Assembly (NCBI RefSeq): GCF_954871325.1
Contig: NC_088776.1
Span: forward strand, 3,169,985 to 3,233,984
Source of the DNA: Gordionus sp. m RMFG-2023
Taxonomy: Eukaryota > Nematomorpha > Gordioida > Chordodea > Parachordodidae
Reading direction: 5' to 3'
DNA length: 64,000 bases
The translations under genes and the position numbers were made by a program. Each line of letters begins with the position of its first letter. Position 1 is the stretch's first letter. Under the pieces are notes generated by a model. The model searched no databases and had not been told where the DNA came from. It worked only from the letters and a program-made list of their open reading frames with translations. Shown in pieces: positions 1 to 64,000 of the stretch.

Positions 1-679
1 CTTAAAAATTTATACCATCTTTTCCCCGGGGGGATAGGACATGTTTCTATTGCTATATCTGGAGGAAGGCGCATCTAAATCAGGAAAGGGATGACTCGCC
101 TAAGAGAAAGGGGCTCCCTGACCAGATTTTTCGACCTTTTCTTATTAGGCGTCTTGCATTTCGTTTCTCATTCTGAAAAAATATTTATCGCTTTTCAGAA
201 GATACTTATACTGTAGGGTTCTTTCCTTTCCTTATTCCTACAGTTCTTGGTAGATTTCTTATTTGATATTCTCTCTAGGAAATTTTATACCGATTATTTT
301 GTATACAAGATTCAATAAAGGTTTATTTACCAGTTACTACCAATAAGAAATTGCTAAAAGTTGTTTATATTATGTTTTTTTGGGAAAAACTTTTTTTTTA
401 TCGTTTTGCTTTATAATAGGCCTCGCTTATGCCATTTTTCAAAATTTTTGAGTTGACCTAAATCTATAATTAAAATTAAATAAATTAATAAAATTTGTTA
501 AAAAAAAATATTGTTAATCTACTTCGAATCGATCAACGTAAGCAGACTTGCAGTTTTATTTTTACATTATGATCAGTTGAAGCATTCTAATTCTCTACCG
601 ATGATATATATATATATATATACATACTTCATGACCGTAAAATAAGACGATTATGTTTATAAATCAAATATCAATACAG
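1..679. other. Intron (partial) of the receptor tyrosine phosphatase; no coding signal
   Basis: AT-rich sequence with an (AT)n run near 604-622 and no reading frame that resembles a phosphatase or anything else I know. It ends in a splice acceptor (AG at 678-679) in front of the first recognisable exon. The exon carrying the catalytic cysteine of domain 1 must lie to the left of the window. Confidence 0.7.
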
Positions 680-7109
<6,430 letters not shown>

Positions 7110-9315
7110 AATTATTTTTTTCATTTGTAACAATACTTTTTTTTTTTAAAAAAAAGGAGAATAAAGTTATGAATCATGGGCTTAACCATCGTTAAAATAA
7201 ATTTCTCTTCTCTTCTCTTCTCTTCTCGTACACATGTCGTAATGTCAGTCTATAGGAATCCGTTAAGATTTTGATAAGCTGGAGGGTGGGAACGCTATTA
7301 CCTTTTTCATTAACGATTGGCTCAAATTTGCGGCGAAGTTTACAAAATATGCTTTATTTTTGTGTACTTGGCCACGAATTCACGCTTAGGTTATTTCACT
7401 ATATTAAATATATCGAAGGGCTTTAGACTCACGTGCAGATCTCTGGTCCTTGTAGCATTTTTTAAACATTTTTTTTCCCTAAATATTAGAAATGCTAAAA
7501 AATTGATATTTTGATACTTTTCTTTTTAAAAAATAATAATTTTGTTTATTATCGTTTATTATGATGTCATATTAAATTTATTTACAGAAACACACAGGAA
7601 AATGGGAGGGGGGGGTGTCCATTTCTATAAAATAGAAACTACTAGTTTCTATTAGTGAATGTTCTTTAGAAAAAACACCCATAGAACATGGAAAAGCTAT
7701 AAGAGATCAAGAAGAGAGAAAAGAAGATTGAGAGGTTAATTCACAAAATTTAGAAAAAAGAGCAAATTACTAAAGGGATTAGGCCTATATATCAATGGCA
7801 TATTACAGGATGATTTTTTTTGACTCCACAATCTTTTTATAAATTAAATACTTGTGGAAAGGAGAAAAAATCTCTTAAAGTTTCAAGAAAACGTATTTAT
7901 GGATCATGGAAATTTATAGATTATTTCCACTATGTAAATTATCAACTTAAATGAACTTTTCCATTATTGAATAATATTAGTATGATAATAATAATAACTA
8001 AATGTAATTTTTATGAATATAGATCAAAATAAATATCGAAAGAAAGAAAAAGGATAAATACAAATGAAATTATCAGAAATTGCCAGGTATTTGCTAAGTT
8101 TGTTTCAGAAAGAATAGGTCTATGGGTAACAAAAGACCGATTTCCGTAATATATTAGTCCAACACCATTTTCCTACTATGTAATCATTTTTCAACACGAA
8201 GCATTCTTTAACAACAATTCCTAACATTCAGCTACTTTAATTGTCGTTTTTTGTTAACTTTTAGATTACTCTAATTTTCTCTTTTCATGTACATTAAAAT
8301 TTTATTTTCTCGTGATTAATTATTACTACAAGTCTTCTTATCGCAAAATGCTCATTAATTTCCTATGGTATTCTTCTATATATTTCTTTTCTTCTTTATT
8401 CAAACTAAAATTATTAACCTCAATTAAATATGACAATTTATTACTATTTTAATAATTAAATTGGAATATATAAATTTTCCTTGTATCTAATTTTTGTTAT
8501 ATATGTTATCGTCAATGTGTTATTTTTTTCAGCTTTGAATCATTTCTCGAGCACATTTCTTAAAATTTAAAAAATCTGATTTTACCGAAAATATATTTTG
8601 TCATGTTTGAAATACCTACCCTATGGATTTTAGATTTTTTTTTTTCACGAAATTTTTAAACTAAATATAATTTATATTAAATTTTCCATATATTTTTTAT
8701 ATAACTTATATAAATGACTCTAAGGTTAAAAGCAAAATTGTCTACAAATTCATAAGATAGGTATTCCAAACATGATGGAATATTTTTTCCGGAAAAATAA
8801 GATTTTTTAAATTTAAAAAAAACGCGCCTAAAATATGATTTAAAGTTGAAAAAATAATGCATTGCCGGAAAAATCGATGCTAACATATATAAATATTTTT
8901 TAGCTTTATGCCTAACGGGGGGTGATTTAAAACATTTTGTTAATATATTATCGCCATACAATTAAATATTTTTTAGAATTATTTTTATCACTACATTTAA
9001 ATCACATTTTCGCGTAACTTAAAATGAACTAATCAATTACTTATTTTTATTTATTAATACATTTTTAAATTGTTGACGGAAAAGAGTAAAAAGACGATGA
9101 TAATTGATGTGTTAAATAAATCATATACATTGAAGGGATTATCTTGGGTTCGATTAGACCAGAATCAAATATGTTTGGTATGTAATTAAACTTAGATATA
9201 GTGATTAAGCCCTGATGGTAATAAAATGATCTGTCTCAAAATCATAATTTTTTTAAAATTAATTTAAATAAAGTTAAAATACCAATTTTTAAAGTAAAGT
9301 AAAATTTCTTAAAGT
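7110..9315. other. 3' flank of the RPTP gene; mostly featureless AT-rich DNA
   Basis: AATAAA at 7160-7165 may end the phosphatase transcript. A (TCTTC)n run is at 7202-7227, and a member of the small GCGGCGAAG palindrome family lies at 7319-7386. The rest, including several ORFs under 100 residues rich in F, I, N and K, looks like chance frames in AT-rich DNA. Confidence 0.6.
7319..7386. mobile_element. Small palindromic element, family C
   Basis: The left arm CTCAAATTTGCGGCGAAGTT with TACAAAATATGC faces the right arm TATTTTTGTGTACTTGGC with CACGAATTCACGC. The same structure recurs at 21678, 46587 and 48171. Confidence 0.65.
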
Positions 9316-9729
9316 TATCAAAGTGAAAAAGGTTAATGTAAAATCGAACCGTTTAGTATAACGGTTCGGTTCGTTCCGGTTTTTAGTTTAAAATTTTATA
9401 AAGGTTTTGTTCCATTTCGGTTTTTTAAAAAAAAATCATATCGGTTCGGTTCGGTTTATAATTTATAACGGTTTTTTTCGGTTTGTTCCGGTTTTTATAA
9501 ATTTAATTTTAAAAAAATTAATCATTAACCATGTATATATTAATTTTAGAGAAAAATCTTTTTAGTTTATAATTTCTTATTTAATTTATCCATAATAATC
9601 TAATAGATATTTTTATTAAATTTAGGAAATATAAATTAGACAAATTAGTTTTTTTTTATTTCATAAATAAATAAGATAAAAACAAACATGCGTAAATACA
9701 ATAATGAATAAAATAATATGTATACTATA

Positions 9730-9939
9730 CTATTTAGGTTTAAAAAGAGAATTCGAACGGATAACTAAAATATTTTCTAATATTTCAGGATTTAATTTAG
9801 TTTTCTGCGCAGAGAGTATAAACTTAAGGCTTGAAAATGCTCTTTCTACGGAGAACTGCGTAGCTGGAACTGCTAGCACAGTTATAGCTAACTTATAAAG
9901 TTCTGGCATACTATTCTTTACATTTTCCCAATAATTCAA
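9730..9939 (-). pseudogene. hAT transposase C-terminal dimerisation domain
   Basis: Reads YKLAITVLAVPATQFSVERA and FSSLKFILSAQKTKLNPEIL, then ENILVIRSN. The SVERAFSS core is diagnostic of hATC domains. It belongs to the truncated element at 9320-10801 and cannot make an active transposase alone. Confidence 0.85.
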
Positions 9940-10054
9940 AAGATTAGTATCTTTTTATAATCTCTCTTTATTATCAAATGACCGAATTATATATTCTATT
10001 TCTATACATTTATTATAATTTTCGATGCCCTGAGAATTATTCTTATTAAGACTT

Positions 10055-10417
10055 TCATGCGACTTTAATAAATCCAAAATCATCATCTAAATTATCCTTC
10101 GAATACGAACACGTAGGCATAGTATTTAGAATTTCAATATTCTGATTATTTAGATTTTGTATCAAGTTCCAAGTTTTACAAAGATGTTTTCTGGCGATCT
10201 CTCTTTCTTCAAAAGTTAAAAATACATTATATCTAGGGTCGAGATAAATAGCAGAGCAAAAAACTTCATTTTTGAAATTTATTTCTCGGGCTTTCATCGT
10301 AGAAACTAAAAGTCTGGCAAATGGAGTGTCTACTTTACTCGTTTGCATGAGACATTTGATCCACGCAGCATAAAAATCGCCCATTGTCAATTGTTCCCTT
10401 TGTAAATATTTTGTCAA
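10055..10417 (-). pseudogene. hAT transposase core fragment
   Basis: An open stretch of 120 codons upstream of, and out of continuous frame with, the hATC piece. SAIYLDPRYNVFLTFEEREI is the (A)..LDPR.K motif region of hAT transposases, which sits before the C-terminal domain. Confidence 0.75.
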
Positions 10418-10801
10418 AACATAAGCTGGATATAAAGCTTTTAATATGTCACTAATGATTTTAAGATATCTTATTTAATTAACAGATAAATTGTCTAATC
10501 TCTTATAAATTAAGTATTTAAAGAAAAAACAACAAACCTGGTATTATTTGATATATAATGTTGATAATATAAAAATATTTAATTTGATATATAATGTTGA
10601 TAATATAGAAATATTTAATTTAAAAAGAAATCACCAATTTAAAAAATGCCCCCAAGGAAAATTAAAAACCGGTTCAAAATATTTATAACGGTTTGGTTCG
10701 CTCTTTTAATATTTTCTTCATAACGGTTCGGTTAATGTTACGGTTCAGAAAATCATAACGGTTCATTTCGATTTTGCGGTTCGGTTCGATTCGAACCCCT
10801 G

Positions 10802-12953
10802 GTAAAAGTAACTGGTATATAAATAACATAAACCATCTCTTTTTAAATAAAATCAATCAAACAAATTTACAAATATAAACAATTTAAAGATAATCTAATA
10901 TTATAAATATGTAAATTGTAAACATTAATACTTACATCATTCATTATTTACAATAAAGTCATTATTTACAACAATATTAATCCCTCAACAAAATTATTCT
11001 TATTAAAATTATTTTAAAAAATTATTTCTCTAAGTTTCTATTTTTGTAGTTTATTTTAAAAAATTTTTAGTTTTATAAATATAATTAAGAAGTATATTAT
11101 CAATAAAATTTATCAATATTCTGTATCAATTTTAATTTTATGTTAGTCATTCTTTTTATTTTACTTATAAATATTCAAAAATAGATATTTTTCCTTGTCA
11201 ATGCTTTATCCTAATTTCTGACAAAGACCTCTATATTATTTAAAATCACTAATTCGCGAAGAATATATTAACATCATATTTTTATTTATTCTTTATGATC
11301 AAGATTAAAATTTTTAAATATTTGTATATATTTATGCCATTGATTAATATAAAAATTCCTACATATTTTTCATTATTATCCATGTGTCAAATTTAATTTT
11401 TATTTACAATCCACATATGATAATCGACATTAATGATATTGTTTTTTCTTAATTCATTTTCCTATGATATCTTCTTTCACTTTATTTTTTGACTTAATAC
11501 CCATTTAGACTTTACCAATAATTTCCTTAATTCTTTTCCCAAATTTATTTATTTCTTTTTATTTACTTATTTAAAAAAAAATCTTATCTCTAACTGAAAT
11601 CAAATGTAGCAAAATTCTCCTATGAGGGAGACCAATATTAAACTTAAATTAGACTTAGACACCTTAATTTTGTCTAATTTATTTTACACTACGATTTTTA
11701 GTTAATCATAAATTCTCAGGAGCCTCATATATCATTACTGGTGAACCAAAAACAGGTGTGCTAATTTTTACAGAGTAGAGAAAGTTCTGATTTTTTTTTA
11801 TAAAGGGGTCTATATTTTTTTTAATTTTATAAAAAATATAAGGGTGACATAACTTCCGCACCTCCAACCTCTTTTGACGAGTTTTAAACTACCTTTTCCC
11901 AGCCTTCAGCAAGTTTACATTCATAGCTTTTTATTTTCAATTGTCTTCGTTAATCTATATAATGTCTAACACAAATGTCTATTCAAACGCAAATGTTTAC
12001 TAATTAATAACAAATCCCTAAATAAGTTCAATCTAAAAGCATTTATCTATATATTTTTTCTATCAAAAATTTAAAATATTTTTATCAGGTCATTTATTTG
12101 ATTTAGTCTTCTTACAGAATTTAAACAGAACTAATCCAAAAATGAACATGGCACAACTAGTTATATATACAATAATAAAGGCAAAAATGAATGTATATTA
12201 AATTTTATAATATAATATATCATGATTTTTCATCATTTTGTTTTTGCATAAGGCGAAGGGAAGGAAATTATAGTCATAAATAATATAATGGAGTGAATAG
12301 TATTGATTTAATATTAGTTATAAAATTTCGTAAGAAGACTTTTTAAATTTAGTATGAATGTATTTTTAAATGGTTGTTAATAATTTATAAACTGCTAATT
12401 TTGTAAAAGGAGGTGTTTAGCACCCAAATCTTTAGCTAACTACCCTCTCATTAGGACGAAAAGAGATAAACAAGATACAGACAAAAATATTGGTCAACCA
12501 AAAGACATTCATCAGACGAACTATACAAGCTAGTTCTCTGATTTAAAATATTTATGAAATATCTTCATTATATCTAAAAAAATATATAAAAAATATATTG
12601 TATTTTAAAATATATCATTTATGAAAATATATGTTTATAACTTGAAATAAAAAAATATTAATTGAGATCAAAGATTTAGTATTATGCAATTTTAGTTACT
12701 TAATTTTGAAAAAATTACCTAGTTTTATCTTTATTTATATTCACATCTAATGCTTTATATTATATTATATTCTTGAATATAAGTTTAAAAATCTACCAAC
12801 TATTTTAGATCATTTGTCTTTGATACATTTTACACCATTTTGTATTTGTTTACGTGAGATTTCAACGTTCTAAAATTTATTACAACTTGCTTTATAATAT
12901 AATAGAGGTAATTATGAATAAAAGTATATTTATCATTTTTTTCATATAGTTTT
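10802..12953. other. Upstream region of the spenito homologue; no feature recognised
   Basis: Very AT-rich DNA without a coding signal. Its end, TTTTTTCATATAG at 12938-12950, looks like a splice acceptor four bases before the ATG, so a non-coding first exon and an intron may lie here. I could not recognise either the promoter or the first exon. Confidence 0.5.
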
Positions 12954-15467
12954 ATGCCGCCTCCATCAATATCTTACAGATCTCTATGTATTAGTGAAAT
13001 TAACAGAAGTATAAGTGACAATTCGCTCAAAGAAGAAATCTACAAAAAATTTGAAAAGTTTGGAGATTTTTTTAATATTAAAATATCATTCTTCAATAAT
13101 CAACGAGTTGCTTATATCAATTTTACATATGATGAAGATGCAAGAAGAGCATGTCAAGAATTTCACAGTTTGCATTTATTTGGAAGATCAGTTAAAGTTG
13201 AGCCTGTCCCTATTAAAACTAGAAATAGGTATAGAGATAGCAGAAGTCCCCCTAGCCCATATTTTAGAAAAAGAATTACTGAGGAATCACCTACATCATA
13301 CTCATCCTTGAATCATGAGATACGCTCTACTGCTCAAAAACCATACAGAGAAGAATACTATGATGAATATTCACCCAAAGAATTCTATTACAGGGAGCAA
13401 CCTATGAAACCCCGGTATGTTGATGAATTTGTTCATGAAGAAGATTATAGAAACCATCAATCATTTAAACCTATCAAATACAAAAATGAATGGTTTTATC
13501 CATTAGACGCAACAAGAAGTTTATTTATTGGTAGTATACCAGAGGATATTACAGAAGATGATTTGTATAAAATATTCAAGCCATTTGGTCCTATAACAGA
13601 TGTTGACATAAAAAGGGCCACAAAAGGAAAAAATAACACTTATGCATTTGTCAAATTTTTTACATTAGACTATGCGCTTAAAGCTAGAGAGGAAATGCAA
13701 GGCCAACTTATAGGAAAAATACCATGTAAAATTGGATTTGGAAAGCCTACACCAACAAAAAAGCTATGGATTGGAGGATTAGGCACATGGACAACTCTTG
13801 GTTTGCTGGAGAGAGAATTTGATAAATTTGGACCCATTCTTAAGATTGATTATTTAAAAGGAGATTCTTTTGCATTTATATTATATGACACAGTAGATTC
13901 AGCTGAAATTGCTTATCATGAGATGAAGGGTATAGAATTAGCAGCTGAACTTTCCCCAAATACTAGAATAATGACAGATTTTTCAGACACAAAAAGTACT
14001 TTTTATGATGGCACAGGTGTTAGCAATTTCCTTGAATCATATCACAAACCTGTTAATTATCTCACCACTATACGTAGGCAACCACCACCTCACAAAAGCT
14101 CTGGCTATTATGCAGATGGAAGGGAAATGATTTACGAAACCCAGGAATATGAATACAAAAGGGTTCCCAAAAAACACAGATCTCCTCGTTATGAAATGGC
14201 TGAAAGGGAGGAAGGAGAAATGGCAGAAGATGGTGAGGCACATCCATCAATGAAAAGAAAATCTAAAAAAAATGTCTCTGTATCTCCCCCACCAAAGAGA
14301 AATAGGTCTGCCAGCTCTGAATACTATGAATCCCATGAAAGAAAGCGAACTGTCCGTGATGGCAATAAATTTAATTCTGGCTCCCATAAAAAACGAGAAA
14401 GAAATGGGGAACAAAATGCACCTCCACCCAAAAACAATCCGAATGATGTTTATTTTAGTGGATCCTCCAGTCGAAGCAAAAGTAGCTCCTCATACCAAAG
14501 TAATTCAAACAAATCATCTCCACATGCCAATGATAATCATGGTAAAAAAGTTAAAAAAACTCATACTAGTTCACAAAAGCCGCACAAAAATAGGCAGGAA
14601 AAAAGTAATGCAAAAACAGGGGAAAAATATCACAGGGGCTCATCTTCTGCCAGCAGCCACAGTAAAAGCCCATCAGACATGTCACACAAAGCTAGTCCAA
14701 ACAAGAAAAGACCTAATAATGTTAATAATAATGAGAGCGAAACTTTAAAAAATAATAAATCACTCCTAGGCAAAACAACATTGGAGATGGAAACAAGCGA
14801 GAGAGAAAGGATTACTAAATGCACTTCTTTGGATTCCTTGCTAAAAATGCTTGAACCATCAGCATGGACAGGTGATTTTACTATCAAAAATAGTGCTTTT
14901 CCTCTATCCCTATATCATGTCAAAAAGGGGGACCCCATATTTGCTAAAACTCAGGTCCTTCCATCTCTTCATAAACAATCTGAGCTTCAAATAGTACAAA
15001 GATTTAGGCTTGATTCCTCAAAGATTGATGATATGGCAAAACTTATTAATAAAAATAGTATCTATAATAGTATAAACATGGCAGCCAATTCTATAAAAAT
15101 TGACCCAGAGGATGTTCATTGCATATTTTTGGCCCTTGACAGGTCTCCCAAAGAATCCTCTACCAATAATGATAAAATAGATCCAAAATCCCATAAAAGA
15201 CTTCTCAAAGATCTTATCCATTATTTGAAACAAAAGAATGCAGCTGGAGTAGTTTTCCTAGATCAGAGTCCTCCAGGGTTGGAGCAGTCAGATGAACATG
15301 GTAATGATAACATTTTGTATGCTTTTCCTCCCTGTGAATTTACCAAGCAATTTTTCAGCATTAATTTCCCAAATATCTTGTTGCCCGGTGAAGATGGTGG
15401 TGGTAGCAGTATTCAATATTATCTTTTGATTGTCATTTTAAAAGGGGCTTCCAAAAAGAAGCATTAA
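12954..15467 (+). CDS. nito: Spenito/RBM15-like RNA-binding protein (3 RRM + SPOC)
   Basis: An 837-residue protein in one uninterrupted exon. RBM15/Spenito proteins are nuclear, bind RNA through three RRMs and guide the m6A methyltransferase complex. RRM1 is residues about 10-83 (LCISEI, QRVAYINF). RRM2 is 188-263 (SLFIGSI, TYAFVKFF). RRM3 is 270-343 (KLWIGGL, DSFAFILY). Residues 400-615 are a K/R/S/N-rich disordered stretch with SP and RS motifs. The SPOC domain is about 636-834, with GDFTIKNSAFP, LLKDLIHYLKQKNAAGVV and AFPPCEF, the segments also conserved in RBM15. The protein ends KGASKKKH, shortly after the SPOC. The ATG is four bases behind a good splice acceptor (CATATAG), so a 5' UTR intron is likely. 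It is short for the family, but three RRMs plus SPOC separate it from the much larger Spen. Confidence 0.95.
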   Translation: MPPPSISYRSLCISEINRSISDNSLKEEIYKKFEKFGDFFNIKISFFNNQRVAYINFTYDEDARRACQEFHSLHLFGRSVKVEPVPIKTRNRYRDSRSPPSPYFRKRITEESPTSYSSLNHEIRSTAQKPYREEYYDEYSPKEFYYREQPMKPRYVDEFVHEEDYRNHQSFKPIKYKNEWFYPLDATRSLFIGSIPEDITEDDLYKIFKPFGPITDVDIKRATKGKNNTYAFVKFFTLDYALKAREEMQGQLIGKIPCKIGFGKPTPTKKLWIGGLGTWTTLGLLEREFDKFGPILKIDYLKGDSFAFILYDTVDSAEIAYHEMKGIELAAELSPNTRIMTDFSDTKSTFYDGTGVSNFLESYHKPVNYLTTIRRQPPPHKSSGYYADGREMIYETQEYEYKRVPKKHRSPRYEMAEREEGEMAEDGEAHPSMKRKSKKNVSVSPPPKRNRSASSEYYESHERKRTVRDGNKFNSGSHKKRERNGEQNAPPPKNNPNDVYFSGSSSRSKSSSSYQSNSNKSSPHANDNHGKKVKKTHTSSQKPHKNRQEKSNAKTGEKYHRGSSSASSHSKSPSDMSHKASPNKKRPNNVNNNESETLKNNKSLLGKTTLEMETSERERITKCTSLDSLLKMLEPSAWTGDFTIKNSAFPLSLYHVKKGDPIFAKTQVLPSLHKQSELQIVQRFRLDSSKIDDMAKLINKNSIYNSINMAANSIKIDPEDVHCIFLALDRSPKESSTNNDKIDPKSHKRLLKDLIHYLKQKNAAGVVFLDQSPPGLEQSDEHGNDNILYAFPPCEFTKQFFSINFPNILLPGEDGGGSSIQYYLLIVILKGASKKKH

Positions 15468-18400
15468 TTATGATCAAGGGTAGAGCTACTATATCACATT
15501 AATTTTATCATTATAATTGAAAAGTTTCTTCTCATTCAAAGGTTTTTTTAGAAAAAATTGCTTTCACAAAGTTGGTAAGCCAATATTACTCTTACATATA
15601 TTTTTTATGTTTTGATTTCTTGTTTAAATAGTTTTACATTATTAATTTCTTTATGTAATTTAGTTATTCACCTTTTTTTGTCACCATTTATTATAGTGTA
15701 CACAGATAAGACACCCTAACATTTTGATTTTCAAATATTATGTTTTATATAAGTAAAAATTAAAATTTAACAAATATAAATATATATTTAGATTTATTCG
15801 TGCAGATATATTCATCAAGTTATTTTATCCCTACATCTTCTTCTCTTACAATTCTATTATCTTAATAATAATAAAATCGTGTATCATACATATGTAGCAT
15901 ATTCTCAAAAAAAAACATAATTTAAAACAAAAATATATAATAATCTTTCTGAGGTGTGTAGTTGTTCTCATATCCTGATCATTTTATAGACAATTATTCT
16001 CTATCTCACTAATGATCAAATGTACGACCATTTTTTTTTAGATTATATTTAATATCTCATAAAATTCGATCACACTAAAGAACAAGTTTCTTTAAAAAAA
16101 AATCAAACAGGTTTCAATATTTCATATAATTGCAGCAGACGATTTTAAATATATATTTTTGGGTTCATGCATGCTCGCATTTATTATACAATACTTAAGC
16201 AATGATTCATATTATCTCAAACAAGATGTGATTCAAAATATTATCATCCAAGCATATTCTGTGATCTTGATTTATATGACAATGCATACAAAACTCAGAT
16301 TGACCAAATTATTTGCTCAACATTAATTGATTATTATAATATCCTTCATTATTCAGTGCAATAATATCTATTTATTAAGTTATATATGAAATTTAGAGCT
16401 TATTCGAGTAAATATTCCTATAGGTGCAATATCATTGCTCAATCCATTCTGATCTCAGTATTTCATTATTATTAGTTTAAAAAAAAGGATAATATTTTTA
16501 ATTATTTTATATAGATCTTTTCCTCAACTCTAGCATAATGAAGTGTTTATAAAATTCTTTTATTTATTAACCTGCATCATTGGACAAGTATAATATAAAC
16601 TAGTTACACCAAATTCATAATGTCAGTTTCCATATTCCGTTTATCGCAATGCAATGGCCACCTTATATGGATGGTCATTGTGATATTCCTCGTATTATAT
16701 TTAATAATCATTGCACTGTGTTAATGGTATGGTTTGCTATCAGCTAATTCTTAACATCGCTAAATATCATTCCATTGGTAAATCAAAAAAAAATAATGAT
16801 AATTATTTATGATGTGACATATGTGAAATCATTTACACATTTTAACTGATATTTATATACAATTTTAAATGATAGTAGTATATTAGTATTATATATTTAT
16901 GAAATAATGAATATAACAGGGTTTGGATTTTGTCATTTATAGATGATATTCAAAACTTGATGGGTTCGATATTTGTTTTTTTTGTAATGTGTCTAATTTT
17001 TTTTCCAAGTTGTAGCTTGCCTTAGATTATAGCTAAACTTCCATGTCAAATCACCCATTGGCTCAGGTGACCCTTTTTAAAATGTACGAAACTTGGTATC
17101 ATGTTTTTGTAGGTTATAAAATATATCATTTTGTAGCCTTTAAAATTCTCATTAAAAAAATATTAATTTATTTTTAAATTTAAAAATTATTTTCAGTGTC
17201 TATACATTTCTATGTTAAAACTACAAAATTTTTTTTTGAACTAGCCCTAATATGAGATAATGAAACTCGCTAAATAAGTTTACTATTTAGAATTGAGGAA
17301 TATTGAATTTTGTGTTTAAAATTTGCAAATAAGAATATTAAATATAGAAGGCACTAAATTGATTTAATATTATAATCATTTTATATTATTAAAATTATTA
17401 TGTAGAATAACCATACCTCCCCCTTACATTTTTTTTCCTTGAAGTTCAAATTGTAAATATTGATTATAATTCCCTGAGATCATCTTTGTTTTTTTTACCT
17501 CAGGACTATAAAACAAAATGCCTTTTTGTGAAAGACTTATGGTTTTCATATTGCAAAATAGAAATGAACTGAAAATTCAACGAAAACTGAATTAACTCCT
17601 CTAGAAAAATAACATAAAAAAATAAAATATAGAAAAAACTGCTCTGGACCATAAAAATAAAGGTTCGGTCTGGGCTGTTGTCCTCAAAAAGATCAGTTCG
17701 GTCGGTCTAAGACCGATAGGATCGGGCCGCTGACCTTCATTACCCAATATCCTTCAGCTACGCTATCGTTATCATTTAAAATCTATTGGTTAAAAAACTT
17801 ATTGTTATTGATAAATAAGTTAGGCAGGCATCAAAATAAGAGAATTTATTGGGAAATTTAAAAAAAAACCTCTTTCCAACATATTTCAGTTTTGTGAATC
17901 GAATATCGATAATTTCTGAATAATAGATAGTTATATCTTATTTTATTTTTTTAAAAAATGGCAGAAAAGTTATGTAAATCTGTTATTTATTGCATTTCTT
18001 TTAACGATCACCATGGCTAACCACTAGATATTCCTTACTATAATCCTATTATTTCGTCGAAACTTATATTATCTGTAAGATATAGTTTTGTAACCCTCAG
18101 CATTAGAATATATTTTTGTTTGAACAATGTATAAACCCTATGTCTCATGTATTTAATGAGTATTATGCCGAATTGATTAAATGTATCATTCAACAGTATT
18201 TCTTCTAGAGATATACCGATATTTTTTATCGGTTCGGGTCGATTATTCATACTTTTCCCAAATATAGGTTATCGCCTATACGACGATAAAATGGCGTCTT
18301 AATTTTTACAAATTTTTTTTAGCTGGCTCTTAGCAATTCAGGGCATTACAAGAAGAAGTTAGTGGATAAAGGGAATCAATTAATATTTCGCAATTACATA

Positions 18401-19310
18401 GAACTTGCTAATCATGGTATGCTGATAACGTGTTCAGGCTATGAAGGATGCAATTTATAAAATATATTTATAATGGATAAATTTATTTCCTATCAACAAT
18501 TTTGGAACCTAACCTTTAAAATAATATCTTTTTTCTAAATCCAATCAATGCTTTACAGAGAAAAAACTATTTAAAGAATTCATTAACTGCAACTACAAAA
18601 GTGTAGCCCAAAAATTCTGACTCAGTAGATCACTTCTTTATACAATCTTATTTAAATTATATGAAAAGAGGAATATATAAAATGATATCACTTCTCTATG
18701 CTTAATTTATTTTATTCGTAAAATATATTCAGATTTTTTTACCTAAATCCTTAAATCTAATTGATAATAAATATATTTGGCCAATTTCATCCCAATATAA
18801 GAGCCAGCTTAAAATAAATACTTTTTGTTTTGACAACGTAATGCTTCGTCCACACTGAAAAATAATTTTTTCTTGACTTTAATTTTAAGGGCCATTAAAC
18901 TAACATGTTATTTGAGTAATTTGAGATTCGTTAGAAGAAATTCCACCGCTTTGGACTTAAAAGATCTGCAACTTCGGATATATTTTGAGTTTGAACTTTA
19001 AAATTTTGATTTATATTAAAAATTTTCGGCGCGTCGTGTAGCCATCATACCCAAAATACATTTATTTTCATAAGATTCGTCCGCTAATCTCATTTTTTTT
19101 GGCCGATTTTTTCTAGAATAATCCCTGATGCTTAAGAATTCTAGGAAATTTATATCATAAATGAGAAATATTCCCCGCAATTGCTCTTATATTATATTTT
19201 AAACATCTTCAATTTTAATATCTTGATATAATTTAAGATTCCTTCATTTTTGAACCTAATTTCTAATTCTTACTAAAAATTATATTGTTTAATTAATTTA
19301 CAAACAAAAA
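15468..19310. other. 3' flank of spenito and gene desert
   Basis: AATAAA within AATAATAATAAAAT at about 15869-15874 may be the polyadenylation signal, giving a 3' UTR near 400 bases. Further on there is only AT-rich DNA. A small GC-rich patch at 17660-17745 (GTTCGGTCGGTC, GATCGGGCCGC) resembles the GC-rich interiors of the hAT-like MITEs but has no visible ends. Confidence 0.5.
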
Positions 19311-19575
19311 ACAACATTTTTTTTTAAACACTGTAAAATCCAGTTTTCACTTTGTTATAGATATGTCTGAATCCTTGTTCTTTGAGACTTTCGCAATATG
19401 CATCTCACAATGATCTGGTGGGAGTAATTCTGCCTTGAGCTTACAAATCCAAATAACATTTTTTAAACACTATAAAGTCCAACCTTCACTTTGTTATAAA
19501 TATATCGGAGTGTTTGAGACTTTCACAATATTCATCTCACTATGGCCTAGTTGGGAGTGAATTCTGGCTTGAGTA
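19311..19575 (+). repeat. Diverged tandem duplication, about 130 bp x 2
   Basis: Two copies share, in order, AACATTTTTT, AAACACTGTAAA or AAACACTATAAA, CACTTTGTTATA, TTTGAGACTTTC, CATCTCAC, GGGAGT and CTTGAG. They are clearly diverged, so the duplication is old. Confidence 0.75.
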
Positions 19576-22500
19576 TTTGTTTAAATATCTGTCTGAACAG
19601 ATGGTATATCTTTCAGTCCGCTCAACCGATTAATTTATGGATTATTGACCAGAAACCTCCCTAAGGTTTCGAGAGAATTATTCGCCCACGTCTTAGGCTG
19701 TGCCCTATGATTAGCATGTGCTCATTCTATCTGCGCTCAATCACCTGTTTTATTTTTGTAGATAACTAAAGATTCATTATTTATTTCTGCCACGTATTTA
19801 TTTTGAGATGTGGTAAAAAGAAAAATCAGAATTATAATAATATAACGACGCACAGGAGTAATATGAAATTAAGGGTTACAATATTTATTAATATTAACTT
19901 ACCAGACCACAACGGGGCTACTCTCTGCGGTTAATTTTATATATTCCTTGATTAAAGATTCCATACGCCCAATTTTAATAGAACACTCATTTCCGCTCTT
20001 TAATCTATTTTAAAGTCGGTCTTCATTTTAAAAAAAATCCATTTTTGTTACACGAAACATAAAAAAAAATTAATTTTATAAGGTTTTTATCGTGTTTTAA
20101 AATGTAAAAAGGGGAGGGGGCTAGGGTGAGTTGATAAGTATTACTTTTTTTGCTAGCTCACATTTTTTTAGGAGGAGACTAGTCAGTGGGCTGAACCCCA
20201 TGAGCCTGGCGAAAAGATTTTTGGCTGAGCAAGTTATACAAAATATATTTTACTGGCTAGTACCGAATAAAAAATAATATCGAGTCTAGCTGAAAAATCT
20301 CGCCAAAATTTTCCACTGGTCGCAAATAAGACTTGACGAAAGAAGATTAACCATTTCTATCTTTTCTTTATTATCGTTCTTAAAATTTATATATCAATGT
20401 TTTTTTAATTCTTACGACTTATAGATGGATTTTAGGCCCTTTTTATCAATTATAAGGTTTAATTGTTGTCATTTTTAAGTGTCAGCATTTTTATCGATTA
20501 AAACCGAAAGGTTCTTGATTATCGTTATAGGAACTAGGTCTATTCAAATAAGAAACGAATACCGAATTATTTCTATTTGATTCATTTATATCCGTTTTTG
20601 AAATTGGCGCCCCTAAATTATGAACTGGCGTTTATTCGAAAATAATTTTTTCCTCGAGCTCTATTAATTCGTATAATTTTTATAAAAATATTTTATTTAC
20701 TTCCTTTTAAACATCGCGTTTATTTATTTTTTGCTAATAAAGTTATATCCTCAATTGATATTTTTAAAAAAATTAAATAAATAGGTCGGATAAACATATT
20801 AAGTTCACTTCCTTAGAAACCTTCCTTCATTTTTATTTGCTTAGAAATCTTGTAGATCCCAATTCCTTCCAATCATTATCGGTAGATTCCTATATCTCAA
20901 TGGAATTTTTACAGAAATTAATTAATATAATCTGACATTGAGAACACGTGATCAAGTTATTGACAAACATTAAAATACGTATTAATTTAAATTTAGAAAT
21001 TGTCAAGTTAAATTTTTTTAAGGCTTACAGGCATCTTTCCAACTAAGAAAAAGTCTTTGACGGAGAGTTAATCATATCACATGACAGATTCGTAGTTTAT
21101 CTATAAAAATGATGAGCGAATAAATTTTGTTATAAAAATATTAATGTCGAAATAAAGCGATATATATATATATAATCAAATAATTTGTCGAAAAATTTAC
21201 TATTCGAATTATTAAAGTAGACGCCACATGATTTTGTCATTTCGGATAAATGTCCTTCAATGGGAGAGCTGAATATACGTATACTTTTTAATGACTAAAT
21301 CGCCATTTTAGATTACTATTTTAAAATTTAATATGATCCATATAAATAGTTTTAATATTAATATATAACTTTTTTTCTAGTCCGCGTAAGTGTGCCATTT
21401 TTTTCAAAAATGTCAGTACTCATATTCATTGGCTAAGAAAGCTACAGAAAATTCAACAATTTCTTTATTCTGCTGAAGACTTATTGTTCAGTTTTAATGC
21501 AGTCCCCCCTCCATTCTTTGGGTGCGTCTCTAACACAGATATGATTAATAGCATGATTCTAGAAGAAGAAACAACAAAAAGAAAACTTTAGGCCTAAGAG
21601 AATGGCCATTTTTTAAAAAAATTTACATTAAAAATGATTATTTTTGTTATAATTGTATCTTATTACATACCTTTATGAGTTCGGTTGGGTCTCGACGAAG
21701 TATACAAAATATGATATAATATATAATAATTTTACATTTATTTTTGTATATCTCGCCGCCGAATTCGCGCCTACAGTGAATGTAGGGTTATTATGCAATA
21801 TGTCGAAATTTAATCTTTTCTTTTGTTATGTACTTCGTAAATACAATATGCGATAAATTAGTCTAGAAAAAAAAAGGATCGAATTATTCGTTACAAATTA
21901 CGAATAAATAAATTGTTGATTATAAATTTATGAAATCAAATTATCAATATTTTATTATTTATTTAGATTTTCTGGAGTCCTAGTATACAGATATAATAAT
22001 ATTTTTAAAGCCTTTATTACCAAACACTGTTGTATATATCAGGTTCAGCATACCATTTCAATAATAGTTACCATTTTAATATAATATGGTAAATATTAAA
22101 AATAAAATTATCCCATATTTGCAAAATCGGGTAAGTTTTGACTCTTTCCCCATGAACAGCTGTTTTCAAAGGGTGACCATATTGTTAACAAAGAGAAAGA
22201 TTATTATTATCCAATATAATTCAGGTTATCACGTGTATTAAATTAGGATTTTCTAATGAAAATGGAAATCCAAAGAAGAAATTGTTTCAGCTGAATTAAA
22301 TGATGAATATCTTGATTGATTGATATCGATTTATGAATCTTTTAGCTAAAAGGAATTGCAGTCCACCCTCTCTTTTAACTATAGCAAACGGTTCAGGCCT
22401 GTTTTATGAATTTGAAGAAATCTTTCTAGAAAGATACATGGCATCGCTTCAAATACTTGGATACTTTAGAGAGCTCTTTTTTTTCTAATTAAAGATGATT

Positions 22501-24960
22501 AATTTTGATATCGTGTTAAATAAATTAAAAATAACTTGCAAACTGTATTTAAAAAACGTAAAAGAAATATAATTATAAAACAAAACATATTAAAAAAAAT
22601 CTCATTTCAAATACTTTGGAGGCCATTTTTACCCTAGTATTTTCAAAAAGTATCTATAATTTTTATACCTTGCGAACACGGAATATAATTTTTAAAAATT
22701 TGAAATAGTTAAATAATATAAGTGCTAACAGAATTTGTCTAAATTTTTTTCTAACGTGAAGTTTAGTCACCCTATAAAATGTTAATATAATTTTTTTTAA
22801 AAAAAATCGTATAGAAAAAAATCGTACTTCTAACGCGCTGCATTTATAGTAAACGCGTTATCTTCAAGCGTTTGCGTTATCACAGCTGATTCAATTTTTA
22901 AAACTAATTTAAGATAAAGCTAAAATAATTATTTTATATAATATTTTAAAAAAAATCATATACCTTTTTATCGAATTCGCAATTTATTTTTATTAAAAGA
23001 TCCCATAATTTTTCATCAACGCATCGCAACATATGTTTTTCAAATTTTATCAACGTTTTATCATAACGCTCCATATTTATACCTATGTATTACTGGCTTT
23101 ATTTTATAATAATGCTACCTTACTTGACGCTTGTACAAAAAGAATTTACTATGAATACGACTAAAGGAAACTCTTTTGAATTACATTAATATTGGATAAA
23201 AAAAATCATAACTTGAATCAGGGTCCTGTAAGACGGGGTAGCATGAACAATGCCCCGAAAAATATTAGCTTTATATTTCCTTCCCATTCTTTCCATTTTT
23301 TTTTTGCCTGATTCAGGTTTACATAAAATTAAGAAAATATGGGAAATCTTTTACTGCATCATATTTTGTAATAAATCGAATAATATAATGATAAACAATC
23401 ATGAAATTATCAAAGTTATCTCTCGACTAAATCTAAATGCATAAAAATAAACAATTTTATAGTTTTCATCCCTAAAAGCTCCAAAAATTAGGGCCATGTC
23501 TAGATCTAAATTTGCGCCGGGTCTTTACCGTAAAAAATTATTTTGCCACGTCTCTCATTTAAATAGATGATTTCATACACGTATAAATAGAATCAGAAAA
23601 AGTAAATGATAATATCGATCAAAGATCTACAAGGAAAATTCAACTCATTGAGAAAAGTAATAGCCATCAGGTATTTAATTTTAGTAGAAAAAGTCCTCTA
23701 AATTTTTACATCTATTAATTAAGCTATTTAATTTGTCAAAATGTGTTATGAAATTGATATCTTCTATAAAAAAAAAATGCACCAATTTGCACTACTAAAT
23801 CTTATCGTAAATTATTATAATACCGCTTTCCTTAAAATCTGTTATTTAATCATTTAATTGGTAATAACATTTAAAACGTGTTTATCATTTTAAGGTCGAA
23901 TTATATATATATCTATATTTTTCTTTAAAAAAATCAATAATTTAAAGGTACAATTACAATATAATCACTATTCCATCCAAGGTTAAATGAAAAATAAACG
24001 CAATTTTGCCGATTGTCGTTTTAATTAATAAGTTATAAAACACAAGAAAAAGTCATTTTTGCTGATTATTATCATTTTATAATAGCCAATGCATTCAAGT
24101 TAGATTTTTAAAAAAATTTATTTTATAAAATAGTTTTAGATATGGCGGAGTTTAAAGCACAAGCTGCTTTCCTCGTATCATGCCCACAAAATAATTTACA
24201 TTATTCGAAACTTAAATTTATGTTTACTTGGGAGACGTCCATCTTGTGCCAAAATTTTATATTTATGTAAAAAATATATTCTACAATAAGAGATAATTTA
24301 TCCAATTAAACGCATGTATATAAATGTAGATAATTTTTTAAAAAGTGAAGTTTTGTAAAAGAATTTTTGCCTCATAAAAGTTTTTGTTAAGCATTTGTGG
24401 CGAATACTTAAATTATTTGTTTTGTAATATATTCGCCTCCATAGCGGGGGAAAGAGAAAGATATAATGGGTTACCCTTGATATAATTAGAGGGTATGCTC
24501 TGCGCTTGCGTAGTATAATATATGGTACAGACCTGCAGAATACGTAGTTTATGATTGAATTTACTTAAAATGATTCCATTTTGTTTACTCAGAGGATCGG
24601 CATGGGGAAAGAAAGAAAGAAAGAAAGAATATTACTTAACAAAACTAAAAATAAATAAATAAATAAAATTGATTTAATTTAATTTAAAAAAAAAGGATCA
24701 AAGTTTCTTATCTAAATTGAAAATAAAATTTTTATTTTCAAAAGGAATTGCATTATAAAAAATTTATCATTTTCACCTTGTAATGTTGAAGATTATCGAA
24801 TTTATACAAAATTTTGTAAAAAAGCAAATGATATTCGGATAAACAATATTATACCTTTTTCTTTATTGATTTTTTTTTAAAGAGATTTAATATATATAAT
24901 AAATAAAGAAGATATTAGGAAAAATTTTTTTTTTATTAAACACTATCTTTTTGAATTCCG
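19576..24960. other. Gene desert, AT-rich
   Basis: No coding sequence recognised. A member of the small palindrome family lies at 21678-21771 and a short (AAAG)n at 24610-24628. ORFs here are short and rich in F/I/L/N/K as expected by chance. Confidence 0.55.
21678..21771. mobile_element. Small palindromic element, family C
   Basis: GAGTTCGGTTGGGTCTCGAC with GAAGTATACAAAATATG at the left faces TTTTTGTATATCTCGCCGCC and GAATTCGCGCC at the right. Same layout as the copies at 7319, 46587 and 48171. Confidence 0.65.
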
Positions 24961-24964
24961 GCTA

Positions 24965-25146
24965 AGTGTTGTTATAAATTATCTAACTTTGACCATCTCT
25001 CCTAGTCAAGCTTTTAGCCCTAAAAAACTGAATTAAGCAGCCTCTGAGTCTCAACTTGAAGATCGATTCCAATATTTTTGGGTAAAATCAAATCCACGTT
25101 GTTTTATAGTTGACTAAACTTAGCTAGTTTAACAACACTATATCCG
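24965..25146. mobile_element. MITE with TAGTGTTGTTAAA-type ends, variant shared with 2760-2975
   Basis: The left end is AAGTGTTGTTATAAATTATC and the right end GTTTAACAACACTA. The interior (TTGACCATCTCTCCTAGTCA, then CTGAATTAAGC, CTCAACTTGAAG and GTTGTTTTATAGTTGACTAA) is matched in reverse order and strand by the relic in the RPTP intron at 2760-2975. Confidence 0.65.
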
Positions 25147-25419
25147 GCTTGGGATTGGACAGATCCAAACTAAAATTTATAGCGACACGTGATCTCTCTC
25201 CTTCGTAACGAAAATTCGATTGGATATTTTCTTATAAAAAAAAAAAAATTATTCATATAGTAGATGAAGAAAATTTTTTAAAAAAATAATGCGATTAAAA
25301 GTTGAAACTATAACAAACGATAAAGGAAAATTATCCTTATAAACCAGAATCTCTAAATATATGAATTATTGTGAAACTAATTATAAGATATAGGAATAAT
25401 ATAAAATAATTCGGGTTAA

Positions 25420-26900
25420 AGAAGATATAACAAGAATAAAACTACAAAATATGCAGTGTTTTTGAGTGTGGAAAATATGGCCACATAAGATGTTGTAATA
25501 ATAAGGGTGAAACTACTCCCAAATGTAAAAGATGTATAGGGGGGGGGGTATAGGTCTCAGCGTCGATAAATTATGTTATCTGCCGAGCTTGTAAAATCAC
25601 GAAGATATTTCCCAAAGTATTGCATTGGGAAAATGGGGAAACCTAGAAACCTAGAGTATCGTTAATATATCGGTAATTTGTTTCTATTATTGCAACAGGG
25701 CAGATTATCCAGATAGAGATTCAATGGTGGTTAAAATGAAATATTTAGAAGTATTATCGGTAATTTGTTTCTATTATTGAAACAGAGCAGATTATCCAGA
25801 AAGAGATTCAATGGTGGTTAAAATGAAATATTTAGAAGTATTATCGTGCGCTCAAATTTAGCATATCACTTGTTTAAAATTGAGTTTGCCTTTCTTATCA
25901 ATTTCGTCTCAAAATTTTAACTGGTTTATAATATAATATTATCGTCTGCCTTTTTAATTCCTTAAATCATCTATTTTAAAAAGATAAACTATTTTACATT
26001 TTATATAATATCGAAGTTAATTTGCATGAAATTATACAACTAGGAAGGAAATTCTATAGCCTCCCCCCTTCCCTTAGTATTCTTAGCCATGTAACAAGGG
26101 TGTGTCGGTTTTCTTGAACCCAAGTTCTTAAATAAATGAATGAAAAAGCTAACCTTTTTAAGATGGTTTCTAACACCGAGCGGTAATTTAACAAATTTGC
26201 AGGTTACCATTTGAAATGCATTATTTGAGTTAGCAACGCAGCGTTTTAATTGGTCAATTTGTTCGCACTATTATACCTGAAAAAAGAGATGAACACTGAG
26301 AGGATAAATTTAACAAATTCTTAAGGAGGAATAAGATTATGCAAATAAAATATGCCGACCAAGAGAGGTTGTGTGTGATATCGTAAATAATTGTGGCCTA
26401 TGAAACATAAAAATTTAATAATATCAAGTGTTAATGTTTGAAAGTAATATTGAATATGATCAAAGTCGTCAAGTAAAATTAACGGTTAGGAATAAAAAAA
26501 TTCTGTATGCTACTTGATACGGGTGCGGCCATATTAGTTATGGGGTATGAGTATGACAAATATCGTAGGTTTTGGCTCAACGGCCATATAAATTTAAGAT
26601 AAAATGACCGGGAGACAATTTTCCAGATCAGGAATAGAGGTTTAAGGAAGCAAATTGACTAGGAATTTAACCAAGAGGTTGATTCAATGCAAAATAGGTG
26701 TCTCATGGAAGACAAGGTTCGATGGAGAGATTATAAGAGGAATCTCGTGATTATACGGACGGGGAAAACTTGCAAAATTGGAGGAAAAAAAAATAGGCGT
26801 AACAGCGAAACGAAACAGGTAAAATGGAAAATTACCCGAGTCTACATTTTATCAGTGTGAAATAGACGAATCGGTATGGTTTATTATTAAAGATAAATAA
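25420..26900 (+). mobile_element. Fossil Ty3/gypsy-like retroelement fragment (gag zinc knuckle, protease region)
   Basis: A broken retroelement copy. At about 25460 there is a CCHC-type zinc knuckle as found at the end of gag, and near 26500 a DTGA-type aspartic protease site. Reverse transcriptase and integrase were not recognised here and no LTRs are visible. Several breaks separate the recognisable parts. An 87 bp segment inside it is duplicated in tandem (25669-25843). It looks old, and family assignment rests on the order knuckle then protease. Confidence 0.55.
25669..25843 (+). repeat. 87 bp tandem duplication
   Basis: Two nearly identical units beginning ATCGGTAATTTGTTTCTATT. They differ by only a few bases, so the duplication is recent compared with the decayed element that contains it. 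Confidence 0.9.
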
Positions 26901-27207
26901 TTTATATTAATGACAAAGAGCGTCTGGCACACAATTAGGACTCCCCTTCTAATCAAATTGAAGGGGAGTCGGTTTTATCTCAGCCAATGAAATGCGTTGT
27001 TCTCCAACCCCAATAACCAATGAGAAAAGTGCATCCAAAAATGATATAGTATATTAGATATTTAAAAAAAAATTAATATTTTGGATATAAATTGTTGCAA
27101 GTACCTTAAAAGTGAAATATAAGACATACATGCCTTGGTCGATAAAAAAAAAGGTTAAAATAAAAATTTATTTAATACTTTTATTATAGACCCGTTATAA
27201 ATGAATG

Positions 27208-27541
27208 AATGACATATAATAATACCTAGACTGACGATGCATTCATAATATCGCATTTGGAAGCGTCATTGAATGCAAATCAGCTGGACCCACCATTTTG
27301 GTAACCCATATAGTAATTAATCTTATGTTAAAACTACTGTTAAGTTGAATACTTGCTTCCTTATTATCTGGATGATCAGGCAATTCTTTAAAAAAGTTTG
27401 CCTCAGATATAGGAATAAATTGGCCTCACGGTTAAAATTTTTAATGATGATATGGATAAACAAAATGGCGTCCCCAGCTGTTTTCTTTGATATACACTAT
27501 TAATGAATGCAACGTCAATTTAGGTATTATTATATGTCATT
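27208..27541 (-). mobile_element. MITE family A, copy 2
   Basis: Ends AATGACATATAATAATACCT and inverted AGGTATTATTATATGTCATT. The interior has CAAATCAGCTGG...CCATTTTGGTAACCC on one side and AAAATGGCGTCCCCAGCTG on the other, inverted relative to copies 1 and 3. About 334 bp, the best preserved ends of the family. Confidence 0.88.
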
Positions 27542-27630
27542 GTTATAAATACACATATTACTAAACATTGACCTAATTATATAATTTCAAATAAAACTTA
27601 CGTAGATAATTTAAGGGTAACTTTGAATTC

Positions 27631-27798
27631 ATAGTGGCGCGATTGCGATACAGCTGATCGATTTTTAAAAATCGGTTTATGAGATCAATTTCTATTTACT
27701 AATAATAACTCTAAGAAATAATGATTTAAATAAAGAAAAATTGACCTCATAAACAGATCATTACAAAAACTGTCAGCTGTTAAACCGCGATCGCTATT
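27631..27798. mobile_element. 168 bp hairpin element (foldback MITE)
   Basis: ATAGTGGCGCGATTGCGATA and CAGCTGATCGAT at the left face AAACTGTCAGCTGTT and AAACCGCGATCGCTAT at the right. The inner parts also pair (TTTATGAGATCAATTT with AAAATTGACCTCATAAA), so nearly the whole unit forms one stem. No ORF. Confidence 0.75.
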
Positions 27799-29239
27799 TA
27801 TAAAAGATAAATTGAAAAGATATAAAAAAAAAATTAGTTGAAATTTCCTTTAAAAGATACAAATTAAAAGTCAAGCTAAAATAAATAGTTTAAATAATTA
27901 TAAAAAGGACAAGTAAATCCCCTCCCCCTCTTCTTCAAAAAAAAACGATAATTAGTAAAATAGTAATATGATAAAATAAAATAACCAATAATTATAAAAG
28001 TAAAACAAACTATTACAAAAAAAAAATGGGGCATTTTAAAATGATTTTTGAGAGAGGAAGTATATTTCAGAAGGGAATCCCTCTATGGATAGGAACGATT
28101 TAGATGGACTCAACTTAAGATTGATTGCTTAATATTAGAGCCCTGATCATTATTGGATGTCACTGTCATAAATAGAAGTAAATATTTGTTACTTATATAA
28201 AAATTAGTTATTTTTAGAAAATATTATTTTATAAATATATCTTTTCTTTATAGAAAAATTATTCTGATTAATAGAAATATCATAATTGCGACATATTCAT
28301 ATATATTTTATTATATTTATTCATATCTCGTTCTTTTTAAATTTTTATATTGTTACCTTTTTTCATTTATTAATTTATTTTTATCAATCAATTTCATTTT
28401 CAAGTTTTCCTTGGCGTAATATATTTCTATTATTTTTAAATTTCCCGGCATTATATTTTTTCACCATTTTCAAATTTCTAGTCAAGGATATTAGACTTTT
28501 TTTAAAAAAACACTGAAGATAGTAAAAATCATACCAAAAAGCAAAAAAGCATAGTATAAAAAATTTAATTTTAAAATATTTTTAGCAATCATAATAGCAA
28601 ATAATGGAAGAATTGTTGAAAGAATAATTGAGAGACAGGATATAGAGCCATCTAAAGGTTAGTTATTCTAAAAAAACATTTGGGCAGTTTTATAATAACT
28701 TAGCTGGTATTATTTAATAAATAATTTTACATTTTTATGTACTTATGGAGGTTTTTTTTTGAACACCTACTTTGAAAATGGATTTAATTTAATTATGTAA
28801 TAATAAAATAATTGAATTGATAAATAGATTCATATGATATGATTATTATGAAGAACCTGGTAATAGTAAGGATGGAATAGTAAAATATCAATCATACAAA
28901 TGATACAAATAAGAATTTTAGATATTTAATTTAGTAGAATGAGATTGCAACAATGTGCAGCAATAATTTTTTTTTAAAATAATTTTAATTTACATCTCAA
29001 TATTTAGACATAAACTTTAAAACTAATATCTTTATACAAAACTAGAGTACAATGATCACCCATATGATATAGCCAATTTTTTAGGTAAAGATAATATTAG
29101 CCCAAGAAGAAAGACATATACTTCTTAAAAAGGTATATATTAAAGATACCTATGATAAATATTATATTTAATAATAGATTTATAATCCACCCCTCAATTT
29201 TCAATATCCCCAAACTTTATGTGCTAATCGAAAGTTAAA
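27799..29239. other. AT-rich intergenic DNA, nothing recognised
   Basis: Only AT-rich sequence and short chance ORFs such as the F-rich one at 28286-28516. A coding-like signal begins only with the hAT element at 29240. Confidence 0.55.
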
Positions 29240-30042
29240 ATTTCAATTTAGCTATTTTACTAGATGGTTATGGCTAGCATACTCCATCCGAGACAGTGGA
29301 ACTTATTGCAAGATACGTGTCCTGTTTGGACCACGATATGCTGGCAGAAATCTAGTTAAGTTTAACACTCTTGTTAAGACTCCTTTCAACAAATACAAAG
29401 ATCCGGCGGAAATGATCCTGTATTAATGGAGAGCCTCATTAGTGGCAATAAAAATGCTACTTATCTTAGCCCTAGAATACAAAATGAGATAATTGATATT
29501 TGCATCAATATCATTTTAAAAAAATTGATTGCTGAAAATCAATTTTGCCCCATGCTTCTCAATTTTAGCAGATATGACCACGGACATTGCTGGCATTGAG
29601 TAGATGTCATTGTGTCGCGATTTGTAGATACTCATAATAACATTATCAAGGAAATGTTTATACAATTTATTCCTGTTTCAAGCATGACTGGGTCTGCTTT
29701 AGCGGATGTAATATTCGAGAATCTTAAAAAATGAAAGGTAATAATTTATATTATTATAAAATTATTTTCAAAAATATAGCTAAATATAAATATACGTGGG
29801 CAAGGGTATAATGGAGCACGTACAATAAGTGGACAATTCAGCTATATATGTCCACTGTGCTGCCCATTCACTCAACTTAGCAATATCGGATTCATGTTCT
29901 TTACCATTGATATCAAATTGCTTAGATATAATTTTAAATTAAATTTTTTTATATTTATATCAGGTAAAATATCTAGCATCTATGAGATGTTTAAATACCC
30001 CAAGCGTCAAAATATTTTGAACAGAATTATATCTAAAACTCC

Positions 30043-30468
30043 TTGCCCAACAAGGAGAAAAAAATTGCAAAAAGCTTGTCCAACAAGATGGAGTCTTCGT
30101 CAAACAGCTTTTATGGAGTTATAGAAGAACCGATTATTAATGCTCTTACAGAAATATCACAATGGTCTGAAAGAGATATTTCTTCAGAAGCAAGCAAGTT
30201 ACTGGATTTAATACTTATACCAAATTTTTTTTTCGCATTAGAATGTATTAATAAATTATTTAATTATACAACTATTTTATGTAATACTTTTCAAAAACCT
30301 GATATTGATTTGATTGAGATGATAATAGCAGAGACAATTTTATTAGAACTCAAGGAAATTAGAGCTAATGCTGATGAGGAATTTCATATTTTATATGTTA
30401 TTGTTGAATCAAAAGCAGAGCTTATTTGTCTCCCTTGCAGCAAGGCAAGCTTATCGTCCAAATATTAA
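30043..30468 (+). pseudogene. hAT transposase fragment (central helical region)
   Basis: 141 codons, including LSNKMESSSNSFYGVIEEPI and LECINKLFNYTTILCNTFQK followed by DIDLIEMI. The pattern TRW..R...F..V......V..L, then L...N.L...LQ..D.D...A..L, is that of ZMYM1-like hAT transposases between the catalytic core and hATC. Confidence 0.72.
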
Positions 30469-30518
30469 TATAGGGTCAATTAGAAGAATATTATAAAATA
30501 AATGTCTTTATACTTCTT

Positions 30519-31035
30519 TTGGATACATTTATAACCCAAGTAAATGAATGGTTTTTAATTCATCAAGCTGCACTTACCAATCTGCAGATATTACTTCCGC
30601 AAAAGCCCTCTGAACCTTTTTCAGATGGTGATAGAAAAAAAATAAAATATTTGGCAGATTTTTATCATGAAGACATTAATGTATCTCATGATGCTTTATT
30701 AGCTGAATGCCAACTATGGTATAAAAGTTTAAATATGGTTGATATAGTCACAAAAAATTCTATGGATGCTTTGCATCATTTCAAACATCTTTTAGATTAT
30801 TTTCCCAATATATTGAAATTATTATATATATTAGCAACTCTTCCCATTAGCACTGCAACTAATGAGAGAACATTCTCTTCTTTAAGAAGATAAAAAACTT
30901 ACCTAAGAAGTACAACTTCTGAAAGTAGATTGAATGGTCTGGCCCTTTTGAATATTCATAGGCATTTGACGCCAAGCACAGATGAGATAATTGAAAAATT
31001 AGCTCAATCCCAACGAAGATTGGATTTTACATTAT
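30519..31035 (+). pseudogene. hAT transposase C-terminal domain with one internal stop
   Basis: Begins MDTFITQVNEWFLIHQAALT. The hATC core is PNILKLLYILATLPISTATN followed by ERTFSSLRR. One TAA replaces the codon expected for isoleucine after RR (family pattern SSLRRIKTYLRSTM), and the same frame then reads KTYLRSTTSESRLNG to LDFTL and a stop at 31033-31035. Confidence 0.8.
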
Positions 31036-31038
31036 AAA

Positions 31039-32150
31039 AATATAATGTTTCTATAATATTTTTTGTGCGATCATTTTTTAATGTCTTATATATTTTACTT
31101 TTACATAAAAAATATAATTATTCAAATTTCCAACATTTAAATTTTTTATACTTTATTTATAAATTTTAAAGGCTCAAAAAAATTTAAATTTCTATAATGG
31201 GTTATTTATTTTATAGTCATTCATATCCTGGTTATATCCACTTAATATTTTATAATTCAGATTTATTTAAAGTATTTATATGCCGCCGGTAATATCCGTT
31301 TAATATTTTTAATTCAAATTTATTATTATATACCGGTTTATATATTTAATTTTTTTATAATTCATATAAATTTAAATTTGTGTATTATAAATAGTTATTA
31401 GTCCTAATAAATTTATGCTTGATATTTTTAAAAAACAATAATTTTATTTTAAAAATTTTTTATTATCCCCCCCCCCCCCACTCACACCAAATTCCTGCGT
31501 ACGCGCATGAAATCAGCAGCTCATTATTTTCCTTATAGGTAGAAGACTTAGACATTGGTGAGAATATAAAATTTCTAAGACTTTTGTGTATATTCATTCT
31601 CTGCTTGATTAATCACAATATTTTCAAATTTAACTATTATTTTTAAGAAATCAATTTTAAAAATAAAATTATAATTTTTTTTGAACATTTTTTAGAAATT
31701 ATATACAAATAGTTTTCTAATTATTAAAAAAAAAAACAAATGAGACGGAATTTTATTTTAGTTTCATAAAAATTTTAATGCAAATATGGGAAACCAAAAA
31801 TGGTATTAACAGCTGATTTGTATTGATACACATTTATATGAATGCGTCCTCAGTAATTGTCAATAATTTTACCAACAAATGATTAATAATCAGAATTGCC
31901 ATTAAAAAACTCATCAAGGAGAATTTTGAATGAATTTAAAGTTAATGTTGAGATATCGTTTTTGATTCATAATCAGAATTTCATAGAAAATAAAAATTTG
32001 TCAAAATGACCGTGAGACATCTCTTAAATATAAGAAATAATAGGAAGGGATGATAAATCCATCTTTACTTATAACAAAGAATCTCAATTTCAATCTAGCC
32101 GTTTTAATTTATACCTATCCTTGATTCTTCACATGGGCACAAATTGTTTA
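31039..32150. other. AT-rich intergenic DNA; MITE-like half at 31785-31850
   Basis: Contains a C10-type homopolymer at 31467-31478. A single-sided remnant (AAACCAAAAATGG, AACAGCTGATTTGTATTGA) has the box vocabulary of MITE family A. Otherwise nothing recognised. Confidence 0.5.
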
Positions 32151-32488
32151 AAATAAAGCCTTAACATCAGAGTAGGGTTTATACGAGAGAAAATTATTTG
32201 AGGTAAATAGTCCCATATTTACTTCACCCCCCCCCCTCCTTACCCTACCCATAGGAACCTACCTTTCAAGACAATATGTAGACAAATAGATCCCCCCCCC
32301 TCAATGTGTTTTAGACTGACACTTATAAATAAAGCCTTATCATCAGAGTATGGTTTATACGAGAGAAAATTATTTGAGGTAAACAGTCCTACATTTGCCT
32401 CCTCCCATCACCCTACCCATAGAAACCTTCCCTTTAAAACAATATGTAGACAGATAGATACCCCCCCCCCCTTTCACCAAGTCTCTTA
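32151..32488 (+). repeat. 176 bp tandem duplication with poly-C tracts
   Basis: Two units begin AAATAAAGCCTTA and share ATCAGAGTA, GGTTTATACGAGAGAAAATT, TAGACAAATAGAT or TAGACAGATAGAT, and end in C9-C12 tracts (32229, 32292, 32461). Identity by eye is roughly 85-90 per cent. Confidence 0.9.
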
Positions 32489-33025
32489 AAGGGACACTTG
32501 ATCATCATAACTAGAATAAATTTTTATAAAAGGCTAAAAAAAATCGATACATTTTAAATTAGTTTCTTAAACCCCCGTTCGTATTACCCCGATTAATTTA
32601 AATCTGGGATAAAACCTAACAAAAGCGTATAAAATTATATTTTTTGTTTTTATTTATTTATATATATATATATTTCTTCTTATGAATTCAAAAAAAATGA
32701 AGTTAAAACATGGCAACGAAGGGAGTATATTAAATTTAAAATATGGTTGCAAAAAAAAATTATATATATATATATTTATTTCAAAAGTGAGAAAATTTAA
32801 AAATCAAATAGATTGGCATATGTAGTAATATGATTGGCATATATAGTAATAATAAATATAGATGAATTCCCCAATACGTTTAAATGATATATAGGATAAA
32901 AAATAAAATAACTCGATGGAAAAAAAAATCCTAAACCTAATTTGCTTCAAGATAAAAAAAAATCGTTTAAATTAAATGGGAATTTATGTTTCGTGTTGCG
33001 TGTTTATAATGCATATTTTCGAAAA

Positions 33026-33312
33026 TTAAGAAGCCCGAATCTCGAAAGGAGAACCGGGCACGTGAGCATCGCCCCATTTGACGAAAATTAAATAGTCGCC
33101 GGGAATCTTGATTTCGTAAGAAACGGTATAAATGTCGGAACCCACGTGGTTTACGTTGAGGGTTTCGCATTTCGCGCGGTATTGGTTGAACGAATTAGTC
33201 CAAGTTTCGCTTTCGTTGTCGGGATGAATATCGCCATTAACCAAAGATCCGTTAGAAATGGAATGGGGATGACCGCGGCCGTAAATTCCAACCATCAAAA
33301 ATGAGTCTGAAC
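33026..33312 (-). CDS. Filamin terminal exon, form b (second half of repeat 24 with insertion)
   Basis: 94 residues and [23 protein letters not shown], about 33 extra residues (including [14 protein letters not shown]), then [20 protein letters not shown] and [20 protein letters not shown], then S. It aligns with the same half-repeat as exon 34563-34750. The insertion sits in a loop between two strands. The acceptor GCCCAG is good and the phase is identical. AATAAA candidates lie about 250 and 370 bases past the stop. Confidence 0.94.
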
Positions 33313-36300
33313 CTGGGCAATTTTGTAAAAGATAAATATTATTTTATTTTTTTTAAAAAAAATATTAATGACAAATAATGATATCTCGACTTGTCTCGTG
33401 CGATAAACGGAAACGATTTACTGACCCGAATATGGCAAAATCTCGATTAGTAATAACGAGGGTCAAAAATTTCGATTGATAGAATTCTTCGGACGCAAAA
33501 ATGTCCAGAAAATTCCTCTAAAGACTTTTGACCACGTTATAAGTAATTGCGGCGAAATGCCAGCCAACTGTAGATTAAATTGGGATTAAGTTGTTAATCG
33601 AAATTAAATTAAAATATTAAAATGGGATGCTAAAAAAAAAAAAATTGGAGGAAAAGAGGCACCAAGAGAAGAAAAAAATAGGGAAATAAGCACACGAGGT
33701 TGGCAAATAATATTAAAAAGCAATTCAGTCGTTAGTAGGGAAAACATTGGTATATTACAGTTTAAAAACCTAGTTATTTCTTTCACTCTAACTCAGCGGG
33801 TTTTCCTAAGCAAATTTACAAGAACGTGTAATCTCCCAACATAAACACTAATATCTAAGGAGATTGTTTTAACACGACATCACCAATAAGGATTTTTTTT
33901 TTAGTCGAACTTTCATAATTTATTAAACAAAATAGTAATTACTGTAATAAACCCAAAGAACACGCGATGAATAAATAAATGTAAAATAAGGCATGCAAGT
34001 AGTATATATTATTTTTTTTTTGTTAAAACACACGAGAAATGTGGCACATGTCTGTTAGAGTTTCCCAAGATTTGATTAGTGCCTAATAATTACTTAGAAT
34101 CCAGGTTGGGAAGATTCAACGGCATTCATCCCTTGCCATCGGATTTTCTCCTCTTCTTTCAGTGGATAAAATAATGGGTAATTCTAGCCAGTCGATTTTG
34201 ACACACTTTTGCTCCGGTTTTTAAAATTAAAATAATAATAAAAATTTTCACCGAGTTATGAATTTATAGAATAAGTGATTGAGAGATTGACTGCCAAAAA
34301 ATAAAATACAAATTAATTATGAAGTTTTTAAAAAGTTATAAATTTACAGGTTAAAAACTTTAATAATATACATAATACAATACAATATTTTGAAATATTA
34401 CACTTTATATAAAAAATATATATGTATATTAGTAAAATGTAATAAATAATATAATTTTTTTTTTAATATTAAAACAGAAAAATATGTTATAATATTTATT
34501 AAATATATGTATTTCATTTAAAAAAAAATTGTGAATTCTTTTCCCGGGTGTTCCCCCCTTCCCTAAATCACCTTCATGTGGAAGGGCGAACCAGGTACGT
34601 CCTTGTCTCCGTACTTGACTACCAAAAATAGATCACCCTTCTCGATGACAATGTAGCTCACCAAAAACTGGCTGCCACCTATATTCCTAACGCAAATCTC
34701 TTGACAGGGTCCCGTAGGACCCCACACATTAATTGTCAGCATATCTTGGCCTATAAATTTGGAAGAAAAGTGAAAGATAAATATTATTCGCTTTATTTAC
34801 AACCTCGACCCAATTAAAAATTAATAATATTTGAAGGGTAAACGGCTCGAAGCCGATTTAAAAAATAGCTAACTCAATATTATACTATAAGACCCTGAGA
34901 TTCCGCTAACAGATGTTCGACCTTTGTGCCATCTCGGAACAAAGTCTTCAAGGCTTGCGTGGATAAAATATTGAGTTAGCCGTTTAAAAAAAAAATAAAA
35001 ATGTGAATCGTTTTCTGGCTAACAGCTGAGCGGGTAGGATATAGGTTAAGCACTCAACCCATTCTTTCCTATATAGGTAGATCTTTCCAACTATTTATTC
35101 AAAGATAAAATTTTAACAACCCCAGGGATAAAGTCATACATAACACGTGTTTTTTTTCCATAGTTAATCCTGATTGGTGAATTTAACCGTTTTAATTTTC
35201 AAGATTTGAGAGGGATGGGTGGATAAAGTGTGCAAATAAAAATGCTTCGGGTGGGCAACGTAAAAAATAATAAATTTTTGGAATTTTGGATATAAAAAAT
35301 AAATTATTGTAAGAGTATTAGAAAATATAATTATTATCCCTTTCTTACCCAACTGGAATACAATTACTCAACGGCGCATTACCCATATGGAAAAAAGATT
35401 TAAATGTTTATTTTATACAAATTTTAATTAAAAATATCAAATTCAAAATTTTGCCTTAGATTACGTTTTTTGACAAAATATGAATGTACAATAATGAGTG
35501 TCAAACGAGTTAAAAATCATTATTTTGACAAGCAAAAAATAAATAACGTAATATTTAATCTAATTTATTTTTTTTTCGTACCAGCTTTGCTGCAATTAAC
35601 GTTGAACGAATTTTGCTTATTGATAAACGCCTTTTGTAGGCCTATACCCCTAGTTTCAACTTTGGTAGCGTCGGAGTGGAACTTGGGCAAAGAAATTTCG
35701 CTCTTGTTAGAGCTAGTCTTGGTGACCGTCTCGACGACTAAGGCAGTACTCTCTCTTCTATCGCCATGTCCGGGGGGCTTCTTACCTATGTTTCCAATTG
35801 GTTATTGTTTTTTTAAAATTAAATTTAAAAATGATTATTCACCCTTTCCCCTTTATAACCTCACTTCCTCATTCGACAAACTTTAAAAAATGTTTCGTGA
35901 GATTTTAATACTTCTTTCTGGCCGGAAAGCGTAAAAACCGAAAATTGGCGGGAAAGCGTAGAAACCGGAAATGAATCGACTTTTTTTACCTATACCGATT
36001 GCCCTAATAACAATACCTAATCTTTTTTTTACTACACGAGGCAAGCCCTAATATTTTTACTCTTAAAAGCTTTCTTTTCTTCCACATTTTCGGTTTAGAA
36101 AGGACATCTTTTAAAAGGCAAAATTTAAATATAAAAACTTATTATTATTCTAGCCATCGAAAATATAAGGTAACGACCGATAGTGAAATCGTTACATTTT
36201 CAATAAAAATCTACGAGCGACTATACTATGATAGGCGGGTAATTTATCCATGTTAAAACTAAGTTTTCAATTGACTTTTTAACAAAAAGTGCCAAACCCT

Positions 36301-39300
36301 AAAAAAAACAGATTTTTTTTAACCGAAAAGATCATCGCTTCAGCCTCAGGAGCGTAACGTTGACAAAGGTATTAATAAACTCAAGCGACCCGAATTAGCC
36401 TATATAGGCCATTACCGGAATTTAGCTACTATACACAATTTTTTAAAAATAAAATAAACCAACTATAATCGAAAATACGTCTCATTCATTTACCTTCAAC
36501 AACGGTCTTAAACGGGCTTCCCGTTATGTGATGTCCACTGAATTTGATAGCTAAATAATAATTTCCCGGAATTTTAGGAAGCCACATCACCTTGTATCCT
36601 TGCCGTTTGGGGGGTTTAAATAAATAAATATATATATATATATATAGGCAAAAAAAAATTCTTAAGAATGTTAACCTTAAAAATAAAATTTATCATGAGA
36701 GGCAACCATTTTAAAATTTTAATGAAATCCGTATGTTTATACTTTTGGACACACGTTCTAATATTTATGTTTAAATGGGCCATCTTATTAATTTTCGTTA
36801 AAGTTTCGAAAGTTTGTGAACTTAATTTTCCGATGTTTTGGACATGGCCTAAAAACAAGAGAGTCAAATATAAGTTATTTGTGGGTGGATGAAGTTGAAA
36901 AATTCGTATATAAGAAATGTAAACCTTCCGCTTCCTCTTTGAAACTGACTTCGGCTTTGCTAGGTCCGTCAATATTGACGGCTAAAACGCCGGCACCAGA
37001 ATCCGCGGTGTTCACCATAAACTCGTTCATGACGTCTAAAAAAAAGGTAAATAAAAATGGGTAAAAAGTATTTTTTCCTTTTTAACCCTTTCTTTCTCCT
37101 ATTTTAAGAGGATAACCAACATAAATAGTTAACAACTAAATAAAAAGCTTACATAAAATATATAGTATTGTCCAAATCGGTAGGGTAAAGTAGTTCACTT
37201 TTACCAAAACAATTATAATGCACGAGGGGGAAAAAAAATCGGATAAAACGTACGAAAGGAAATCGACAAATCAATATCAGCTGATTATAAATTTTAATTA
37301 CTCAATTTAGGGTGTGTCAATCCCGTTCCGGAGACGTGAACCTTCACGGGATCGCCCTCTATATCCTTACCGACCCTAATCCTGAAGGGAGAATGCCGGA
37401 TGTGCACGTGATTGAATTTGACGTTTACGTAATGAGTCCCTGTTTGAAATGATTTTTTTGGTCATACATTATGCATTAAATGCTTCTTGATAGGTAAGGA
37501 CAATCGCCTACAAACCTTATAATTTTCCATCCAAGAAGACGGTGCAAATTAATATTTTTTCTTGCCATTATGAGACACCTCTCTGGAAAGTAAATACTTA
37601 GCTCCGACTTAAACACCGAGGTTACATCATCTTAGCCAGCTGATTCATCTAATTCTCTCAATCCATGTTTTATTTTCATTCCCTTCAAAATAATAAAAAC
37701 TTTACCTTTCATCTTGGGGACGAATCTAACCATATAGCTATCCGGTCCCGAGGGCATTAACGCGCAGTCATCCTCTTGACCTGATGGGCCCACCACTTTC
37801 GCGTCGAGGTGACCCTTAACTCCGTTCATGTTGACGTTGAAGGTGACCGGTTTGTCGAGAATGGCGGCAGAAACGCGCTCCTCCAGCGCGGAAACGGTTA
37901 TCTTATGCGCGTCGCCCATGGGAGGCGCCACAAACACGTGAAAGGGACTATCCGGCACGGCTTTGTCGTTGAAGGTTACATTGACAATGTATTCTCCTAC
38001 CTGTCACAAAATAATATCGAATATGGGGGGAAAAGGGGGTTGAAAATGGAAAGTTTATTTTAAAAAAAAAACAGCAAATGGTAAATATACAGAGAAAGAA
38101 TATAAAAGTAAGCTTATATGAAATATCAGGCGAGAAATAATATTCAATATTTGTTAATGATTTAAATCAAGTTCTTTTTACCTCTTTACAAACGTATTCA
38201 ATAGCCGCGCACCCATTCCCCAGGTCTTCGTATTGAATATCCGATTTTCCTGGCCCTTGGATCATAACGCCCAAAGTACCTTGCCCAGCTTCGTGGGTGG
38301 TTATGTTGAAATCGGCTAATAAGTTTCGTTATTCAAAATATATATTACAATTTTAAGGGAGAATGTAATTTTGGAATGTATTTTTTTGTAACGATAAAAC
38401 TTAGCTTTGATTTTTTTAATAGAACTATTATATGTAAATTCAGAAAAACCCTATTAAAATGCAGGAAAATCTTGCTCCTATAGGAAAATAGGTAAAGAAC
38501 CTTATAACAAAAAATGAAATAAATGTTTGTCAAACTGGGAGTGGGGATTGGATTTTGGAATTATAATCTTAAATGGATAATTATTATATGAGCAAAATAA
38601 AAATAACTTTTGCGATTAGCCTCGGCTTGTTCCAATCCAGGTCCGTAAGCTTTAACCTTGTGCGCTCCCGTTCCGCCGTCATTCCTCACGATTTCGCCGA
38701 CCGTAAAAGGTAAAGGACTTCCTTAAAAATATTTCCATAATTTTATGTTTCTATAAATATTAACTCTAGATGCTCCTACTGCCCTCAAAAATTTTAACCC
38801 CGTACCGAATACCCCCTCCCGTCAATCAAAACTACACCTCACCCCCTATTTTCAATTTTAATTATGACCTTGCGTTATTCGCTCCCGCTCCCCTTTTAAG
38901 GAAATAAAAACGGATGGAACCTTTGATGTGATTTCCCTTGATTTTAACGGAGATGCTGTGTTGGCCGAGTTCCTTAGCTTTGAACCTAATGCTGAATTTT
39001 CCTTCGTTAAGATTGATGATCTCGCAATCCTCGATGGTGCCGGAAGGGGAAGTGACTTGAGCCGTTAAATCGAATGGGTCGCAATCTAGCGTTTTCAAAG
39101 AAGGAGAAAAAAATAATAATCGATTCCTTATCCATACGGCTTATGCTAATAATGATTATGTAGTATAAATATCCTATATTCCTTATTAATGCAATTTTGT
39201 AGAAATACAGGGGGGATTCCATATTATTCGTCTGACGCCTACCGGCATCTAATAATATCTAGCAGCACCATATTTTAAATTGTTCACGAGAAAAGGATTC

Positions 39301-42300
39301 AATTTAACAAGGGTTCAACAAAAAACCTACTTTAGAAGATTTCTTCCGCTTAAAAATCATCGGAGACCAACAAAATTGAAGATTTATTTTTAAAAGAAGA
39401 TCAAAACTAATTTTACTCATAAAAGATAATTGGAATTTTAGGTAAAAATTGATCAAAAATCCAGTCCGAGAGAATCCTTAAAAAAAAAATGTTCCGAGAT
39501 CTAGATATTTTCTTTTTCGAGATTAAATGTCAAATTCAGCAAATTTAATACCCAATTCTTCCACTACTTCACATCTTAAATATACATTTATTTTATTTTT
39601 TTCAAAACACTAACCCAACAATTTCAGATTCAATTCGCACTGACTGTCTACGTGAGTGGATTCGGCTGCCTTCTGATTCTTCTTGATAGCTTCATTAATA
39701 GCGTCCGAGCCTTTCCCTTGAACCTTTATGCTGAAAGGACTCCCTAAAAAAAATAATAATTTTATTTTATCATAAATTAAAATGTTTTTACGTATAATTT
39801 TTTTCTGAAATCTATTTTCATTTTTATAAAATACTCATTTAAAAAAAAATATTTGTATGGTTTAAAGAGAGAGATCCGCTCGCAATGCTAATTTGGGAAG
39901 AAAAATAAGATCAAAAAGCCACGAAAAGATGGGGAGCAGAAAACGCTCAAAAAAAACAAGGAAAAATCACTCCGCAGAAGCTTAGGATATGGAAGGAGAT
40001 GTCAAATCTGATTCATTTTCTTTGGGAACCCAAGATGACAACTTGCAAGTCATTCCGTCATGTACCGTAATTTATATAGACGAAGCAGGTTGTCAGTCAA
40101 ACCGTATAGAAGGTTAGTATGTAGACGACGCAGGTTGTCTGTCACACTAATATAGAAGGTCAGTGTATATAAGACGTAGGTTGTCTGTCAGTTATGTACG
40201 AACATTCTCAAGGAAAACAATTTATAAATTTTTTTTTCATAATACTTCCGCGAAGTTTGATTGACGCTGGTTTGAGTCTTGGCGTTGGTTTAAGGTTGTG
40301 CATTTTTATATTATGATAAGAAGAGATAAAGGGTGGGCGGATGAGGCGATTTACGGGAATAAATTTATGTACACAAAAATATCGAATAGGAATATTATAG
40401 AAAAAAAAAATTTATTTTTCTTTTAATTTTGCGAAAAAATAAAATTTAAAAATTTTTATTTTATTTTATTTATTTTTTAAAAAAAAAACAAAATATAAAT
40501 GTATATATATTTTTTTTTAGAGAATTCGACGATCAAATTCAATATGGCGACTCATCCCTCCGTAATCAAAAATAACGATAAAAAATATGTTATTATTATA
40601 GTGTTCCAACTCCAATTTTAGTGAAAAATAGGTTAGACGGGGGGGGGGGGGGGGGGGGGGTTAACAATTTATATTCGAAGACCGGCACGAAAAGACGAAG
40701 GATGAATAAGAACAAAACGCACAACCAAAAAACTCTTATTTTTAAAAAAATTTTCTTCTCTTTATTTATTTTATTTCTTCTTTTTAATTCGATCATTAAA
40801 AAAATTATATTTTTTTAAAGGCTAAAAGTAGAAAAAAAACGTATGCTATTTCATTACATTATAATATATAAATAAGATAATTCCCCAACTTCATTCCTCA
40901 TTTCATTTTATTTTATTATTTTTTTAAAAAAAAAACTTTAAAACATTTTCCAATTAAAAAAAAATAATATTTTTATTTTATAATTAAATTTAATAAAATA
41001 ATAAAATTCGAAATAAATATAAAAAATATTATTTTATAAAAAAACCGATAAAAATAAATTGGTTTCACAATCCCAACATGTGCGTGCGTGCATGAATTAA
41101 TTAATTTTCTAATTAAAATAAAACTTTCTTTTCTAAAAGGTCAACTTTTTTTAAAAAAAAAATATGGCGTAAATATTCGATTTCCCTTTTCCTCTTTCGA
41201 ATATCGGATTGTTCTAGATTTCACTGCAAGAACCAGCTCGCCTATGATGACCCCTTTAATCCCTTTGTTGTTAAAATGCTCGTTTTGAGCCTTAAAAATG
41301 GATAACTCGATTATTACATTCAGAAAAAAATATTACGCAAGCCCGAAGATTTTGCTCATAGAAGGAACAAAGGTCTAGACATATATTATCGAAATCTCGA
41401 GGCTAAGGCGGATATTTTTAACGCTAAAATATTGAATTAGCCGGTTAAAAAATCGGCTCAAAACGAACCGTTTAACAAAAACTCTAGTTTATTAAAAATT
41501 TTAATTACTTGTTAAGTGTTCTTTTTCTTGAATAAAATAAATATATATATTTTTTTTAAAAAAATTTCTTTCTTTTTTTTTTCTTCTATTCTTTCTCTAT
41601 TCTTTTCTTTTCTTATCCTAATTGAAATTTAAACCCGACGGTTCCATATATTCTCCTAAATAAGGGATTAAATATTGTTTCGTGGAATGGGCTCGAAAAT
41701 TCTTATTTTAAAAGTTTTTAATAAGATTCGTTCGTTGCCATTATTTATTGTCCGCGGAAAGAAAAATGGTGTCAAATATCGCGTGTATGCGAGAAATTTC
41801 GCGCGCGCAACTTTTTCGAAATAAACTTATACCCCCACTCCCCCCCCCTTTCATTTTTTCCCCAAAGTTTAATCAAGTTGGCAGGCAAGGGCGAGCCACT
41901 CACACTCAATCTCTGGATCTTAGGATGCTTCAACCCTTCTCGTAGGAGGTGTTGATGTTCCCTAATTTCGTCTTTATCAAGCCAGACCCCACCTCATTCC
42001 AAACCATTTTAGATTCCTTTACCATCAATTATACCCTCCATAATTTCTCCAATCCGCGATTTCTTAACACATTACTTCTTCTCTTCCCCATTTTTTTAAA
42101 CTCCTATTGAAAATTTATTCCTTGGCGATCTCATATTTTCCCCTGTCACATTCGATCATAGTCTTTCTCCGTTCTTAGTAGCATGTCCTTTTCTCGAAAT
42201 TCCACCATCGCGTCTCTTCGCGTCTCAGCGGCTCTTTTGTTTAACCAGGGACCTACCTTTGCTTTTGCCTTCAAACCAGTCTTTTTCTTTTAATTACGCC

Positions 42301-45300
42301 CCCCCCCTCTGTTATTTTACATCTTATACCTTGAGATAAATCATTTTATTGTACTCTCCTCAGAACTTTTGGTTCAAGGACGCATTTCTTTAACCTTTTC
42401 TTTTATGCCTTTGACTCTAAGACCACCTACAACTAATCAATGATCCGAGATATATTCTACTCGTGGAATCACATTTTTTGTTCTAAGGAATCGATCATTT
42501 ATCCTCACGAACATATAAAGTCACCGCACTCATTTTCACCGCCAGAACCAAATTCGAATGTTCTCTTAGTATTCACGATTTCTCTTGCCAAAAGCTCTCA
42601 TATTTTCAAAATTTCCTCCAACATGCCATTTTGAGTCTCCGTCTAGCATAGTGGCTTCCCACAGTAGCTCTGATGTTTGTTCTATTATTCCGAAATGCAA
42701 AGTCTGTCTTTTCCAGTTCTATCATCTTGGAGGTCATATATATTCCAAAATCATGTTGAATATTCTCAATGAATAACTTTGATAGCCAATATACGCTTAT
42801 TCACTCTTTTCACATCCAAGACTCTGTTTTTACCCCATTTTTCACAAAAAAAGTCACCAAACATAGAGTTTACATCACCACTATCTAGACAAAAGAATCT
42901 GTACTTTGCATTCGTGTCATGGCCAATAATTCTCGCACATGTTTTCCATCTAGTTGTAAGCAAACCTAAGTCTACCCTTTTAAGTCTTAACCACTTCGCC
43001 CTCTCTTTCCCTCATGCTCCCAGCATGCCAAGTGGCGATGTTCCAGACAGGTAGGTTTCCTCCCAGAGTGTTAGGCCGTTTATGATAGTACTATCTCTAG
43101 GAAAAAGGGTAGGCGAAGTTATTATTCTCAAATCCAGGTCAATACTTAGTGCGTAATTTGTGCCGAATTGATATTCAACGGATATCGGTAAAATCAGCTT
43201 TTATTGGGTTATGAGCAGAATAGGAAAAATCATGTAGGGATTTTAAGCATTAACGGATGCCGACATATTAAAATCGCTAGTAATTTTAAAAGCAAAATTA
43301 AAAAGTTTCGGAACCTCACCAAAAATTGTAAAAACAAATTTTTTTAAACAGGGAATTTAAGTGGCACTAGCCGTTATCGAGCTATCTGGATAAGCGGCAC
43401 TAGCCGTTGTTGAGCTGTCGGGATAAATCTGTCGCTAATGAGTTTACGAGGGAAATAAGAAGGTTTTGGCAACTCCTTTTAAAAGATTAAATGTGTCCCT
43501 TTTATATTTTACAAACCGGATGCGGAAATACACCGGAAGTAATAAGCCAAATAAGAATTTTAGGTCTACAATCAGCGGTACAATATCCGACTACAATCAA
43601 TTTGATTAGTGTTGTTAAACGACTCCATTTTACCCAAGATTTTAATTAGATATAACCGACTTTTATATATATTTAAAAAAGGATTTCAATTTACGAAATG
43701 AGATACCATCAATGACATATAATAATAACTAGACTGGCGATGCATTCGTTAAAAGTGTACATCAATGAAAAACAGCTGAGGACGCCATTTTGGTTACCCA
43801 ATATTATTATTAAAAATTTTTAAACGAGATGCCAATTAGTTCCTATGCTCTGACGCGAACTTTATTAAAGAATAGCCTGATCATCGAGATAATAAGGAAG
43901 CGAGTTATCAATTTAACGGTAGTTTTTAACGCGAGAATAATTACCATACGGGTTACCAAAATGGCGGGTCCAGCTGATTTGCATTGAACGACGCTTTCAA
44001 ACGCCATTATTATGAATGTATCGTCAGGCTTAGGTATTACTATTATGTCAATTGGGTACCATATTAAGCGAATACATTTAAAACAATAAATAAGTTGTTT
44101 TTTTTTTAAAAAAAAAGCGCGAAGGTTGACTCTAGATAACGCCACCGTTGTTAGAATAATTTACGACGAGATTCGCGTATTTCAATTACGTTAGCTTCCG
44201 ATAATGAATCGTATTCAAATATCGGAACATCAGGACACACCCAGTGGGCATCGTAATTCAGTTACTATTCTTAAAAGGAAATTTAGAATCATAATAAATA
44301 AATGGATCGTTTCCAAATATTTCACCGTGCCGGAAGTGCATCGTAATCGACAGCAAATGGATTCATAGTTACAGGAAGACCTCATTCAAACGCAATTTAC
44401 GACTGCAAAAACTCTAGCGTTTTATATACAAAATATGCTGCTCGTGTTTCTCGATATAATCTGTCAATCGAAGGAAGTCTCTAACATAGAGAACCTTGAA
44501 AATAATCAAACAAAAATGGGTATATTAGATAGGTATTATCTCCCCCCCCCCATTAGGGTCTAAAGAGCCAGATCCAGACATCCAACTTGATAACCCAGAA
44601 TAACTTGAGTAAACCAATTTCAGCGGATAAGATATTTTTTGCGCGAGGTCAAATAAGGAACTAGAACTTCCATATTTAATTCGCATCGTCAAATCATGAC
44701 AAACAAATCTCTTACGAATTATAACCTATTTTTTATATTTAAAAATTTTCATACCAGGAACGTGATTATCCGCGAACCGAAGGTTGAGAGAGTACTGTCC
44801 TGGTTGCTTGACGACGTAGAAAAAATCGGATGTGCCATCGTGATTATCGTGGCAATCGATCTCGGCCCGGCTAGGGCCTTCGAGAGAAACGCTCAGATTA
44901 CCATAGCCTTACGATCATATGGTAGAAAATGATATTCGTATATTTTTTTTTATACATAATTAAGTAAATTTTATTTAACAGGAGTGGGTAGGAGATGAGA
45001 TAATAGTAGTGAAGAGCAATTTATACGCTTAAAATCACGTGATTATATTTCTCGATCAAATTTACCGGCAGTTTTGGTATCCACGGTGAACTTGTTAGAC
45101 TCCTGGGTTTGGCCTACTTTCAGGGCCGGTCCCGAAACCTTGACCTTAGAAGCGTCGCCCAAATCGCTCTGCTTGATGTCCACCTTGAAGGGACTATCCT
45201 TGATATGGTCGCCGCCTTTCCTGATGTTTATCAGGTGTTGACCCACCTCGTGTGGCGTGAAAGAGACCCCTGAAAAAATAAATAAAAGTTAATTGGTACA

Positions 45301-48300
45301 ACAAGGGTTATTGTTTATATAACAAAATGTAATAGATGTTACTCGATTACAAATAACTTATTTTAATGATGATGAATAATTATTAAACTGTATTTATGAG
45401 CTAGCGAAGGAGTTTTGTTAGAATCGATATTAACGAATATCGTCCACGCGAAATTGGTGAACATGAAAAATAGAAAGAGCGGGTGACACCCAATAATATT
45501 AAGACTGGTGAACGATACAACAATATACAACCTAGCTCTTACATATAAAATATTATCTAGACCACCAAAAAAAATGAACACGGTATTTAAGCGTAAACAG
45601 ATTTTATTATAAACTAGAAATAGAAGAATAAAAATCATCTCTAAAATTGTTCAATCAAAGTGGGGTTAATTCTCTTAGTCAACCAATTTTGGCTCTCGAT
45701 GTCATAGCGGAACCGGAAAGCGGGTAATATTAATGGATTGATGATGGTCCACCTTTTTAAGCGAGCCTTGGGAAGGGGCGACAAATCAAATAGCTTCAGA
45801 TATCCCTAATTTCGATCGTAACTGTTATAATATGAGGACGAGGATTCGGGGATCATATAAGGTAAAAGCAACGGCGATTTTTTTGGCTTTATAGCCTAAT
45901 TTTCTTCTACAGCAATTTTTAATATAAATCACTCTCACGTTAAATAAAATATATTTTACAAGAACCTATATTCCCGTTGGATAAAGCTCTAACAAGGCAC
46001 ACGTCTTCGACGCCCGCGGGCGTAGTTATGGTCGTTCGCAGGCTCTTAATGTCATCTATATCTATGGCGAGCGAAATCTCGTTGGCACTGCTAGCAAGCT
46101 GGCTTCTTTTGCTCCCCTCGCCTTTTTATATTAAATTTAAAAAAATATATATATATATATTATACGGGAACTTGAAGGTAGAAGAATTTAAGCAAAATTT
46201 AAATGAATATTTTCCTCTCTTTTCAATGATTCGTGTAATGATCTTATTTGATTCTTCATTTTTGTACGCGTAAAGATAATTCTTTACCCGTGATTTTTAC
46301 GGTAAAGGGGCTGCCGGATATGTGCTTATTGTTGAACTTGACGTTGACTTTGTATACTCCCTGACGATTGGGCACGTACGTCACGCCGCAAGAACCGTCC
46401 TTATTGTCGTGACACGTTATCTCGGTCTTAGAGGGGCCCTCCACTGTCGTATCCAAGCCGCCTATCGCGCGTTACAAAAAAAAATTTATTTTGGCGTTAG
46501 CTTTCTATTAATTAAGCATATAAATATTAGCGTTCAGAATTTCTCTTAATTTTAAAATATATTCCTTATAACCCTGCATTAACAGTTATCGAGAATTCGC
46601 GGCGAAGTATAAAGTTTACTAAAACAGCTGCCTCCACCCTTAGAATAACTAAGAGTACCCCTAACCCTAACTATACTAAAACAACTGTCTCCAAGAAGAA
46701 CCAGTGTCCTAACCCTAACTATACTTCGCCGCGAATTGGCGATAATTGAATGCCGGGTAAACCATATCAAGTGGGGTTCAAAAAAAATCGTTTTTCTTAT
46801 AATATGAGTTACCCCCTATCATGTATTGCGAGTCATTTCTTTCAGAATCGGTAGAACTAACATGTAAGTTAGTATATGAATGATATTATAATACTAATTT
46901 TCAGAGTTGTTCATAGATCTAGATAAAGTATCTAGATCCTGTATCAAAATACAAGTATCTAGATATAAAAATGTGGTATCTGAATCTAGATAGATTTTTA
47001 ATTAAATAATCTGTATCTGAATATTATTTTAGACGTTGTATCTGTATCTAGATCCATTTAAAAAGTATCTTTTAACAACTTTGCTAATTTTATTTTATCA
47101 TCTGATTTCTCAATAAATACTTTTTACGAAATTACGTTTAAACGTCACAAAAGTGGCCTATAAATATTAATATCATTATGCCCAATCAAAATTTTGCAAT
47201 CTTTGATTGCCATCTAATGGGTTAAATAAGCGTATACGCGAAAATATTATTATTGACAAGTTTATGACAAAAGAAAGATATATCGTTATAAAAAAAATAT
47301 GGGATTTATGATATTACCGGCTTGCCCATCTTTCGTTACGACCGTGAAGTTGCAAGCCTCGTTGGCCTGGCCATAGGATAAACCGGGTCCCCATGCCGTA
47401 ATATTTGAATCTTTGATTCTATCCACGTAAAACTGATAAGGGCTTCCTGTAAATTCATATTGAAAGAAAAACAATAAGATTTTATGTAAAAATATACATC
47501 ATTTATTTCTCCTTTAATCTGATGGAATTTAGAGCCCTCCAAATCTATACCTTTCAATCCAATGAAGCTAGACCCTCTGAGGACTAAAATATAAAATGGA
47601 TAACTAACTAAGTATATTGGTATTTGATTATGAGCCACCACCCCCCTCAGAGACCTTCACAGGCCTTAATTTTTTCATGCAGTAAATATTTTTTTAGGCT
47701 CAAGCCCGGCCTGGCCTATATCCAATGCTAAAAAAAATTCCCAAACCCATATCCAAAAATTGAATTTTTTTTTATTTAATGAAAATAAACAATATTTAAA
47801 TATATTTAGGCAATCATTTTGTTTACAATACTAGCCTAGCTCATTAAAAAAAAAAATTTTTAAATCCAGGCCCGGCCCAAGCTCGCTAAAAAATATAATA
47901 TTGTGCTGGGTATGGGCCTGCAGGCCGGCCCGGCCCATGAAGGTCTCTGCTCCCCCCCCCCGAATCTGTTTTAACGCGATAGTATCTTACTCTCCAATTT
48001 TAGAGGACACTGTATAGACCACCATTTAATTTTTGTATAATAGAGCACCTTACACCCCAGCCAACTCTCCCTCGGGTAAGCGTGTATGTAAAAAAAAAAG
48101 TCGCGCCGGATTATTTCTTTCCACTCGATTGGGGTCTTACTTATTTCCGGTACTGACTCCGTAATTCATAGTTGGCGCGGAATTTGCAGCGAATTGTACA
48201 AAATGTACTTGTATTTTTGTATTTTCCGCGGCGAATAGGCGCCAACCGCGAAAGCGGGGAAACCGGGTGGTGGGGGCTTCTAGAAAATATAATTTAATTG

Positions 48301-51300
48301 GAGGTTAGTTTTTGATTGACGGAAAAAAAGTTGATCGAGATAACAAATAGATAATTATTTTTTAAAAATTTTTTATTATCGATTGATTGCAATTGTTTTG
48401 CTTTTATTAATTAAATCGAAAAAAAAAATTTAGCGCGCAACTTTGAAAAATTTGGCGCGCAATTTTGGATGATTTTTTGTTTAAAAAAAAATTAGAAAAT
48501 AAACATGATTCAGGTCCAAAATGACCCCGGCATCTGTCTTCGACGTTTAACGCGAAATATTTAAAAATGCAAATAATATTAGAAGAAAGCCAATAATTTG
48601 ATAGAAAAAAAATAGAAGAAAAAAAAACTTTAAAAATAATATAAAATAAATAAATACATTTTAATTTTTTATAAGGGGTGATAAATTTTTATTTAGAAAA
48701 AAATTTTTTTTAAATTTTCCAACAAATGTTTCAAGGTTTTGTTTCGAAATGTTTAAATATTTTTAGGTTTGAAAATATTTGTAAATATTTTTGTTTTTAT
48801 AAAAGAAATATAATTTTTATTATCTCAATAACTAACTGGGTGGGGAATGAAATCTAATTGATTTTTTGGGGGTTGTTCTTCGGGGAAATTCGAGGCCCAG
48901 CTGTAAAATATCTTTGATTTGTTTTAAATATCGATGGAAAAAGTGCGCTGCCAAAAATATACAACCGGAAATCATTATAAGTGGCAAGGAGGTGGAAGGG
49001 GGGGTGCAGTGCAAAGAAGGGGGTAGTAGTCGGTCTTCGGGGAGATTTAAGGCCCAGCTGTAAAATATCTCACATTTGTTTTAAATAGCGAGGGAAAAAT
49101 GGCGCGGGATGATCAATGACCGCTGCCAAAAATATAACCGGAAATCATTTTAAGCGGCAAGGAGGGGGAAGGGGTGCAGCAAATCTGATGACATTTCATT
49201 CAGATTACTCATAAAAATATGACCTCTTTCTTACCGACACAAATTTTTATGATCCGTAAAAAAAAAATTTGTTGGGGAAAAGGACAGGTGATTTTTTTTT
49301 TTTAAAAAATAATAAAATCTGGATAGCCTTGTCCTTAGGCATTATTTACTAAGATTAGGAGAAAATAATAAAATAAATTAAAATTAAAGTTTGTGGAGGA
49401 AATAAGAATAAAAAAAAACTAAAATTTTAAAGTTTGGAGAAAATAAATTAAAATTATTCGTAGATACGTCAGACAGAACATTAGAAAATATTACGCGCGA
49501 TTTTAACCCTCGAGAAATCAGAAAAGGGGGGTGGGATTTTTAAATCTCCCGCGTTTTTTTTAAAAAAAATCTATATATAAAAATAAAATTTCTAGAACAC
49601 GGCCTTTTTTTTAAAAAAAAAATCCGTTTTAGTTAGTTGATTTAAAAAAGTGGCCAATATTTATCGATTCGTTTCAAAATTATTGGCGGCCATATTTCAA
49701 ATTTGAATAATTGACGTGTGACGTGGTCATCATTTAAAAAATAATGGTTTTTGAGTTATTGTGGTTTTAAATTTAAAAATTTATTTTAAAATACGCTCAA
49801 CCCACACACACACACATGTGGTGGGCGGATAGGCAGGGTTAATGAGATGTACACAAAAAAAAATCATATATTTTTACAATAGAGATCTCTGCGAATCACG
49901 GCTCGGGGGGTTTATTTCGGTTCGGGTTCGGTCTAATATTTTTTTAAAAACTTCGGACCGGGCCGGGCCGGGCCGGGCTTAGGGTCGGGACAAAAATTGC
50001 TCGAGATAGGGTAGGACAAACTTTTTCAAAAAGTTACAGGTCGGGTGGGGTTTGAAAAATTAGGCCCAATGCAAATCGCTATTTCGCATTACCCCTACTT
50101 AGATCTCGAGTTATAAAAATAAGTAATTTTTTTTCGAGTTAGTAAATAGCCATCAAATCTTGTTCAGAATAATAAATAAATAAATAAATAAGAGAAAGCG
50201 CGCATTCTGATTGGACGATAATGTTATCCTAAAGGATATACGTTCGATCAGGTGTTTATGAAGAGGTTTGGCAATCTGTTTGATATATTAAAACCGAGAT
50301 AAAAATTAGAATAACAGCCATTTCGCAAATTTAACGAAAAATGAATGAATGACCATTTTGATCCTAGTAAAAAAGGTTACATTTCAATTCATCCAGGAAA
50401 GTCTGTATGCCAAAAAAAAAATTTTAATATAAAATGACAACAATTGCGTAAAGTTGAACGAAAGACGATTTTATCTAATTTATGTGATAGCATTCGAGAC
50501 TAAATACAATCGGAGAATTTTGGAAGGCATTTAACGCATTCATTCATTCATTTATATAGTATAATATGTTTATAAAAAATAAAAACATATAAGAGAGGGG
50601 GGGGGGGATAATGAGAGTCTGCCATCGAGATCCGAGGAAACTAAGATGGTTGGGAACATGGAGATTAGAGTTGATCGGAAACAGTTTAAAAGAGAATCCA
50701 TGATCGCCATTAATTTGGGAATTTTTTTTTTCAATCCTAAAAATTTTTTGCCTATGGTCCCATTAGTGAAAATACCTACTGGTGACCTTCCGGTTGTAAT
50801 AATCGGATCTTGGTGGAAAATAGAGAGCCGTGTTTTATTTTAGCTCGTTTTGATCTTCATTATTTTCATTTAAGGCTATGTCCGAAATTTAAAAGAAAAA
50901 ATTAAAAAAGTTTCAAAACTTTCGCAAATTTTAAAATTTTAATTTTAAACATGTTTTAATTTTTGAGAGAGAAAGGAAGGAAGGAAGAAAGAAAGATTTT
51001 TTTTTTAGCCGGCAAATTCCTGGACCAAAAAATCATAATCTCCCCCCAAATTTTTTTATAAACCGCGCCGGCCTCAATGCTAACCTGTAGATTAGGTAGA
51101 TTTTAGGCAATACCCCCAACCATATCCCTAAGTCACTACCGCCATTAATAAGATGGCGGTAGTGACTTGATTTTATTGAATTGGGGGGAGGGAGAAGTAA
51201 ACATTTTTCGCCAAAGCATAATATTCAAAGTTATGAAATGTTTTTAATACCTTGGACAGGTTCCTTCTCGAACTTGATATCGATTTCGTGCAAACCCGCT

Positions 51301-54300
51301 TCGGTAGGGTGATATTTGAGGTTGATAGTTCCGTCGGTGTTGCTGGTCACCTTGGGAAGGCCTAATTTTCCGCTGGGGCCTTTAATCTCCGCTAAAAGAA
51401 AATAAATGTAAATATTAAGCGGTTTTCTTTATATACGCAACAGGTGGGGGATTATGGTCATTTTTAAAACGTTACAAAACGTTACTTTTTTTTTAAAAAA
51501 AAAATCTTACTTTAATATTATTAAGTGGGGGATGTAATTTAAATTTGATAACCCTTAGGAATAAACATTCTGGGCATCGTCAATTTTTCATTCGTATATG
51601 ATATATTTTGTTTTAAAATCATATCATCTGTGGTGGCCATTTTAAATTAATTTATGCCACTCATTTTTTTTTCTCGATTTCTATTGGTTGGTCATAAAAT
51701 AACTATCAACTCTCGAATAACGGGCCTAAAAGTTATTAAATTATTAGTTTATATAATATTATGTTTGTTTATAAAAATATAAAGGATACAAACAAATTTA
51801 ATTTGACTCGATTTCGTTTTTTGTCAATTAGTATTTCTCGCCCATTAACCTTTATCTATGTTGCGTATCCCATGGTGCATCTAAATTAGGGTCCAGAAAA
51901 CAACCTACTCTTTTCGTACGCTTCACATGTGCTAGAAGGGCTTTAAAATATGTTAAGACTCTTTCTTATTTTTGCTTTTTGGATCACGCAGGAAAGATGG
52001 GGGGGGGGGGGGTGAAAATGGATTAAAAATTTAGATTTCCTCTTCCTTACTTTTGGAATCAGAATTTATTTATTTAAAGAACCCTTAATATTTATTTTTT
52101 TTTCAAAATTAGGTTTCTCGAAAGTTTTGGTCACCGATTTAAATACTCCCCCCCTTTTTTTACAATATTAAACCGACCGCCACCTCCATCTTTCTCATTT
52201 TTTTTTTTCTACCTAAACAAATTTTGACCTGCTGTGGATGTAAAATTAAAGGAGGGATTTTCACCCATTTTCCTAGCATGTCGACGAGTTCCTTTTGAAT
52301 GGGAAAAGGAAATTGACGAAGAGTTGGATCAATGGATTAAGGATGGTATTATTGTTCCAGTGGAATATAGTGTATGGGCAACCCCGTTGTATAGGAAAAA
52401 GAAGAAAAAATACAATTATGAAAATCAAAATTTGCGGCATATATAGAAATATTTTCTTCCCGTTAGTCTTTTTAAATGGCTCGATTTGGACTCAATATTT
52501 TATCCAGAATAATATCGCACAAGCCTGAAGAGTTCGCTCATAGATGGCACAAAGGTCCAGACACCCTATTAGCGAAATCTCTAGGATTATGACACAGTTA
52601 AGACCATCTAATTAAACAAAATCTAGAGTCTCGCGTAATATAATTTTGACTAGAATCTTAATTCAAAATTGGCAAAAATCTGGTCGTTTAGTAACACTGG
52701 TAGGAGCTTCTACAGAGCCCCCGAGGAATACACCTTAAAGTAATTCATCATATTGATATATCTAGCCTTAAGCCGCGAAGTTACAAAAATAAAATATAAA
52801 AAATGAAACCCCAGGTCGAGTTTTCTAAGATGCTCTTAGAAATACTAATCTTAGGCTAGGGCCTCTAGCATCAATTTTACTTTGCTAAAAACCGTTTAAA
52901 TAAATTATATACAAATAAAATAAGTTCTATAAAAAAAAAATGTAGAGGATAATCCCATGATTAAAGCCTATTATCCAAGTCTTAAAATAAATTTAAAAAG
53001 TATATTACAAACCAGAATAAGATCATAAAATAATGTTTTCTCTAGCGTTAATTATGGAAGGGATCAACGAGCGATTAGCCATTTTAGGGTGTGACTGACC
53101 CTAATACTCAATATAACTTTAATAACTTCCGTAACTTTAACGAAAAAAAAAGAAGAAATAAGCAATCTATAATGTAAAAAAAATTTTTGTTTTAAAAGTT
53201 TGAGAAATTGATAAAAATTTAAATAAATTTGAGCCCACTTTATTATTAAAGTTGTCAAATTTTTACGGTTAAACAAAAATACTGCAGGAAGTATTAAATA
53301 TAAAAATGAATTGGTAGAAATCATAAATTCCAAAATTTACGAAACTTTAACAAAGATTCGGGACACGTTTCGTAAATTTCATAAATTTACGAAAATTTTG
53401 AAATTTTGAAATTTTCCCTAACAAAATATTTCGTAATGCAAGAGATAACAATATACTTACCGCCTTCCAGATCGGAAGTCCTGAAATTGAAACCCGGATG
53501 TAACAAATTTTCGTCTATAGAACCTCTCACCATTACTTTTATTTTGGCGGCAAAATTATATTTATATATAATATTTTTTTTAAAAAAAACTTTTTAACGA
53601 AAAGCCGCGGAAAATATAATTTTTTTTTAAAAAAAATAAATTTTAAAATAGACAAAAAGAAATAATTTTTAATTTTCGATCAATTAATCTCATCCCTTCA
53701 CCCCCCCCCCCTAAAAATTGGATCGGAATTACTTTAAAGATAAAAAAAAGTTTCTTTCTTTTGACAGTTCATAAATTGCGAAAACCTTTTTTTTTCGCGA
53801 ATTATGACATTTAAACGAGTTGCCAAAACGACATACGGTGTTATTTTTTTTGTTTTTGACCATGAAAATATTTAGGGAATTTATTTTATCTTTTTTTTTG
53901 TCATAAATAATATGATTAGTGAGGGGGTGGGGGGGGGATTAGAATAAATTTATTTCGAACTTCTGTCTTAAAAATATATATATATATTTTTGGCAAATAG
54001 CGTTGACTCAAAAATTCTTTGGGCTTGCTTGTCACTCATTTCTTTCTTTCTTTCTTACTCATTTCTTTCTTTCTTTCTTTCCATTTCTTTTCTTTTTATT
54101 TGGTAAAATTAAATTTTTTTAAAAAATAAACAAAATATTACCTTTGCCGCCGCCTTTCTTATTGGACACAGAAAATCCCGGGTGAAGCAAAGAAGACGTC
54201 CTTCTTTCCTCGACCCTTTCCGGATTCAAAAATTTGGAACTAATCAATTTCGAACTCATCGAGGTGTTTTTTATATATTTTTTTGTTTTTTTTAAATAAA

Positions 54301-57300
54301 AAAAAACGTAGGAAAAAAACACCGCCAAATAAATTGTTTTTTTTTTTTGTTTTTAGATAATAAGCCTTCTCGTGCTAAAGAATGGAATTTATTAATATTT
54401 TTCTTTCCCCCGAGTGCCGAGAAACTTCACTAAGAATATTCTGCTATCAGAATTTTTTTCATGTTGATTGGTTTGAATAGTAATTATTTTTATTTTTTTT
54501 TTAATTTTTTTAAAAATTCGATAATCATTTAAATTTTTTTTAAAAAAAATCACTTATTTATTTTTTTTTTTCTTTTGTAATTCGAGTCAACAATAACAAA
54601 CCAAATGGCATACAAATTTTTATTTTAAAAGGATTATGTTTCTTTCACTTTTCCAAGTCTGCTAAAGAAAATATAAATATTAGGTTAAATATTTTCTTAA
54701 TTTTTTAAAAACCGGCCCGAAATTTTTTTATAATATCCGGCCCGAACCCGAATAATTTTTTTATCCCGAAAAGCCCGACCCGAAATAGAAATTATTTGTC
54801 CGCCTGGCCCGGCCCGAATTTATTTGTCAAAAATAGACACGGCTGGCCTTGATTTGCAGACCTCTAATGCCCGGCCCGTCTCACCTTACCACCCCATTTT
54901 TTTCGAATAGAACATCAACAACAACAAAAAATGTTTCTAAATTTACGCGCGATTTTCCCAAACAAAACGCCCCCGCTATTCGTCTTTTACTAGTAATAAA
55001 ACCTGAGGAACAAATTGTAGAAATGACCTTTCCTTAGGCTTGGGAACGCATTTCTTATACACATATAACATTCGTATTTACTTCTATTTTCGAAGAGGTC
55101 TAATTAGGAAAATTATAAAGATAATGAGTGCACGGAACAGATGGGTTTAGTAAATGGAAGACATCGATAAAAAACACGGTATCGGTTGTTACCACCGAAA
55201 TTATATTACACATGAAAACAAAAATCATCTTAATTTTGACACGATAAAGATGTCAAGGCGAATGTGTGCCTGCCAGTCAAAAGGCGGGGTTTTAATTATA
55301 TAACGTTACATTATATGTTCTCTTGTCAGACTCAGAGCTTTTGTATTTCTTTAAATAAATGTAATTATTTTGTAGTTTATTTATTTAAATATATTTTTTT
55401 TTTTAAATAAATAAATTCATTTCTATTAGGATCACAAATCATGTTATTAGTTTTTTTACAATCACGTTTTAAAACATTTCGAGCCAATATCTAAACTTTT
55501 CTCGAGACAAAACTGACCAAGCCAAGAAGGAATATCGAAATCCAAAATATATATTTGGCCTTGAAAAATTCGAATAAAATAATAATTCACATGCGTATAT
55601 TAATTTAATAAATTATACCAATATATCGTATAACGAAAATAGCAGAAAGAAAAAAAATAAGCTAAAAAAAATAGCGTTTCGGTGTTCGAAGGGGAAAAAA
55701 AATGACGGGAAGAATATACAAGTTTTAATCGAATTCGCAGAAAACGTCGAAATAAATTCGAATAAAATAATAATTCACATGCGTATATTAATTTAATAAT
55801 ATATAGCAGAAAGAAAAAAAATACGTGAAAAAAAATAGCGTTTCGGTGTTCGAAGCGAAAAAAAAATGATGGGAAGAATATGCAATGCAGAAATCGTCGA
55901 AATAGTATATTTCAAGGGTAGATAATATTAGGGGGAAATAGGACAGGGTTAGAATGGGAAATTTTTCCTCCAAGTTGTTTGAAAAAAATGGTCAACAAAA
56001 ATTTTTATTTATAAAAAAATGCAATCCAATTAAAAGACAAACTTATATTCTGAGAAAGATGGAGGAGAGAAGTGACTCGAATCTATATTTTAATTTTCAA
56101 AAAATATACATTTTCCGCTTTCCGCATCGCCTGCGGAATCGTTTTTTAAGCCGGATAATGAAAAACAAATTTTTAAAAAAGAAAAAATTTAAGAATATGA
56201 GTAGCCAATGAATGAATGTATCCACCATATGATTCTCCAACTGGTTAATTCGAATTGACCGGCGACTATTCGTAATTGATACCCGGCTCAATTTTTTAAT
56301 ATTACCGCTTCCGAACCCGCTATGGGTAGAGCTCACAGTTTTCCGGCCGAATATTTTCGAATAAAATTTTTAATAATCATTTATAATTAAATGTTTGAAG
56401 GGGGAGGGGCATATTTCATCGTTGGAAGTCACGCAAATTCAAATTTTAAGAGCTTAGAAAAATGGCCGCGTCTCGAGAAGACGATTTAGGAGGAATATTT
56501 CTTGAATCAGACGTGTCCAAATAAAAAGGCGCGGTAACACTTATTTAGAGGTCTGCGAAAACGCAACCAACATGTTTTCCGGTAGGGTGGAGAATATGAA
56601 AGGGTGGTTTTAAAATTAGGGATCCGTCGAATCGGGTAAATATACCCCAGGAGAACGAGAGAATTTCGAGGATAGCAAGATATTAACCGTTTCGAGAATT
56701 CGAGCTGAACGATAACGGTACAACTTGCGGTTCGAACAAAAAGGTTAAATGAACCCAGATTGACGAGATGGTTAGCCCTATCTATGATGGGGTGAAAAAG
56801 GCGAAGACGATGATTGGATCAAGAGAACCGTAATGTAACGAATCCCAAAGGGACTGCGTTCAAGATAAGTTAAACGAGGAATAGGGATGTGATAGTCAGG
56901 TGAGATGAAAGGGTAGTCTAGGGTTGGCTCATTAAGAAGTTCCCAATGTGGTGAAGTAGAAGACAGGATATGGGTGATCGAATAAGGGATAAATATGGAT
57001 GGAGAAAAAAGAATCGAAATTAAGGCGAGGAAGAGACGGAGAAAGGGGGAGCGGGAAAGCAGTGTAAGCGGGCCAGAACGATGAAGGAATCGTAAAGAGG
57101 ATGTGAGTAATACGAGGAGAGGAAAGGGAGGGTGGATAGAATATATCATATTTTAGTAATATAAGAAGGTAAGGTATTCGAAAAAAAAAAAATTAATACA
57201 ATTATCGACGGACTATAATAATTTTCCGCGAACAAATAGCGATACTAGGGGATGAGTGGCGCGCAGTAATTAGCCCCCCCCCCTCCCCTAGATTGTAATG

Positions 57301-60300
57301 GCTCACTTTCCGCGAGGATTAAAACTTTGAATTTCTCAACTTAACTTTATCGTTAAATCGATGAAAACTGAACAAACAATAATAATAATATGATTATTAA
57401 TAAGACCTCCTAACGCACATCATCAATATACGTTCATATTTTTTTCCCCATTTTGCCATTAATCTCCGAAAAATAATAGTGGAAGGGGAGGGGGGGGGGA
57501 ATATTTAGCATATGGCAAAAAAACAAACAAAACTTTCAACCAACAGTTTAACTTGTACGATACTATAACTATCTTATACTAAGTGTTTTCCAGGATAACC
57601 TCATACAAATTTAAATGTTCCCTCTCGGGAAAAAGAGTTATTATACAATGGGATAATATATAATAAATAACACTCGATTTCACTTATAAAAAAAACCATT
57701 GTTGAAATATGTTGCGAGCGACCAAAGGTGAAAGTGAAAAGAAATTTTAAAATAATTCCATCAGATAAAACATAAAACTAGGCCTGAAAAGCTATCTCGC
57801 TTTCCATTCTTTCTCCTTATATACGTTAGAAAATCAACGAAAATCGGGCCTTTTAACAACACTAGGGATATTCGCTTCGCATATTTTAAGTTAAAATTGC
57901 CAGGGAATTGATTATAGAGTTATCATTACGTTTAGTCCGAAAAAAAAGGATTTTTTCCTGCACGAGGAAAATTATAAAAGATTTTTTTTTAAAAAAAATG
58001 AATGAATGCGCATTATTTCCGGGTAAAAGTTGGGATCTAAAATTTTAATGTCGAGCAAATATCCGTGATCAAATTTCTTTCAATTTTACGCGACAAATTC
58101 AAGACTATTTTTTTTTTAAGATTAAGCAAACTAGAGGTCTGCGTTGGGCGGATTTTTCGCCCTCCCGCTCATACTATGAATAGGCATGGTAGGGTTTTTT
58201 TAAAAAAATATTTTCAACATTTAGCGGATGGTGGGCGGGTTAAAAAAATTTAAGGCGATGAGCGGGAGTTGGCAGGCGAATATTTGATTTTCCTATTTAT
58301 TAAATCGTTTCAATATCGCGTATCACATGTTTAATTAAAAAATACATCTAAATGGAAGCCAAACCAGATTGTTGATCGGGCGCCGGGTGGGCGGTTTAAA
58401 TTATTCGAAAAACAACGAGTTGGCGGGCAAAACCGGCTAAAAACCGGCCCATTGCAAGACCTCTAACGGAAACTTTCGCTTCGAATAGGACAAGGCGCGT
58501 AAATTTATTTCGCAAAAATATTAATCATAAATACATTTCAATAGGCTATTCGGTAACCCATAGAGTCATTGTTCTCGTGTTAAAAAACTACTATTTAAAT
58601 CGATAACTTGCCTTCCATTATTATTTCGACGATCAGGGCAATTTCTTTTATAAAGTTCGCGTCCGACATAGGAAATAGGGCTTCTCGTTTAAATTTTTTT
58701 AATAACGATATGGGTAACCAAAATGGCGTCCCCAGCTGTTTTTCGTCCATGTTACACTTTTTAATGAATACATCGCCAGTCTAGGTATTATTATTATATG
58801 TCATTGAGATAAGAGATAACCAAAAAATAATTATTAAGAATGAAATGTAATGTAGATAAAGGTGCGATTGGGATCCGAAATCACGCATTCATCAATCAAC
58901 CATTTTTTTAAATCCGATATGAATGGCGCCATTTTAATTAAACTTTCTTGATTCTCGAAATATGGAGTCTTCCGATAGGTATATAATGATCGATACTTTA
59001 TTATTTAAAGATACAACTGGGCGAAGGTTCACAACGGGCGGAGCGAAATGAATTATGGAACGAACGCGACTTGAGGAGTAAAAACCTGCCCAAAATCCCC
59101 ATTTAAATGCGCTTAAATTTTGGTTTTTAAATTAGGGGGCATCATTATCGAGCGTCTATTCTAGTCCGTGGCTCGTAAAAAAAATTTATCCCATTAATAA
59201 ATAAGACGGATTTTTAAAATGCGACTTACCGAATAATATGTTATGACCGTTATTTAAATTAAGGCTCCGCATAGGATTTTGACAGGTGTCAATCTTGTGG
59301 GACTTACTCTTGCCCGTAGTGTTATGAATTTTTTTTTAAAATGTAATTCGTATAATACGTCGGAGGTCAACTGAGACCCAGTGTTGTTAAAAAGCCCGAA
59401 TCGGGTCGATTTTTAAAAAACGGCCCTTTTAAGGTTATAACCGAAATAATATTATTGTAAAACTGGAGGTTTTGCCTCATAGGCTGGCAGAAAAAGTTCG
59501 GACATCTATTCGCTAAATCTTGAGGTCTACATTATATTATCTTGCCTAAAATTTTTAATCGCGGGCTTTCCAACAACACTACCAAGACCGGCTAACACTT
59601 CAAATTTAAATTATACCGCGGATAATTCTTTTAATAAATAAGATTACAAACGATAAAAAAACAATCTGATGAGGCGGCATTGACGTCTTTTGGCGGTTAA
59701 TGGAGGTCTAAAAGGTTCCCTGTGGTCTGGTCCAGAATAGGATCATCGTCTCCTCGACGGGGCGTAAAAAACCACCTAAAGGGGTTGATGTAAGGAAGGG
59801 CACCCGATTGTTAAATACTTTGCCACAAAATTTCCTGACGATTAAATAAAAGGGATGACTGGCCAACCTGGACCGGAAATCGCCAATAAACGGAGAAGAG
59901 GAATAGATCAAAAATAAGGTATAGGCGACTAATCATTATAAAAATTTCGAATTCGAAGTATTGGGAATTCGATAAACTTTGTATCGGGTCTAAAAAATTT
60001 TTTAAAAAAAATAGGTTCTAGTTGGACCGGCCTAATTTCGGACCTGTCGGTATCCAACTTGCTTTATAAACCGAACTCTAATTAAATTAGAGTTCGGGAA
60101 ACGGTTCATAAATCGATCGGGTTTCGGGCCGGTTTTCAAAACTTAAATTGTAATCGTTAAATTCATATAAAAAAAAATTCTCTATCGAAATTATTATTTA
60201 ATCAAAAGAAAATGATAAAATTTAAGATGAAAAGATTGAAAAAGAGAATTATTATTTAATCAAAAGAAAATGATAAAATTTAAGATGAAAAGATTGAAAA

Positions 60301-62013
60301 AGAGAATTATTATTTAATCAAAAGAAAATGATAAAATTTAAGATGAAAAGATTGAAAAAGAGAATTATTATTTAATCAAAAGAAAATGATAAAATTTAAG
60401 ATGAAAAGATTGAAAAAGAGAATTATTATTTAATCAAAAGAAAATGATAAAATTTAAGATGAAAAGATTGAAAAAGAGAATTATTATTTAATCAAAAGAA
60501 AATGATAAAATTTAAGATGAAGAGATTGAAAAAGAGTCGAATCATTCAAATTTAGAAGATTCACCTCAATATTTAGAACGTTTATTTCTGGAACATACCT
60601 TTTAAAAGAGCGGGAAATTTTTAGGATTTAATTTTTCGAAAGGACTTAAAAATATATAACTACACGCGGATAAACGTTTATATACGGAAATTTAAAAAAG
60701 CCGCTAAAAGCAGTGGCGTCGTTAGCGTAGATATCGCTTAGGCGATCTGACATGCATTTTCGGGTATTTTTCATAACGCAAGCAAATGATAGTGAAATGC
60801 ATTCGATAATAGATCATAAATTATACATATTATTTGCTTACTTTTGAAAAATACCACGCAATACGTCATTAGTATAAAAGAGACCTTTCGCGCCCCGCGA
60901 AGCTACTAGCGATACGCAAAAAATTAAAAGCTAATTTTGAATTATAAAATTTAAGGGGACTAGAAATTCGAAGCGTTCGGGCGGGAAAAGTTTATATACC
61001 TTTTTTTTTTAATTCACGAAAGAAATATAATTTTATTCCGCAAGCTAACTTCCGCTACGGGCATACTTAATAAGACTTAAAAAAAATCAAGTACACTACA
61101 ACAATAAATCAATGTCACGGTAAGCCCTTTAAAAGGCTTAATTTTGGCATATTATTCGCGAAAAATTTTTAAAAAATGGCATTATTTAGTTGATTTTATT
61201 ACTTTATTTAGTCGATTATATGTAAAATGAAAAAAAAGTAAATAAAATCGAGATTAAAAAAGTCACCTGTCAGGGCGAGATAAGGCAGCACGTCTATCAT
61301 ATCGTCCGAATTGGCGAAAGGTAAGGGCGGCAACGTGAACTCGACAGTCCTGAATTCGGCGAATTGAGTCAATTGTTTGAAATACCTTTCCTCTTCGATC
61401 AATTGGTGGTAGGAGGACTCCTCATCGCTCCAATCTTCCACCTAACAAATTTTTTTCGCAGTCGATGTTCGCATATTGGAGCAAAAAGAAAAAAGAAAGA
61501 TTTTAGGCTACACCCAAAGTATTAGAAAAATCGGTAGCAATCATATGATTGTTCTCTTAAAGTAAATCCTCGGAAAGTTACGCTAAAAAATATATTTTTT
61601 TTAAAAAAAAAACTAACCAAAAATTCAAAGTCCCCTTTAGGCACGGGCCGACCTCCGTAATTCGTTTCGACTTTATAAAATCCGACGTCGTCAAAATTCA
61701 GAAAAACCGTAAAGGTCCCGTCCAGGTTATCCACCACGTCCGAACATTCCTCTAGCACGTTAACGGAGGAATATTTTTCGGCGAGAGGAGATATCGAGCC
61801 GGCGTTCTAAGTGAGATAAGGAGGGAAAAAAAAGGAGCGTTTAATTTATTTTATCGAAAGTCGGGAAGCAAACCTTTTTTTGGCGGGTGGCTAAGCAGGT
61901 GATTTTAGCGGTGACGTCGTCCGTAATCAGGCTAGATTTTGAAGCGTCCACTTTGAAGCACTGCTCCCATTTCTTTTTGATCCTTATAGGTTTGGTATCG
62001 CGAGGGAAATTTT
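33026..62013 (-). CDS. Filamin, 3' half (repeats 15-24 equivalents), with alternative first and last exons
   Basis: Filamins are actin-crosslinking scaffolds made of an actin-binding domain and a chain of about 24 Ig-like repeats; the last repeat dimerises. Exons on the minus strand: 61874-62013, 61618-61806, 61267-61441, 53461-53535, 51251-51391, 47318-47446, 46288-46461, 45966-46121, 45066-45269, 44755-44907, 39615-39743, 38921-39085, 38608-38721, 38182-38315, 37706-38000, 37302-37439, 36925-37035, 36494-36598, 35582-35785, then either 34563-34750 or 33026-33312. All have GT-AG borders and all phases agree. Aligned from memory with human FLNA, the order matches repeats 15 to 24 without a gap, including the linker before repeat 24. 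The exon 54142-54259 is a likely alternative start. The actin-binding domain lies beyond 64000. Drosophila's homologue is cheerio. Confidence 0.95.
33313..34562. other. Segment between the two alternative filamin terminal exons
   Basis: 3' UTR and polyadenylation region of form a, and intron for form b. AT-rich, with AATAAA on the minus strand at 34495-34500. No further coding signal. Confidence 0.75.
34563..34750 (-). CDS. Filamin terminal exon, form a (second half of repeat 24)
   Basis: 61 residues and [43 protein letters not shown] and [20 protein letters not shown], then I. Length and pattern are those of the human dimerisation repeat (NMLLIGVHGPTTPCEE, SPFHVTVP). Its acceptor (TTATAG, with a pyrimidine tract) is in the right phase. 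AATAAA lies about 65 bases past the stop (34495-34500, minus strand). Confidence 0.95.
34838..35010. mobile_element. MITE family B relic
   Basis: GGTAAACGGCTCGAAGCCGA at the left, AGCTAACTCAATATTATA, CTAACAGATGTTCGACC, GCTTGCGTGGATAAAATATT and GAGTTAGCCGTTT at the right. It shares its block order with 4646-4872 and lies in the intron before terminal exon a. Confidence 0.65.
35582..35785 (-). CDS. Filamin exon: hinge before the last repeat and first half of repeat 24
   Basis: [60 protein letters not shown] and NVNCSKA. The order matches human hinge 2 (SSILVESVTRSS) and repeat 24 (DASKVTSKGAGLSKAF, VDCSKAG). It leaves one base, G, which both downstream terminal exons can use. This is the common donor of the alternative 3' ends. 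Confidence 0.96.
36494..36598 (-). CDS. Filamin exon: repeat 23, second part
   Basis: [20 protein letters not shown], then [15 protein letters not shown]. Human: GYKVMYTPMAPGNYLISVKY and HIVGSPFKAKV. A very short acceptor context (GGCAAG) precedes it. Confidence 0.95.
36925..37035 (-). CDS. Filamin exon: repeat 23, first part
   Basis: [20 protein letters not shown] and [16 protein letters not shown]. Matches FLNA SEFFINTTRAGPGTLSVTI and EGPSKVKMDCQE. Confidence 0.95.
37302..37439 (-). CDS. Filamin exon: end of repeat 22, start of repeat 23
   Basis: [40 protein letters not shown] and THPKL. SPF.IRVG and SGTGL agree with FLNA SPFKVRVG and AYGTGL. Confidence 0.94.
37706..38000 (-). CDS. Filamin exon: end of repeat 21 and most of repeat 22
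   Basis: The largest exon seen, 98 codons plus one base: [40 protein letters not shown], and after it [20 protein letters not shown]. It aligns with FLNA YEVSIKFNDEHIPESPYLV, VMSLQESGLKVN and INGAKGKIDAKVHSPSG. It is noticeably richer in GC than the introns. Confidence 0.96.
38182..38315 (-). CDS. Filamin exon: repeat 21 equivalent
   Basis: [20 protein letters not shown], then [20 protein letters not shown] and VCKE. Human repeat 21 ([20 protein letters not shown]) is the main integrin-tail binding repeat. Here the PSKAEI segment after it reads PGKSDI, so ligand binding may differ. Confidence 0.94.
38608..38721 (-). CDS. Filamin exon: end of repeat 20, start of repeat 21
   Basis: [20 protein letters not shown], then [17 protein letters not shown]. 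It matches FLNA SPFQFTVGPLGEGGAHKV and GGPGLERGEAGVP with equal length. Donor GTTATT. Confidence 0.94.
38921..39085 (-). CDS. Filamin exon: repeat 20 equivalent
   Basis: [40 protein letters not shown] and [15 protein letters not shown]. It closely matches FLNA DMSAHVTSPSG and GVHTVSVKYRGQHV. The donor is a poor GTTCCA, and the frame stays open for 19 more codons beyond it before a stop. Confidence 0.93.
39615..39743 (-). CDS. Filamin exon: end of repeat 19, start of repeat 20
   Basis: [20 protein letters not shown] and [27 protein letters not shown] matches ICDLNLKI of human repeat 20. Splice donor GTTAGT. Confidence 0.94.
40070..40200 (+). repeat. Imperfect tandem repeat, about 50 bp x 2.5
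   Basis: Three occurrences of (T)AGACGAAGCAGGTTGTCAGTCA, with variants ACGACGCAGGTTGTCTGTCA and AGACGTAGGTTGTCTGTCA, separated by ATATAGAAGGTCAGT-like sequence. Confidence 0.75.
40639..40660 (+). repeat. Poly-G tract of about 22
   Basis: An uninterrupted G run in a filamin intron; the longest of many G/C homopolymers in this otherwise AT-rich window. Confidence 0.95.
41270..41495. mobile_element. MITE family B relic
   Basis: Left AAATGCTCGTTTTGAGCC, interior GATTTTGCTCATAGAAGGAA and CAAAGGTCTAGACA, then AAAATATTGAATTAGCCGG and the right end AAACGAACCGTTTAACAAAA. Same family as 4646 and 52470. Confidence 0.65.
41950..43060 (-). mobile_element. RTE-like LINE fragment (endonuclease domain), decayed
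   Basis: The minus strand reads [20 protein letters not shown] at about 43045-42990, equal to the ATWNVGSLTGR..EVV start of RTE-type apurinic endonucleases (the family often annotated as craniofacial development protein 2-like). Further on are [18 protein letters not shown] (about 42815-42768) and, more decayed, segments resembling the LVTY...SQIDFIL and TQHR..V end of the domain. Frames change several times and stops are frequent; it is a dead 5' piece without reverse transcriptase. It lies antisense in the plus strand and sense with filamin. Confidence 0.72.
43710..44053 (+). mobile_element. MITE family A, copy 3
   Basis: CAATGACATATAATAATAAC at the left and GGTATTACTATTATGTCAAT at the right. 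The interior has CAGCTGAGGACGCCATTTTG and AAAATGGCGGGTCCAGCTG. Same orientation as copy 1 and about 344 bp long. Confidence 0.85.
44755..44907 (-). CDS. Filamin exon: repeat 19 equivalent
   Basis: [40 protein letters not shown] and [10 protein letters not shown]. Human repeat 19 reads FADEHVPGSPF at the same place. Repeats 19 and 21 carry ligand-binding CD faces in vertebrates. Confidence 0.95.
45066..45269 (-). CDS. Filamin exon: end of repeat 18, start of repeat 19
   Basis: [20 protein letters not shown], then [20 protein letters not shown] and [20 protein letters not shown]. It matches FLNA GISFIPREVGEHLVSI and QSEIGDARRAKVYG. Confidence 0.96.
45966..46121 (-). CDS. Filamin exon: repeat 18 equivalent
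   Basis: [40 protein letters not shown] and [12 protein letters not shown]. Like human repeat 18 it lacks the usual GPGL start, as expected for a repeat that packs as a pair with its neighbour. Donor is GTTCTT. Confidence 0.92.
46288..46461 (-). CDS. Filamin exon: repeat 17 equivalent
   Basis: [40 protein letters not shown] and [18 protein letters not shown] complete filamin D-to-G strand pattern. Donor GTAAAG. Confidence 0.96.
46587..46745. mobile_element. Small palindromic element, family C, with telomere-like CCCTAACCCTAAC units
   Basis: TATCGAGAATTCGCGGCGAA (GTATA) at the left is inverted as TATACTTCGCCGCGAATTGG (CGATA) at the right. Between them is a degenerate 54 bp direct duplication, each unit ending in CCTAACCCTAACTATAC. 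Unlike the other copies the interior is not the ACAAAATATG core. Confidence 0.75.
47318..47446 (-). CDS. Filamin exon: end of repeat 16, start of repeat 17
   Basis: Reads [20 protein letters not shown], then [20 protein letters not shown]. It matches FLNA SPLQFYV and AYGPGLVYGVANKTATFT. Repeat 17 binds GPIb-alpha in human filamin A; conservation of that surface is not judged here. Confidence 0.95.
47648..47949. mobile_element. hAT-like MITE (family D)
   Basis: Ends CAGAGACCTTCACAGGCC and inverted GGCCCATGAAGGTCTCTG. CAGAG...CTCTG is a hAT-type terminus. Subterminal regions are GC-rich (AAGCCCGGCCTGGCC, GGCCTGCAGGCCGGCCCGGC), the centre is AT-rich. C-rich flanks on both sides hide the target duplication. 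Confidence 0.75.
48171..48245. mobile_element. Small palindromic element, family C
   Basis: GTTGGCGCGGAATTTGCAGC with GAATTGTACAAAATG at the left faces TATTTTTGTATTTTCCGCGG and CGAATAGGCGCCAAC at the right: an almost perfect 75 bp palindrome. Confidence 0.75.
48877..49185 (+). repeat. 157 bp tandem duplication
   Basis: Both units share TCTTCGGGGA, GAGGCCCAGCTGTAAAATAT or AAGGCCCAGCTGTAAAATAT, TTTGTTTTAAATA, GCTGCCAAAAATATA and ACCGGAAATCATT. Roughly 85 per cent alike by eye. Confidence 0.9.
49881..50113. mobile_element. Probable hAT-like MITE relic with (GGGCC)n interior
   Basis: Starts AGAGATCTCTGCGAATCACG and contains TTCGGGTTCGGTC and GGACCGGGCCGGGCCGGG. The right end (near AAATCGC...AGATCTCGAG) is degraded. 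Placed with family D because of the AGAG.TCTGC start and the GC-rich interior. Confidence 0.5.
51251..51391 (-). CDS. Filamin exon: repeat 16 equivalent
   Basis: Encodes [20 protein letters not shown] and [20 protein letters not shown]. It aligns with human FLNA repeat 16, TGTVHMPSGKTATPEIVDN, including YAPTEVGLHE. The end of the repeat (GSPYQFYV) is in the next exon. Confidence 0.95.
52210..52440 (+). mobile_element. Fossil Ty3/gypsy-like reverse transcriptase fragment
   Basis: A short piece of pol covering the segment just before and at the start of the reverse transcriptase domain, recognised by the FSPIF..CRR.PF and I..G.I.P..YS.WATPL pattern. Nothing of gag, integrase or LTRs is beside it. 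It is broken and lies antisense to filamin in an intron. Confidence 0.68.
52455..52712. mobile_element. MITE family B relic
   Basis: TTTTTAAATGGCTCGATTTG at the left; GAAGAGTTCGCTCATAGATG, CACAAAGGTCCAGACA and GAGTCTCGCGTAATATAAT inside; GTCGTTTAGTAACACTGGTA at the right. It abuts the reverse transcriptase fossil. Confidence 0.65.
53461..53535 (-). CDS. Filamin exon: small exon with LLHPGF core
   Basis: 75 bases, two plus 24 codons plus one, encoding (V)[19 protein letters not shown] and SDLEG. Phases fit the exon at 61267 before it and that at 51391 after it. The LLHPGF core is shared with the alternative first exon at 54142. Donor GTAAGT is a strong consensus; the acceptor AAAAG lacks a clear pyrimidine tract. 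Confidence 0.78.
54142..54259 (-). CDS. Filamin alternative first exon (short isoform start)
   Basis: ATG at 54259, 39 codons plus one base, reading [20 protein letters not shown] and [19 protein letters not shown], donor GTAATA. It leaves the same phase as the exon at 53461-53535, so it can join 51251-51391 directly and give [11 protein letters not shown] in frame. None of the AG dinucleotides within or just before it would accept the phase left by the exon at 61267, so it cannot simply be an internal exon after that one. Transcripts from here would encode about 885 or 918 residues, repeats 16-24. No stop is seen just upstream in frame, so the start codon is an inference. Confidence 0.7.
54700..54867. 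mobile_element. hAT-like MITE relic (family D), right end
   Basis: Repeated CCGGCCCGAA, CGAACCCGAATAA and AAGCCCGACCCGAA units, ending TGATTTGCAGACCTCTA. The TGCAGACCTCTA end is the inverse of TAGAGGTCTGC at 58131. The left end is not evident. Confidence 0.6.
55571..55908 (+). repeat. 188 bp tandem duplication
   Basis: Both units start CGAATAAAATAATAATTCAC and ATGCGTATATTAATTTAATA, and share ATAGCGTTTCGGTGTTCGAA, GGGAAGAATAT and GTCGAAATA. The second unit lacks about 30 bases. Confidence 0.9.
58131..58466. mobile_element. hAT-like MITE (family D)
   Basis: The left end TAGAGGTCTGCGTTGGGCGG and the inverted right end GGCCCATTGCAAGACCTCTA bound about 335 bp. The subterminal parts are GC-rich (GCGGATTTTTCGCCCTCCCG; GGGCGCCGGGTGGGCGG), the centre AT-rich. 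A lone matching end is at 56551 (TAGAGGTCTGCGAAAACGC). Confidence 0.7.
58545..58806 (-). mobile_element. MITE family A, copy 4 (left end truncated)
   Basis: Starts inside the element at GGTAACCCATAGAGTCATT, keeps the central block (CGATAACTTGCCTTCC, CGATCAGGGCAATTTC) and the complete right end AAAATGGCGTCCCCAGCTG ... GTCTAGGTATTATTATTATA and TGTCATTG. Same orientation as copy 2. Confidence 0.82.
59380..59586. mobile_element. MITE family B with both ends
   Basis: The left end CAGTGTTGTTAAAAAGCCCG is inverted at the right as GCGGGCTTTCCAACAACACT. The interior has TTTTTAAAAAACGGCCC, GGACATCTATTCGCTAAATC and TTGAGGTCTACATTATA. Confidence 0.72.
60191..60536 (+). repeat. 58 bp minisatellite, 6 units
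   Basis: Six head-to-tail copies starting TTATTATTTAATCAAAAGAA at 60191, 60249, 60307, 60365, 60423 and 60481. The first five are identical as far as I can see; the last has one A to G change (AAGAGATTG) and runs directly into unique sequence. Confidence 0.97.
61267..61441 (-). CDS. Filamin exon: acidic linker between repeats 15 and 16
   Basis: 58 codons plus one base. It reads [40 protein letters not shown] and then [18 protein letters not shown]. The first half is strongly acidic and not an Ig fold. It occupies the place of the stretch in human FLNA that follows repeat 15 (around PPGFRPWVTEEAYVP). The splice donor is GTGACT. Confidence 0.85.
61618..61806 (-). CDS. Filamin exon: rest of repeat 15 equivalent
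   Basis: 63 codons, phase 0 both sides. It contains the typical [13 protein letters not shown]...[12 protein letters not shown] and [11 protein letters not shown], equal to the DG.Y.V.Y.P...G.Y.V.V.YGG..IP.SPF pattern. The intron before it is only 67 bases. Donor GTTAGT. Confidence 0.92.
61874..62013 (-). CDS. Filamin exon: first part of repeat 15 equivalent
   Basis: Two bases plus 46 codons, including [20 protein letters not shown] and [15 protein letters not shown].....VTAKI is the B-C strand region of a filamin repeat. The acceptor reads TTTAG and the donor is the weaker GTTTGC. It is the most 5' exon I can see; the preceding one is beyond the foldback or off-window. Confidence 0.82.
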
Positions 62014-62257
62014 CTAAATTATATAAAAAAGATGTCTTATTTTAATCGATTCGAATGCCCACTAGATTTCACTTATCATTTGTTGAGTGTTATATTGTTC
62101 TATAACCATCTATCATAATTTGCCAGAGTATTTTTTTTAAAAAAATTCTTCTATTTTAGCTAAGAAATCAGACACCACAATAATGCCAATAAAGAATTAT
62201 TCTAAATTATATTTTAGCATTTTTATCGGTGATATGGAAGAATACGATACTGAGGCT
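62014..62257. other. Filamin intron between repeat 15 exon and the foldback
   Basis: AT-rich DNA with no recognisable exon. The exon for the first strand of repeat 15 must lie further right. Confidence 0.6.
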
Positions 62258-64000
62258 AGTGTTGTTAAACGGCATAGCCGAGTCGACTTAGCTGCCAAGT
62301 TTCTAGTTGAAGAAACGGCTCCGAAAGTCGATTAAATGGGCCCCATTATTCGACTCGCTTAGTCGGCTAACTTAGATGCGGGTTCAGGGATTTTAGACTT
62401 TAATTTGGTAGAAATTTTGATAACGTGAACTTAAAAAAAACCCAATTTTCTAAAAGAGGTTGGAACACGCCCCGATTCTTATTACCCCGAGTTCGAAGGG
62501 TTACTCTTAGATTGGTCCCTGGTCTCGAAATGCCCAAACAAACAATTTAAAATTTCTGAACCGAGCTTTCTCGTTAATAACTCTATGAGTTTTGACATAG
62601 GTAAAACTACTGAACTCAAGAAAAATAAACGTAGAAAACAAGTACAAATTTTGTTTATTAAATACCATTTAGTTAAAATATCTATTTTATGGCTGACTTG
62701 GATAACACGCATTCTTCATTGCATAGGGATGCATTTTATTTTTACTAAATATAATCTTTATTTATGAAATAACTTACAATTTAATGCAAATATTATAATT
62801 TATTTACAAAAATCTTCCATAATTTAAAATATTAATATCCCATGATTGGAACGATAGGCTATTGCTTGAGAGTAGTAGCCACCATTCTATTTCCGTTATT
62901 TGGCAAGGGCGCAGCTCGGAAAAATAACCTTTCGCTGGCAACCGATGTAGTTTGTTGCCCTATATAATCTCTAGCCATAGTCGATAACTGGAAATCTCTT
63001 GGAATTTCCAGACCACCAGCTAAGAACATCCACTGTCGTTTTTGCCACTTGGATCCGCCAAATAAATCCTCAATCTTTATTTTTATTTCATTATTCCTTT
63101 CTCATAATTTTGTAAAGAGTGACACTCAGTTTTCTAGGTGTAGTTCAATGTCGGAAATGGATTACGAAATTTGGGACAACAAACAACATCGGTCGCCAGC
63201 GAAAGGTTATTTTCCCGAGCTGCCAATGCCCTTACCAAAAAACGGAAATAGAATGTCGTCTACAACTCCCAAACAATGCCTTATCGGTAAATTCATGGGA
63301 CATAAATATTTTAAATTTGAAGGAAAAATTTTTGCAAATAAATAATATTAATATTTTAGCATATTTCATCTGTAATATTACATATAATATAAATGTAAAT
63401 TGCAAGTTATTCCATAAATAAAGATCATATTTAGTAAAAATAAAAAAAGCTATAAAATAGATATTTTAACTGAATGGTGTTTAATAAACAAAATTATATG
63501 TACTTAGGATTCTTTGATGAACTAAACTTCTAGAAGTGAATTCCTACTGTTTTTCCAAGTTTATTCTTCTTGAGTTAAGAAGTTTTACCTTGTCAAAACT
63601 CGAAAGATATAATCGTGCAAGATATTACAAGAGAGCTCGATTCAGAAATCTTAATTGGGCTTTCAGAGACCAATCTAGGAGTAACCTCGAACCCGGGGTA
63701 ATAAGAATCGGGGCAAATTCAAACTCTTTTTTTTTAGAAAACCGGTTTCCGAATAAGTTTCACGTTAACAAAATGTCCACCAAATTAAAGTCTAAAATCC
63801 CTGAACCCGAATTCGGTCGCAGAACCATTTTTAGTTTCGACACAAATATTCTTAAAAACAATATGGAGATAATGTCTTTTTCATAATTTTTGTTCACATT
63901 GTAACCCACCAAACATTTGAGTTAGCCGTTTATAAAAATGGACGCCGACCCAGCGAGTCGACTAAGCGAGCCGGCTCATGCGGCGTTCCTTGATCGGCTT
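62258..64000. mobile_element. Large foldback element (inverted repeat arms over 700 bp), right end off-window
   Basis: The left arm is about 62258-62970, the loop about 62971-63157, and the right arm about 63158 to beyond 64000. Facing segments include GGGTTCAGGGATTTTAGACT (62379) with its inverse near 63800, CCCCGATTCTTATTACCCCG (62471) with its inverse near 63695, and AATAACCTTTCGCTGGCAAC (62921) with its inverse near 63198. The arms look about 85 per cent alike. The left terminus CTAGTGTTGTTAAACGGC is the family B type. ORFs at 62482-62712, 63049-63421 and 63536-63886 lie in the arms and resemble no protein I know. Confidence 0.85.

Follow-up and report, generated by a model that had tools for sequence, protein, structure and literature searches.

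Two putative alternative last exons for the dimerisation repeat of a hairworm filamin gene

The 3′ end of the filamin gene

The minus strand of the window, by which we mean the whole 64-kb stretch of DNA from the hairworm Gordionus (phylum Nematomorpha) analysed here, carries the 3′ part of the filamin gene. A profile search of the window returned filamin matches on this strand between 51.4 and 33 kb. By eye, filamin-like open reading frames (ORFs) extend to ~62 kb, and in the right flank strong filamin matches reach ~77 kb and weak ones ~80.7 kb (coordinates of the window plus flank). The features at the 3′ end of the gene are as follows.

35582..35785, minus strand: E1, the common exon, encoding hinge 2 and the first half of repeat 24; phase 1 at both ends
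34751..35581, minus strand: last intron of the predicted E2 form, GT...AG, 831 nt
34770..34788, minus strand: shared intronic element AATAATATTTATCTTTYAC, 19 nt before the E2 acceptor (repeat scan)
34563..34750, minus strand: E2, proximal putative alternative last exon, encoding the second half of repeat 24 (62 residues, ending ...HMKVI and a stop)
34495..34500, minus strand: AATAAA, at position 63 past the E2 stop
33313..35581, minus strand: last intron of the predicted E3 form, which skips E2 and the E2 poly(A) signal, GT...AG, 2269 nt
33325..33343, minus strand: shared intronic element AATAATATTTATCTTTYAC, 12 nt before the E3 acceptor (repeat scan)
33026..33312, minus strand: E3, distal putative alternative last exon, encoding the second half of repeat 24 (95 residues, ending ...EIRAS and a stop)
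33170..33277, minus strand: codons of the E3 B–C loop, 36 residues, where the references have 4 residues
32775..32780, minus strand: first AATAAA past the E3 stop, at position 246

E1 is in frame with the preceding exon, whose phase-1 donor is GAAG/GTAAAT, and has its acceptor at 35785 (both assigned by eye). At its 3′ end, E1 encodes ...CSKA and leaves one base (G), with which the first bases of E2 (GC) and of E3 (GT) each complete a glycine codon, keeping the frame. E2 and E3 are therefore homologous neighbours with the same entry phase and their own stops, the pattern of tandem-duplicated last exons. Sequence and translation agreed with the initial annotation in the coordinates, the phase, the common glycine, the second half of the repeat, the VPGSPF motif, and the separate stops. 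The E1 donor, CTG/GTACGA, is presumably weak in comparison with the consensus, and the pyrimidine tract before the acceptor is poorer for E3 (0.56) than for E2 (0.75). AATAAA is present after each of the two exons, a hexamer that is weak evidence in AT-rich DNA. Just before the E2 stop, we noticed by eye a donor-like AAG/GTGATT (34566-34574, minus strand); splicing from this site into E3 would shift the frame, and a stop would follow after five codons.

Searches of the 287 Mb genome gave one match for E1 and one for the E3 DNA, while the E3 protein matched itself and E2 only among the best candidates scored. The E values of the E2–E3 protein match were 1.3e-4 and 2.5e-5 in the genome searches. 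With E1 single and the E3 protein matching only itself and E2 among these candidates, the searches offered no alternative first half for E3 and no further filamin end from which it could come. A third exon copy was likewise absent from the window ORFs and the genome searches, the third E2 match (E = 0.138) being an upstream exon of the same filamin gene.

A deposited model of Gordionus sp. m RMFG-2023 (P0001, 134 residues) matches E3 residue for residue from SDSF to its C-terminus. Its sequence fits the E3 acceptor at 33312, and it is annotated as a gene separate from filamin. The first ~39 residues of P0001 come from the ORF at 33368-33517 (minus strand), which gave no match to filamin profiles. 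No Gordionus protein with E1 appeared among the matches listed (3; 1; best 120 of 2174; length-limited searches). P0004, a protein close to vertebrate FLNC, has by eye ~32 extra residues resembling a retained intron at the same SKA/G point, and the position of the last intron is therefore probably ancestral.

Repeats were also recorded elsewhere in the window. At 32151-32468, just past the 3′ end of the gene, lie two adjacent direct repeats, both imperfect (80 nt at 89% and 71 nt at 83%; spacing ~170 nt); a 58-nt unit occurs six times with 99% matches at 60189-60536, probably within a filamin intron; and a perfect AAAG array of 57.5 copies occupies 4171-4400.

Repeat type, coding character, and a shared intronic element

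Both spliced products exceeded the Pfam cut-off for the Filamin/ABP280 repeat (PF00630), with 60 bits for E1+E2 and 58.6 bits for E1+E3 versus 26.9, and for each of them the four best matches in a phmmer search of PDB sequences were domain-24 entries, two from FLNC and one each from FLNB and FLNA. We also used a repeat-24 profile, made from 51 distinct vertebrate repeat-24 sequences together with P0002 and P0003, and an other-repeat profile, made from 7 vertebrate filamins. E2 alone scored 70.4 bits with the repeat-24 profile versus 40.1 with the other-repeat profile, and E3 alone 60.1 versus 36.7, rising to 72.6 versus 38.9 when its loop was removed. The corresponding values were 124.6 versus 71.1 bits for E1+E2 and 110.3 versus 56.2 bits for E1+E3. 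Three control stretches from other Gordionus repeats scored higher with the other-repeat profile than with the repeat-24 profile. The repeat formed by E1 with either exon is the last one, lies after hinge 2, and meets its stop after strand G. Judged from sequence, both E2 and E3 are of the repeat-24 type, the dimerisation repeat. The derivation of E3 from the second-half exon of another repeat was also considered and was ruled out by the profile scores.

The E3 half (94 residues) was modelled with AlphaFold2 from a 4-sequence alignment of repeat-24 proteins, and the model (mean pLDDT 65) contained five strands. The first four hits of a Foldseek search of the PDB with this model were the domain-24 entries 8pa0, 1v05, 3cnk, and 2eed, with an E value of 8e-4 for the first and 2e-3 to 4e-2 for the next. 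Because the model covers half a domain and the comparison is also sequence-based, we used it solely for the loop position and the fold class.

The GC content is 47% in E2, 46% in E3, and 47% in E1, versus 28-29% in the intron and in the gap between E2 and E3. The codon scores of E2 (0.33) and E3 (0.25) were above the maximum of 0.0005 among 5000 control windows; the intron-like sequence that supplied these windows was also the background of the score. In GC and codon make-up, the two exons resemble constitutive filamin exons, and E3 is open for 95 codons (P ~0.002 for intron-like sequence). The insert of E3 has a codon score of 0.16, which is coding-like and weaker than that of the whole exon. 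A micro-intron excising this insert was rejected: there are 19 GT..AG pairs of at least 40 nt, 9 of them in frame, and all remove core strands, none the insert alone.

Over 54 aligned codons, E2 and E3 differ at 28 first, 21 second, and 39 third positions. The third positions are near saturation and the second positions are held, as expected for proteins kept under selection. For residue conservation, the reference set consisted of P0002, P0003, and the best 120 of 2174 matches. This set excluded P0001 and P0004 and is biased towards closely related vertebrate sequences of the canonical type. Among the 16 columns invariant in the 41 distinct reference halves, E3 retains 14/16 and E2 8/16, making the E3 core the more canonical by this measure. 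The exon duplication put forward in the initial annotation is supported, with both copies coding-like and of the dimerisation-repeat type.

The intronic element AATAATATTTATCTTTYAC has two exact matches in the 287 Mb genome, namely the sites before the two acceptors, and its reversed control has none; when one mismatch is allowed, the genome counts rise to 40 for the element and 27 for the reversed control. When random pairs of AG-ended 70-mers were drawn from the window, 10 of 20,000 reached the ungapped match score of the two upstream stretches. In 124 kb, the 3′ part of the element, TATCTTTYAC, occurs twice on this strand, both times at these acceptors, and twice on the other strand. It was absent from the stretches around eight other exons of the filamin gene, where the acceptors are approximate. 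The two copies have 18/19 identical intron bases despite the near-saturated third positions of the exons, which suggests common descent together with constraint. The element might act in splicing, for example as a branch-point region or a regulator site. A scan for a docking site that covered E1, the E1–E2 intron, the E2–E3 gap, and 526 nt after E3 found none, the duplex energies being no better than with shuffled targets, and nothing in the window reached the gathering score of an Rfam family.

Divergence at the predicted dimer surface

The distance from the strand-B glycine to the strand-C cysteine is 36 residues in E3 versus 4 in 122/122 reference proteins examined. The loop of E3 consequently holds ~32 extra residues, rich in N, S, and H, beside dimer strand C. 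In the AlphaFold2 half-domain model, it forms no strand, and the runs 15-28 and 38-46 (23/36 residues) have a pLDDT <50. The loop is probably polar and flexible.

Outside the loop, E2 and E3 are identical at 20/54 residues. Identity with nine reference repeat-24 sequences (54 residues) was 22-28 for E2 and 26-30 for E3, both exceeding that of E2 with E3. In a tree of repeat-24 halves, E2 and E3 were not joined, with supports of 22-67, which are too low to decide or date the duplication.

In the vertebrate structures, strands C and D of repeat 24 hold the two filamin monomers together. HSPB7 binding competes with homodimer formation in FLNC, the two complexes having strand C/D surfaces that overlap, and the contacts are M2667, M2669, T2677 (at the edge), E2681, Y2683, H2686, and R2690 (PMC12046049, in excerpt). 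By alignment, with position 2677 placed by eye, E2 has M2667, T2669, G2677, E2681, C2683, N2686, and S2690, and E3 has F2667, M2669, the loop at 2677, T2681, N2683, H2686, and D2690. At positions 2667, 2669, 2681, and 2683, E2 retains M2667 and E2681 of the four FLNC contacts, and E3 retains M2669.

In the dimer-contact segment (FLNC 2666-2693), E2–E3 identity is 5/24 versus 15/30 elsewhere. None of 820 reference pairs was as low (0/820), and the reference average was slightly opposite; these pairs are non-independent and, by name, vertebrate save for P0002 and P0003. Taken alone, the skew is modest (Fisher p = 0.046). Identity to the references in the contact segment versus the rest was 0.35 versus 0.56 for E2 and 0.45 versus 0.54 for E3, so that the skew, measured against the references, lies more in E2 than in E3. 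Given non-independent and almost entirely vertebrate references and this p value, we regard the apparent concentration of E2/E3 divergence in the dimer-contact segment as suggestive.

The initial annotation had stated that the two halves differ widely. The difference is real and consists mostly of the E3 insertion, with the remainder appearing to concentrate in the dimer-contact segment. Its further proposal of two dimerisation surfaces gains indirect support from the C/D-strand substitutions and the long E3 loop beside strand C, which are consistent with distinct surfaces.

Interpretation and relation to known filamins

The observed exon anatomy and frame, the repeat-24 identity of both exons, the single E1, the coding character, the site of divergence, and the shared element, drawn from one genome and compared with mostly vertebrate references, make it quite probable that the hairworm filamin gene has two functional alternative last exons. 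Under this reading, the last filamin exon would have been duplicated in tandem long ago, with both copies retained. Splicing of the E1 donor to E2 would give an mRNA that ends with the E2 stop and then the E2 poly(A) site; splicing to E3 would skip E2 and its poly(A) site. Either choice would complete repeat 24 and yield one filamin rod with two alternative C-termini, of which the E3 form would add a loop of ~32 extra residues at the edge of the dimer interface. Both junctions would then be used in RNA, and both products would fold and dimerise, perhaps with some selectivity. In view of the differences at the FLNC partner-contact positions and of the E3 loop, it is probable that the two products form dimers of unequal strength or choose different partners.

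The estimate given above applies to the presence of two functional last exons alone, and this core is common to a competing account in which both exons are used and the choice is unrelated to pairing. The exons would then serve other partners of the C–D face, such as small GTPases or heat-shock-like caps, or 3′ UTR control, in which the UTR variant would provide tissue-specific control of the mRNA; dimerisation would be unchanged. HSPB7 does bind domain 24 of FLNC through the same strands (PMC12046049, in excerpt), FLNA repeat 24 binds RhoA, Rac1, and Cdc42 as stated in a C. elegans paper (PMC3143143, in excerpt), and an AATAAA follows each exon. However, the divergence falls on the homodimer contact segment, and a pure UTR switch would have no need of a diverged coding half. 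We consider this account possible, at well below even chances.

Accounts that deny E3 a role in filamin fare less well. The weaker E3 acceptor, the odd insertion, and the deposited model that leaves E3 unjoined to filamin would suit E3 as the remnant of a 3′-end duplication, now without splicing to filamin. Such a remnant is unlikely: E3 has 95 open codons (P ~0.002) with filamin-like codon use, retains 14/16 invariant residues though third positions differ in 39/54 codons, and keeps an intact acceptor with the shared element upstream. Still less credible, to the point of being very improbable, is a separate small gene containing E3, as in P0001. This model is deposited for Gordionus and its sequence fits the acceptor at 33312, yet the model may be no more than a prediction, its first ~39 residues are unmatched by filamin profiles, and its product would be half an immunoglobulin-like domain.

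Starting from two functional last exons, a more specific proposal can be advanced tentatively, namely that half-domain exchange might create two self-sorting filamin classes, with the loop gating the interface edge and the 19-nt element setting the choice. In vertebrates, FLNB and FLNC heterodimerise, and FLNA joins neither (PMC12193154, PMC7216277, both in excerpt). By analogy with this exclusion of FLNA from an FLNB/FLNC pair, selectivity in the hairworm appears plausible, and we infer no more than that.

The hairworm repeat resembles IgFLN24 of vertebrate FLNA, FLNB, and FLNC in its Pfam family, its C-terminal place after hinge 2, and its best structures, and probably also in the position of the last intron. 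All the references examined (122/122; the best 120 of 2174 plus P0002 and P0003) have the canonical ending with a 4-residue B–C loop, whereas the hairworm has two endings, one with a B–C loop of 36 residues. Like the hairworm protein, C. elegans FLN-1 and Drosophila Cheerio are filamins of ecdysozoans in which the dimerisation repeat is conserved, and both exist as several isoforms. Fly and worm isoforms arise from alternative starts, alternative splicing, and truncation (PMC5521747, PMC3143143, both in excerpt): the Cheerio isoforms have the last eight Ig domains in common (PMC5521747), fln-1b ends early by alternative splicing and has two repeats absent from fln-1a, and fln-1c has a different start (PMC3143143). 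The excerpted texts of these two sources make no mention, for FLN-1 or Cheerio, of a last repeat with interchangeable second halves (PMC5521747, PMC3143143).

The swap of duplicated exons for half an Ig domain as a unit would be shared with Dscam-hv. The exchanged exons of Dscam-hv have a role in homophilic specificity. They encode the N-terminal halves of Ig2 and Ig3 and are exchanged as a unit (PMC3364881, in excerpt). The two systems differ in that Dscam-hv uses internal exons, N-terminal halves, and many variants, whereas the hairworm would use the last exon, the C-terminal half, and two variants; moreover, docking/selector pairing of the Dscam type was not found for the hairworm element in the stretches scanned. 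The same filamin arrangement was not found among the titles and abstract openings of the open-licence literature on filamin isoforms and alternative exons. As far as these literature searches go, half-Ig exon exchange is of a known kind and its place in filamin is new.

Filamin geometry depends on the dimer. If the proposal is correct, a single locus could supply separate cross-linker populations within a cell, and the half-Ig-domain exon swap known from Dscam would have an intracellular use. The two exons would also offer a natural interface pair on which to work out the residues that govern how filamins pair; in vertebrates, this problem is bound up with three paralogues and with FLNC disease. 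The hairworm would then gain by splicing what vertebrates gained by gene duplication (FLNA versus FLNB/FLNC).
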